Shown piece by piece: positions 1 to 64,000 of a stretch of DNA of 64,000 nucleotides. The stretch covers positions 21,317,501 through 21,381,500 of the forward strand of contig OX485805.1 in assembly GCA_950295325.1 (NCBI GenBank), written 5' to 3'. Both the position numbers and the translations under genes were made by a program. Every line of letters begins with the position of its first letter. The first letter of the stretch is position 1. Under the pieces are notes generated by a model, which made no database searches, was not told where the DNA came from, and saw only the letters and a program-made list of their open reading frames with translations. Source of the DNA: Polytrichum commune (taxonomy: Eukaryota; Streptophyta; Polytrichopsida; Polytrichales; Polytrichaceae).

Positions 1-831
1 AGCAACAGGGTTTTCTGAAACCTTATTAATTGTGCATAATCGTAGACCTTCCATTATTTTGTAACTATACATTGTTTCATTACATGGATCTCATTCTAAG
101 TTCTGCTAGATTGTTTTGAAGCAAAAGCTTTTGTCAATTTTGGTATCAGGACTATTGTGGTCAACAATTGTGAAAGGCATCTTTCATGAAGTGGTAATTG
201 GAAACTTCAATGTGAATGGCTGGCCAAAGATTTGATCAGATAGTCCACCCAACTGGCACTCTATTTGTGAAGTGTGTCATTGGTACCAGAAGCATAGAAT
301 GCTCACCTAAGCCAAGCGAATGTAATCAACAGGTCCTTGTTGATGAAGCAGTTCACAGTTTTCACTTACATTTGCTTTGCCAAAAGCAGGGTGTTTTTTT
401 AATAAAATAAACCTTTGGATTTTGTTTTTCCTGCTTCAGGGCTTTGCCTTGTCTCTCTTGGTTTCCTCATGTTGAAACTTAGGTCTTAGTACGCATGCTG
501 GACAAATTTCTGCTCAAGTCTTTTGGTTACATCTAAATATGTGGCAGAAACTCAAGACAAAGATTTTACTATTAGGAACTGATGAATTTAGTTGGATGTG
601 GTGGATAGCTCCAGTTCAAATTGCTTGCCATCATTTGGCTATTGCCACATGTGTGGATTGTTTTCTATTTCATCCTAGATTTTGATTGCTTCCTTTAATT
701 GTTTCCTTTTGAACATATAACTTGAAAGGTTTGCCTGAAGTACATGTAGCTCTTATGTTTCTTATTTTGTGGTTTATTTTGTGGTTGCCTTTACTAATAT
801 CTGAACTTTGATACTTACAAGGATTCTATAT
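1..831. other. 3' flank of the FSH hydrolase gene, no gene seen
   Basis: This AT-rich stretch lies downstream of the stop codon at 832-834. Short open frames are present but none shows a family motif or a spliceable continuation. It probably includes the 3' untranslated region of the minus-strand hydrolase gene. Confidence 0.5.
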
Positions 832-3800
832 TTACTTTGGCCTGTGACCTCTCTTTGCCAACTGCTGAGATAGGAATGCTCTGAGTGTCTGCGTTTGTAT
901 CTGATCTGCACACAAACCCAGGTAGAAACCCATAGCGTCACCTCTTAAATTTGAATTGCAACATTGGTCCAATCACTGCTAGCCCTTGTGCTGTAACTGC
1001 AATCAGACCTTAAGACTTTGACATCCACTTCCAAAGCATGGTGAGGTTTCCACTGATGATATGATGAGCTGACCTCAAGCCCATAGATTTCTTGCAAGAG
1101 CATTTGGAAATATGCCTACAATCTTGAATGTGGACTGTTGAGAGCAAGGAGCTGAATGATTATATCAACTGTGTTATTACTGGGACAAGTCAGCATCACT
1201 TTTATTGACTTCAAGTCTTTTCTGCAAGCACAACATTTATGCCCACCAAAAACAACATGGCTATCAACTTTAATATACTTGTCCATGTCCAGAACTATCT
1301 CGCAAAATTGAAATGTCCTGGTAGACTCTACTTCTAACCACATTTGTGTGTTATATTTGAAAGCATAGGTCTTGGCACCTCTATAAAATAAAGACAGTAA
1401 CTCTGTAAGTTGGAAGACCTCTCTACTTAGAAATAGTATATATGCTAGGCATATTCTAACTTCACTCTTGGAGAGGATTCATACCCAGTACAGGAACAAC
1501 CCGACCACGTGTATGGGTCACGACAATTGCTTCCTTGAAACAACTTGCCAGCTTCTCTGCTTTCTTCCGAGTCTTGTCTGCTTGACCTGTATGAATTTTG
1601 AGGTGCAGGTGTTTGTACATATTAGAGTTATCCATAGTCTCCAGGTCAAACTCTAGGTGAGTTGGTTAAAAGTCAAGTTTGAGATCCTATGCATAAAGTC
1701 ACCCAATTTTGATTAACATGCTAGGTTGGTAAGAGAAACCCATCTTTCTAGCTTGTCATACTAGAATCAATGGGCCAAGTGGCCTTCCATAGGCCAATCC
1801 GGAATATAGGGTGACAGGCCCCATGGGTCCCTATTGTAGATCCAATGAATTTCAAAATTAGGCTCTGGCTAAAGATGCTCTAGTGAGCACTTAATAGAAA
1901 AGTCCTCCAAAAATGTAGCACCAAACTCCTTGTTTGGTCCTCTTTGGAGAGACTTTGTTAATAACTTTGTCTATTCCACATTGCTTCAATAAATGTATTA
2001 TATGTGTGGAGTTTGCTTCAAATTGAGTTAGTTCTCTTGGCACAAAAATTTCTGAGAATATGTAGTAAGCCTACCCTATAAACAGAAGGGTGAACTCGGC
2101 CTGTGAGTGGATGGAGGTCAGGGCACAAATTACCGATGAAGTGTATTGAGGGGCATAATATAGGGTCGTAGTAGGCGGGCTTTAATTTCAAAGCTTGGGA
2201 ACAGGCGCCGCCCAATACCACCACCATGCCTACCTTAGGTGCATCGACAAATGTGATTCCCTGCAACAATGGAGGTGAGCTTAAATAATACTTGACCAAA
2301 TCCCTTCCATTGCTTGAAAGTAGTACATGTTCAAGTTTGTTAGCTCATCTTCAACCATTTTTTGCTATCACAGCTTGTAAGGGTTTCCTAGTCCAGTAAC
2401 AAACTCTCCTTAGTCCTACTTATGTGAGATCATAGGGAATGACAAAGCGGCCATTACTTCTTGTCATATTGACAACACAATAGATAGACAATCTAAGGTA
2501 GATATACGGAAAATGGTGAAAATAAGCTAATTCGGCCAGAAAGAGTGGCTTGAAATTTGTGCAATATTTTCTAGAGGTGGAGTTGAGGAAATGATGAAGA
2601 ATGCAAGTCGTTGTTCCCTATAGATAATTAGTTACATTTTCCTAAAGGGGCAAGTAAGTTAAACCCCCTATTTTGTACACTAGAGTCTCCTTCATCTAAG
2701 CATCAAAATATCCTACTCTACATACTGATGCACACAAAACGGTTAACTCAATGGCAGCCAAAAGTGATTGCAAGCGGTGTGAAACAACACCTATCCACTC
2801 AAACACTGCATCCCACCTATGATTGCATCCTTTTTGAGCCACCACTTTTACAATTTGCCATTTCGGGTCCACACAAGAATCATTCTACCCCTAGTCTAGT
2901 GCATCGGAAGTGGTCATTCTCCGTTTTCAGTTTTTCTTCCTTACTAGAAATTTTGGAAAGGTTGAGCAGTAATCACACAACCACTGTTCCAAAAAAGCTC
3001 AACAGTTGATAATGGTGTTCTTGATGACATATTTGGTCTTGATAAGATTAATCAACAAGAAAAAAGAAATCAAATTTTAACCCATTTCAAGGACAACGTT
3101 GATATATTGTGTTGGAATTGGGATTGTCACTCTTTCACAAATTAAGCATATAGCAGGTCAAGTAGCAATAATATGATACTGTTCAGTACCTTTTCTTGAA
3201 GCCCTATCATTGCGCACCCCAAAATCGCTCCCTGGGAATACCACATGTGAGGCTTAGGGAAGATTTTGGTGTCTTCTTGAGAAGGGAAGGATTAACTTAT
3301 CACAAAACATCTAGGCAAGAATATTTGGAATTGTTTTGAATTAACATGGTTACAACCTGCCTACTACTAACCTGAGAGAATGCCAAAAATCCATCAAAAG
3401 GGCCTTCCTCATTCATGATTTTGGTCAAGAGGTCCATCGATTCATCTATTCCATATACTTCTGAGAAGTTCTGCACAGATTCTCTTCAGTGGTTCCATCT
3501 ATGTGACTAACACAGCAAGCAGTTGTTACTTCAGGATCAGAAAAATACAATGTTCGCCAGTTTTCATTCTGCATCATATTCATGTAAAATCTTATGCAAA
3601 AGATATATCAATTTACAGCACAAAAGGCATATAGGTGAAGCCCTAATTTTTTCAACTTCCTTAACTGATACTAAAATTACTGTAGACATGTCAGATTGTA
3701 TCATTGAAGATAATAAATTATGAAGTGAAAGATGCTCTAGGTTCAAGAGGTACAAAGGGAAAATTAGTGTCAGAGCACCTTATTAGCTTGGTACCACTCA

Positions 3801-4424
3801 AAGTAAGGAGGAGGAAACATGTCCCCCATGTCTGATGGTCCTGTAGCTACAAAATGTGCATTCATATATACCTGCACACCATAATGTCACTCTAACAACC
3901 TTCTAATTTAGGGAGATTTATAATTTGATGTGATTCTTTTTGAGAATTATATAATGGGTCAAATTGTGGTCAATGTGATTTCTAACAAGGAACTACTTCC
4001 ATACAACCTAGTTGAAAATGTAAGAAAATCTCTGAATTCTTCAATAGTAGACTGAGAATCTGATCACTTTCAAGTCTTCAAGCTAATCAGGTCAAGATTT
4101 AAATTTCGTATTCCTTTCTACAAGACTTGCAGACACATGGAAAGAAAGTTTGTACAACTAGGTCATATAACATATTCATAATTTGTCTTTTGGAGTAGAT
4201 TACATCATTCATTGCATACAGACAGAGGCGTTGGTGTTTATTGACCTCGTCATCTTCCATGTATGAAACCATCTGTAATGAGGATCACTCACCAATTCAA
4301 CGAGATCATTGATAACCGTGGTCCACTTCGCTTTCTCTAACTGCTGCTTCATGATTGCTCCACTTGTACGAAACCCGTGTAAACACAGGAGACGGAGCTT
4401 GCGTGTGTTTGAACTTGAAGCCAT
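832..4424 (-). CDS. FSH-family serine hydrolase (OVCA2-like esterase), seven exons
   Basis: Exons, in coding order, are 4424-4293, 3871-3779, 3470-3372, 3231-3190, 2260-2134, 1586-1485 and 905-832. All introns are GT-AG and the frame stays open, giving 222 aa, normal for this alpha/beta-hydrolase family. The N-terminus has the family signature LCLHGFRTSG (residues 13-22). Residues 66-69 (PPYF, then EWYQ) match the family PPYYEWF block, and E5 carries the strand before CPSIHFIG. The nucleophile region reads A-F-S-Q-G with Ser107, where the family usually has G-F-S-Q-G. The C-terminal H-x-x-G-H-x-[IV]-P block reads HTRGRVVP (189-196), so the second His is Arg193. The family comprises esterases or thioesterases of mostly unknown substrate, and the changes make normal catalysis uncertain. 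An in-frame Met seven codons upstream (4445) is an alternative start. The last exon rests on weak similarity plus splice and frame agreement. Confidence 0.87.
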
Positions 4425-4445
4425 TCTTCCAATAACTTGATTCAA

Positions 4446-6554
4446 GCCCAGTCTTATCTCAAAATTGCAATCTAATTGCTCTCACATTAAGTCAGCTTTT
4501 TGTGCCCTTCTCATTGCTCTGCACCATGAAGGATCTTTCTAAGGAACGGACACAGATCGGCATGGAGTTCCTTCTGTCAGCCTGATTTGGCCTGCTCAAA
4601 AGATGGTCCTCAAAAACAATGCCTCCACATCCAGCACCATATTCTGAAAAGACGGAGTACATAATAGCATCTGCCTATAATTTTCTCACTGCCACAATGA
4701 CCTTTTCCGGGTCATCTTTTCATTGTCTTGACAGCCAAGTTGCCAACCACCTCCAGTGAAGAGCCATAGAGACATGATGAAAATGGTTGAGCGTGTCCAT
4801 TAGTTTCAATGAACTGCAAACAAGCAACCTATATTGCGCCAAATTTAAATTGTGGAGAAGTCGAAAGAAAAACGTGTGAAGTCAACCTGAGGCTCTGCAC
4901 AAATGGTCGTATCATATATACAACTGCAAGAGATTTAGGGTTTGTGCAAGTACCTTCCTTTGTAGAAGCAATTTCAGGACTCATCTCAGATGAATGGGGA
5001 TGAATATGTTGCCAGATGCCTCCAAAATGTTCCTGCGGCAAAACCAACAGAGAAAAGTATGTTTCTCACCACAAGCATGACATAATCACAAATTTTTGGG
5101 ATTTAATTACACATAAACGGATCTAGAACATGTTCCTCTTCAGACAGACAGACAGAAAAACAAACAGTGAGCAAGTCTCTTTAGAAAGGGGAGAGAAAGC
5201 AAGCTGCACCCCTTCACAACCACATGTAACACTTTGTTAGTTCGTCCATAAAAATAACCAGGAATGAGGGGTTTTTTTTATACCTAAATGTGTGGCATAA
5301 CAAAAGAGATGGAAATACTGACCTTTGGATGAACATTCCATGAAACGGTTCATTGTGATGAAAAGATGAGGTGGTAAGGTATAGGGTTGCGCTCTAGCCC
5401 CGAGGGCGGGAGCCCAAGCCCAAGGGCCAGTGTGCAACCTAACATAAAGCACTAGCCCTTTTAACAGTGCATTGTGCTGTTGAATTTGTTTATGGTGCAT
5501 TGCACTGTTATATGACCTGTGCCCTAATTGGGGGTGATAACGCAATCTCATTTATAAAAGAAAATAATGGGCTAGTGCTTTACGTATTTTTTACACATCC
5601 TGTTCTCATGTTCCCAGAAGAATTAGGATGATTTCTTGTGATTCTGACTATCCTTGAAGGTCATCTCAGTGATCAATGTTCTGACGGATCCATATTGGAC
5701 CCTTGGATCAGGATGAGATCAGAAGGTGGTATAAGTATGTAACAAAACAGCAATCATTAACTCTAATGAAGCCTTAGGAATGACACGAAAATGTCAAAAG
5801 CCACAAGCACTAACAGACACACCTGTACCAAGCCTAATTGTGATGGCCTTCAATGCACGTAAATGAATGAGCTAGGATAGGTAACACTGCCAAAAATCAG
5901 AAGCCCCAATGGCTACTCACAAATACACTACGAGATTATGTTGAAGAGCCCCCAAGTAAATAAGTAATGAAGAATGTTCCAGGTGACTGTTGCAAAATTC
6001 AAGGACAAGTACATGTGAATTATTCAAATAAAACCTACATAGAAATCAGCAAGTCACAATATTAGCAAATTTCTTGTCAATGAAGACATTGAAATTGGTG
6101 AGCATACTCCTGTATAAATAAATGTATTGTGAAAGACGACACCAGCATTTGTAGCGAAATTCCACTTCAAGCAGTAGTCGACAGGACACCACAAATAAGT
6201 TGCCAAACTATGATACGCTATTCACAAGCAGGGTATGCCTGCAATAATCAAGTACTTGGTAGCCAAAATAGCTTTCAACCATCAAGAAAATCCTGTCCCT
6301 TGAAATTGTACGAAGGATCAACTCCAGTCAAAAAAGGTGTATAGTTAGCAGAATGTGACCTGATAGGTAGTATGCTAATGTAGGAATTCCTTCACATTCT
6401 GGTAAAGTGTTGAGCCATGGCAACACCTTAGGACCTCACCAAGTAAAATCACTACTCTGAAACGTTTTCTGTGTTGGTTCCTACTCTGAACTCTTTAAGC
6501 CTCTAAATGGTTACCAAAAATCAATCTAAAAGAAGTCAACTTCCTCCTGCTATG
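4446..6554. other. Intergenic region between the FSH hydrolase and ALG2
   Basis: This holds the promoter side of the FSH hydrolase and the 3' side of ALG2. No coding exon is recognisable. It contains a small fold-back element at 5449-5580, listed separately. Polyadenylation sites were not assigned. Confidence 0.5.
5449..5580. repeat. Small fold-back element
   Basis: AAAGCACTAGCCC near 5449 is matched by its exact inverse GGGCTAGTGCTTT near 5567. The interior has further short inverse matches around the GTGCATTG and TGCATTGCAC blocks. No target-site duplication was identified, and no protein is encoded. Confidence 0.5.
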
Positions 6555-9500
6555 TTATGATCTATAATCCAGATGTTTGTAGACGATGGAGTTCAGTCGT
6601 TCACCAAACACTTGCCTCGAGAAGTTTTCCTCGACATGCTGTCGAGCCTGCTTTCCCATGGTTTTAGCCCCCTCTGTGTCCTGAAGCAAAAGGGACATTG
6701 CAGACGCAAAGCTTGGAGGAGATGGTTCACACAAGTACCCTGTTCTACCATGTTGAATGCTCTCCACAGGTCCTCCACTTCTGCAAGCCACTACAGGCTT
6801 ATGGGCAGCCATCGCCTCCAGGGGCACAATTCCAAAGTGCTCATTCTGTATCAAACAAGAAATCAGCGAATCAATAGAGATATCCATAAAGTAACCTTGT
6901 GTTTCAAGGAAAACCTGACCCTTCACAAAATCTTCACAGGGGTTAAACCCAGCCTTGCTAGATTCCTACAAAAATAACCCTAAGGAATCCAGTAAGAAGA
7001 AACAAGGATTGTGAAGGAGAGAGAGCATGTACTGTTGGGGTGTAGATGACACAGATGCAAGCCGCTAGTAGAGCATTTCTCTGTGCTGTAGAGCAAGAAG
7101 GTAGAAACACCACTTGCTGTGCAACTCCCTCCTCCATAGCTAAATTCTTGAGGTCTTGTAAATACTCCTGATTCTCTCTCAACCGATGATCATAACCCCC
7201 TGGAGTTTCCCCAACACGATGACAAAACATGTTATAAACTACTTCCACTTGCTACAAATCAATAAAATTGGATGTTTATCACTTGCCAATCAGTGCAGGC
7301 CAAACTAAGAAACACCAGTAGCCCAAACCTGCAACTGCCAAGCGAACATTCATGCGCTCTGGAACTGAATTCTCCTGTTGTCTCATGAGTAACGCAAAGG
7401 CTGATATTGCAAGGGCTATATTCTTCTTCTTCTCAAACCTGTTGATTGACAGGAAAAGGTGCCTGAAGGAGATACAACACAAAAATCAGTCCTGAATGCC
7501 TCTTAATGCCGCTTTCAATAAATCCACTCCTGGTGAACAGATTGACTAGAACATGAATGAGAAGAGTAACAACTTAACAACATTGTCCCAGGTAAGGAAA
7601 ATTGCGCCATATGTTTTGTGATTGTTGTGTCTTCTGGCAATAACCCCAAAACATCATCAGCTCTTTCTCGCAGTTGTGTCTGCTCTCTAACACTCCAAGC
7701 AACTGAGAAAAACAAGCCATCTCCATCAAGCTTTACAAGCATGCTGAGAGATGGATACGAATATGTATAGATAGATAGATAGATAGATAGATGGGCCTGC
7801 ACTGATTGGCATATGGAATTCAAATAAGATATACTTTGGTGTGTTGGAATCCCATGTCAACTGCTAACAAGAATCATTAAAACCTTTTCTTTAATCTAAT
7901 GATAGTATGTATACTCAGCGCTCAATTTAGCACCCTCTACCTCATGTGAACAACAAAGGAGCTCACCCATTGGCTGCAAGGCCACCTATGCCTGTAACAT
8001 CAACGTTCTGAGCAGGAGCATCAAACTGATGAACATCAACCGCAGGATAAAGTACAGCTGGCTTGAGGCCTCGAGCTTCAAGCCTTGTGAATGTGGAGGC
8101 AAATGTAGCAGCAGTGAATTGGCTATTGACCAACACACAATCCGCCATTCCTGCATCATTGTTAAGCCCTCAATGCTTTTAGCATGGTCATACCAATTTT
8201 GTATTCTCTCTTTATACTGGATTATATATATTCTTCATCAAATTCATTCCAAGTCACTTTCTGTGGATGTTGAAGAGTGTAACCTTCCAAGACTGTTAGC
8301 TATCACTATTCATCACTTTGTATTTCTGCATTCTACAATTCCAAAATACTGAATATATGAGAGGCCCAAATCGGGCTCCAAAAGTGTTTCAGGGTTGAAC
8401 TCATCAGCACCACTCACCAAAAGAATGAGGAATTTACGATCTTGATTAAGTCCAGTCTGGACTAATACTTGAGACCAATGGATGTTACTACTCATGGATG
8501 CCATGTGGTGGCACCAAAGATTAATCTCAATCAGAGGGTCACAAATATGACACTCTACACTCATTCTCCATCTAGACTAAATCCAAGGATCCAGTGTAGT
8601 TCATTCTCATATTAGAAGGTATCCCCAGATGCCAGAGTAAGGAATGTTATCAGAGATTGCAGAAATCCAGGCACTTACTAAACATCTATCCAATGCGCTA
8701 GAGAACGAATACCTTGTTACTGTTAGAAATTTTGAAAATGGGAAGGCAAACTCCACACACAGAAAGATGACAGATGCAAGTTGGAAGTATCCAGGTTTAC
8801 TGCAACTATCCACACACAAAGGTCCTAATCCAAACTATACGCCTGCAAATAACAAAAACTTCACCAAAGATGATTCCATCACGCATGCAATAGAGGTTGT
8901 CAGAAGTGCCATTCCCTACTAAATTTGTAATTTATCGCCAGCTAATATAGGAATGAAATGGAACACCTACCAGTGGTTGTTTCCTCAATCCAGTTGAGAG
9001 GTGCCCGGTAGAGTCTACGCAGTCGTGTGGTGTGCTGAGCAAGCAACATGTCCGGAAAGTGGCAGTAAAACAAGACCTGCAAAATGAAAAAACAAAACCA
9101 TATTTGTTACTGAAGTAGCTTCAAATCTGCAAAACTATTAAGCAAACATGAAGCACATAACCTAAAAATGTCATCAAAGACAAAATTACAAATTCCGTTA
9201 GCAATTGATAACAATTAATCCTATGAGTGCGAAACACGTCTTATCTCTCAGAACCTTACCTTTGATCCTCTCTTCAGTTTGAGGACAGGGATCACAGCTG
9301 AGACTTGGTCAGCAAAGACAACATCAAATGTTGGCCAAAAGAGGATCATGCACAATGCCACATAGGTGCAGCGTATGTATGCACAGAGAGCATGCAACCG
9401 GTTGAAAATGTGTCGAGGTAGAAAGTCACCATAAACTGTGACAGGAAAAGTCCCTGCAATAGCCAGGCGGTTTTGATAGCTCAAGTGAATCTGGCTGGAA

Positions 9501-11114
9501 GAACAATAGAACATCTAGAATGCATGCCAATCAAATGAATGACATCAGGTTGTCGTCAAGGACAGACTGAAAACTAGGATTTTGTTAACATAGGAACCTC
9601 AGAGATTCCAGGGGTTATTTGACTCGGCAGCAAGGATTAGGAAACTCCCTTGAAAACAATGAACAAAAATACAAAAAAAGGCAAGATCTCAATTTCGACT
9701 AATTCAAATGACATGTACACAAATCACTGGTACAGGACGAAGAATACCATCAATTGTCTCTTCAAAGCACCGTTTTTTATCATGATGAGCTGTGAAAACA
9801 TGGACATCATGCCCCTGTGCACACAGCTCTAGGGCCGCATCCACTGCTAACCTCTCTGCACCCCCTGATCATAGGCCAAAAAACTTTCTGTGAGCAAATC
9901 CATTTCCCTGAACAATAACTGTTCTGATTACTTAAACATAAACTTTGAAGCTCAATAGCTAGATACATGACAATTAAATCATACACTGATATCATGATTA
10001 GCATATTGCAAGTAGAAAGTAGAATAAGGACAGTAAATTCAAAAGCATTCAAGCTCTCTTGTATTGACACAACCCAGACGCATAACTACAGTGCTTCGAT
10101 CGAATGAGGTTAACTTGCAGGTTCATTAAGTGAAAATGAAAATTGAGGGATTCTCACCTCTGCTGATAACAACAATGGACTCATTTGTAATCTATTACAA
10201 GCCTGAAATATTTACTAAAGTCAATAATTCTTTGACATATTCATGTACTCATATATAAATGAAATGATCAACATCATTTATTAAAATAAGAACAAACTGA
10301 GTGTGTTAACCTATCATAAAGCATACTAATGTTGTTTGAAACTAAAAAATATATTTTCATGTGGAGGTCTTCAAAAATAATATCTAATCTGATGAGCTAA
10401 AATGTCGCCGAAGAGCTAAAATGTAGCCGAATGAGTTTAACCCACAGATATTTTCAGTGAGTGAAAATGAGAACTGTGGCATTTACAATCGACTCACTTG
10501 CAGTCTATTACAAACCTGAAAATTTTACTAAAGTCAGCAATTCTCCAACATTTCAAAGTTTTCAAATCCAATGAAGTGATCAATACGTTTTAATTGAAAT
10601 GAGAACAAACCGAGAGAGATAACCATCACAAAGCACCGCAATTTTGTTTTAAGCCTAAGGATATAATTTCATTTCATGTGGAGGTCTTAAAAGCCAAAGA
10701 AATCTAATCTGATGAGCTAAACTATAGCCGAATGAGCTTAACGCACTGATTATTTCGGTGAGTGAAGATGAGAACCGAGGCGTTCACAATGAACTCATTC
10801 GCAATCTATCACAAACCGGAGTTTTACTAAAGTCAAAAATTCTCAAACATATCACTGTTTTCGAATTTAATGAAAGTGATCAATCAATACGTTTTAGTGA
10901 ATGAGAAGAAAAAATTGTGAAAGAACATCTTGAAGCACTGCAATTTTGTCTGAAAACCTAAGGATAGATTTTTAAAAGACAATGTGGAGGTCTTAAAAGA
11001 CAAATATCTCCGTGAATACAGAGCCAAATTGAGTCGCGTTTGTTCGTGAGGGGACTTACCGATGCCGAGGTCAGGGTGGCAGAGTGCAATCCTGAGTTTG
11101 CGATGCTCCGCCAT
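6555..11114 (-). CDS. ALG2: ALG2: GDP-Man alpha-1,3/1,6-mannosyltransferase, eight exons
   Basis: Exons are 11114-11060, 9864-9748, 9453-9260, 9076-8971, 8150-7967, 7462-7329, 7199-7033 and 6845-6555. They join in frame to 415 aa, full length for plant ALG2. The enzyme is an ER-membrane GT-B/GT4 glycosyltransferase that adds the second and third mannose to the dolichol-linked oligosaccharide on the cytosolic face. Visible signatures are HPDLGIGGAERL near residues 13-24 (spanning the first junction), [17 protein letters not shown] followed by the hydrophobic [19 protein letters not shown], and the GT4 E-x7-E motif with Glu321 and Glu329 (EHFGIVPLE). The start Met directly precedes the family N-terminal strand. 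Intron 1 carries a threefold tandem repeat and intron 5 an ATAG microsatellite. The intron 7 donor reads GTACAT, a weak but usable site. Every conserved block is present, so the gene looks functional. Confidence 0.96.
7767..7792. repeat. ATAG tetranucleotide microsatellite in ALG2 intron
   Basis: About six uninterrupted ATAG units lie in the intron between the fifth and sixth ALG2 exons. Confidence 0.9.
10101..11020. repeat. Three-copy tandem repeat in ALG2 intron 1
   Basis: Three diverged direct copies of a unit of roughly 300-330 bp begin near 10101, 10428 and 10729. Shared blocks in each include CGAATGAG-TTAAC at the start, GTGAAAATGAGAAC, a TTTACTAAAGTCA block, ATGTGGAGGTCTT and, in the first two copies, AATCTAATCTGATGAGCTAA. 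The array fills most of the first intron and stops about 40 bp before the donor of exon 1. Confidence 0.85.
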
Positions 11115-13560
11115 AGCCGATGATGGCAGATCGATCGTGCTTTCCCTCCTCCGACACTTCTGTCCTTGCCACAAAACTAAAAGTCTCAGTTGAGGACTGG
11201 AGTTGGACGGGCAGGGCAGAAAATATTTATCTGGGCTGCCCGCCTCCTCCCCTGTACTCTCCCTCTTAATGTCAACTTTACTATGATGTAATCTGCCTTG
11301 GCTCGATATTATGGGGTTTTCGGGGGTATTCTGGCCCTCGAAACACCATGTTTCTCTCTTTTTCATCAATTAAATTATGACACATGTCTGTTCAAGATTA
11401 ATTCAATTTTAAGAAAGATTGGAGGCATTCGTACGTTTCTTGAGTATCTCAACACTTTCTATAAGTATACAAGAAAATTTGACAAGCAAAATGTGTGATA
11501 AGATTGTCCCAATTTATTTTTGGAAAAAAATGTGTTAATAAAATTAAGTAGTTGTTGAATCAAAATCTTCTTAATGACTGCATCTCATGTTTCCTCGTAT
11601 AGTTTGAAGGAAAATATGATGTGGCATAGCAAGATCAGCTTTTGCATGCATGTGCCTAACAAGACTTTTATAGGTCATTGACATCCTTGCAAAAAAAAAC
11701 AATAGAATCTTGGAAGTCATCATGCTTACATTTGAAGATTGTAATCTTATAATCCTTGGAATCCCAATAAGGATATTCGATTCTTTCTATGCTATCAGAA
11801 TTTGTTATCAAGTGGAATTTGGTATCACAAACTTTCCACAACCCCTTGTTGTTTAAGAAACACACTCACACAAAACATGTCTACCACTTCTACAACATGC
11901 CGAATGCATAATGGCATGATCTGGATCAACAAGACAAGTTTGCATGCCAGCCTAGATCGTGGGAGTAAGTTAGACTTCACGGGACTTCACTCTAGGTTTG
12001 TTAATCCCTCTCTTGATACTACAATCCATGATTATAAAAGAGCTCTCTGAGCTTTCTCAAAAATGAGCAAAACTTTATTAGAATTGGAGCCTCATTAATA
12101 TTAGAATTACCAGCATGATTTACTTATTGATCCACCATCATCCTACCACAACCCTGAACGTGTGAGCTCGGGGAAGGCACCTCTATAGAAAATTGGCATA
12201 TACATGCAAGAACCAAGTATTTGTCTAGGGGTTATTTATCTTATTATTTGGATTTTGGAACCATATAAAATTATTAAAAATCCTACTTATCACTATTCTC
12301 CTCCACCCTATACGTTATTATAAATTCTAGAGTTGTGAAAAAAATTGGAACCTATTTTAGTTATTGAAATTGGAGTTCAATTTTTTCCACTTAAGGTATT
12401 GAAGTGGAGTTCCTTGTTTATTGATGTTTTTCACATAAGGAAACATAGCATTGGGAAGAAGAAAACCATTGAATACATTCATACACCCCATCGCAATGGG
12501 CATAAGACTTCAAATGTGTGGGCAAATGCAAGGAATCTAGTTTTAGAGTTTAGGGTATACAATAACCGATTACAAAGTGTTCAAAGAGTTCCCTTTCATG
12601 ACTAAACCGACTCCAAAAACCCCCAATCGCATCTACACACTAAACCCTAGTAAAAACAGTGAACAATGCCTTACAAAAAAACCTTAAAACAAGTGACCAA
12701 GAATGAGCACCTCAAACCCTAGATTAATTTCCCACAACACCTTACAACAACAAAAAGAACACCATTTGAGCAACTGAAACCACCTCAAACAGTCCAAGAA
12801 TGAGCACAATGCATGTGAGCAACTAAAACTGCCTCAAACACTCCAAGAAGGAGCACAGCATGAGCAAGAATGAAGTTGTATTGAGCACCCTAAAAACCCT
12901 AATCAATTGGGCCAACATCGCCTCTCTCCAAACTAAACCCTCACTAGCCTCACAACATTATGGACCCTTAACTCTCCGCTATGTCAATTCAAGATAGAAG
13001 AAGGAAAAACCATATGCAAAATAAAGATGGTTGCGAAACGTCTAAGCAAACCGAAGATGGCATGACCTTATGGTTGAGGGATTTGTGCAAAATAATAATG
13101 GGAAGGGAAAACTAGCCCAAGGTGCTTCTAACTCTTCAAAACCTCTTTTTTATTGTTCATTCACAACAAACCAAATTTCATCCACATTGATTCAAATTTC
13201 ATCCAAATCTCCAATGAACCCTCATTGAAGTTTTTAAACATAACTTAACTTACCCTCTAAAGGCACTCATCCTACATGACAAAATTTATTCATTTCAATT
13301 TTTGTTAGGTTGTTTCACCAGAAAAGAAGAAGTAAATTAGCATAATTTATAGATTTACCATACATTCTATAGAAATTACTTATGAACATTTATTAGAGCC
13401 TGATGTAGATCCAAACAAGATATAAAATTTATGTCTTACAAATATATTCCACCCAGCCTTTCTTGCACATTGTTTCTATGTAAACCTACAGCGAACACCC
13501 CTAGCATTTGAGCAAGGCTCTCAGAGGGATGTAACGTACAACTCACCGTTTTAATTTTTT
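11115..13560. other. ALG2 upstream region and gene-free DNA
   Basis: The first 200 bp should contain the ALG2 5' leader and core promoter, but no clear TATA box or initiator could be assigned. The remainder is AT-rich. A plus-strand open frame at 12345-12605 has no recognisable domain or splice context. Two copies of a unit of about 49 bp (GAGCAACTGAAACC / GAGCAACTAAAACT) lie at 12767-12862. Confidence 0.45.
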
Positions 13561-13569
13561 AAATGACCA

Positions 13570-14740
13570 CGATGATAAAGACCTTCAGGCCATCAACCCA
13601 AACTTTGAGAGAGAGACCTTGTGGTGCAATAGAAGGATAATAGTTGCAAGATTTCTGCCACTTTGTGAATTTGTTCTTAAACCACCGTCACTAGGATTGA
13701 AACCTCCATTCTCAACAGTTTGCATTTCTTCATGATCGACGGGCAAAAGGTTCTCTTCATACATCAGCTTCAATTAGAGGTTCTTCAACAACTGGAAGAT
13801 CCAGAATAGAAAAATCTTCCATAGTAGCTTCTGCAAGATCCGTGCGCTTGAGAAAATCATCGGAACTGGCCTTAAACAACTAACTCATATCTGAAGGAGC
13901 TGAGCCACCAAATCCATTGATCATGGACGTTCAATCTAAATTGTCAAACTGGTTATCATGTAAACCACAAGAGGAAACACATACATCAATTTAGCTACAG
14001 CAATTTCAACGCTATATGTTGAAAATCTGATTGTTAGTGTTTGTTCTCCGAAACTACATCGCAATGTGGTTCAGGTGTAGGTAAATTGTGACGCTTGATA
14101 ATAGTGTCCATCGCAATGACACTAGGATTAATTCCTGTGAGCTTTTTTGGGCAAAGCTCTTTTCCATTGCACCATGTCTCTCGTATCACCTCTCCGATAT
14201 ATGCACGACACTTTCGGTGGTTATACTGTTTTGCTATTACATTATGGAGGTCAAAAGCAATTCATGGATCACCCACTTTCACCACTCCAAATGGAGTACT
14301 CACAACCTGGTTCTACAGAGCTTGTAGTTTTGCTACCACTGGTATTGTACATCGAAGTCCGTTGGATTCCATCAGTATGCTTGGTGTCCATTTCCATGAC
14401 TCAAACTGGATGGAATATGTTCCGGCACATCTTTGTTCATTGCGTAACCATTGCAATACACATGAACGACTCTCAACGATTCCAAGCTCATATGCATGCT
14501 TGAGATATGTGCTCATGTGGTACTCAATGTCCAAGCATTGGCAATGGTATAACATGATGTGAACACTTTATTCCATAAATCAACATGTAAAGCATATACA
14601 TGGAGCTTAATCATGCATGCCCTGCCATAATAGTTGACGCCACATGGATACAAGTGATACATTACATTGAGGCCGGCCTTTACTTTGAATGCCTCGCTCT
14701 TCCACCTAAACTCTACTTTCCCAACTCGCATTCTTGTGGG
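13570..14740 (-). pseudogene. Unidentified decayed coding remnant
   Basis: The minus strand shows long open stretches in shifting frames: 14731-14513, then 14555-14313, then a reading through about 14240-14050, then 13870-13585 with a frameshift near 13770. The last part is acidic, with blocks such as EATMEDFSILDLPVVEEP. Interruptions by stops and frame changes suggest a dead gene or transposon fragment. I could not place it in a family, and the plus-strand frames here overlap it without better features. Confidence 0.3.
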
Positions 14741-16022
14741 AACTACATTTTTATATACTAAATCATCACACTATCACTCTCCATCGTTGTTTTCAATTTG
14801 TCAATCATGACATATGATCAGTGTTGGCCACGCATCTTCTGTAGTTTTTTCATTGTTCATCTTGGATATTCTGGATTGTTGATTTATTGTTTGGTGGCCT
14901 CCCCAAGCTCAACACAACAACCGATCCTTCATTGGAGCTGATCCTTCATTGGAGCCGTCCTCTCCACACACACCCTCTATTCAGTCCATGGCCATTTGTT
15001 CTTTAATTAAACCCGCCATTGCATGCCAACCTTCATATTTAAGTGTTTTCACTTCTTCTCCGTAGGATCTCTACCGTATGATTTCCACTACACAAGTGAC
15101 CCCCAAAATCATTGATTTTAGTTTATAGATCATTATACAAATTATTAGTATATCATTATGTTAGTTTATAGATCTACATAGGCACCATATAAGACATTCT
15201 TATAATTAATCTACCACAATGCTTCTAATTATTAAATATGTACATTGCACACAAATGGGTCAAATTGTAGTGAAATTTGGAAACTTCCAATTCCATTTGT
15301 TACTCCAAACACGTCCAACCATCGACATTCTTTGCTACCTTCACCACTTGAATTTGTGCTCAAGGAGGCATATTTCGTGACAACGCACACATACCCTACT
15401 CCCCCCACTCAAACACTATGAGATTTCATGAACATCCTCACCCATGTATTGAACAACAACATAAACAACATCTTCATGCACACAACACAATTAAGGTGCA
15501 GGTTCTCACAAATCTTCAGGCAAATGTCAAATAGCCCCCCGCTCGAACCGGTGGTGTTGTGTTCAAAACGAAGCATCATGCAACCCATCTTCTAACCACG
15601 CAATTGCAACAGGATCTCAAGATTGCTCCACTAGTCCATCCCAACAAAACTAACAACATCCATACAAGAGATTTGCTTTCTCCCCGTCATCGCTTATTAT
15701 CTTTTTGGCTCTTTACCAAACACCCCTTAAGTTTCGAGCCATCTACACACACCCCACACACAACAACCCTCTCTTATTCATCAAACCCTAGTGTTATTGT
15801 TCCATATTAAGCACGGATGATCACAAAGTTGGTGTCATACATGGATGATCCATTACTATACCATTGCAGTTTCACCATGTCTAGATATCTTAATTTGCAA
15901 TTCTCAACATGACCTCAAGAGAAACCCTCAACCACCACTCACCTGCGTATCCACCATGCGCTCGCTCGACGCATGTGGAAACTTGGCCTGGCATCCTTTC
16001 CACAACTCCTCCTTAATTAAGG

Positions 16023-16405
16023 TAGGGGTGGCAATTTCCGTGCGGGTCCTAAAGTCGACCCCTAGGGTCGGAAACACCTATCTAGGTGCTTTTACCTGGG
16101 TTTACAAAAGCACCTATCAAGGTGCTTTTACTATTCACAGCGCTGCCAACATTTCATTAGATGCCAGCGGTCGGTTTTGGAAATCCAGCCTGTGGATATA
16201 CCATGTACCCTATGTGCGAGTGTTGGTCACTCTACAAGGTTTCCTTTAAAAAATTGTAGGAAATCATAGACATGCTGGAAAATTTTGATTTTTTCATAGT
16301 TGCTCTTGCACCAGCTTTGCGGAGCGCTCAAAAAAAAAAAATTTTAAATAGTTTCAGCATCCCAACTAGGCACATCTAAAATTTGGACAGAAATTGCCAC
16401 CCCTG
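16023..16405. mobile_element. hAT-like inverted-repeat element (MITE), 383 bp
   Basis: The left end reads TAGGGGTGGCAATTTCCGT. The right end, read on the minus strand, is CAGGGGTGGCAATTTCTGT. That gives near-perfect terminal inverted repeats of the (C/T)AGGGGTGGCAA type known from hAT transposons. There is no transposase inside. The 8-bp flanks do not match, so the insertion is old or the ends have been altered. Two direct GGTGCTTTTAC copies lie near the left end. Confidence 0.7.
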
Positions 16406-16732
16406 CGCACATTTCTTTCCACATTAAACCTCCAACATCTCCGTCATCATTCGATAACATTAATTGGACCCTCAACAGCATTGAAATGTACGTACCTGTG
16501 GATCATTGGCTACCTCCAAAATGTCTCTGACGTCATCATCGTTGCATTGGTTCACAGCTGGTACACGTTTTGCCTCTTCAATGGATCACCCAGTTTTGTT
16601 TTGCAGTTCGCCTCTGTCTCCTTTTTCCTTACCCAGCCCCTTCCTTGGAAAATATTACCTCCACTGCATCGTGCTTGCATGGGTCTTCCCTAGCTAGCTA
16701 CCTTTGCCTGCATTGATTTAGGCAATTCACAG

Positions 16733-17185
16733 TACAGTCCACCCTCTATAAATGTTACACCTATAAGTGTTAACCCTCTCTAAATGTTAACTTTCTTCTA
16801 CTCCCCACATATTGCACACTATAAATGTTAAACGTGTTAACTGTTAACAAAATGGTACTCCCTTCTTTGTAAATTTGACTCTATAAATGTTAACGATTGA
16901 GAAATATTTGCAAGTTATGCATGCATATGAATCTCACCAAAGAATCATTGATTCATACTTCACTCGTGATTTGTAAACTTGATATTGAATAAAGTTTTGA
17001 TTGGGTTTGCAATTTTATGAATGGTATTCTCTCACAAGGACTCTTCACAATTGCTTATATTTATAAATGTTAAGATTTGTATATTGCTCAAAAAAGTAAT
17101 TTTATAATTGTTAATTGTTAACACCTCTATAAATGTTAACTTTGATCCACTCCCGAGGGTTAACATTTATAGAGGGTAGACTTCA
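16733..17185. mobile_element. Pogo-like non-autonomous element with repeated subterminal motif
   Basis: The left end begins TA-CAGTCCACCCTCTATAAATG. The right end on the minus strand reads AGTCTACCCTCTATAAATG. CAGT after a TA dinucleotide is the usual pogo/Tigger end. The motif CTATAAATGTTAA, with variants, recurs about seven times in both terminal thirds. No transposase frame is present. The ends resemble those of the element at 41451-42294. Confidence 0.65.
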
Positions 17186-20100
17186 CTTTAATTCCTTGAG
17201 ATGTTTTCGGCTGGTGGACTTTGCTCAGGGTCGGTCTGCTTGTGAAAATTCTGACATGTGTGTTGGTGTTGACACAACACCATCACAGATATGTAACAAT
17301 CTAGATGCACTTCCGTCGGAGGAGTCATTGATTTGCAAGTCCGGATCCCCCCTCCTTCGCACATTGTTTGATTGTTGAACACGTTATCAATGACTAGAGT
17401 TTGTCATGACCGTTCAATTTGAGATGAATTTTTCCTCACTTTAGCACTCGAAACCAAGGTCATGTGTCATGACACTATTGGTTTTGCCCTGATTGAAATC
17501 TAGTCCCATCATGATTGAAATTCCGATACCTTCTATAGATTGTCGATGGGATCCTAATCGGGAATAGGTGGTTCGACTATGGGTCCATCATCATCTAGTC
17601 CGCGGGCATATTTTCATGATTTTGGCATTACTACAACTTGCTCGTATGAAGTAGGAGGCCATCATGATCACCATTATTGCCATACGAACAAGAACAAGAG
17701 ACACAAGTAGCATAGCAAGATGACAACACAATCATAGAACTTCAACAAAAGCGTCACAAGAAGCAAAGCAAGATGACGCTCAAAGAAGCCCAAAGAAGAG
17801 GATCAACACGCGCCAACCATGACATGGAGCATGTATGAAGGAGCTTGTCTGTAGCTCCTATTGCTCACAACAGGGGTCCAAATTAGAGACTAGATTTGTC
17901 CTCCCAGCGGCCACTCCCCTATACATGTATTATAAGCATACTAGTGTCCTAGACTAAAGAATCTCCAAAAGTTGAGTAATGTTATTTGGTCAAGAGAAAG
18001 ATTCCGGACCATAGGAGTTTACACTAGGGTCGGAATCCAAGATATGAAAAATCAAAGTGGTGCTAATGTGGTACCACTAATTTCATGCCAAATATCGTCA
18101 GTCTCCACTCAAGAAGCTACTTATTCTAGTTTGAGAAATCAATATTAAGCTTGGGTATAGTCTTGAGTATGTAGAATTTTTGGGGAGATTAGTTGGGGGT
18201 GGGGGTTAGAGGTGCTATAAATATGAAGAAGTTAAATTGGAATGATCATTGGGAGGATGTCAAAGAAGGTCTTAAAGGATGTCTTAAAGAAGGTTCCACT
18301 ATTGAATAATTAACATGAACACCTTACCACAAGTCAACTACATGAAGTAAGGTGTGTTGAGGTGTGTTTTGGACTCCAAGTTTCTTGGACGTGGGCCCTT
18401 ATGTAAACACACCCAACTTTCATTGAATGATTTTCTCTCACCCTTTACATGTATAATAAACTATCATTCGTGACACCTACCATGGGGGTGTGGTTAATAA
18501 TGCCAATTCTAAGTCTGTTGTTAATTTATCCCAATTGGGTCACATTAGAGTAAAGAATGGTTTGACCATGGTAAACTAAGGAAAACTAACTTACAATGTT
18601 CCTCTACATTTCCACCCCCAACGGGTGCACTATGCTAAACATGTACGACTATACATGAGTGCACAAAAGGGGTAAAATTTTGAATTTTATTTGTACTATG
18701 TGTACATATGCTACACAATTAAAAACTTGTAATTATATACATGTATGGAGGACCTTTAAAACATGTATAATAGTTGCACTTGTATGGTATTGTCACTAAA
18801 CTTCAAAGCATAATTATTTTTTAATGTAAAGTTCATTATGGCTTTTGTAGAGGTAGGGGATTTTAGAATTTTCAAAAGTATGTTTGTCAATCAATTGAAT
18901 GACAATCCAACTTTATCTCAAGATTGATTGACTCAAATTCGGGCTGGTAATTTATATATAAAACCTAAACTCCTTACCATTGCAAACCATGGTACTTTTA
19001 AAAATATTAGTTGTGATTATGGTGTGTGTTTATTAAAAAAATTTTGAAGTTGAAATCATTAAAAGAATGAAATAAAGTGAGAAACTCAACTCCAATTAAG
19101 GTTGGGTTTGTTGGGTGGGTTTATAGGATGTATAGAAAGTTGGGTGATAGTTGGGTGGAGTGTAGGGATCCAATTGACTTGATGAACTACCCATCAAACA
19201 TGTAGATTGGCTTATGTTTGCATCAAAAAAGAACCAACAACAAGTGGACACACATTCATACTGATCATTTGATGGCACACTTGGAAAGAAAAGAAAAGAA
19301 AAAGGAAGGTCAATGGTTTTCCATTAATGTGCAATGTTTGTTCACCACTCCTTTTGCATGTCCACTTGGACATGGGTGTGGGGGCAACTTAATACCTATT
19401 CTCATAGGTGGACCGTGGGTTAGTGTTAGTTGTCTATTAGACATCAAGTTTATATGTTAAATATTTTAGTCCAATTGTACCTGGGCATGGCTCTTTTCTA
19501 GTTTTCTTTTGGTAAGAATGATGTGTGTTAAATAGCTTATGGCAGTTTGTGAATTTTGGGGTTGGGAATATGGCGATCTTGGAGGCACTTGATAGTTGTT
19601 GTGTGTATGGTGCCCCTCATGCTTGCAATAATTATAATGTGCAATACAACTTCCCTACCAAGTTGGGATAGGAGTGATTGGAGGATGGCATATTTGTCCA
19701 TTTAGCAAGTTATGGCCTCTAAGGAGGATCTATCGTTACAAGAAGTGAATTCTAGTATTTGTACCTTGAGGTTTGGGCTAGGTATGAAGGGTTCTTTGAC
19801 TTAAGTGTGGCTCCTAGGATACGTAATAAATCTAGTCTTAGTTAGACATGGCATTTGCATCTTGGGAGGTAGCATGTACAAGGGAAGAGCCATGAGGGTA
19901 TTGTGAGTGTTCAATCATTTAATTACCGACACTTCTTAGAGAGAAACATATTGTAGGCTAGTAATGTGTTTGCTAGTGCATGTATTTCTTTATTATGTTG
20001 ATTGATTCATAGGTTGTTTATGTATTTATTTTTGCAACATGATAGTAGGTGGAGGCACGTGTATAAAATGTGTACTAGAATATGTCTTGATTGAAAATGT

Positions 20101-23100
20101 GTACTTTGCAATAATTGCCTAAGTATTTGCCATATTGAAATTTGAGGAGTTTCATGATTAGTGCGCTGGTAATCCAGGGGGCATCCCAAAATAAGTTGGA
20201 TCATTTAAGATGGAGGTCGGGGTTGGAGAGCCATTTGTTGACGTAGGGGATTGTGTTTTGTGCATGCAATATGAGTGCGCTTTCATGTTATTTTTCAATT
20301 TATCTTTCGGTTGCAAACATATCCATATTGTTGTGTAGAAGTTGGGGGGATTGACAACCATAACATGGCTTGGTGACCAATGAGATGGAAGGGAGTGGTC
20401 ATGATACGTGTCTCATCTGCTCCATTTTCAACTTGTTTGTAACCTATGCTTTGTCATTTCCAAATATGTTTGTGTGGGCTCTAACTTTACAAACGATGAT
20501 TTTGTGTTGAGTTTTTTTTATTATGTCAACTACATGAGCTAGAAAGAGTTTGTCATGGTGGTTGTGATGGGAGAGGGGTCCTGGATGTGATTGAGGAGGA
20601 GGTGCATGCTATTTAGGCTATATGTGAAGATGAATGTGTTTATGGAGAGTAAGTTGGTATACTTCGTGGCGAGTAATATTGTGTATAGTTTAGCTCAGAG
20701 AATATTTGGGTGTACATGAAGACGTGCAACTATATGTGTTTGTGATGGACCACTGAACACAATGGATCTTGTGATATTCCTGATGCCGTCCATATAGTAT
20801 GATTGGTTAGGTGGGTAGCGTAGAGGAAGGATGTTTGTTACCAATGGGGGGAGAGGAGGGGTGTGAGTGGGTGGGGTGCAGTTGGAAGGGGTTGGGCTAC
20901 ATACCATGTTTCGGGGGTTTTGGTGGGTGGTATGTTTGCATAAGGTGAGGGTGTGGTGGAGTAGGTGAATCATGTGCAAAAGAAGTGCAGTGGGGAGTTT
21001 TTGTAGGAAGGAAGGAATTTGTGGTGGGTTGGTGGTGTGGGAGTATTAGGATAGTGGTGAGTATGGGCTCTTTATATTGTTGTAGTATGTAGGCAGGGTT
21101 GGGGAGGCAATATATTGCATAGTCAAGGGTGGGATGGTGACTATGGGAGTGGCACTAGTTTGTGAAAGTGGGTTAATTTTGTGATTTAATCAATTGTCAT
21201 GAGTGATGGTGATTATTGTGGTGGAGTTGTGATTGGTGTAAGCAACGGCTCTAGTCCGTCTTAAGATTTTGGGGAGGAGGTCAAGATTTGTTACAAGGGC
21301 GTATTTGTGTCCATTCCATTGAGTAGAGAAGGGTGGGCCCAGGGCGCCAAAGACTATGTCTCTTTTATGTGGGGAGTGATATTGTGCAAGGAGTGTGGGG
21401 CATGTGACCGGGCTAGAAAAGTATTGTCATCCCAACTTACTTTTAGTTCATCCAAAATGCCAATTATTGAGTCAAAGTTTGGTGTATTCTGCATCCTAAC
21501 ATTCTTGTAATAAAATATTGTCAAGGATGATTGAAAATTGGATGAAAAATCACTTAGTAAGTGACAATGATTGCAACATTGTAAATTCATAATGCCCAAA
21601 TTGCTTTCCAAGGATTTTAGTGCTAGGTTTATGACAAATAATATTAGGTTTGCATTTAGTGTTGGTGACACTACAGGTGTGGTTTACAATCAGTATTGAG
21701 CAAGACAAATAGACTTGGTGACACTAGATATAGTGTTTAGTGTAGCGTTCTCCGTAGGTTTGTATCATACCTCGATTATGGGTTGGGGATTTGTGGCACT
21801 CAAGTAAAGTCATCCGGTAACAAAAATTGGATGAGTGCATCAAGAAGCTCGGATGAAGCTTACTTTAGTGAAACGCCTCCGAGTTGGCATGTAAGACCTA
21901 TTTTCTCCCTCATAGCTATTATGAACTACTAGCTATTTTGTAAATATCAATTAGTTGGCAAGGGGCAATGATGTGGCCTTGGATGCTCTAAGCTTATTTT
22001 CTAACCTCCCATGAGTTGTTTCCAAGGCCATGATGTGGCTTTGACTTCCACATGGTTATTTTTATAAATACCACAAGATATCAACGTGTGCAACATATAA
22101 TTATGATGTGTTGTCATAGACATTTTTTGTTCATAATTCATTTATTTTGCACGGGTGTGATTGCTCAGACATTTGTAATATGTAAAAATAATATATATGG
22201 ACTTATGGTAAATTGGTGAACTCAAAAATAAATTCAATATGATTATTATTATTATATAAATTTTATTTTAAAATAATTAATATATACCATTTGATTTAAA
22301 GATAATACAATATGTGATGAGGATAAAATATTACAATATTTCATATAGGCTATAGTTAGAAATTTATGATTTTATGAGTATACCCCATCCATAACGTTGT
22401 CCCACAAGTCTAATTCCAAATAACATACCATTTATTTATACCTCATATTATATTACCTAAAAAATTTGATTTTTATATAAATTTTTGGTGTATGTTTTAT
22501 ATTCTACGTTCATTGTTTCATTTTGGTCATCTTATGAACACTTGCACTAATCTATCATTAGGATGACAAAGATAATTTTAAATGGTAAGTCACAAAATTA
22601 TAACCTCAATGTTAATGAGGATTTTGTAATGTTTTTGACCTCCAAGTTAATTACGTGCTTCATTGATGGTTTCACTTCCGAAATGAAATCCCAATCAATT
22701 GCTTATTTACTAATTGGAAGTACACATATATATATTGGATTCTAGACCTTGAAGGTGAAGTGCACTCAATATGGGATTTGTAGTCAAGCGGCCTTCAAGA
22801 ATGCAAGGGCAATGTTTTTTTTCGAAGTTGGGCGGTATGGGCAACAATTTTCGATCGAGTTCAGATTTTTCTTTAGAGGGTTGCCCTAGCCTGGATTTGA
22901 CACCCCCGACAGTTCGGGAGGGGGTATTTAATGTCCGCCCATATTAATTTCTTAAAAATAATTGGACTAGTAATCATAGGTTGGCAACGCATGATGCACC
23001 CACTTGTTTCTATATGAGGCATTTTTATTTTCTCTAACCCCCTTTGTATTATTGCCTTAATAATTAGATTAGACTAGGATTATTTAGAACTACTAAAACT

Positions 23101-23640
23101 TGGTATTTTGGAAACCCTTGAGACAAGAAGCCGATGATGTGAGGTAACGTCTAAAGTGGTTCATCTCATCTGCAAAGATGAATGAACTCTCACTAATGAA
23201 AATACACGAGTGCCTCGAATCCCTGGCCTCGAATCTGCATATCATCTGTCTCGAAACTGCAGATAACAAGCCCGTAAGAAATAAAAAGTTTCTCAAGGGG
23301 TTTTCAGAGACTTTACAGATAAACTCTATAATTTAAAGCAATTTCCATGGGGAAAAGATTATGCACATCATTTAGGACTTGGTGGACAAATTAATGGCGC
23401 ATTTGACATTTTGTGAGTGAGTTGGATGTGCTAGATGTGTAAACTCTAAACTTGGGGTGGAGGACATAAGCTCTTCCCAGTGCAAATGACCACAGATTTG
23501 GAAGGAGGTCTAACATGGCCAGGTGAAATTGCTACCGAGTTTGCATGTACATGAAGGTGGGAAGCAAGATGTGTGACAGTGTTGAAGTTAGAGTTGAAGA
23601 AGAGTATTAAAGCAAGATGGGAATGCGGGAGAGGATTTGG
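17186..23640. other. Gene-free stretch, strand-skewed and AT-rich parts
   Basis: No exon chain or protein family could be recognised. From about 19500 to 21250 the plus strand is strongly G+T rich. From about 22140 to 22560 the DNA is very AT-rich. Open frames such as those at 21354-21671 (minus) and 22563-22745 (plus) lack motifs and splice partners. Confidence 0.45.
20845..20897 (+). other. G-run tract with quadruplex potential
   Basis: At least five runs of three to six G occur within about 50 bases, separated by short loops, on the plus strand. Confidence 0.55.
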
Positions 23641-24384
23641 CAATGGGTGCAAAAAACGGCAGAAGTTTACATGGATGGGCTCCCTCGGAAGGCTTTCATC
23701 ACCTCCCTCACCAACTGCCTAAAGTAAATATCTGCATTTCTTGGAGTCATAAATTCTTTCCCACAATTTTGGTGTAATTTACCGTTGAGTTAAGATGTGT
23801 ATGTTGTGATATTCCCAATGTAGCAGGAATTGGAAGCAATGTGGGTAAGGATACCTCATACTGTTTCTCTTTCGATTGGTGAATAATAGACACACTTTCT
23901 GTCGATGGGATCTCATTAGGGGTTTTGCATAATCTCCATTAAAGCTTCCTCTATTTTGATACATTGGGTCAGATTGTAGATGAATGTGCATGTATGAGTA
24001 GTGGCAATTGGAAGCAAAAGCAATGTGGAAAGGTTCAGATTTCTTCTCATAGCATTTCAAGGTTGGTGAGATTTGCAGAATTTGTTCTTCTTCCTGGGAT
24101 TTTGATGGGTTTTAGGGTTTATTGCAAAGAGCCATGTGTTGTGCCCAATTGGGATGGGTCGTCACAAATGAACTCTTCACTCCAAGTCCTATAAAAAAAC
24201 ATATACTTGCGAGATTTCGGTACTCGTCGTTGGGGTTAGAATGTGAATGTGGATGTCAAGGATTGGAAGTAAAAACTAAGTTCTCTCATTCTTCTTGGTC
24301 ATCATTTTTCTTGAGTTTTATGAGGAGCACAATGTCATCGTGTCAGTGGGTTTTTTGCATTTAAGATGCGCATCGTGCTACGCC

Positions 24385-24785
24385 CAATTAGGATAAGGTA
24401 AGTGGACCTTCAAAAATACACTTTTTCCAATAAGCTCACTTCTCTTACGAAATGAAACACACAATTAGTACGAACAAGATGATCAGCAAATTCCAAATTG
24501 AAACCGTGCCCATTTTCCTTAAAAATTTAGAGCCCAAGTGAATATCATTCACTATCAGACTTAAGTATATTTTTCTGCTCAAATGATCATACCCTCCCCT
24601 CCTCCCCCAACCCTAATTGTGTTGACTATTGAGCTTAGAATAGTTAATAAGTTTTGAGCACGGAGTCCAATCTCTTTTTGAACACATGTCTTTTGGGCGG
24701 CGGTTCTTAGATCCACACCTACCCACCCACCACTAAAAATGTAGGTGTCCGATTATGATAAGTGACTGAATAAGGCCCACTGAGC
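24385..24785 (-). repeat. Interspersed repeat R1, full-length copy
   Basis: Read on the minus strand this matches the other R1 copies from their start (GGGCCTTATTCAGTCACTTATC, with GGACACCTA and AAAAGACATGTGTT) to their end (GTCCACTTACCTTAT). At about 400 bp it is one of the most complete copies. Confidence 0.75.
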
Positions 24786-25990
24786 TTATGTCATTTGCAC
24801 CAAGGTTGCATTTTTTCACACATGAGTTAAGTGGAGCAGAGAATATCCACAGCTATGTGGGAGGGAAGAGCTTGTGGTCCGGAGGATCGAGGAGTTAGCT
24901 GAATTGGGTGTGCAGCGACACTCGAATTTTGCTGTTGACAGTCGAGCCTCCACACACCTGCAAGTGAGTGAATTCTGCTCAATGTTTTTGTTCACTTGTG
25001 ATATTTCATCTCAAAATGCAATTGACCAATGTTAAATGTTGAGTCTGTGTCGTTACATAAGGTAGATGGGCCTTATTTGGTTGCTTTTTGTTGTGTGCTG
25101 CCTTATACTACTCGGATTTGTGAGGTTAAAATTTCTGTGCCTCCACAAATTCATCTGAAGAAGCCAAGTTCGATCCCAGATAGTTTTGGAGCTAATCTGG
25201 AATTGTCATGAATTATCAAATTCCACTGACAGGGAGCCATAAGAAGGCCACACAGGTCCCCCCACTTATGCTGACTATTGAGCCTAGAATGGCTAACAAA
25301 TTGAGCTCGTAGTCCAACCTCTTTTAATTTCATGTCTTTTATGGTGTCCGTTCTGAGGTCTGCACCTAATCACCCACAACACATACATAGGTGTCCGATC
25401 AAAGTGAGTTACTGAAATAGGCCTGCCAACCCTATGTTTGGTAGGCATTGAATCAAATTTGCCGTTTGATGTGATAGAATCAATGTGCATGAAATTAGTG
25501 TCAATGAAAAATGGATCATGAGGTTTGCAATGTGATGTATGGCATGTGCATTGATTGATTGATATCTGTGCATTTATCTGCAAAAAGGTAGGTTGTCTGG
25601 TGCAAGTTTTATCGTTCACTTTTGATGTTTCATCTCAAAATGTAACAGCCGAATCTTTAATATTGAGTCACTGTCGTTACACACCATTCAGGATTTGATA
25701 TCTTCAAAGTGCTAATTCATCATGTATCTACCGATTTTTTCAACATGGATTCAACTCACATTCTATACTTTTTAAGATCTTGCAATAGAAACACAAGATT
25801 AAAAGTGATGCCAATTCTATATTAGGTATACTTTGATTCAGTGTTGTAGTTCGATGTGATTGAATCAATGTGGAATCGGTGTTGATGATATATGGATCTA
25901 GAGGTTTGTGATATGATGTATGGTATGTGCATTGACTGATTGACCCTCCCTGCACATTTGTTTGTGAAAAAGGTAGCTTGTCTGGTGCAA
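24600..25990. repeat. Diverged tandem duplication next to the thiazoline-hydrolase exons
   Basis: Several blocks recur about 380-670 bp apart. One block reads TCACTT-TGAT-TTTCATCTCAAAATG. Another reads TGATGTATGG-ATGTGCATTGA and leads to GGTAG-TTGTCTGGTGCAAG, near 25450-25605 and again near 25840-25991. The second copy ends exactly where the hydrolase-like coding sequence starts. R1 copies on the minus strand lie inside each unit. Confidence 0.6.
25266..25425 (-). repeat. Interspersed repeat R1, partial copy
   Basis: It carries the first part of R1 on the minus strand, including CACCTATGTATG, the AAAAGACATGAA block and AGGCTCAATAGTC. A short plus-strand R1 start also lies at 25058-25080. Confidence 0.65.
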
Positions 25991-27516
25991 GGGACATACG
26001 AAACACTGCTGCCTTGGTTCAAAAACGATTACGAGAAAGTGATCGAAATCGTGAGAAAGCCAGTTGGTGCTAGCACCGCCGGGGCCGTCGGACTTGCGCA
26101 AAGAATTGCTTTGTACTTGAGCTATGACAAGTTCCGGCTCGTGTCAAAGGGTTTGAAACACATGGAGGCCGACTTTGGCAAGTCGTTTCTCGTCGAGCAC
26201 CACGAAGAGCCCGGGTAGAGTCCCTTGCATCCCTCTCATGTAAGAGGACCTGGGGGGTAACTTCCTTGAAGGGATATGAACCTCATGTGATAAAGGGGTA
26301 AAATTAGGAGGGTTATGAAGTAATGCACATATTCATGAGATGTTCCATATATTTAATGAGTATTCTTGGAATGTACCTAATATATATTCTTAATTGAATT
26401 TCTAAGACATTATATTTATATAAGTGTTTTGTAAATTTTACTCCTTTGGAGATTATTTCACCCTATATTTACAAAGAGTGACATCCCCCGGTGGAGGTAT
26501 CCTTTCAGCTCAAAGGGACTTGTCGGGAGGTGGTCTGCTATGTTTTAACATTCAAGTTTTGCATACAAAACTTAAAAAATTCTATCCACTTGTGGTGCAT
26601 GCTTGGAAGTAGTGTTGTTTGATTCAAATGAAGAGCAACCTATTTCGGTTCATTGAGGGCCAAACTCACTTTAGCACAATAGCACCCTTTGACATGTCAA
26701 AATGAGTTTGACCCTCAATGAACCAATACAGAATGTTCTTTGTTCGCACCTCCCCACTACCACCGAACATGGAGGGTTTTGTATGCAAAACAACCAACTC
26801 CCTTCCAAAAGTCACGTTGAGTCAATGTATATCCTCTAATGTAGGGTGGTGATACACAATGCACCAATCTAGTGGAAGATGAAAGCTGAAAGCATGACTA
26901 AAAATGTCGATTCTGAGAAGTCCAGTGTTGCAATCAATTGTTGTTATTTAATCAATTTAGATTTGACCAAATGTAAAGTTTCCTGGTGGCTCTGATAGTT
27001 TTACTTTCCTTTCCTTTGTGTGTAGTTTGCACAGAGCAAAGGTCCGTCGGTGTCTCTACCATTCTGTCTTCACAGCTGAAGGCAATCCAGAGCTCACACC
27101 CATCTTCTGTGCTCTCGACAGCATGTGGTACGTTGTTGCCGAACCGTTTTTTCCTTACCATGACCACAAATACCCACTCCCTTGCATGGAAGTTGACCCT
27201 TTGTGTTTGGTGACCTGTGCTTGATCTTTCAATTTAGCAATAATGGAGGAGCTTCAATTCTTGAGGTAGGACATCCTAGATGCATTATAGATGCATCTGC
27301 CTTCTCAGAGAAAACCATGAATTTTTAAGCATTTCGCCTTATTTGAACGGTGACCATGAACTATTTCTTTCCTGTAGGTTTGATCAATTGCAACCACAAA
27401 AACATGGAGTCGAGTTCCGACGTCCCACTACACTCGCGAGAGGAGATCCTTTGTGTGATTTTATTCTGCAAAAGGTACCAAGACAAAGGATAAGTCGAGG
27501 GGCAGCTCCTTTTTAG
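25973..27516 (+). CDS. L-2-amino-thiazoline-4-carboxylate hydrolase-like protein, at least three exons
   Basis: Exons are 25973-26214 (or from 25992), 27026-27127 and 27378-27516, stop included. Junctions are GG|GTAGAG, TGTAG|T, TG|GTACGT and TGTAG|G, and the frame is kept through all of them, giving about 160 aa. The last two exons read VRRCLYHSVF, GNPELTPIFCALDSMWF and FRRPTTLARGDPLCDF. This fits the ATC-hydrolase family pattern of a Cys-containing middle block, then F-x-R-x-x-T-L-A-x-G-x-x-x-C-D-F near the C-terminus. In bacteria the named member opens the thiazoline ring of ATC towards cysteine; other members have unknown roles. Exon one is more GC-rich than its surroundings. The true start is not settled: Met at 25940 is in frame, or a further exon lies upstream, for example 23643-23723, which is open, ends at GTAAAT and is in the right phase. 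No signal peptide or membrane segment is visible in the part found. The reaction is inferred from family similarity only. Confidence 0.6.
26558..26791. mobile_element. Fold-back element inside the hydrolase-like gene's first intron
   Basis: GTTTTGCATACAAAAC near 26558 has its exact inverse GTTTTGTATGCAAAAC near 26776. Further inward, GGTTCATTGAGGG is matched by CCCTCAATGAACC, and CAAACTCA by TGAGTTTG. The arms are about 100 bp with a short spacer. No coding sequence and no clear target duplication were found. Confidence 0.6.
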
Positions 27517-28180
27517 GATCATGTAACATTAGCAAATTAAAATGGTATTTCATCTCTAAAACAAGATTTATGCACTGCTAGGATATGTCCAGGGAGGTGT
27601 AGCCCGTGTCCGAACCCACACAACCAGCAATATATTATGACAACTCTCTCGAGTGAAGAGTCCATGCTTTCATCTTTTCCTCAAGTTTGCAGAATACAGC
27701 ACTGTATCTGTGTACTATTTGTGTAGTTCTAAAATGGTGGTCCTCACTGTGGACTCCACAACTGGAATTATCAGCATCGAGATTTTTCTATCAAGAGTGA
27801 TGACTTTTGGTAATTTATAAACAGCCCACCATTTATTCTGCTCGTCACATGGGTAAAAAATATGTGACCCTATCTTGAGCACTGCTGACTCCACAGACAA
27901 TTCTGCCCATTGGATTGGATTGGGATTTCTTGCATCTGGTTAGCAACTGTGCAGGAAGTCTGGGATAGTTTGTGATTTCAAGTTTCAGAATCAGAGATTG
28001 GATTGCAAACATTATGCGAGTTCAAAGTGGAGATTCCATCTTTTAATGATCACAAAATTTTGTCAAAACTTTATGCACATAGTCCAATCTTATTATAACA
28101 CATGTTATTTCTAATCTATGTTCTAAACTACAAGCCTTGCTACATACCACTCAAATATAGGTGTATAATTGGAATGAAAT
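27517..28180. other. 3' flank of the hydrolase-like gene
   Basis: Presumed 3' untranslated and intergenic DNA. No exon or RNA gene is recognisable. Confidence 0.4.
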
Positions 28181-28525
28181 GAAATGCAATTGATTTTAAA
28201 GTCCGGGCAGCCAAAAGGCCTATGAAACTAAAAGTACATCAAGATGGTGTCAAAAGGCGAATTTGACACAGTAGCGAAGTGCAATAGCCTCCATGAGGAA
28301 GTGACAAATATCAATGTAATAGTTCAATTAGAAGAAAGACTTGAGACTCCCAGTAGTACATTCTCAAATAAAGTTAGGAACTTAATTCTGATGGAGTCAT
28401 AGAAGGGACACACTGATATAAAGTGTGTCTCATGTTCAACTACATTGTAAGAGCAAAAGGGACAAAATTTGTTATCTCTAGGGATTGGGATAGTTGATCA
28501 CCAATCTACTATCAGTTTCAATGAC
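28180..28525 (-). mobile_element. LINE-type retrotransposon fragment (zf-RVT region)
   Basis: The minus strand encodes CPFCSYNVVEHETHF followed by CPFYDSIR, a C-x2-C ... H-x(4-5)-C arrangement with the C-P-x-Y/F-x-x-x-R ending typical of the zinc-binding domain after LINE reverse transcriptases. Upstream reads IPIPRDNKF. Stops occur on both sides. The reverse transcriptase itself is not recognisable, so this is a short dead fragment. Confidence 0.6.
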
Positions 28526-28920
28526 GAATCTATGATTCAAGGTGCAGTAAGGAGCAATGATCTTGCATAGGGTTGGTGTCAATAATCGCTTCAAGTACCA
28601 TTAATTACCTGAAGAGTGATCACATGAGGCCCACATTCCTTCTCTACCTGTCGTATGGACCTTGTTGTATTAAAGACTTATAAAATGATCATTCATGCAG
28701 GAAAAAATGGAAGAGCTCCTACACATGCTCAAATGGTGACAATGCTCAAATGTGCTGTCTGATAAGGGCTCTGTAACATCTTGCAGCTGGGAAATCAAAA
28801 AGATGGATCAGAATGAGGTGATCACAGACTGCTAGACTCGGACATTGTGCACACATTTGAGTGAAACAGAAGAAAATTATATCCACTTGAGATGGAAAGT
28901 AATGTATAATGTGTTGAGGC

Positions 28921-31900
28921 TCAGTGTCTATGAGTGTGGGAATGACGGCGCTTGCCAAAGATTTCTCCCTTTGCTCTTGCTTGTTTCTCCTTAAACCTAA
29001 GTCCTGCAGTTCCAGCACCAATCAGAGCCAGGGCATAATATGCCTTGTAGGGAGCCAATGCTAAACTAGCAAAATAACAATACAACCCTGCAATCCCGTA
29101 TATGAAGCTAAAACCTGCCTCCGCAACTGGTGTCCCAATCAGCTGTGGCAAAGGAATGATTGAGATGTTGTCTGAGGCACTCAGATATAGCCCATGAAGA
29201 ATAATGCCAAAGCAAAGGACGGAGTCCAGAAATGAAGGCAACGTTCGATCTAAGCCAGACCTCTGCAACAAAGCACACCCCACTGTCTCGTCAGGGTTTC
29301 TCTTGGTAACATTACATTTTGTTGTCAAAGGGTTTAGCTTACTTAAACCCTAATTCAGTTATTTAAATTGGAAGAGTATATTTCAGCGGTGACCAAACAC
29401 CCAAAAGACACATGTTTAAAAGAAATTGGACCACATGCTCAAAAATTGTTAACAATTCTAGGTTCAATAGGACCTATATGATCATTCAAGAAGAAAGAGA
29501 ATTGTCACTTTGATAATGCATAAGATATTCATATAAGCTCTGAAAATGTCTATGACCTCAATTTGGACTTTCTAAGCTCTTGTCATACTAAGCTCTTGTT
29601 TAATATCCTAAGAGAAGTGGGAGCGGTGCTAGAAGTGTCCATTTTATGCCCACTTACCTTGGTTAAAAGAAGCATCATGCATCAAGCACAGATAAGAGTA
29701 AAAAGAGTTGCAACTACATTACATCCAACCTGCCTTGGAAAATGGACCAATTGATTGAATTGTGGAGATGAGAAAGTGTTAACAACCTGAACCCATGCGG
29801 CCAGAGAAGGGCCAAGCATAACTGCACATAAGAGATGAAGAAGAAGAAGTCCTTGACGGTGGTGATACGTGTCAATTTGCGTTTCTCCATGTGTGAGTGC
29901 AGAGGGCTTATTCAACTCGTCACCTAAGGAACCCACTTTTTCCAATTGTGGCCCAATTCGGTCATCCTTCTTTGCATTCCACAAGAGAGTTTTTTGTAAC
30001 CGATGGCTGCAAAAAAATATAAATACAAAAATATTGGTACCACAAACATCACGTTCAGGCCATGGTTAAAATGAATGGAGAAAATGCCTATATGGTTATG
30101 TTTACTGAATAACTCTCCATTCACAACAAACATTTGTTCATTGACATAGAAGAGTATGAACCCACCTTACGCGCAAAGACTAAATTTATAGATATGGTAG
30201 AAAGTACTGTAAATTAATGGTGTGTATTTTGTTTTATAAAAAGTACAAATAAAGTCTCACTGAGTCCTGACAAGTTGAAATTTTTTTGAAGTGCCAGATC
30301 AAGACCAAGCAGTCCTCAGGTGAGACTACTTTTTCTCAAATCCTGCTACTGTCTCTTGAATCAGCATGCACTTCAATGTAAATTTCAACTTCAAGGTTTC
30401 ATATTGCATTGCAAAGCAATATCTCTTTCATGATATTAAGTGAGCTTCCAAACAGACTAGGTACCTGCATGAGAATTTTAGCTGGAACTTTCTAAACAAA
30501 ATCATCCCCACACTCGTCAGATCCTTATCTGAATCAAATCTGAATTCATCACCCAAGCAAAGACATCAGAAATTCCTTGGGCTGTACCTGCAGAGGGCGG
30601 TATAGCAGTTCCAAGCATGAACTAGTAACAGCACAATAAGGCCGATACTGGGATGTACAAAGATCACAAGAAGAGTTGTTCCAGCCATCACTGCTAGTAT
30701 CGGTCTAGCTCTCAATTTCTTCATCACCTGCACAGTATTGTGCACAAGGAGGAAAGTTGAGAGGTTTCTTGACATGGAAGTTTGCAACCTAATCTTCACA
30801 AGTAGTCTGCGTGAAGCAGTTTGGAGAATACGTTGAAAAGGATGCAAATTGATGTGATCGTGGTGTAACAATTTGTGAACCAGTATGAGTCAATCATTAG
30901 GTGTGACATATCCAATTATGTTGCTGCTTGAGCCAATGAAGCCAACCCATTCTGAAACAAATATAGGGATCTCTGTTTTTACAACATTCCAAATTGATAA
31001 CACCAAAAACTTGACACTTGTCATTGTCACAAACACTCTTTAGAGTCAATTAGAGCACATGAGATCCTGCAAGATATGTAGGCAATGTACCTGAAGCTTG
31101 GAGCCAAATGAACCACATCCACACCACCATCGAGCTCCTTGGCTTTGTGATCGATCCTCCAAAGCTTGAAATCTGACAAATTCGCACTACCCATTTTAAC
31201 ATTTACTCCCCTTGTGTTTGCAGACAAACAAACATCAATGAAGTTTGCTACACATAGGTCAAGGTTGCGTAACACTTGTATGATTCAGCATACTTGGAGA
31301 TGTTAAGCTTTAAAGCAACTGCTTTCCAACACCTCCATTGCAGATTGCGTTCATAAGTACAAGTCAAAAGGCATATGTTGCTCAACTTGGCCAATGATAA
31401 TGTTTGATTTGCATATAAAGGTCCCAGAGCTAGAATTCCGGGTGCACTCGCACCTTAGTTTGAAGAATACTTGAAAGAAGGATGCAGTTTGGAAAATAGT
31501 GCTGCTGATGATTGCCACCAGGGAAACAATGCCAGTTGCAAAGAAGTAGCACACCATGGAAATCCCCAAGAAGCTGATCAACGGTGGAGGAGTCTCTGTT
31601 CCAAATAATGAAATTACATAGTAGACCAGCAAAGGACCCAGTGCTAGCACAAGGAGTGGAAGTGGGAGCCGAAGATTTGCTTCAATGCAGGATACAACTG
31701 AAGGGATGTTTTGATCCAATTCCCAAGCTCGAGCTTGATGCATTAGTGCAAAGAGGACCACTGCCACTGCCAGACCTGTGATCTGCACAAATGAATGTAC
31801 AAAAGAGAGCAGTAAGAAATCAACACGTGCTATTTAAAGAACAGTACAAATAAGAGCATTCATTTGTCCAGCATATGCATGGTCACTGGATGTTTCTCAA

Positions 31901-34900
31901 TACTGCCCACAAGTACAGTGAGACCACCAAAAACTACATCCCTCCCCCCTGAAAATATAAAACGCCACTGAAACAAAGGTGGGCATATTGTGCACCTGTA
32001 AACCATGCACGAGAAGAAATCGGCTGGCAGCAGTTGGCAGCGACACCTTGAGGCCTACTTCATAGGAACAATGTGGATCAACCTATTCCATGACCAACAT
32101 CAAACAGTTGATTGTCAGCAAAGTTTGACCTTTATATCCATGACTTCTCTCCCTACACATCTACATGACTTGTAAGAGTGAAGATATGTGCCTCATTGTA
32201 ATGCAACATGTGGCACTTCAAATGATCGTCAACAGTAGTAGAGCTTCTGATCTTTGCAAACACAGAAAATACTGTACCACCTGATAAGCTACAAGTTAAT
32301 CTACAATTAAGCATAAAAGAACCTGATGAAATATCAAATTAAAAGCAAAATAGCTAAAAATCTTGCATCAACTTTGCAACGTACCAAGAGAACAATGGTG
32401 GTCTGTTCAGATCCATAACTTGATCCCCAAATGGCTGGGGCAGAATCAACCATGACAGTCTCATTCTCCAGATTTGGAAGGACTTCCAAACCAAAAGGGG
32501 GATCCCAAACTAGAGCAACAGGAGGAAAACAGCGGGCCTTGCAAAGCTCTGTCCAGTAGGAAGGACCGAGTTAGAAAACACTTAAAAAAGGCAAGAGGTT
32601 ATTGCAAGGCAGATCACAGTATACTGATAGCATCAAACACCTCCAAAGAGACGTGGAGAGAAAGGGCATCATGGTGGTTGCTGAGTAGGTGCACAAATCT
32701 CAGAAAGATAGTATCATTCCACAAGCAATGGCATTGAAAGCTGAACTCAAAGGAAAAGGAAAAGGAAAATAGTCTGTAAACTTGAGAGCAATGAGTGATA
32801 GCTGCTCATAGTATTTGGGCTAATATAGGTATCAAATTAACTGAAAACACCAACTTGATTTACACCAACTATCTTGATCAATAATAACAACGCGATGTTG
32901 CTCACTATCATAGAAGGCAAGAGGGTTTAGAAGCTTACTAAGAAGTTCCTCAGGTTTTGGATCTTCCTTGGCTAATACCGTCTCTTGAATGCCACAACTC
33001 AATGCCTTCACACTTAACACAACAGGCAGAGTACCAGAAGAGACAGCAATTGATAGATTCCACAGCAAAGGATGATTCTCTCCAAGCAGAACCTTCTGTT
33101 GGCAAAAGGTGGTAGGAGTAACATCAGATAAGCTTCTATAAGTTTTACTTTAGACTTCTCTACTATATTTGCAGTAGCATATGCAAGGAAAGCTCACGAT
33201 TAAAATAAAAGTTTAGTTCCCCTCAGCAAATGTTCTGTTAATCCTAACTTCATGTCATGCATATTCAAGTGTTTAATGTTTGTATTTGAGCAACTACAGA
33301 GTGGAGGGTTCGCAGGAAGTGAGTTGGGCGTCTAGGAGTTAAAGCAATAGAAGAGTAAATATCAGCACATACCTGCTTACTGTAGATGGTGGATAGAAGG
33401 GCCAAGGGTGACATGATCATCCTCCCATCCTTGGGTTTGTAAAATTGCCCTACTGCCATAGATGCTGCAGGTGGAGGCCTTCCATAAACACTCTGCATGC
33501 AAGTTAGGATCACTGGTCAAACATTTACAATCTTCACTCCTACCATCTACAATCTCAAATGCATACTTTTCCTGATTGAAGAAAGCGTGAACTTACATGC
33601 AGTGATTGTCTAGACAACAGATACAAGATTGTACACCAGACCACACTCTTGTCTGATTGAATGTGTCCTTCACTCAGAGCAAATCAATATTCTTGATGTT
33701 CGTACAATCATGAGAATCAAGTGTTATATGCAGACATATAGCACAGCCTCCACAGGAGGATCGTGCTGTGTAGGAAATCCATGTTAATGGTGCTTTTAAG
33801 TGTAAATCCTACATTTAAAAAATGTTTTCATGCAGAACCATAGTAGGACCATCAAAACAGCTCTCATTATTCAATCATGTTCTCCGATGGCAATTAGGCC
33901 AAATGTATGAGGAGGTCCTGTTCATCATACCGGACGAGGGGCCACAGAAACAGACAGAAATTTGAAACCGGCCATATCAGTGGGGCTGAGGCGTAGCACT
34001 CCAGAAGGAGGAGCTTGCTCTGTCTGGCCTCCTGGTTCAGTCTGCTCAAGAAACATGACAGTTGAGTGAGATGGTGAAAAACTCCATGATTGGTCTACTC
34101 ACAACACCACACCGATGAAACAAAGTCCATACTTAACCTGAAGAGGAGATCCCTTTTGGGTGATACAGGTAGTCAATTCAATCTCACGAACTAAAGAGCT
34201 CCTTATATTCTTTGAGCACTTAAGGATATAAAGCTGCACAAATGTCATTGAGAGCCTTTGATAGCAGACCATTGCAGTATAATACAAATGCCCTTATCAC
34301 TTTGACTTACAAACCATCATCAACACCAATAAACCATGGAAGTTACCATTTGCAACTGCTAGATTTCCCCAAAGCAAAGAGGAAAGCTTGGTTAGAGAAC
34401 CTGATGCTGGGTGGGACCTGCTGGAAGTTCAGCCATCTTCATGGTGACCTCCACTGCTTGCTCAGGATCCGGTATATCACCAGGTTGGACATTATCAAGC
34501 CACAGATGCACGCGCACTCCCAGACAAGGTGCCAAGTTTGTTGCTAGTATGAACCAGTCACCATCAGTTGCCTGACCCAGGAAATTCAAAACAGGTTAGA
34601 CACAAATGTGTTACTAGAGTCACTCAAAGACCACTAACATTATAAATTCTGTGGTGCGTCTCCTGCAAATCTCAACATGGGAAAGACAGTATGTAAAAAC
34701 ACTGGCTAACTGCCAGCATGTTAACACTTCACAATGTAGTAGTTCATATTTGCACTACACGTACTTCATATTTTGATGAGGGATCTAAAAATAAGTTTAG
34801 GAATCTTACAAGCTTCTCAATGTCCATCATTCGACGCCTTCCATCCATAGCCAGCACGGTCATGGTTGTGGACTTGATGTGGAGGTCTGTCTGTGGAGCC

Positions 34901-37900
34901 TCCTTTACCCAGGGTACATTTGCAGGGCATGCAAATGGACTCCGTTTAGGCAATACCTGATGCTTGTTAATTTTTTTTGCCTTCTCAAACTCAACCTCCT
35001 CCTCAGTGTCCACCACTTTCCCTTCATCCAACTCTTGTATTCCTGCATTTTTATCTCCGAGTCAGACAACAACAGACAATGAGAGTCCTTTTTACCTCTT
35101 TGAATCATTTAAAGGATCTGGAACAAGCTCGGAAGTCGATTGTCATTTGAAAGGCTTATAATGATGAGATAATCAAAAAAGAGGCACACACACCTCTCCC
35201 AATACCCATTCTGTTTCCCAGAGAGGCAGAGATGGGAATGTCTGCACTGGTACTTGGTAACCAATCAAAGGCATGAGGCAATGCACTGCGCAAGTTGGAC
35301 ACAAAGACAGCCATTCTTGTCTGTGGACTTGCAAATTGTTGCCCTGTCTCCTCATCTATCAACTGGAGCAGTGTATGAGCAACCTGTCCAACCATGTGCA
35401 ATTGCAGTTAGGACAGAAGCATTCAACCAGTGAACTGATGACAATCACCTGAGACATACTAAAACCCTAAAATCTAAGAACCTTAAAATTGATATAAAGG
35501 TGTTATTATCCCACAAAATCAAGTACCTGTTTATGTAAAACTTTGAATGCATCTAGAGGATGTAGAAAACAATTACCTGCATAACCAGTTGATTACACCA
35601 AAGGATGCTTTGATGTTCTATAGACAGGAACACATTCACCATGCCTGCTGAGCCAATAGTCAGACCATTAGTTGGTGGTACAATTCCATCCAGTGAGGCC
35701 ATTCTGGAGCGAACCTGTGTTAAAGCAACAATGTCCCCAATCAAAATATGTCTGAAATCCATATCAAAGGTGTGACTCCAAGATCATGAAGCATATTTCT
35801 TAGTTTCTGCCACGAAAGCAGTTCCCCTCACTCATTAAATCATGTCCTAAGCATTTCAAATTTCATGCCAATCAAAAGCTACCGTCAGATCCAAGAACAT
35901 TCCTTCATGTGCATCATCCAAGCCTAGCTGAGAAGAACTCGCCCTATAGGAAGTCATGTTTATCTGTGATAACTGCCAGATGAACATGCCTTACAAGATG
36001 CCCTCACTTAAATATGGTTTCCGGACTGAGTGTGAGTAAACACCTTGAGGACATGTTAGACTCAACAGAGCTCTAACATTGACTTCAAGTGGTATTAAAA
36101 AACAAAACCTTTATCACAAAATAAGAGCAATAACACCATAACACACCTGGTAGTCTCGTGCACCTCCAGCTATGGACACAACCACAACATCTGCAAGAGA
36201 AGGCTTTGCACCCTTGTAACCTTGCACCCATGCATCATTCACTTTTGAGAAAAAACGTCCAAATGAGGGCTGCACTGCCAGGGGAGGGGATCTGCAAAAT
36301 AAAGATTAAGAGAAATAAAGATTTAAGTTACAGGTTGTTCAATAGTCCCAGACGATAAACAATTTGAACCAACTGACTATGACAAATGTAATTCTGAGGA
36401 GTGAAGTAGCAGACTCTACAGCAGCAGTGACTTTGCCTGCTATTATGAAGTCCTGAAAACATGCCACCTGTAGATACACACTCGGAAATTTACTAAGGTC
36501 ATGTAACTTAGGTAGTTGATGCAATCTGATGAGAATTTCAAACAGAGTCTGCTATCAGCTCAACTGAATTGTATCAAGGTTCATCTCCCTCTTATAAGTA
36601 CTGAGATGTCTACTAAACAAAGTTTGGCTCTGTTCTATCATCTCCCCTCTTCATCCTTGTCCCTGCTAATTCCAACCTTCTGGAGTCCTACTCCTAATTT
36701 CTGCCCTAATAAACTGCATCCTGGACGTTCTTAATCCTAATATCCATGCATTCGTGAAGGACTGTGATTTACAAATATGGATTGTCATTCACCTGGATTG
36801 CTCAAACTATAAATGAGCCTTAAAACAGCATTTTCTTACTCTGAAGTCATAGTACCAATTTTCATGCTGTCCTTCTAAATTGCACAACTACAGGACAGTC
36901 TGGAAACAATACAGAGGACACTGTATACTGAGGATATGTACCATCTTTCTCTAAGTTGATGAATAGTGGAACAAATATGGCATATACCTGTGAGGGCTCG
37001 ACAAAGTGAGTACTGTTCGCACTGCACCCTGTCTAAGCTCTGGATGAACAACTGCTGCCCTTGCCACAAAGCCTCCCATTGAATGCCCAACTAAGATAAC
37101 ACTTGTTGGTAGAATTTCTCTGTTGTCATTATGCTTAGACCTTGTTTCCAAGGAATCTCTGTACCTGTTGAGAATCTGCTTGCAAGGAAGTCAACAATAG
37201 TCACAAACGAGGAAGCTGTATGTAAAATTATACCATATAGAACCATCCAGCACTATATAGCAAGTTTATTAAAACAAATATCACTCTTTGACTTCAATAC
37301 AGTTGAAACCATGATGCAATCTTCTAAGCAAACCAGCCTCTTCTTTAAAGGACTGGCTCCACAAAAATCTTTGTTTCACTTTTCCATTGTGATATGTTGT
37401 AGCAAGTTGTGTTTCAGAAGAAGGTGATTTCAAAAGGAAATTCACAAATTGACATTGAAGACTTTGTCCTCAAAATCAAATATACAAATAAGAGTAGCGA
37501 TGGCCTAAACTGACAAGCTCATGACAAGTTGAGGTATTCAATTCTAGTAGACGTAAAACAAGTTGAAAAAATTCAGCATCATAAAAATACTGAGCAGCTA
37601 ACATCTCCTTTCACTAACATTGCTTTCTCTGACGAGGACTTACCCGATGAACTGCTTGCACAACATACTCAGAATGCTCTTCCAGAATCCAGCCATCCAT
37701 AGCTGAATGTTCACCTTCCAAATCTACAGCGAACCAGTCAAGATGATTCACATACTGACCATCCACTTTGAACTTGGCCAAAAGGTCTGAAAATTGGAAT
37801 GCATTTTGCAATGAGCCAGCCTCAAGATGCGTAAAAGAAGACTGCTGATAATACTGTTCATCCTGAGGACCCCCATTGTATGCTCTATCTGATTCTGCTG

Positions 37901-38834
37901 CCAACGATCGCATCTGCAACATAAAAATGAATCTTATTCTCTACATGAACTTCAACAAGAAATAATATTTTGAATTGCCAAACTCTGGCCACATCTTCAT
38001 ACTTTCATGACTTTTAGAACATGAAACAAGTCAATTACAAGAATTAGAGTCAACAGCAATCCATCCTGGCACAAAAGATTGAAAATGGTGGATAGATTGC
38101 ACTAAATTTGATAGTAAATGTTATGCAAACGGAGGTTATCAATAATTTTGTCAATAAACCTCAAGAACTCAAGGAGAAAAATTACAGCAATTGCCAATGT
38201 CACACTGCCTACATTCTTTTAGAGTTTTGAGCTGACCTAAGACAATACTCACTAAACACTTTGCAACTGGCAGTAGAGAGCAAATGATCACCTTCTATAA
38301 CTACCAACAATATCTACATTAAGTGGCATACGCTGTACTGAATATTCTGTATGTAGTACAAGATGGATCTTACCCACTTCCTTATATCCTTAAATAAGTG
38401 ATATTTGATATAGAGTGTTATCATAAGAGCTGACCCATGCAAGAATGTATGTAATACATGGTGAATGTCTGTGAGCTGAAAAATATCTGATTATGGATAC
38501 TCACTTGCTTGTAAGAGCCACCATTTCCAGGAATGAAGAGAACAGGAACTCCGGACAATTTCACGAGATGAAGCTGGTAATCAATCTTCTTCCATCCTTC
38601 GTGGTAGAGAAACAGAGAATATTTGTTATTAGTGCCGTTCAGAGGCGGAGGGAGAGGAATGTAAGTGGGGTACATGTACGTCATAATACATCCTTTTAAC
38701 AGTGGTTTGTGGAACCCTAACAACCCTGCTGCTGTAATAGATGCTGCAAACACGATTGCCAAAAACAGCCTGTAATTGCACCATGATGCCCCTGCGGCCC
38801 CCATTTCCTTCTCTAATAATATTTTATTCTTCAC
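28921..38834 (-). CDS. PGAP1: GPI inositol-deacylase, PGAP1/BST1 type, 18 exons
   Basis: Exons are 38834-38505, 37913-37644, 37175-36988, 36291-36147, 35714-35577, 35383-35194, 35042-34810, 34571-34401, 34041-33931, 33492-33373, 33095-32939, 32548-32385, 32082-31996, 31782-31454, 31172-31091, 30727-30588, 30006-29787 and 29262-28921. The model is 1138 aa, close to plant homologues. PGAP1 removes the acyl chain from GPI inositol in the ER. The N-terminal membrane anchor (about residues 18-45) precedes YMYPTYIPL and LFIPGNGGSYKQ. The lipase nucleophile is Ser232 in ILVGHSMGGF. Downstream blocks LDWFAVDLEGEHSAMDG, SLDGIVPP, EHQSILWCNQL and SGVLRLSP are conserved. From about residue 769 the protein is strongly hydrophobic with several membrane spans, ending in the basic, His-rich RRHSHTHRH. 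Met at 38804 is an equally possible start (1128 aa). The last intron contains an R1 repeat. All key residues are intact. Confidence 0.95.
29350..29675 (+). repeat. Interspersed repeat R1 inside the last PGAP1 intron
   Basis: It shares the blocks AACACCCAAAAGACACATG, TTCTAGGTTCAATAGGACC, ATATGATCATTCAAG, CACTTTGATAATG-ATAAG and TGCCCACTTACCTTG with the other copies. It lies between the last two PGAP1 exons, antisense to the gene. Confidence 0.75.
34138..34233 (-). other. Possible 96-nt cassette exon in PGAP1
   Basis: Inside the intron between exons 34571-34401 and 34041-33931, a 96-nt open block is bounded by GTGCAG| and |GTTAAG. It is phase 0 at both ends, so inclusion would add 32 residues without shifting the frame. 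The protein reads naturally without it (GPTQHQ then TEPGGQTEQ, as in relatives), so it is left out of the main model. Confidence 0.4.
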
Positions 38835-39775
38835 TAGGTTTCCTATTCTAGATCCCTTGTGATGAGCTCCACGAAGGCATCTTCATCATACTCCCATCGA
38901 TGGACATAGCCTCGCCTTCATTCGATTGTCAAAATAACCGTCCATCTCCATGTCCCATTTCAATATACCCCAATGGCAGCACATGTGGGAAGTCAATACA
39001 AAGCCATTTCATGTCAAAGGCCTTTTTCTCAAGAAATACACACACATTTTTATGTCCGCTGTATCATCACCCACCTGCCTATATCTATAATCCAAACCTC
39101 GAGAGACTAAAGTATGTAAGGAAACATCAGATCAGTTCCAAAACTGTTGGCGTGTACCTATGAAACCCTACCCTCGCCAAAACGTCCAAAGTCTACCTCG
39201 GATTCAAAGCATGCTTTTGAACGTGAGATAATGTCATTCTCCAGAGTGGGAGATTAAATCACAAAAATCTTATCTCCACAAAAATTAAAACCTCTCCGCC
39301 TACCGCAGACAACACGAGATCTACAGCGCAAAAACCTTCGAATCCTCCCCTTTCCTCCTTGCGTCAATCGCATTCTGAGTAGCTCCTGTCGACCTGATCC
39401 CGTATAATAACCAGAGTAAAAAAGATAAAAGATGAATACAAGAAAGAAATTTAAAATAAAATAAGCTGTTTGAGAACTGGTGACCGATGTCGCGAATGGA
39501 CACAAGGGGATCCAGCTCCACACTCAATCATTCATCGACGATAATATGGCACCGGAAGCACCATTGTGAGTAGAACTAATAAAAAATAATAAAAACTGGA
39601 AAAGCATAAGAATGTATCTGTGAAGAAGTGGAGACTCGGAGGCTGTTGGTGTGGGGGAGGCGATTGTCTACGAAAATGTGGACGCCATCGCAAAAGCCAT
39701 TGGAGCTCCCTCGACACAGATAGCTGAAGCTTCAGTCCGCCATAGCTGGACCTCTGGGAGGAGCCTGGCCGGGCC
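38835..39775. other. Upstream region of PGAP1
   Basis: Presumed 5' leader and promoter of PGAP1. No TATA box or exon could be assigned with confidence. An open frame at 39254-39527 (minus) has no family motif. Confidence 0.4.
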
Positions 39776-39960
39776 ACCCGGTCTTTCGCCGGGTCTTACC
39801 TGCCAACCCGTGGATCAGCACGAGGCCCTGTGCACGGGTGGCCCGCTGGTTCAGGGGGCGGACCCCACAAGCCTGTGCTTCCCATAAGTAAACAGGCCTC
39901 ATCAGAGAACACTTCCAGCAACTCCCATGTGCTTTTCTATCCACGTAAAGAACTTCTGTT
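39776..39960 (+). repeat. Interspersed repeat R3, dispersed copy
   Basis: It shares GTGGATCAGCACGAGG-C, GGTTCAGGGGGCGGACCCCA, CAAGC-TGTGCTTC and CAACTCCCATGTGCTTTTCT with the tandem units at 43975-44740. It is the most GC-rich copy. Confidence 0.7.
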
Positions 39961-40194
39961 TTTCCCCCTTTTGTTATTATCTTTTATCCAAACTTTTTAA
40001 GAATAGGCTGAAATTCAAACATCATAACGCCTCCGTAAAAAATACGTCCCGAATTCCTATTAGAATGCCCTTGTCCACATGTCTCTTTTCTTTTCGCAAG
40101 AAAGACAATCATCTTTTCTAATTCAGAAGTCGATTATGGTGAAGAATGTTGCGACTATGGTGGAAGAATGAGGATGACTATGGCCACGGGGCAA

Positions 40195-40219
40195 AAAAAA
40201 AAAAAAAAAAAAAAAAAAC
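40195..40219 (+). repeat. Poly(A) tract
   Basis: About 24 uninterrupted A on the plus strand. It could be the tail of an old retroposed sequence, but no matching body or target duplication was identified. Confidence 0.8.
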
Positions 40220-40365
40220 TATTACTACTACATTGATATATGCAACTACGATCAATCCTACATCTTATTTTTGTTGTGCAATGTTGTTTGCAAAAGCGAA
40301 GCAACCTCATGAGCATCAAAATTGTTGAGTCTGACAATGTGACAACTATGGAGGTTGTTCAAGTT

Positions 40366-40690
40366 TTAGTCCATGTAGCTTGAAAAAAGTCCTAGTTCAG
40401 AAATATTCAATGAAGTAAGAACGCCTTGAAGAACCATCAAATTTGGTGCAAATTTTTCTTTCTCAAATGATGTGACCATCACACTACTACCCTCGCCATT
40501 GGGGAATGAAATTGTTGCATTGAAAGAAACCTCTCCAAGAACCTCACGCAATGCAAAAAGGCTTGTCGGAAACGGATGATTTTGAGCAAGTGCATATTTG
40601 TGTTTTTCATCTTCATAAATCTCTACATACACATAGAGTTCTCCATCAAGGTGGCACTCACTAGATTCGTTCTGTAGCATAATCCACAAT
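40366..40690 (-). CDS. Unidentified open block, possibly a terminal exon
   Basis: A 107-residue open frame ends in a stop at 40366-40368. An acceptor-like TTATGCTACAG lies near its 5' end, after which it reads NESSECHLDGELYVYVEIYE and later EVLGEVSFNATISFPNGEG, LNISELGLFSSYMD. Composition and alternating hydrophobicity look like a real beta-rich protein rather than chance. Upstream on the same strand, 40700-41440 reads as coding-like fragments with stops. I do not recognise the family. It may be the end of a decayed gene or transposon passenger. Confidence 0.35.
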
Positions 40691-41208
40691 CATATTATCT
40701 ATTTAGTCGTATTTATGATAACTTTCAAAGCCTCTCTAGCAGGTCAGCTCCATGCCACAACAAGTTGGCACAAATGCATCTTGCATCCGTGTGCTTGATG
40801 TAGAGCGGCCAATCTTGTTTGTTAAGCTATACATGACATTGTGCTCTGCATCTTATTGATCATTGCTACAAGGGTGTATCTTCCCACATGCCCTTTGGAA
40901 TACCAAATGGCTTCATCAAGCTTCCACTTTGACACTAGAGTCAGGAAGAAAGGGTGAGACTACTTGTCGGAAGATGTCCATTGTGGATGATGAGCCATCA
41001 CCTTATGGTAAGTGATGTTCACATTTGTGATTGGGCAATCGATAACTTTCTTGAGATTATTAACCTTCACAATGTAAGACATCAACCTTCCAATTCTTAC
41101 AACGACTTGGCAAGTACCAAAGCTTAGGGCCTACCACAACATGCACTAGCTCAAACTCATATTTGTTATAGGCTCGCATCTCTTTAGCAACACAAATGGG
41201 AAAGAAAA

Positions 41209-41234
41209 AGAAAGTAAAGTAAAGTAAAGTAAAA
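41209..41234. repeat. AAGTA pentanucleotide microsatellite
   Basis: Four to five uninterrupted units of AAGTA. Confidence 0.85.
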
Positions 41235-41450
41235 CGTTTGGTAGCAATCCAATAGAAGCGATTGTTGATTCCATGAGGGAATATTTTTGCACCACTAGTT
41301 GCACTAATACAAGATGTTCCTCCTCAACAGTAAGCACATCCAATTGTTGCACATTTTTACCGAGCCTTGTTTTTATGCTCATAATCACCATTTGATCGCA
41401 TGTTGACTTCACATGGTGATAGTGCACATTGATGGTTACATTGAACCTCT

Positions 41451-42294
41451 TATAGTTCACCCTCAATATCTATGAACACTTCGGAGCAAGGAAACTTGTA
41501 ACACTTATGTGGAGTTAACACTCTAACACTTGTCGGGGGTAGTATAGACAATTTATAACACTTATATGATTTTGGAATTAAAAGCAGTGACACTTATAAA
41601 AACAAAGGGTGAAAATACATACGATATGAATGTCATCATACATCTAAGTGTAATGGAAAATAAGAAAATGTGTAGTAGTTTAATGAGATTATTGTGCACA
41701 CCAAGAACTTGAAGTGTTCGAATGTTTTTGGATGAGATGTGTAACATCACTAGGTTTTTGTTCCAAAAATGGTTTCAAGGTCACTAATGCATTTTCAACA
41801 TCCTTGAATCTTATTATATCTACCATCACATCACCAATTTGCAAATGTTAAACATCCTCAACGGATTTTTCTCCGGTGCATCATTTTTTTCATCAAGTAT
41901 ACTTATATTTTCCTCCTCAATAGGTATGTAGAGGTTGGTTAGATCAAATTTGAGTTCGTAGTTAATGAACTCGTGTGCATTCATAATGGCTCTAGTTTCA
42001 CTCTTTACATATTCCACTGCCAGTTGTTCCAGTAAGGTATTAGGGTTGAGGGTTATAATTTATGTCAGTTTTATCCAAGTTATGAAGTTTCACATCCTCA
42101 TTTTCACCTAAATTAACACTTATAGACATGAATTCATTGAAGATGGGAGCAAGATTTTTATAAATTCTCTTAACAACTAGCAATTAACACTTACTGGTGT
42201 ATTTTTTAATATTTTGGCGGGGAGTGCAATTTTCCTCAACACATATGCAACTTTAACACTTATCGGGGTAACACATATTGACGGTGGACTATAG
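41451..42294 (-). mobile_element. Deleted pogo/Tigger-type element with transposase tail
   Basis: The left end reads TATAGTTCACCCTCAATAT. The right end on the minus strand reads CTATAGTCCACCGTCAATAT. About 16 of 18 inner positions match. Subterminal copies of AACACTTAT-GGGG occur near both ends. On the minus strand, about 41680-42017 encodes an acidic region and then FKDVENALVTLKPFLEQKPS, which looks like the C-terminal tail of a CENP-B/Tigger transposase. Stops and a frameshift near 41850 break it, and the catalytic domain is missing. The ends resemble those of the element at 16733-17185. Confidence 0.6.
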
Positions 42295-43190
42295 ATTCCT
42301 TTATTGGTAGCAATGACAACTTGTCTTCTTTCTTGATGATCATACGGTTTCCATCTCTCAAGAGTGAAAGTATACTTCTTGGTATATAGAGACTCTCATT
42401 TCGCTCCAGGGGTGGATTCTTCATATCACGTATGAGCTTACATGAGTGTAAGAAGGGGTATTATTTGAGGTGTTGTCGTACATAATATACATAAGAGAGA
42501 TATATTATTTTTCTCTACTATGTACATTCAAAAAGGCTCTTTACTCTTTTGAAGTGAAGGTAGATGTGCAAAACAAGGCGCAAAGGTTTAGACATAAAAT
42601 TGACAATAGATGTTTTAGTTTCATTTCATCACGTTTTTGTCCATTGATGTATATGGTAATGGTCCTCAACGACTACCATGTTCATTAGTATTAAGGTTTG
42701 CATTTGGGTTTTAGGTTTTCACAAATTGGAGGCTCTTGGAGCACTCATGGCCTTCCTTGAGTTTTTCTCCCTGGAAATGTGGCCAAGTTATTGTGCTCTT
42801 GTCTTTGTTTATTTGATATAATCGCTCATGCTATGGATGAAAAAATGTTCAATGATTTTCTCATTGGAAAGTAAAAGTGGATTCTATATGTGACAAAGGC
42901 TTAATTAATTCATGATTTGTATTTTGAATATATAGTGAAGACATTTATCATATTAAATTGAAAAATTTACTATAAATCCACGTGACTCCATTTTCCAAAT
43001 TGTTGTTAATACGTATGCATTTTTGTTATCTATAAACTTCTTAGATATAGGGAATTTCGTTCAAATTTCTAATGAAGAGCCCTCCCGCCCCCCCTCCCCC
43101 CCGGCATTCCACTTTTTGACAATCATGAAGAACAACACGAGCATGTCCACAAAAGGTTAGGTCCTCCATAGACTTTGAGCAATCCATGTG
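42295..43190. other. Gene-free AT-rich stretch
   Basis: No family motif was seen. A C-run of over ten bases lies at 43084-43102. Confidence 0.4.
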
Positions 43191-43199
43191 ATTCTTTAA

Positions 43200-43760
43200 T
43201 CACCGATCATCAAACTTGTTATTGAACAACTCTTCATTGTCCTTATATTGATTTCCTCCTTCATTGATGGCATCAAGCTCTGCTTGATTTAATTCACCAT
43301 GTGACTCGCCAATTCCAAAAGCCATCATCGTTTCTATATTGGATTTAGTGTCTTTGGAATCATTTGAACACAACTCCCAAACCTCTAGGCAATTCTCGCC
43401 CTTTAATATCGTTTGCACACCCTCATTGTATTGTAAGATGCACCTTAGCCACAAGAAGTTTCACCTTGTCCATGTTTTCATCCTCTCTAACCTCAATAAT
43501 CATAGGAGATGGATATAAGTTTGCGCCAACATTGTCTCAACTACATGATCGTCAGCTTGGCATGGCTCGGCTGCAACATTCTTTGCAGTCACACATGACT
43601 TAGTTGCAACATTCTTGGTAACTTTGCATGGATGTTCTTCTCCAAAGATTGTAGGAAACTTGTATGCATCATCAAACTGGAGATTAATTCCCAACGAGAA
43701 TGTTGGTTGCGAATCACCAACTTCTTTAGTCACATTATGCATACACATGACTTTCTTGTG
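43200..43760 (-). pseudogene. Unidentified coding remnant
   Basis: Two minus-strand open blocks (43748-43500 and 43454-43200) are separated by a frame change. They read as acidic, Asn-rich protein with short repeated blocks (KNVATKSCVTAKNVAAEPC). The lack of a clean joined frame suggests a dead element. No family was recognised. Confidence 0.3.
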
Positions 43761-43974
43761 GAAACCTCACTCAAATGGCGTTGAAACTAGGAAACCAAGA
43801 AGTGGGAACAAAGAACAATGAAGGTTACAAGCTCCCATTAGCTTTATACAATAAAACAAAGGGCACCAATTTATTGTAGATCATTTCTATTGAAAAAAAG
43901 AAGGAAAGATAAAGCGAAAAAAACAGAATTTCTCTACAAATGGGAAGGCACTCCCCTTAGGCCACTCCCTTGTT

Positions 43975-44745
43975 TATGCCCATGAACCTGTAGATTAGCA
44001 TGATATACTGTGGATGGGTGGTTGTTGGTTTAGGGGGCACACCCCACAAGCATGTGCTTCTTGAAGTTGATTGGTTTCATAGAACATTTTTAGCAACTCT
44101 CATGTATTTTCTATCCATGCAAAGAACATATTCATCCACAACATCACTATACATTCATCCAAATGGAGAGCATTTCATAAATTTCCTTGTGTTTTTCCAT
44201 CCACTCATATAATACTTCATCCATAATCTCATGTTTATAAGACCATGTTCATTCAAGATCATAATGGTTATGCCCATAAACTTGTGGATCAACATGAGGT
44301 CATGTGCATCGATGGCGCACTAGCTCAGGAGATGAACTCCAAAAGTATTTCCCATAACTTAACTAATCCCGTAGAACATTTCCAACAACTCCAATGTGCT
44401 ATTCTATCCAAGAAGAGAACATGTTGCTCATCCAAGTGGAGATTATTTCATCAAATTCCCTCTACTTTTCATCCATTTATGTAATATTTCATCAAAATCC
44501 TCCAATTTATGTCCATGGAAATTTGGTTACACCCATAACCGCGTGGATCAACATGAGGTCTTGTGCAATAAGGAAAGCCGGTTTAGCTGTTGGACCCACA
44601 ACCATGTGCTTCCTATCAATCAAACAATCCCATAGAATACTTTCAACAACTCCCATATGCTTTCTATCCACACACAAAATAATAATATTTTATCAATTGC
44701 TCATCCAAGCGGAGAGCAAGTCATCGATTTCTTTACTTTTGTAAA
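43975..44745 (+). repeat. Three-unit tandem array of repeat R3
   Basis: Units begin near 43975, 44275 and 44532, so the spacing is about 260-300 bp. Each has a CCCATAA--TGTGGATCAACATGAGGTC start, an ACAAGCATGTGCTTC block and a CAACTC-CATGTGCT-TCTATCCA block, followed by TTTCATCCA-TCATATAAT. The units are diverged from each other. Confidence 0.7.
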
Positions 44746-45526
44746 CACACGATTTTTATAACACACATGATGTGAAGCTTAATATGTGCATAAGCATATT
44801 TCTTATGTACAAACATGGCTTGAATGAGTGGATATCTCACTGCCACTCTAGCTTGTCCTTCACTCCCCTCTTGTTGATTATGTGGTCAACAACCTCTAGA
44901 TTTTGTCCACAAAAGAACAATTTATCCTTCATAAAAGGCTTGAGTAGATAAATGTTTCATGGTTGTCACAACTCGTTATCTACTCCAAATCACTTAAAAT
45001 TCAAGGCTTTTGTTGGCCTTCCCAAACATTAGAATCTAATATGTTAAACTAGCATACAAGAAAAGCAAAATGTTTCATTTTCAAATTAAAGTGCCCTTGC
45101 GTGAAACAAATCCGCCTCGTAGCCATTAAATACCTCACAACACCAATACTCAATAAAGATTGTTCCCATTGTTCTCTCCACTTATTCAAAATCCCCTTAA
45201 TGGAGCATGCCATAAGCCTACAAAATGTATCCCAAGCAAATAACCATTCCCAACAATTACAAATACGTCATACTTTGGTCACACACTCAAAAATCCTCCC
45301 CACACTCCTCTAAATCCAACCTTTTACCCTTAAGATGTTTAAGGTTACTTGACGTTACTTTTAGTTGATGATATCAAAGTAAACCCATTTAAAATTGATG
45401 AACCTATCAATTCTGCTCTTCCAATTGGACCAATGCATGTATGAAAAAGAAATCATAGATAGATTTGGCTCACAATTGTCCAAGACATAAATACAAACTA
45501 TGTATATTTGATCACCATCATCACTT

Positions 45527-45700
45527 AAGGTAGATGGGTCTTAAGTGGCTTGTTTTCTTGGCCTGACTTCTATATTTGAGTCGTATGTGGTTTGGTGGGG
45601 ATCAAAGAGCAAACATCATAAAATATACATGTTTAAAAGACATTGGACTATGTCTTCAAATTATTATGATTGCCCTACACTGAAACATTGAACACCATTG
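45527..45700 (+). repeat. Interspersed repeat R1, partial copy
   Basis: It has the R1 start AAGGTAGATGGGTCTTAAGTGG, then TATATTTGAGT and CATGTTTAAAAGACATTGGA. It fades before the second half. Confidence 0.7.
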
Positions 45701-46379
45701 GGAGGACATTATGTACCTAGTTAAGAAATTAACAAACATGCACTTCCCCTAACCATGACTACATCAAGGTAAGTCCAATTTTCAATCCGATTTTTGCAAA
45801 TATTTCATTGTAGATTTGTTAACACAACACGAGTTTTGTTACGTAAATATAACTGGTAGAAGTTGGAGAACATAAAAATCAAACCAAATAACACCCACAT
45901 ACCTTAGGACCATTTCTTTGCTTCCTTTCCCTAATAGGCCATGTTTTATATAGTTTAAAGCTCATAAACCAAGTGAGAATTGGTTTTGATAATTATTGGG
46001 AATTTGTACAAATGCTAGCTTGAAACCTTTAATACTTTACTCATAAGCCACAATCAAACACACAAATTGAACCCCGGAGCAAATCAACCCCTCAAAGGGC
46101 CACGAAAGGCACACTGAAAGCTTCCTCCTTCCCTGAAAGAGGCCACTTGTGATAAAGGGGATTCCGTAGAGGGCTCCCTATTCCGACACAAACAAATTAT
46201 TTCCCCCCTCAAAATGTGTCATGTGTCATGTTCACATTTGCCTAGACCCACTTGTATCCTATGTGCAAATTATATTCTAGCACATGTAAAGATGAAATAG
46301 GGAGTCCTCTACTGTAGCACAATGGTCTACCTATAAGTGTGGCATGTAACTTGTGTCAAGTTTACATAAGATATGTGAG

Positions 46380-46725
46380 CCTATGTTGCTTATCTTTATC
46401 TAACACCTATATTTAAGTGGTTGTGGAGCTTAGAATGGACATCCAAAGACATGTGTCAGAAAGAGATGGGATCACATACTCAACATTTGTTAATTATTCA
46501 AGGTGCATTGCGTATTCAAAACTGCCATCTCTATGATCATATACATATAACATAGAGAATCATTCATGTTAATTATTAATAGATTACTCACATGAGCTCC
46601 AAAAACTAGGAGGAAAACAACTACAACTTTGATTCAAATTTGCTAATCATCTAGTGTTGATTTGTGTACATGCTAAAATGCCCAGTTTAGGTCCACTTAC
46701 CTTATGAGCTTAGTCTATGCCCAAA
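46380..46725 (+). repeat. Interspersed repeat R1
   Basis: It has AACACCTATATTTAAGTGG, CATCCAAAGACATGTG, CACATGAGCTCCAAAAACTAGG, GCTAATCATCTAG and GGTCCACTTACCTTATGAG in the standard order. Confidence 0.75.
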
Positions 46726-48918
46726 TTTGGCACATCTCTCTAAGTTATGCTAAGGGCTACTTCACACACAAGATCAAAGGCTTATGACCATTGCACTCTA
46801 AGATCTCTCATTGGTCAAAAAAGTAGAGACCTTCCAAGTTCAATTTACACTTGAAAGTGAATGCCTAAGGACCCAAAAAATTTATCATAAATGAAAAGTC
46901 TACATGAAATTTTACATGACAGATCAAAAATTAAAATTTCAAGGTCTGCTAGAATTTGCATCAAGTCTACCTCCGAGAGGTAGGCTTGACACAATTTCCG
47001 ACAAACCATGTCAATATATGCCTTGATGAGAATCAAGGGTCCTCACAATTACATGATCATGGCTCTTGGCTCATATGTGAAACAATGTCTGGAGAGATTT
47101 TGGGCAAAATTAGTCAAAATCCTAGGGTTCCCAAGTCCAATAGGTTGCATGTTGTGATCTTTCGGATTTTCTTTATTAAATTGAGGTATATTCCATATTT
47201 TCCTTTAAAATGATCAACAATTTTCCTAAAGATTAATCTTCAACTGATTATTTATTAACGAGTTGATCTGTAACTAATTGTCAGTTCACCCTGTTCAATG
47301 GTGTGAGATGACCCTAAGTTAGTGGCTGGGGCGAACCAACCCGTACACTGGTTCTTTGGAGGCAAGGGCAAGGAACAAGTGTATGTTAGCACCATATTTT
47401 ATTTACTATCTTGCATCCAGATTTGTTTAATTGGTTCTTTCATGTGTGGGTGATCATATGCATGGATTTTTTAACAAGTACCAAAAGCAATGTCACTGTA
47501 TATGACAACACACACACCACCAATGATTTGGAAAAGTTCCTTTTCTTCCTTCAAAAGGAGTTCATCAGTTCCTTGACTCTTGCAATCAGTCAAGCTCCAG
47601 TCTCTTTTAATGACATTGACCTTTACACAAACCTAAAACGAAAAAGGCTCTGAAGATTAAAAAGTCCGCAAATTTTCCCTTTTGGAATTCCAAAAGATGG
47701 TGGGAACTTGAGTATAGTTGCAAGAATGTCTTTACTGAAACTGCTTGAAACCTATGCCAGGCTCGAGTATGCCATAAGCTTCAAATGAAATCTCTTGTGG
47801 ACATGCATTGTAATGGGATAACAAATGATCCTTGCTTGCAGAAAATCCGACAAGGGAGTCTTAGGTCACTGGTGGCTTTAGTATAACTTAATGGCTCCGC
47901 TCTTGCTACATAAATTGGTGCCGAGTATGAGTAGAGTCAGAGTGAAAGTTAGCCATGCCAATGTTGCTCTTGCGTACCTGCAATTGAATTCCAAGGGTAG
48001 CTGATTTTCAGCACATACCTCTGCTCTGGAGAGACAAGCCTCCCATTTGGGTACCTATCACAGGAAGACCTTCATAAAAAATTTCTTGCTAATCTATGTG
48101 GATTTGCAGCAAGCTTGACCAAGAAGAATCAACAGAAATGGCAATCCTGTGCGAAGAATCAAAATTTTATGACAAAGAAACATGAGTGCACAATCTCAAT
48201 CAAAGTTAGCTCTCGTACAGACATACACCTGGATCTTTCTAGTTTCACAACTCTCCATGCACCAATGATACATCTGGAAGAATTACAGTAATTCAGGTGG
48301 AAATCCACCCAAAATTTATGACAAAGGTCTGTTTATCTCAACAAGGACCACGCTCAAGTTGAGACTCATGCGACCCTAGCCCTATCAAAGGAAACTGACT
48401 CTGTACAGGACTTCAATAACCTACAAAAAAATTGTACAGGTCCTCAAAATGTCAAACTGTCATCAAAGCTCGGTTCAGGCATGGAGCTCACATGGGCACC
48501 AATTTCCTGTTACTCAAGGACTGTCAGTCAAGATCGATGCACTCCTTTCTGATTACTCTTGGCACCCTGCACTTTGCAGCTGGTCACAGGGCAGAAGTTG
48601 AAGTGGAGCATTCATAAACATGCCAAATGATCCTGAATTTGTTGGAGAGTCGGAGGCAGCTTGTTCGAGGAAGTCCCCTGATCTTCTGGTACATCATAGA
48701 GCTCATCGTTCAGCTCCCCCTTCCTAAGCTCCCAACAGAGACACCAGCAAAGATATACTATGGTTGAGAAGATGCTCCTTTTGGCAATGTTGGTCAGCTG
48801 ATCTCTCTCTTGAAATCACAGGATGTCTGAAAAGAATGGTGTCTGATAACACTTATCGTTGCTACAGATCTGAACAGGCAACATTATGTTTGGGGAGTTC
48901 CCCTTAGGGTTAGGGTTG

Positions 48919-51900
48919 TCAAGAACTTTTTGGTGAATGAGACCTGGAGACAATGACACCTAATGGCCTCTGCACCTCAGTTTTGGGGTTAAGAGGAGGC
49001 TTGCGAGGTGGAGGGTGAGAGGATTCTTTCCTGTTCACTTTTCCATCTCCAACTGGCAGAATAGGAGCACCGTTGAATATAGAAAAGTCTCCTGAAGACT
49101 TCAATTGTCTCGGCAATGCAGGGGAGGTGTGGAGACCTGAGGTGGATGGACTCATGGAGGTGGACACACTCTCATGTCCAGACTCTGATGCAATATCACC
49201 ATCTGATGCATCTGAGTGAGCCACAGGATTCCTTATCGAAGAACCATGTCGAAGTACCTGTGATGCATAAGTAGAAGTACTGATTCCGCTGCCTCCAAAA
49301 ACTATCCTAGAAGGTGTTCTACCAACATCACTGGTGTCACCTCCAAACCTACCTAACCCAGGTCGGCTCCAAAATACTGGATTCCTCCTCAGGTCTCTTA
49401 AGAAAGTGTTCCTCCCTCTTGTAGAAGAAACCACACTATCTGGAAGTCCAGGACTTACACCCCATGAGGGAACATAGGTCCTCCCCACAGTAGGTGTATT
49501 TGAAACAGAACTTCCTTGATACGCTGGCCAACTTGATCTTCCTCCTGCTGAGGGAACTGCAGCAGTAGAATTGGAAGGCAGGGGTTCACCCAGAGCCCCA
49601 CGCATACCCAGAGCTGCGATAGAATATGGCCTCTCTGATACACTGTATCTCCTTTCTGCTGGGAGGGGACTCATTGACATTGAGTCTGGTATTGTGGAAG
49701 TGACACTGTGGCTATCTATACTACTCAGAGCTTCAGAATCTCCTTCAGCTGCCTCCAAAGGCAGAACTGATAATACAGGCATCTTGGCAGTGCTGGTCCT
49801 GGATAAATCACTATTCAAAGAAGGAAGTCCATGAGGAGTAAGTGACTTGTCTGGACCTTTTTGCATTGCTCTCTTTAATGCGTACTCCATGCTCAGGCCA
49901 CTTCGACTGCTGATGTTGCTACTTGAGCTGTTATCTGTCTCTGGTACATTCATCAAGTCACGGTGACCGACCTTCTGTAGTACAGATGATTTTTCACGTG
50001 CTTTCTGTGCTGCTTGAGAAGCTTCCTGGGCATCCAACTTCGCAAGTCTCCATGCACTGATTCTCACATTTGCTGGGGGTCGTTTTCTGAGACGCCCAGC
50101 TGTCTCTGGGTCAACGCTTGAAGGTCCCTTGCTAGGTGCTAATTGAGGGGCAAACTCTTCCTGCAAATTCAAATACAGCTGATAGTCATTGTCCTCAACC
50201 ATACTTTCAGACACAAAGAACTTTGCAGTCCTCCCACGTTCTAACAATGTGCACATTATCTTGATTCCCCCAGTGCTTTTACTTTTGTATACAAGAATGA
50301 ATATCCTAGAATAAGAGTCATGTCATAGAATGGAGATGTATTGTTCTGGTTATGTACCCAAAAACATGGGGTCTCTGTGTTGGGCCCTTTAGTATTATTG
50401 CCTTCATTCATGTTTGAATTCATGACTCCTTTATTCATTTCCTCGATACTTTCCTCTTCCACGACCGGTTCCTCCATGATGGTTTCTATCACAGTTTTTT
50501 TGTTATGTCGTTTGTGTGATCTCCGATCATGGCAAACCTGTTCATTTGATTACAATGGTCTTATGTTGCATGTTTGTGCCTCATGCTCAAATAGGCACAA
50601 CTATGTACTTCAGTTTCATACAGCAAGTAAGGATTTCTCTTTGATGATATATTTCATAACAAATCAAACCATCCATACCTGATGCTCGATAAATATGCGA
50701 GGTGGTGTACACCATCCACCATTGCCTCGATGCTTTAGGCCTAAGGAGCTGGCCCCGCTAATACCAGTGGTTGTTGAACCACCAGGTGATGAGAGTACAC
50801 TCTCCTCCTCTTCACCAAGAGCAGGAGCATCATTTTGGGCTCGCATAGCCACCACATACTCATATGTGGTTATACCCTGGAAATTCAAAACACTTGTATA
50901 TTAGGTTTAATCAACAGTGTTTTATAATAAGATGTGCATGTGTAACTTGGAATTCAAATTGTTAATTAGTCCAAGAGATGACAAGTCGGTCTCACCTTCC
51001 TCATAAGTATCAAGTGGAAAAAGAAGAGCTCGCCTAATGGGATTGATGCCAAAAAGGCTACAATCGTGCACAGTAACTGCGGGGCATAACAAATAACTAA
51101 GTCAGTGAGTACAAACACTGTAGACTTTTTTTGAACAATGTAGCCCAGCATTAAACAAGTTGTATAGCCAAGGGGAATATATTTAAAAGTCATTGTTGTG
51201 TTAAAATACATCAGAGGAATGAAGTACATATTTGCTTTATTCAGCTCACTTCCAAATACAAGACCTCATAGAAGCATTAGAGATATCTACAAGATGTCAA
51301 TCCATTGAGAGCTGATACAGTACCACAACAGCTGCAAAAGGCGCTGTTGAGAACCCATTTCCAAGCTTATCAACAATTTGGTTCTCGGTTCCTCTCCTAT
51401 CAACAAAACAGCGGATGAAAACTGCTGCCCCTATCCCCCACTCAACCACCAGCTGCAGACAGATCAACAATCTCAGAACTGTGTACTGTAGAAGCAGAGC
51501 ATGCGTGCACTTCCCACAGAAAAACCAAAAAAAAAAACAAATTCCAGTACAATGATTGCAAGAACCCCAACTCTATTTCAGTCATCCAGTAACGTAAGAG
51601 ATAAAATACCAAGGAGAGACTAGTAGCCATTAAAGCCACAAATGTTGAGTAATTTTTCCTCCCAACACAGTTGTTTAGCCACTGCAGAGACAGAAATAAG
51701 AAAGCAATCTCAGTATAACCTGCAACAGACACAATGTTGACTTGCAACAGCAAGTAGTTGTTTTAAATAATCAAAGTTTTTCAAGTTTATTTCGAAGGAC
51801 TCATGAAGTACGCTCTCCATGGAGGCCTCTTCAAGAATGACCTCTTACTAATCAAAGAGAGAAACTCTATTTCCTAGAAGCGAAGAAGGTTGTTGGCCAT

Positions 51901-53643
51901 CTTTCAGCTACAAAAATGAGCAATATTCACCCTCAAAATTGATCTAGAGGCCTTTAAAAACAGTGACTTTGAAAAAGTAATGTCCTGGATGTTACCAAGC
52001 ATGAAGGAAGTAAGCCATACCCGACAATGGTGGTCGAAACCATCAACACACTTATCGCAACTTCTGCAATGCTTGCTATACTTGCGGACCTATCATACCA
52101 TACCCAATATTTCAGCGCCACTGCCTTGAGGGGCATACAACAAAGGGAAACCAAAGTATTCTCCAAAAGTCTGGTGGAACACATTCGACAGATTGCATCA
52201 AAAAGTAAAGAATACCATGGAAAAAGAATTCGCTATGCAAGAACAAGGTTTCTGACTTGGAAGCATCTCACTTTAAGAGTCCCGGGTATGTCATCCACCT
52301 AGTTGGACCTTATTGACAAACTACAACCATTTGCAAGCTTTGGCCTACCTTTTTGAAGGTAACACATGACTCAAGGTATTACTTCCTAATTGGCAAGAAC
52401 TTTTCTACAAATCCATGTGGAGCCCTTGGTCACCAATTTACCTCAGCATTACAAAGTGTGCAGAAAAGAATGTCCTCCTCTGACACAGGCTGCTCAAACC
52501 TCGCCTCATTGATACAATTATCATCACTAACCAACCACCCACAGCTCAGGGCACAAAGCCCTGCAACAGAACATAATGAAGGCGGCTTGTCCCAACCGAT
52601 TCGTCCTTGTTCAGCTAGTGATGATTTATGGCTGTAATCTTTCTCCGATTGAAGGGCGGATAGAGGACTGGACATTGCTCCTGAAAGCTGTGAGAAGGAG
52701 CTATTTTCATCATGCTTCGAGAGGGGCTGATTGCCAAACACGCCTGGGTCTGCAGGGTTGATGGCTGAACATCGTACATAGAGCAGTAACACTGCAAAGA
52801 ACTGCAGTGTAAATCACGACAACCACCATATAAGAAAATACGATTCTAGCACAAAATAAAGAGGTAAACGATTGGATTACGAGCAGCTCCAATGTAATCA
52901 TGTCCTGACAACACAGAGCTTGGGAAACCCTAGAAGGAAAGGAGTATCGCTTACCAAGGGGGAATATATTGCAAATGCGGCTGACTCCAACCCCCGAATC
53001 CATAAGAATGGAGCCAAGAAGACGAAGAAAGCGACCGCCAGCAAGAAGAAGACGGTAATCGCCACAACCTGGAAAAGGAAACAGCTTTCTAGGTATCAAT
53101 AAGCCTGTGCAACTAAAACTGATTCTTACTTGTCGATCTTAAGAGAATTCAAATAACTAACTTAAACTTGTGTTGAATGATATTCAGAACAGTAACACCA
53201 GCAGGAATTTACCCGTTAAATCAATAAGTCTGTCACGTATGAATGTGTACATTTTCGCCAATTTTCTGGCAGTAAAGACCCCAATGAGAACTTCTACAAT
53301 TACGTTCCCTCAGACTTCATCACAGGATGCAGTGATACACTGTGATCTTGACAATTTCCATTCCTCTCCCCTTCCCGAGCTCTTCACGCTCATCGTTGCA
53401 CATAAAATGTTAACTGAGCAGCCACTATTCAAACCCGAAATATTTGAATAACAAGCTTAGGTAGAGTTATCCCGCCTCCTTTGAAAATCAATATAAAGAC
53501 ACAAACGCTCCACCTTCGAACACATTTGGCATCATTTTACTGATTGGACAATACTGTTTACAAATGCTGCAATGCCAATTTGTTTCCAAAAAACGAACCT
53601 GGAATGTGTGTGCTGGAAGCTGCCAGCCATGACGACGCACCAT
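48919..53643 (-). CDS. DHHC protein S-acyltransferase (plant PAT21/PAT22 type), nine exons
   Basis: Exons are 53643-53599, 53068-52955, 52801-52442, 52089-52021, 51681-51610, 51452-51324, 51076-50996, 50876-50679 and 50160-48919, all in frame, giving 769 aa. The enzyme transfers palmitate to cysteines of membrane-associated proteins. The start [13 protein letters not shown] is typical of this plant subgroup. Two spans follow (about residues 16-36 and 54-63), then [11 protein letters not shown]. The Cys-rich domain begins LFCTLCNAE (165-173), and the catalytic DHHC is at 192-195 within [17 protein letters not shown]. Two further spans lie at about 208-235 and 257-287. The TTxE motif is TTYE (293-296). 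The cytosolic tail of about 410 residues is Ser/Pro-rich and begins [17 protein letters not shown], a plant-type block. The stretch between the second span and the Cys-rich domain, about 100 residues, is poorly conserved, as in relatives. All catalytic Cys/His are present. Confidence 0.94.
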
Positions 53644-53739
53644 TAGTACCGAGCAGCATGCGGTATGGTTGACGATGGAAGCGCCTGCATACTAGAGAGA
53701 AGACTGTATTTCTCCACTCACTTACTCTCTACTTATTCC

Positions 53740-53772
<33 letters not shown>

Positions 53773-53800
53773 GCTCTCTCGCTCTCTCGCTACTTCCCCC
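53644..53800 (-). promoter_or_regulatory. Palmitoyltransferase 5' leader with CT/GA microsatellite
   Basis: A pyrimidine tract of about 45 bases (CT on the plus strand, GA on the coding strand) lies 100-150 bases upstream of the start codon, a position common for 5' leaders and core promoters in plants. The transcription start is not determined. Confidence 0.45.
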
Positions 53801-55815
53801 ATGAAGTCCGGATATGATCAAGGTTGATCATCCGTATACCTTAGCCCTAGTCCTCTTGTCTTATCTCTCCTCCTCATTCTACTCCTCCTTCGACCCATCT
53901 TTCTGCTTTGAAGCCTGCGGTAGCTTACGTATGTGTCCCTCACTTGCAAACCGGCACTTCAGTTGTTGACGAGAGCACAATGCCTTTTTCACTTCATAGT
54001 ATGGTTTGATCCGCCCGCATGTGGCAGGTTAAAAATGGGTAATTTTCAAAACTCAAGAATCACGCGTGTTTCATCGCATTATTTGAGCACATGATAATCC
54101 TCGTCGGTTCCCGTCTGTAGGGAAGGCCAACTATAGGTTTATCAAAGCAATAGAATTGCAACCCGAATCTCGAATCCTATTCAAATATTCTGGGAGCTAT
54201 ATGACCTAATCCAAGATATTCAAAAAACACCGCAAACTCGGGAGGAAGACTAGTAGGGACTCGTACTGAAGAGCAGCAGCGGGGACGAATTCGACCAACG
54301 GGAGATGTAGGTAGGTAGGTAGATTCAAGGGTTCTAATTTTTGCGTCCAATGCGGCATGGAACGTATCTTAATGGCGTCATTTTCACAACATCGAATTGG
54401 AAGCCACAAGCTCGACGAAATGGTACACAAACTTACCCGAGGAGACCCAAACCTCAATGTTACTCTCTACAAACCGCAGTAGACACATACATTCAGACAT
54501 ACAGTCAGACATGTAACAAAAGGTAACAGAAGCAGACACAAAATATCGGACGGCAGATAATTATGGTGAGGCATCATGCTATTATTGATCGAAACTCGTC
54601 CCAACAGGTTCGTCTATGTGACATTGCAGAGAGCGGAAACAACGGCAGGCTGCCAATGTGAGCATTGGACGAGGGTCAACTGTAGTGCTGAATTCCGGTT
54701 TCAATAAACTCCAACTGCTGCAAAGGCAAATCTTTCACACAGCAACGTCGCACTAAAGCACGAAGAAAGAGGTTCAACAGGCGAACGTTACTGGATCTGA
54801 CCCCAAAAACTCCCAACCTATAAAGTCGGAATCCTGGTGATCCAAAACTTCGGCCAGGAAAATCCTAATCGCAAAAAACCGAGGGCAAACGTGGATTCCT
54901 AATGCGCCATCCAGGAGGAGCAAAACACCGACAAGTCTCTCAACCGAAGTAGAAGCATGCGTCAAAACCACCTTTCTCCTTGCCTTCTCTGAGGCCTCAA
55001 GCCTCAAGAACTCCACATATCAGAATCGCATGGTTGAATACAGGTAAATCAAGAATGACACAGAGAGATGAATATAGGTAAACCGATGTCTCCGGAATAT
55101 ATCACCAGGACCTCTCTCTCTCTCTCTCTCTCTGCAGAACTCTGAACACTCTCGAAAACTCGCAACTCCAAACTGACAGACAGACAGACAGAAGGAAATC
55201 AATACGGCACACAATAAATATGGACCGAAGCAAAGAACGTATGTGTCCAGAATGTGCCACTACACTCCACTCCACTCACCCCACTCCACCCTCGGGGACA
55301 CTCGCAACTCCAAAAGAGACATTAAAAAAATCCAGAAACACTCTTCTCCACACACACACACACACACACACCCGGATTGAACCAAAAGCAGGCAATGTAA
55401 GACGTGCCCGACTACCAGACTACGACACGACTACACACACTCCCTCCCCTCTCTTCACATGAGCCTCTCTCTCTCTCTCTCTCTCTCTCTCCACGACAAG
55501 ACGAAATTCAGGAAGGGAGGATGAAATCCGGATTCGATGCAGCAGGAGAAGGGGCCTGGAATTGGATGTGAGAGTGGTGCAATGATCCGAGATTCGAGTG
55601 AGCTGTTGGAAGGGAGGGGAGGGAAGGGCGAGTGCAGAGCTGTCTTGCTCTCAGGCGTTGTCTGTCGCTGTGTCTGCCTGCGAGAAAGGCGAAACTCCAG
55701 CAGGGCCGCGCTACTTGCAATAGAGCGCTCCAACGACACTCATCACCCGGAACCACAAAGGCAAACCCACCCCCCCCCCCCCGCTTATTGGTGGGCCCCA
55801 CCCACCCCACCCCCC
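53801..55815. other. Gene-free GC-richer stretch with microsatellites
   Basis: This may hold a distal promoter or 5' untranslated exons of the palmitoyltransferase. CT tracts lie at about 55112-55131 and 55465-55491, an AC tract at about 55350-55372, and C-runs at 55767-55815. No exon chain coding for protein could be built. Confidence 0.4.
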
Positions 55816-55819
55816 GGTC

Positions 55820-55925
55820 AATGAAGGCTCGACTCCCAAGGCCTCGTCCTTGGGGAAGTTGGGAGTCCTTATGCGCCCCCACTCCCATGATCGCTTCCTC
55901 TTTCATGCATGATGAATGGGTGGAT
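55820..55925 (+). repeat. Interspersed repeat R2
   Basis: It contains GAAGGCTCGACTCCCAAGGC, TCGTCCTTGGGGAA and CTTCCTCTTTCATGCATGATG, shared with the other R2 copies. In this copy the CT tract is absent directly upstream. Confidence 0.65.
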
Positions 55926-56270
55926 GGGTAAGGGGTGATGACGCCATTTTACCCTCGAGTCTTCCTTCGATTATTTACTAATTTGCAGTGCCGCCGGCCG
56001 GCCGCCCACTAGTATTAAGTCACGTGTTAATGGAAGTGTCCGTCGACTTCTTTGGAAGGAATCATTTAATTAATGGTTTTGAGGATTGGTGTTTACAAAT
56101 ATAATATAGGTCATGGGCGCATGGTGATGCAGTTGTTGCTCCTAAGATCTTGAATGGTTGGCCGTCGATGGTGGCATGTTGAGTAGACGGTGGTGGGGAT
56201 GACGTTAATTCATGTGCATGGGTGCGACGCGTCGAGACATCACATGTTCAAATTGGTTTTGTACATAGAA

Positions 56271-56271
<1 letters not shown>

Positions 56272-56328
<57 letters not shown>

Positions 56329-56375
56329 GCTCGTACCCGCTTTGATAACTTCCTCTTTCATGCACGATGGACGGG
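56272..56375 (+). repeat. Interspersed repeat R2 with long CT tract
   Basis: A CT tract of about 50 bases is followed by GGAGCTCGTACCC and CTTCCTCTTTCATGCACGATG, the end of the R2 unit. Confidence 0.6.
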
Positions 56376-57239
56376 AGGTGAGTGTCCTAGTTGACTCCCT
56401 TTGACTTGATTCCTTCAATCGTTTCTTGCAATATTGACCATGGGCGCCACCTGTTGAGTCGCATGTCCCTTGAAGTTCATAAACCTATCTATTTGGTATA
56501 ATAAATAAAGCTCAATTGTTTCAAGTACTACCGGTAGTGTTTTGTACATTCATATGTACGATCAAGTTGTCTTTTACCCATTTTAATTGCCTTTGGGTCA
56601 TAACCATATCACAAATACTTCACATTTTGATTATGCATCCGTATAGCAACCACGTTAACAATGATAAATTGTGTTATTGTGGTAGAATATATTTAATATA
56701 ATGTAAAATGTTGATAAATTAGTGAGGGACAACCTAATTGGACATATTAGTGTAGAAGGAAGTGCCTAAAAGGTAGCAATCATGTTGGTGGGAAAATCAT
56801 TTTCCCCCACCCACATGTCATTCTTACATTGGTTGAGAATGTGTGAGTCCCATGTGGACATTACATTTTAGCACTTGTAGGGATGGAAGTACTCAAAGCA
56901 CTCTATAGGAGGCACATACTCCCAACACCTATCATCAAGGATGGTGAAAAACATTGATTCTTTTATAGAGCCCATGAATGACTATTTTAAAACCATAATA
57001 ACACCTGACTTAGTGGAGGTCAACCCAAATAAACTCTACCCCAAATAAACATGTCGTTAATTCATTTAATTTAGTACTTAACTTAGTGTGAACCCAAAAA
57101 AATAGAATCGTATGACTTAGCCTATAAGCATATATTTTACTGCACCTTCGATAGTAGATGTGGGATAACAAAATCCCCTTTAAGATATCATTAAGACAAG
57201 GAAGATCCCAATGGGGTCCACCTCCTTCTCTCTACGTAC

Positions 57240-57335
57240 ATAGTGGACTCTCTCTCTCTCTCTCTCTCGTCCACAAAGGCCCGACTCCCAATACTTGTTC
57301 CTTGGGAAATTGTGACCCGCCCACTCCGCTACCTC
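57240..57335 (+). repeat. Interspersed repeat R2 with CT tract
   Basis: CT tract, then CAAAGGCCCGACTCCCAATAC, TTGTTCCTTGGGAAATTGTG and CCGCCCACTCC. Confidence 0.65.
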
Positions 57336-57839
57336 ATTCCTTCAATTCTTTTCTCGTATCCTAGATAATGTAATGTAGTACACTCAACTAACAACAGTTC
57401 TTGCCAACTGCGTATTAAACCATGTGATTCTTGAAGATTGTAAACCATCTTTTTTTGTAGATAAATCTTGGTAGAAAAGATAATGTAATGTCTTGAGGAA
57501 GGGTACCTACTTCTACCAATTTTGGGGGTTGGAGTTGCATAGGGTGGGCTACTTACATGTGCACTAGGGTTGGTGCATTTTAGAGAATCATAAAGACAAC
57601 GTTTTATTTTTTTTGGGGGGGGGGAAAGAGTATTTGCATGATGGAGCATTAGTAAATTAGAGGATCCCGACCTAAGAATCTCAAGTTGCCAAAGGTAACA
57701 ATCCTTCTCCAGCCTAATATTTAGATGTTCCCATACCCTTAAGCTTGTTCCCGAACCCTTCCATTTTGTTGTTACCATGGGCACACCTCTTATGCCTACA
57801 TTAAGGTTCTTGAAAACCTAAGAAGAGATTCAATCATGC

Positions 57840-58240
57840 ATTTGAGGTAGACGGGCCTAACTCGGTTACTTATCTTAATTGGCCACCCATATTGAAATGG
57901 TGTGTGGTAAGGGGTGGCTTCAAGAATGAGTATCTAAAAGACATATATTTGAAAAACATTGAATTGGGTGTTCAAAACACGATAACCATTATAGGCTCAA
58001 CAATAAACATAATAGAGGGACATGTATGTCCATTTGATGAGCATGAGAATCTTCACTTTGATAATGAATAAGGTATTAATGTGAGCTCTTGCAATCACGA
58101 GGAAAGTGATTTTGGCCTCGATTTGGGTTTGTTTATCATCTCACACTAATCGTGTATTATACATCCTAGAAGAATCGGTCTACTTGGAAAAAGTAACCAT
58201 TTAAGACCCATTTACCTTGTGAATCTCCACAAGGTCTCAC
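57840..58240 (+). repeat. Interspersed repeat R1, full-length copy
   Basis: It runs from GAGGTAGACGGGCCTAACTCGG to CCATTTACCTTGTGAATCTCC with all intermediate blocks, including CTTCACTTTGATAATGAATA, GTGAGCTCTTGCAA and TTATACATCCTAGAAGAA. Confidence 0.75.
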
Positions 58241-58767
58241 GAGAACAAAGCATAGGTCTATTGGTAAACCCCACCTTCCCCCCCCCCCCCCCTCCTCTTT
58301 GTCTCTCTCCAATGAACAAGAAGAATCAACTGCTAGTTATAGATGAACCAATTGAGTTTGAAGGGGAGGCCACACACATTTTGAAAATGGAGGTTTCAAG
58401 CCTTGCAAAACCGCCGTCTTGGATCGGAGTTGAAAACATACGGTTTCAAGCAATAAAAGAGGGACTAACCTCATATCCCAACTCCTCAAAGTTAGGCACA
58501 TGTCAAGGCCAACACTCTTTTACTTTGACTTACCAAACTCCATTCCAAAACTGGCATTTTTTAACGTGTGTGGCTTCCGCTTGAGGAATAAGCAGTTCAA
58601 ATTCAAGACTTCAAAAAAAAATTACCGATCCATTCAAAAGAATCTACTGACTATTCTTCAATTTGATACATGAAAACTGAAAGATGTCAACATGTAACTG
58701 GTTGGTCTTGGACACACAAGATCCTGGCTGACCATGCCCAGAAATCTCCCTAGACGTTCATTTTTAG

Positions 58768-58771
<4 letters not shown>

Positions 58772-58803
<32 letters not shown>

Positions 58804-58885
58804 GCGCACGCTTGAAGGCTCAACTCCCAAGACTTCCTCCTTGAGAAAATTCTGGCCCCCCTCTTGCATGCACGATGCTGGTTTC
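58772..58885 (+). repeat. Interspersed repeat R2 with CT tract
   Basis: A CT tract of about 30 bases, then GAAGGCTCAACTCCCAAGAC, TTCCTCCTTGAGAAAATTCTGG and a GCATGCACGATG ending. Confidence 0.65.
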
Positions 58886-59754
58886 TCCCATCCGGATTAT
58901 ATCCAGTACTATCTAGGAAGGATAGTAGTCAGAAACATCGGCCAACCAACCGCTTATTAAACGACGCGTTTTTCTTGGGATGCGTGAGGCAATTTGGGGA
59001 GAACAGTGTTGTCGACTAAATGACGCATTTCTTGAGATTTGTGAAGCAATTTGTTAGAATATTGTTAACGGTTCCAAAGGACAGATTCTGTGAAGGTTGG
59101 GTGAGTTAACTTAAGATTGTCTATGGAGTGCCTCATTCAAGAAGGCCAACAATGTGATGGGTGACCTAGTCCTCACATGTCCGCCCACTAGGTTAGGGTT
59201 AACTCTGGTGCAGTAGTGTTGTTGTGTCCCGAAGCAGCTTTTTCCATTACAATTACATCGAGAACCGCGAGGGCATCATACAGTGTCACCAGAACAAGAT
59301 CGTCATCCCATGCTCCAGGACTCGTGCCAAGGATTTGTGGTTGCCGATTCAATCCAATTGCAAGCTGAAAAATGTGTTGGGAACCCCCACTTAAGCTTAT
59401 GTTATACACTTCCAAGCGTCGTTTGTTTGACAAATTTGAACCCGGAACTGACATCGGAGACCTCGAATTTGTTGTAGGTGTCATTAAATTGTGAGGAACA
59501 TGGGATAACAGGAGAGTCAGTTTTTACTAGACTCCCTAGCTAGGGTGGTTGCCACAACTCTTAAACCATGTCGCAACTCTGTCAAAAGGATGGTGGAGGC
59601 TAGGGGTTGGAGTGGGGGAGGTGAGGTACTACATTCATGTTCAACATTAATATGGAAACCAATATCAGAGGTGAAGCGTCTTTCTCTCTCTATGTGTGAG
59701 TTTAAGGATATATAGAGAATTGGTCCAACCCATTTTCTATGTTGTGTTTTTGGA

Positions 59755-59949
59755 CCTATGGCACTTACAGTTGTGGGCTAACTTGGTTACTCGTCTTAAA
59801 CATATGTGTAGACCAAAGAACAAACACCAAAAAGAGAAGTGTATAAATGAGATTAGAGTATGTACTTAAATTTTTATAAATTCCTGGCTCAATAGTCGAC
59901 ATATTTGTGTGGGGGGAAGCTATATGATCACTAACAGAAGGAAAAAAAA

Positions 59950-60001
<52 letters not shown>

Positions 60002-60150
60002 TCACTTTGACAATGAATAAGATATTCTTACAAACTCCAAAAACTATGAGGAAAATGGCCCATAGGCGATAACTAATTTTGCTAATCGTGTTGCACTAAC
60101 TGTGAGTATTGTATCCTACGAGAAGTTGAAAGTGTTTGTTTAAAGGTTGC
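59755..60150 (+). repeat. Interspersed repeat R1 carrying a TA microsatellite
   Basis: R1 blocks (TTGGTTACTCGTCTTAA, CCAAAGAACAAACACC, CTTCACTTTGACAATGAATA, CTCCAAAAACTATGAGGAAAA) are interrupted by about 47 bases of TA at 59953-59999. Confidence 0.7.
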
Positions 60151-60284
60151 GTACCTTATATGCATTGTAAGCAGGTGGGGAATGTTATGCATAGGCCCTC
60201 GCAAATGTAAGATTATACCAGCTTCAAGACATATTGATTTGCTTTCAACTTAAGAGAATTGAAAATCCCTTCAAGACAAGTGGG

Positions 60285-60570
60285 TTGAATTCAATTACTA
60301 CCTTAATCGAACACCTATATTTGAGTGGTAAGTGTGGATCTTAGAACAAAAAAAAGAAAAAGAAAATACATATTAAATACTCTGAATTTGTTTACCATTC
60401 TAAGCTTAATATTGAAAAAATTTGGGGAGACCTAGACGATCATCTCATGAGAAAAGATGATATCCACAAATTGTTATTTAATGAGATATTCATGTGAGCT
60501 CCAATTTTTTTTGAAGAAAATGACTACGGACAAGACTCTTTGGATGTGCTAATCATCTTCCATTAATCAA
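60285..60570 (+). repeat. Interspersed repeat R1
   Basis: It has ACACCTATATTTGAGTGGT, GTGTGGATCTTAGAAC, TTCATGTGAGCTCCAA and GTGCTAATCATCTTCCA in standard order. Confidence 0.7.
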
Positions 60571-60639
60571 ATGTTTCATATTGTTTGGAAAGTTGGTCGC
60601 AAAGCTAATAGGGGTGGCTTAAACCCAAGGCCCAACATG

Positions 60640-60700
60640 GATGGCATGGGAGCAAGGCCGGAATAGTTCTTGGATGGGTGACGTTCCTAGCACTTGACTT
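60640..60700 (+). ncRNA. 5S rRNA-like 3' segment (relic)
   Basis: GGCCGGAATAGTTCTTGGATGGGTGAC followed by CCTAGCAC resembles the part of plant 5S rRNA around GGATGGGTGACCTCCTGGG. The 5' half and internal promoter are not recognisable, so it is at best a relic or part of a 5S-derived SINE. Confidence 0.3.
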
Positions 60701-60989
60701 TATTTTCAATGCACCCTATCACCCATGGTCCAACCAATCATATTCGGGGTTATCCGGATGATCTAAGAATAAAGTGGCCCTTGCTAGCAAGAATCATCCA
60801 CTAACTTCACCCACCAATAAGTGTGGGGCATGGTATTAGACCCACTAGAAAATGAAGTAACATTGTAATTCGCGCCAGTGGCAACATCGGAGTTGTTTTT
60901 CTTTCTTCACTTTATGCGGAGCTAAAAGTGTCAAGATAGAACTTGCTCACCTTATCATCAATCAATCATGTCACTTTCAAAAAAAATTG

Positions 60990-61045
60990 TAAGGTATGCG
61001 GGTGTTAAGTGGTTAGTTTTCATGGTTGACTCACTTAAATTTCCC
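60990..61045 (+). repeat. Interspersed repeat R1, start only
   Basis: AAGGTATGCGGGTGTTAAGTGG followed by TTAGTTTTCATGG matches only the first 50-60 bases of R1. Confidence 0.5.
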
Positions 61046-61837
61046 CAATTAACACATAAAAATTTGTGTTAAACTAGGAGATTGTTTAGTGAATGTTGGG
61101 CCAAACATGATTGAATTTGCAACAATTTTTGCAAGTGTAGCCACCAGGTTTCTTTATTTGGTAGGATAGGGTGGCCCACATAGAGCTCTACGTGTACTTG
61201 CAACTTGTAGGTGCTACAAAATTGTTGTGGTAAAGTGCAAGCACTAGTAGCTCCATTTGCAACTTCTTCAAACATCATGGGGCAACAATAATAAGGTGTG
61301 TTTGCAACTTTATATAGTTGTTTATTGGCATGTGGGTTTGTTATGATTTGTTACCAAGGTCAAACTCCCTGGCTCTCGGTGCGATGTGGGCCTGAACACT
61401 TACTGAGCCACCAACTAAACTAAATTCAACTACCTAGCCACTGATCTACCTCTTTAATCCATTATTCCGCCAAAGCCCCAATAGCCGAAGGTGGCTCGTG
61501 TAGCTCCTTATTCACATTGTACATTTACATATAATTGACCAGTTTTGGTACCAAAAAACCTATTTACATGCATATAATGCCTAAATACCTTTGCATATAT
61601 GCTATATCTTGCATCTAATATTTTGTAGCATATCAGACTCAAGGAATATGAAAACTACAACACTCTAGGCATGTGGCATAGTTACACGTCAACCACTTCC
61701 TTGAATTTTTTTGACACGATTCTAAGGCTCCTCATGTTGGCGTAATAGCGCACTCTACACCATCTAATGGCACATGGTGTGCATCACCCTTGAAGCCTCA
61801 AGGAATGTCCAATATATGTACCCTTCAACTGATAAAC

Positions 61838-63480
61838 TCAATTTACTCCTTTTCTCTTCTCAATTGCAATGGACATTGTGCTTGCACATTGGTGGCATGT
61901 AGCTACAATGATTTTCTTATAATCCATAATAGATGGATTTTCTTTGAATTTCTTGTGTAGTCCATCTCCAATTGTTGTGCAATTCTTGATAGACCAAGCC
62001 TCATCAATTCTCAATTTGGCGATTATTTGGCCCACCCTCTCCTTCTTACGTGCCTCTTGTAGAAGTTTAACCTCTTGGTGCTTCTTCTTCGTAGCCTCCA
62101 ATTCCTCCTTCTTCCGAGGTTCTTTTTGTTTTTAGCATGTGTTTTTTTCCTTGCCTTGTCCGCCATCGCATCCATGTACTCGTCGTTTGTCATAAGCCAT
62201 GACCATGAATAATTAATGATTGGATTTGTGGTTGTCTCCTTAGTGGTTATAGGAGGAGCATGTCTAGACCATGTCAAAAAAGGGTGATGACACTCCCTTG
62301 CTCTTCTTCGACAAGGACAAGGTTCACAATGTCCAAATCTAATAGTCCTTCTTCCTTGACAAAATAGTAACATGACACATTACCTTCACGTGCATCGTTG
62401 ATGTCTGCAACTTTCTCAATGCATACAACCTCCTCCCACTCCTCCCGACCAAACACTTATGATGGTGTCATTTTCCCATCCATTGCATTATTGCCCAATG
62501 GCCAAATTCCACATGCTTTGAATTTCTTGTATATATTCTCCGGTGTCAATATTTTCTTCAAAGCTCTTGCCACCCAAGACAAAAGGTCTTCTTTCCAAGC
62601 TCCATCACCCGATATGTCAAGGTCTAGAAGTCTCTACATGCACGAAATGTTGCCTTGAAGCTCTTAAAACATGAAACATCAAGCGGTGCATGGCATGCGA
62701 TGTGTGACTTGGGAGTGTAATGGAATCCAATCACATTACCCTCGCCTTGGCCACATCATTAACAATCACATGCCTTGCATGTCCATCCATGATCAAGAGA
62801 TGGCGATTGTCCATTAATACATTCCCACCCATCAGTGGTCCAACCACTTATCAAACAAAAAGACGGTCACACAAGCACTAGAGTGTATGGCCATACATAC
62901 TCCCAATTCACAACCCTTGAAGTATTTCCAAAGAAATTGATTACTTTTGAAAATGTAAAAATTCGGTATGCTTGCACCGTTTGTATTGATGCAACTTAAG
63001 ATTGACAAACCCATGTTCCTCTATTCTTGCTGGCTTGAGCGTTGCTCTTATCCGCTTTCCAAATGCGATGAAGTTCATATTTATGTAGGCTATATACTAA
63101 TTCAAGACTGTCATAGAATCTTCAAACAACTCCACCCAACTCCACCCAGGCACCTCCCCCTCCCTCCCTCCCTCCCTTGGACCATGATGTTGTCCTTTTT
63201 TTTTGGTCATCTCCACAAGTTTTAGACAAAGTTGGAGGAGTATCACAAAGTAACCCAAAGTGGCCGTCTTCTCGATGTAGACAACAAGTTTCTCCTCTTC
63301 ATGTGGTATTAACACATCATGTTTTCCCCCTCTTCCTCGACATGGTGGTTCCGAAGAGGTGGTTTCGCAAGGTGCTACAAGGAATACCAAATTCATGAGC
63401 CACAAACACGATTTTTGTTCCCACATCAACGACATCCAATGCAACATTGAGTTGGGTTATTGTCCACCTTAAATTGGTTG
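61838..63480 (-). pseudogene. Pogo/Tigger-type DDE transposase, broken
   Basis: In coding order the minus strand shows an N-terminal helix-turn-helix region (WTITQLNVALDVV, then HEFGIPCSTLRNHLFG and SRKRGK), a second DNA-binding part (PHEEEKLVVYIEKTATLGY, LCLKLVEMTKK), part of the DDE domain (CINTNGASIPNFYIFKSN, GVCMAIHSSACVTVFLFDKW, LLIMDGHARHV) and a C-terminal tail (KACGIWPLGNNAMDGKMTPS, then a Lys/Arg-rich coiled region). A frameshift lies near 63318. Several more breaks follow, including stops in the DDE part around 62650-62750, and a segment between DNA-binding and DDE domains is missing. The order fits CENP-B/Tigger-like transposases of plants. It is dead as written. Confidence 0.75.
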
Positions 63481-63937
63481 CACCATCATGTTTTTTATAT
63501 TATTTAGATATTGGCGCATCATGTGTAGGAACATGTGTTCCTTTCGAGGTCCCCACACTGAGATTAACACCAAACTGATTGATTGGTGATGAGGACATAT
63601 GACAAGCTCTAAAATGATATGAAGTATAAACTCGTTTGCAAGGGTTAAAACCTAACATGGTGAGTCTTCCCAAAAACTGGGGTGGCCAACCCGTACGACG
63701 AGGCACCACTATGTGGAATGCAATTCTCCTAGCAAAGAGCCCTTACCTAGCTCAATCCATGTTATGTTGCCTCAAAGATGAACGTGATCAACGCCACGGA
63801 CTTCGACAACATTGAATGTGAACTTCACCAAACAGGAGCCTAGACATCAACATTGAATGGTATGAACTTCACGTGTGATCAACAATCCACCTTTGTACCG
63901 ATCTACCCATGAACCTCACGTGGACCAACAATCTAAG

Positions 63938-64000
63938 GCCAATGGGTGTTAAGTGGCTCATTTTCTTAATTAGAACCCCCTATAAGTTTATGGAATGTGG
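63938..64000 (+). repeat. Interspersed repeat R1, cut by the window end
   Basis: The R1 start (GGGTGTTAAGTGGCTCATTTTC, CTTAATTAGAACCCCCTATA) is present and runs off the window. Confidence 0.55.

Follow-up and report, generated by a model that had tools for sequence, protein, structure and literature searches.

A predicted five-exon plant gene of the ATC_hydrolase family groups with rare stand-alone actinobacterial genes, apart from the branch of ATC-pathway-like operons

The window, the 64,000-base stretch of DNA analyzed here, probably contains a functional five-exon nuclear plant gene (we put the probability at roughly 0.6), found once in its genome, whose predicted 237-residue product belongs to PF14196 (ATC_hydrolase) and shares a branch with a rare stand-alone actinobacterial gene, distinct from the branch that holds ATC-pathway-like operons. 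If active, the gene would offer a plant entry point to an enzyme branch whose substrate we found nowhere described. Because its branch is separate from the pathway-operon branch, the gene also cautions that not every PF14196 protein should be named ATC hydrolase.

Results

The Plant Gene Model Comprises Five Predicted Exons

The window was placed at C3:21317501-21381500 of a 407.8-Mb assembly of 64 contigs. The gene model consists of the following exons (slashes in splice sites mark exon boundaries):

23617..23723, + strand: exon 1, with the proposed ATG; 35 codons plus 2 bases; donor AAA/GTAAAT; low confidence
24840..24963, + strand: exon 2; donor CAA/GTGAGT; moderately supported
25973..26214, + strand: exon 3 (exon one of the initial annotation); GT-AG junction, Pfam and profile match
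27026..27127, + strand: exon 4, with C167, C186, D189 and the ELTP block; profile E-value of 2.8e-10 alone; Pfam match
27378..27516, + strand: exon 5, with the F-x-R-x-x-T-L-A-x-G-x-x-x-C-D-F block, including C218, and the stop codon; profile E-value of 3.5e-4 alone; Pfam match

The initial annotation had described exons 3-5 as a three-exon gene, and their coordinates stand: when joined, these exons contain no internal stop, end in the C-terminal block that it had named, and terminate at a stop codon at 27514-27516. The donors are CGG/GTAGAG after 26214 and GTG/GTACGT after 27127, and the acceptors are GTGTGTAG/TTT before 27026 and TTCCTGTAG/GTT before 27378. Position 25973, which it had taken as the start, is instead an internal acceptor, and the bacterial relatives begin about 75 residues ahead of the first residue of the three-exon protein.

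In the region 22900-25972, 485 splice-compatible candidates for an upstream exon were each joined to exon 3 and scored with a profile, and the best of them all represent one stretch, ending at 24963 or 24967. Addition of exon 2 through the junction 24963/25973 raised the score from 86.1 to 95.0 bits, while the alternative junction 24967/25977, which gives a product of equal length with one residue changed (A to T), raised it from 85.6 to 96.7 bits. The profile score does not fix the exact exon 2/exon 3 boundary, and we preferred 24963/25973 because of its GTGAGT donor. The maxima in 34 control regions of equal size (mean of 668 candidates each) ranged from 88.8 to 97.9 bits, and three of these (97.5-97.9 bits) outscored exon 2; therefore, exon 2 is likely, without the score alone being proof. 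Across the first 48 kb, 1.8% of same-size segments reach its GC content of 0.52, and the exon contains the VD-x-x-A block seen in the branch described below. Because exon 2 contains no in-frame Met, a further exon is required upstream. The proposed exon 1 has a frame that is open from its ATG, a phase compatible with exon 2 and a GC content of 0.51, and it changes the profile score by approximately zero; the ATG at 23617 is probably the gene start.

The resulting model contains 714 coding bases including the stop codon, encodes 237 residues and has no earlier stop. Its four GT-AG introns measure 1116, 1009, 811 and 250 bases, and two of them are strongly supported. Coding GC is 0.51, compared with 0.38-0.41 in the introns; exon 3, at 0.52, is indeed richer in GC, as had been remarked for it at the outset. 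GC by codon position is uneven from exon to exon and follows no single pattern.

Two repeats lie in intron 2:

25240..25440, + strand: one copy of a dispersed repeat that is about 190 bases long and frequent in the genome
25424..25606, + strand: diverged copy (76% identical) of 25809-25991, a local duplication

The local copy duplicates the exon 3 acceptor together with the first 19 bases of exon 3 into the intron, and the duplicated acceptor is a possible decoy splice site. The dispersed repeat has at least 40 matches elsewhere in the genome, 40 being the number scored among 1993 rough candidates.

The Gene Resides in a Plant Nuclear Genome

The LEAFY domain (PF01698), which to our knowledge is confined to plants, was found at four places in the assembly, all above cut-off, and in none of 14 control genomes. 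Because the genome carries this domain and the controls lack it, the host is a plant. The LEAFY and dispersed-repeat matches listed are confined to seven contigs (C1 to C7), a number compatible with a plant of seven chromosomes; contig C3, which harbors the window, extends over at least 36 Mb. The gene thus has predicted GT-AG introns on a large contig of a LEAFY-bearing genome, as a plant nuclear gene should, and lies 11 kb from a host exon. We therefore concur with the earlier proposal that it is a host gene with spliceosomal introns, the introns being predicted.

The neighboring host exon, at 38424-38882 on the minus strand, is PGAP1-like and belongs to an ordinary host gene, as does a group 1 glycosyltransferase exon at 6558-6965, also on the minus strand. 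Elsewhere in the window, between 15000 and 22000, the GC skew rises from −0.37 to +0.46 in the space of 6 kb. A large inverted repeat was considered as the source of this swing, and none of at least 60 bases was found there.

The Encoded Protein Belongs to PF14196

Searched against Pfam, exons 3-5 together with 11 upstream codons matched PF14196 with an E-value of 5.2e-15 and 56.9 bits, twice the curated cut-off of 28.1 bits, which upholds the assignment to the ATC-hydrolase family made in the initial annotation. The five-exon protein is likewise over the cut-off, at 56.0 bits. Up to an E-value of 10, the plant protein matched no second Pfam family and no NCBIfam entry. A further profile was built from 15 actinobacterial relatives with the plant sequence excluded, the relatives themselves having been found with the plant sequence. 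Among the 2885 stop-to-stop ORFs of the window, this profile placed the same three exons as the top three, in order and on one strand; alone, 27026-27127 and 27378-27516 scored as listed above, and 25973-26214 gave an E-value of 0.027, below the inclusion threshold.

The plant protein also contains the three cysteines and the R-x-x-T-x-x-x-G-x-x-x-C-x-F block (C167, C186, D189, R207, T210, G214, C218 and F220), a residue pattern that is our own reading of a 24-row alignment and from which distant members differ in part. All eight residues are identical in the 24 rows. More distant PF14196 members, such as L024, L025 and L033, deviate at some of these core residues, so the core does not define the whole family. 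Taken at the level of sequence, membership in PF14196 is firm. Genome searches with the family profile and with the protein recovered only this locus, though, as they were run exon by exon, weak copies may be missed.

The plant protein keeps 32 of the 53 alignment columns that are invariant in the 15 bacterial relatives. Among the 158 variable columns, it agrees with the bacterial majority at 32. Invariant columns are thus retained three times more often than variable ones, because of which the plant gene is probably under selection.

The Plant Protein Shares a Branch with Actinobacterial Proteins

The 24-row alignment and tree contain the plant protein, 15 members of the actinobacterial branch and eight others (L019, L020, L022, L044 and four plasmid loci, the latter opened out of 85 matched records, 40 of which were listed). 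The family ORFs of the loci were picked by profile, replacing a motif filter that had kept 5 of 20 loci. An earlier tree was built from 10 of the 17 loci that yielded a family ORF among 23 screened; it omitted L021, which is the same gene as L004, and L023, L026, L033, L034, L035 and L038, which are near copies or weak, and the six loci without a family ORF match (L030, L031, L032, L036, L037 and L043) are absent from it.

Scores of the plant protein lie at 56-87 bits with the 15 actinobacterial members and at 1-17 bits with the eight others. Consistent with these scores, the 24-row tree joins the plant and actinobacterial proteins with support of 98/99 and the other branch with 98/99, and in the earlier tree, which held other distant rows, the plant and the actinobacteria were joined with 92/79. 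The actinobacteria without the plant were supported at 94/91 in the earlier tree and 67/82 in the 24-row tree, and on these sequences the plant may be either the sister of the actinobacteria or nested among them. The branch leading to the plant is long, at 1.61 and 2.41 changes per column, which carries a risk of long-branch joins, and the sample is thin, so the exact place of the plant is unsure. If the canonical L-ATC hydrolase branch is taken to be the one with racemase/hydrolase/M20 loci, the plant protein falls outside it, with support of 98/99 for both branches in the 24-row tree, which contained no assayed ATC hydrolase. By sequence, the branch of the plant gene is separate from that holding the pathway-like operons.

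Residue-level features follow the same division. A three-residue insertion after a conserved proline is common to the plant and the actinobacterial branch, and one residue is missing before the second Cys in both, and also in L022. The signature of the actinobacterial branch, composed of YH (or FH) after the first Cys, the ELTP block, C-x-x-D-x-x-W and the TT block, is present in the plant as Y169, H170, E180-P183, C186, D189, W192 and T209-T210. H170, E180 and W192 occur in the plant's branch, and rows of the other branch carry different residues at these positions.

The relatives are rare. Two degenerate peptides were used to scan 84,980 prokaryote species and gave 120 pattern matches, 13 of them confirmed and all 13 actinobacterial; as the patterns were derived from plant and actinobacterial sequences, the scan is biased toward these. 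The class to which a Nocardiopsis belongs was represented by 394 genomes, of which five gave a match to the plant protein with E ≤0.01; three of the five were strong, at 73-83 bits, and two of these three came from already known genomes. Of 296 genomes from one phylum, that of Nocardiopsis, 48 had PF14196 itself above cut-off. The bacterial distribution is thus patchy, both for the family across the phylum and for strong matches to the plant protein across the class (3/394). Two scans of viral contigs for relatives gave 9 and 46 pattern matches, none confirmed, and for a bacterial branch member no match was found in phages. Plasmid matches in Sinorhizobium and Ensifer (E-values of 1-8) were rejected; at two of three loci they lie inside unrelated reading frames.

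The Other Branch Contains Pathway-Like Operons

Conversion of DL-ATC to cysteine proceeds in three steps, by ATC racemase, L-ATC hydrolase and S-carbamyl-cysteine amidohydrolase, as outlined in an excerpt of PMC10821248. Searching a plasmid collection with L020, a member of the other branch, returned 85 records, 61 of which are from Sinorhizobium, Azospirillum or Ensifer. On S. meliloti pSymA (L049 5040-7733), genes for a racemase, an ATC hydrolase and an M20 hydrolase are consecutive; the M20 gene would correspond to the S-carbamyl-cysteine amidohydrolase, and the trio possibly represents the complete DL-ATC to cysteine pathway. The arrangement varies among the other loci. In Pseudosulfitobacter an M20 gene adjoins and there is no racemase; in Martelella an ABC transporter lies upstream, preceded by a racemase gene, with no M20 gene in the stretch; and in Paroceanicella the M20 gene is almost 5 kb off, with opposite-strand genes intervening. 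An adjoining M20 gene is therefore found in two of the four loci opened and an adjoining racemase in one. Among the 15 actinobacterial genes, within the flanks examined, no conserved neighbor is common between genera, and the surroundings thus hint at no substrate.

The initial annotation had raised a role for the plant gene in the metabolism of sulfur or cysteine derivatives. As worded, this is unsupported, given that the plant protein lies outside the branch with the pathway-like operons, and that it hydrolyzes ATC can be inferred only weakly from its sequence.

A Candidate RNA Hairpin Precedes the Actinobacterial Genes

All 15 actinobacterial relatives (L002-L016) carry a 42-base leader segment, beginning 57-141 bases ahead of the start codon, with the consensus GTCAGCGCC-n-GGTnGGTnGGTGGAGYGCGCTGGC (for example, at about 2629-2670 of L008). 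It would form an eight-pair hairpin with an 18-base G-rich loop. Covariation was examined in 13 distinct copies, with L014 and L016 omitted as having the same segment as L012 and L015 and two copies entered one base shorter at the 5′ end. In this set, 98.1% of cells pair and three of the eight pairs are changed on both sides. None of the 500 shuffles and none of the slid versions reached the covariation score; the count of further pair types is unremarkable, being reached by 200 of 500 shuffles. Folded alone, the segments form the stem in 14 of 15 cases, the exception being L011. Of six genomes searched for the motif, three contain it a single time, directly upstream of this gene. It was not found in the other three; two of these, L004 and L006, show a gap of one base within it, and the third is G604. 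No Rfam family matched at gathering scores across the 15 loci, and one locus had no match near the gathering score. The motif does not occur in the plant window. These features make the hairpin a candidate for an RNA that regulates the stand-alone actinobacterial genes.

Fold Comparisons Yield Weak Matches

According to an excerpt of PMC5847659, the MetOD1 domain is related to the HNOB, V4R and PF14196 domains, and MetOD1, V4R and ATC hydrolase have a three-Cys cluster. The plant protein, however, has no Pfam match to MetOD1 (PF18546), V4R (PF02830) or HNOB (PF07700) up to an E-value of 10. MetOD1 was a weak second Pfam match in all three bacterial relatives scanned, with E-values of 0.024-0.35, under the cut-off. 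A search by sequence for a solved structure gave a best E-value of only 0.29. A structure model was made of the bacterial relative L009 (mean pLDDT of 79.6). Its Foldseek matches were weak, the best being a cellulose-synthase subunit with an E-value of 0.02, and in VIA the best match was a designed protein with a Z-score of 6.4, with unrelated proteins among the rows. Bet3 and H-NOX chains appear in both of these weak match lists.

Discussion

We propose that the plant protein would be an enzyme in which the three cysteines and the aspartate form one site, containing either a bound metal or a Cys nucleophile, and in which this site would hydrolyze a C-S or C-N bond in a small ring compound. 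Our leading candidate for the substrate would be a thiazoline or cysteine-cyanide adduct that is related to ATC and perhaps not ATC itself. H170, E180 and W192 would set a different specificity, and we favor a different substrate because rows of the other branch have other residues at these positions. The plant lineage would probably have acquired the gene from a microbe in the distant past, and an old horizontal transfer is plausible in that it fits the patchy bacterial distribution. In its full form, the proposal is tentative: plants and a few actinobacteria would have a separate enzyme branch with distinct active-site residues that acts on a substrate of its own, either a ring derived from cysteine or cyanide or a cyclic amide, and the plant lineage would have acquired it by ancient horizontal transfer and retained it as a stable, intron-bearing, single-copy gene.

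In another reading, the plant protein would be a true L-ATC hydrolase. 2-Aminothiazoline-4-carboxylate arises when cyanide meets cystine, and plants produce cyanide during ethylene synthesis. The enzyme would open this ring to carbamoyl-cysteine, from which a plant amidohydrolase of the M20 kind would free cysteine, thereby detoxifying cyanide and recycling sulfur. The shared Pfam family and Cys-Asp-Arg core of the pathway-operon rows speak for it, as does the pathway itself, described in an excerpt of PMC10821248. Yet the scores of 1-17 bits to the other branch, against 56-87 bits to its own, and the supported separation in the tree make this identity unlikely, and the 15 actinobacterial loci have no neighbor common between genera, as opposed to the racemase and M20 genes in S. 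meliloti and the M20 gene in Pseudosulfitobacter. We consider it improbable that the protein is a ligand-binding or sensor protein, which, like V4R- or H-NOX-like relatives that bind ligands without catalysis, kept the fold and not the chemistry. Such a role would be in line with the MetOD1-HNOB-V4R-PF14196 relation (excerpt of PMC5847659), the presence of Bet3 and H-NOX among the weak fold matches, and the MetOD1 match below cut-off, although this last was seen in the three bacterial relatives and not in the plant protein, which is moreover a stand-alone protein with no other Pfam domain and retains the core common to the pathway-like branch.

As to origin, the gene could be an old eukaryotic one that was kept in this plant lineage by vertical descent and lost in many others. 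Such a history would agree with the lack of a close match among the bacterial relatives found, whose identity to the plant protein is 24-31% across the full alignment and at most 37% in the best segment, and introns and GC unlike those of the bacterial genes point to long residence. It remains a doubtful account, as the family is patchy even among bacteria and the 13 relatives confirmed among 84,980 species are all actinobacterial, a scan whose patterns came from plant and actinobacterial sequences. Least probable is a decaying or unexpressed remnant: intron 2 has repeats and a putative decoy acceptor, and 21 of 53 bacterial invariants are altered, but the 714 coding bases contain no stop before the last codon and invariant residues were kept three times more often than variable ones. 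We thus return to a functional plant gene of a separate branch as the preferred reading. In a literature search on the ATC hydrolase family, no plant member was described among the matches listed. Automatic annotation of plant proteomes may already list such proteins, and fungal PF14196 members probably exist.

Comparison with Known Systems

One set of close known counterparts consists of the stand-alone actinobacterial PF14196 genes of Nocardiopsis, Nonomuraea, Crossiella, Nocardia and others, whose products belong to the same branch as the plant protein and are similar in length, with 24-31% identity over 200-223 aligned residues and at most 37% in the best segment. Unlike the plant gene, these have no introns and a GC3 of 0.77-0.96 (at the 14 of 15 loci where the gene ORF was chosen), and they are preceded by the leader hairpin, the motif of which is absent from the plant window. 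The other branch is represented by WKL33306.1 of S. meliloti pSymA, annotated as L-ATC hydrolase and encoded between an aspartate/glutamate-family racemase and an M20 metallo-hydrolase. Its members are shorter, with 161-175 residues compared with 237 in the plant, and the four plasmid members score 1-7 bits against the plant protein. Around the second Cys, the other branch has LSCNRDG where the plant has ELTPIFCALD. Nevertheless, the other branch and the plant protein are alike in their C-terminal core of three Cys, Asp, Arg, Thr, Gly and Phe.
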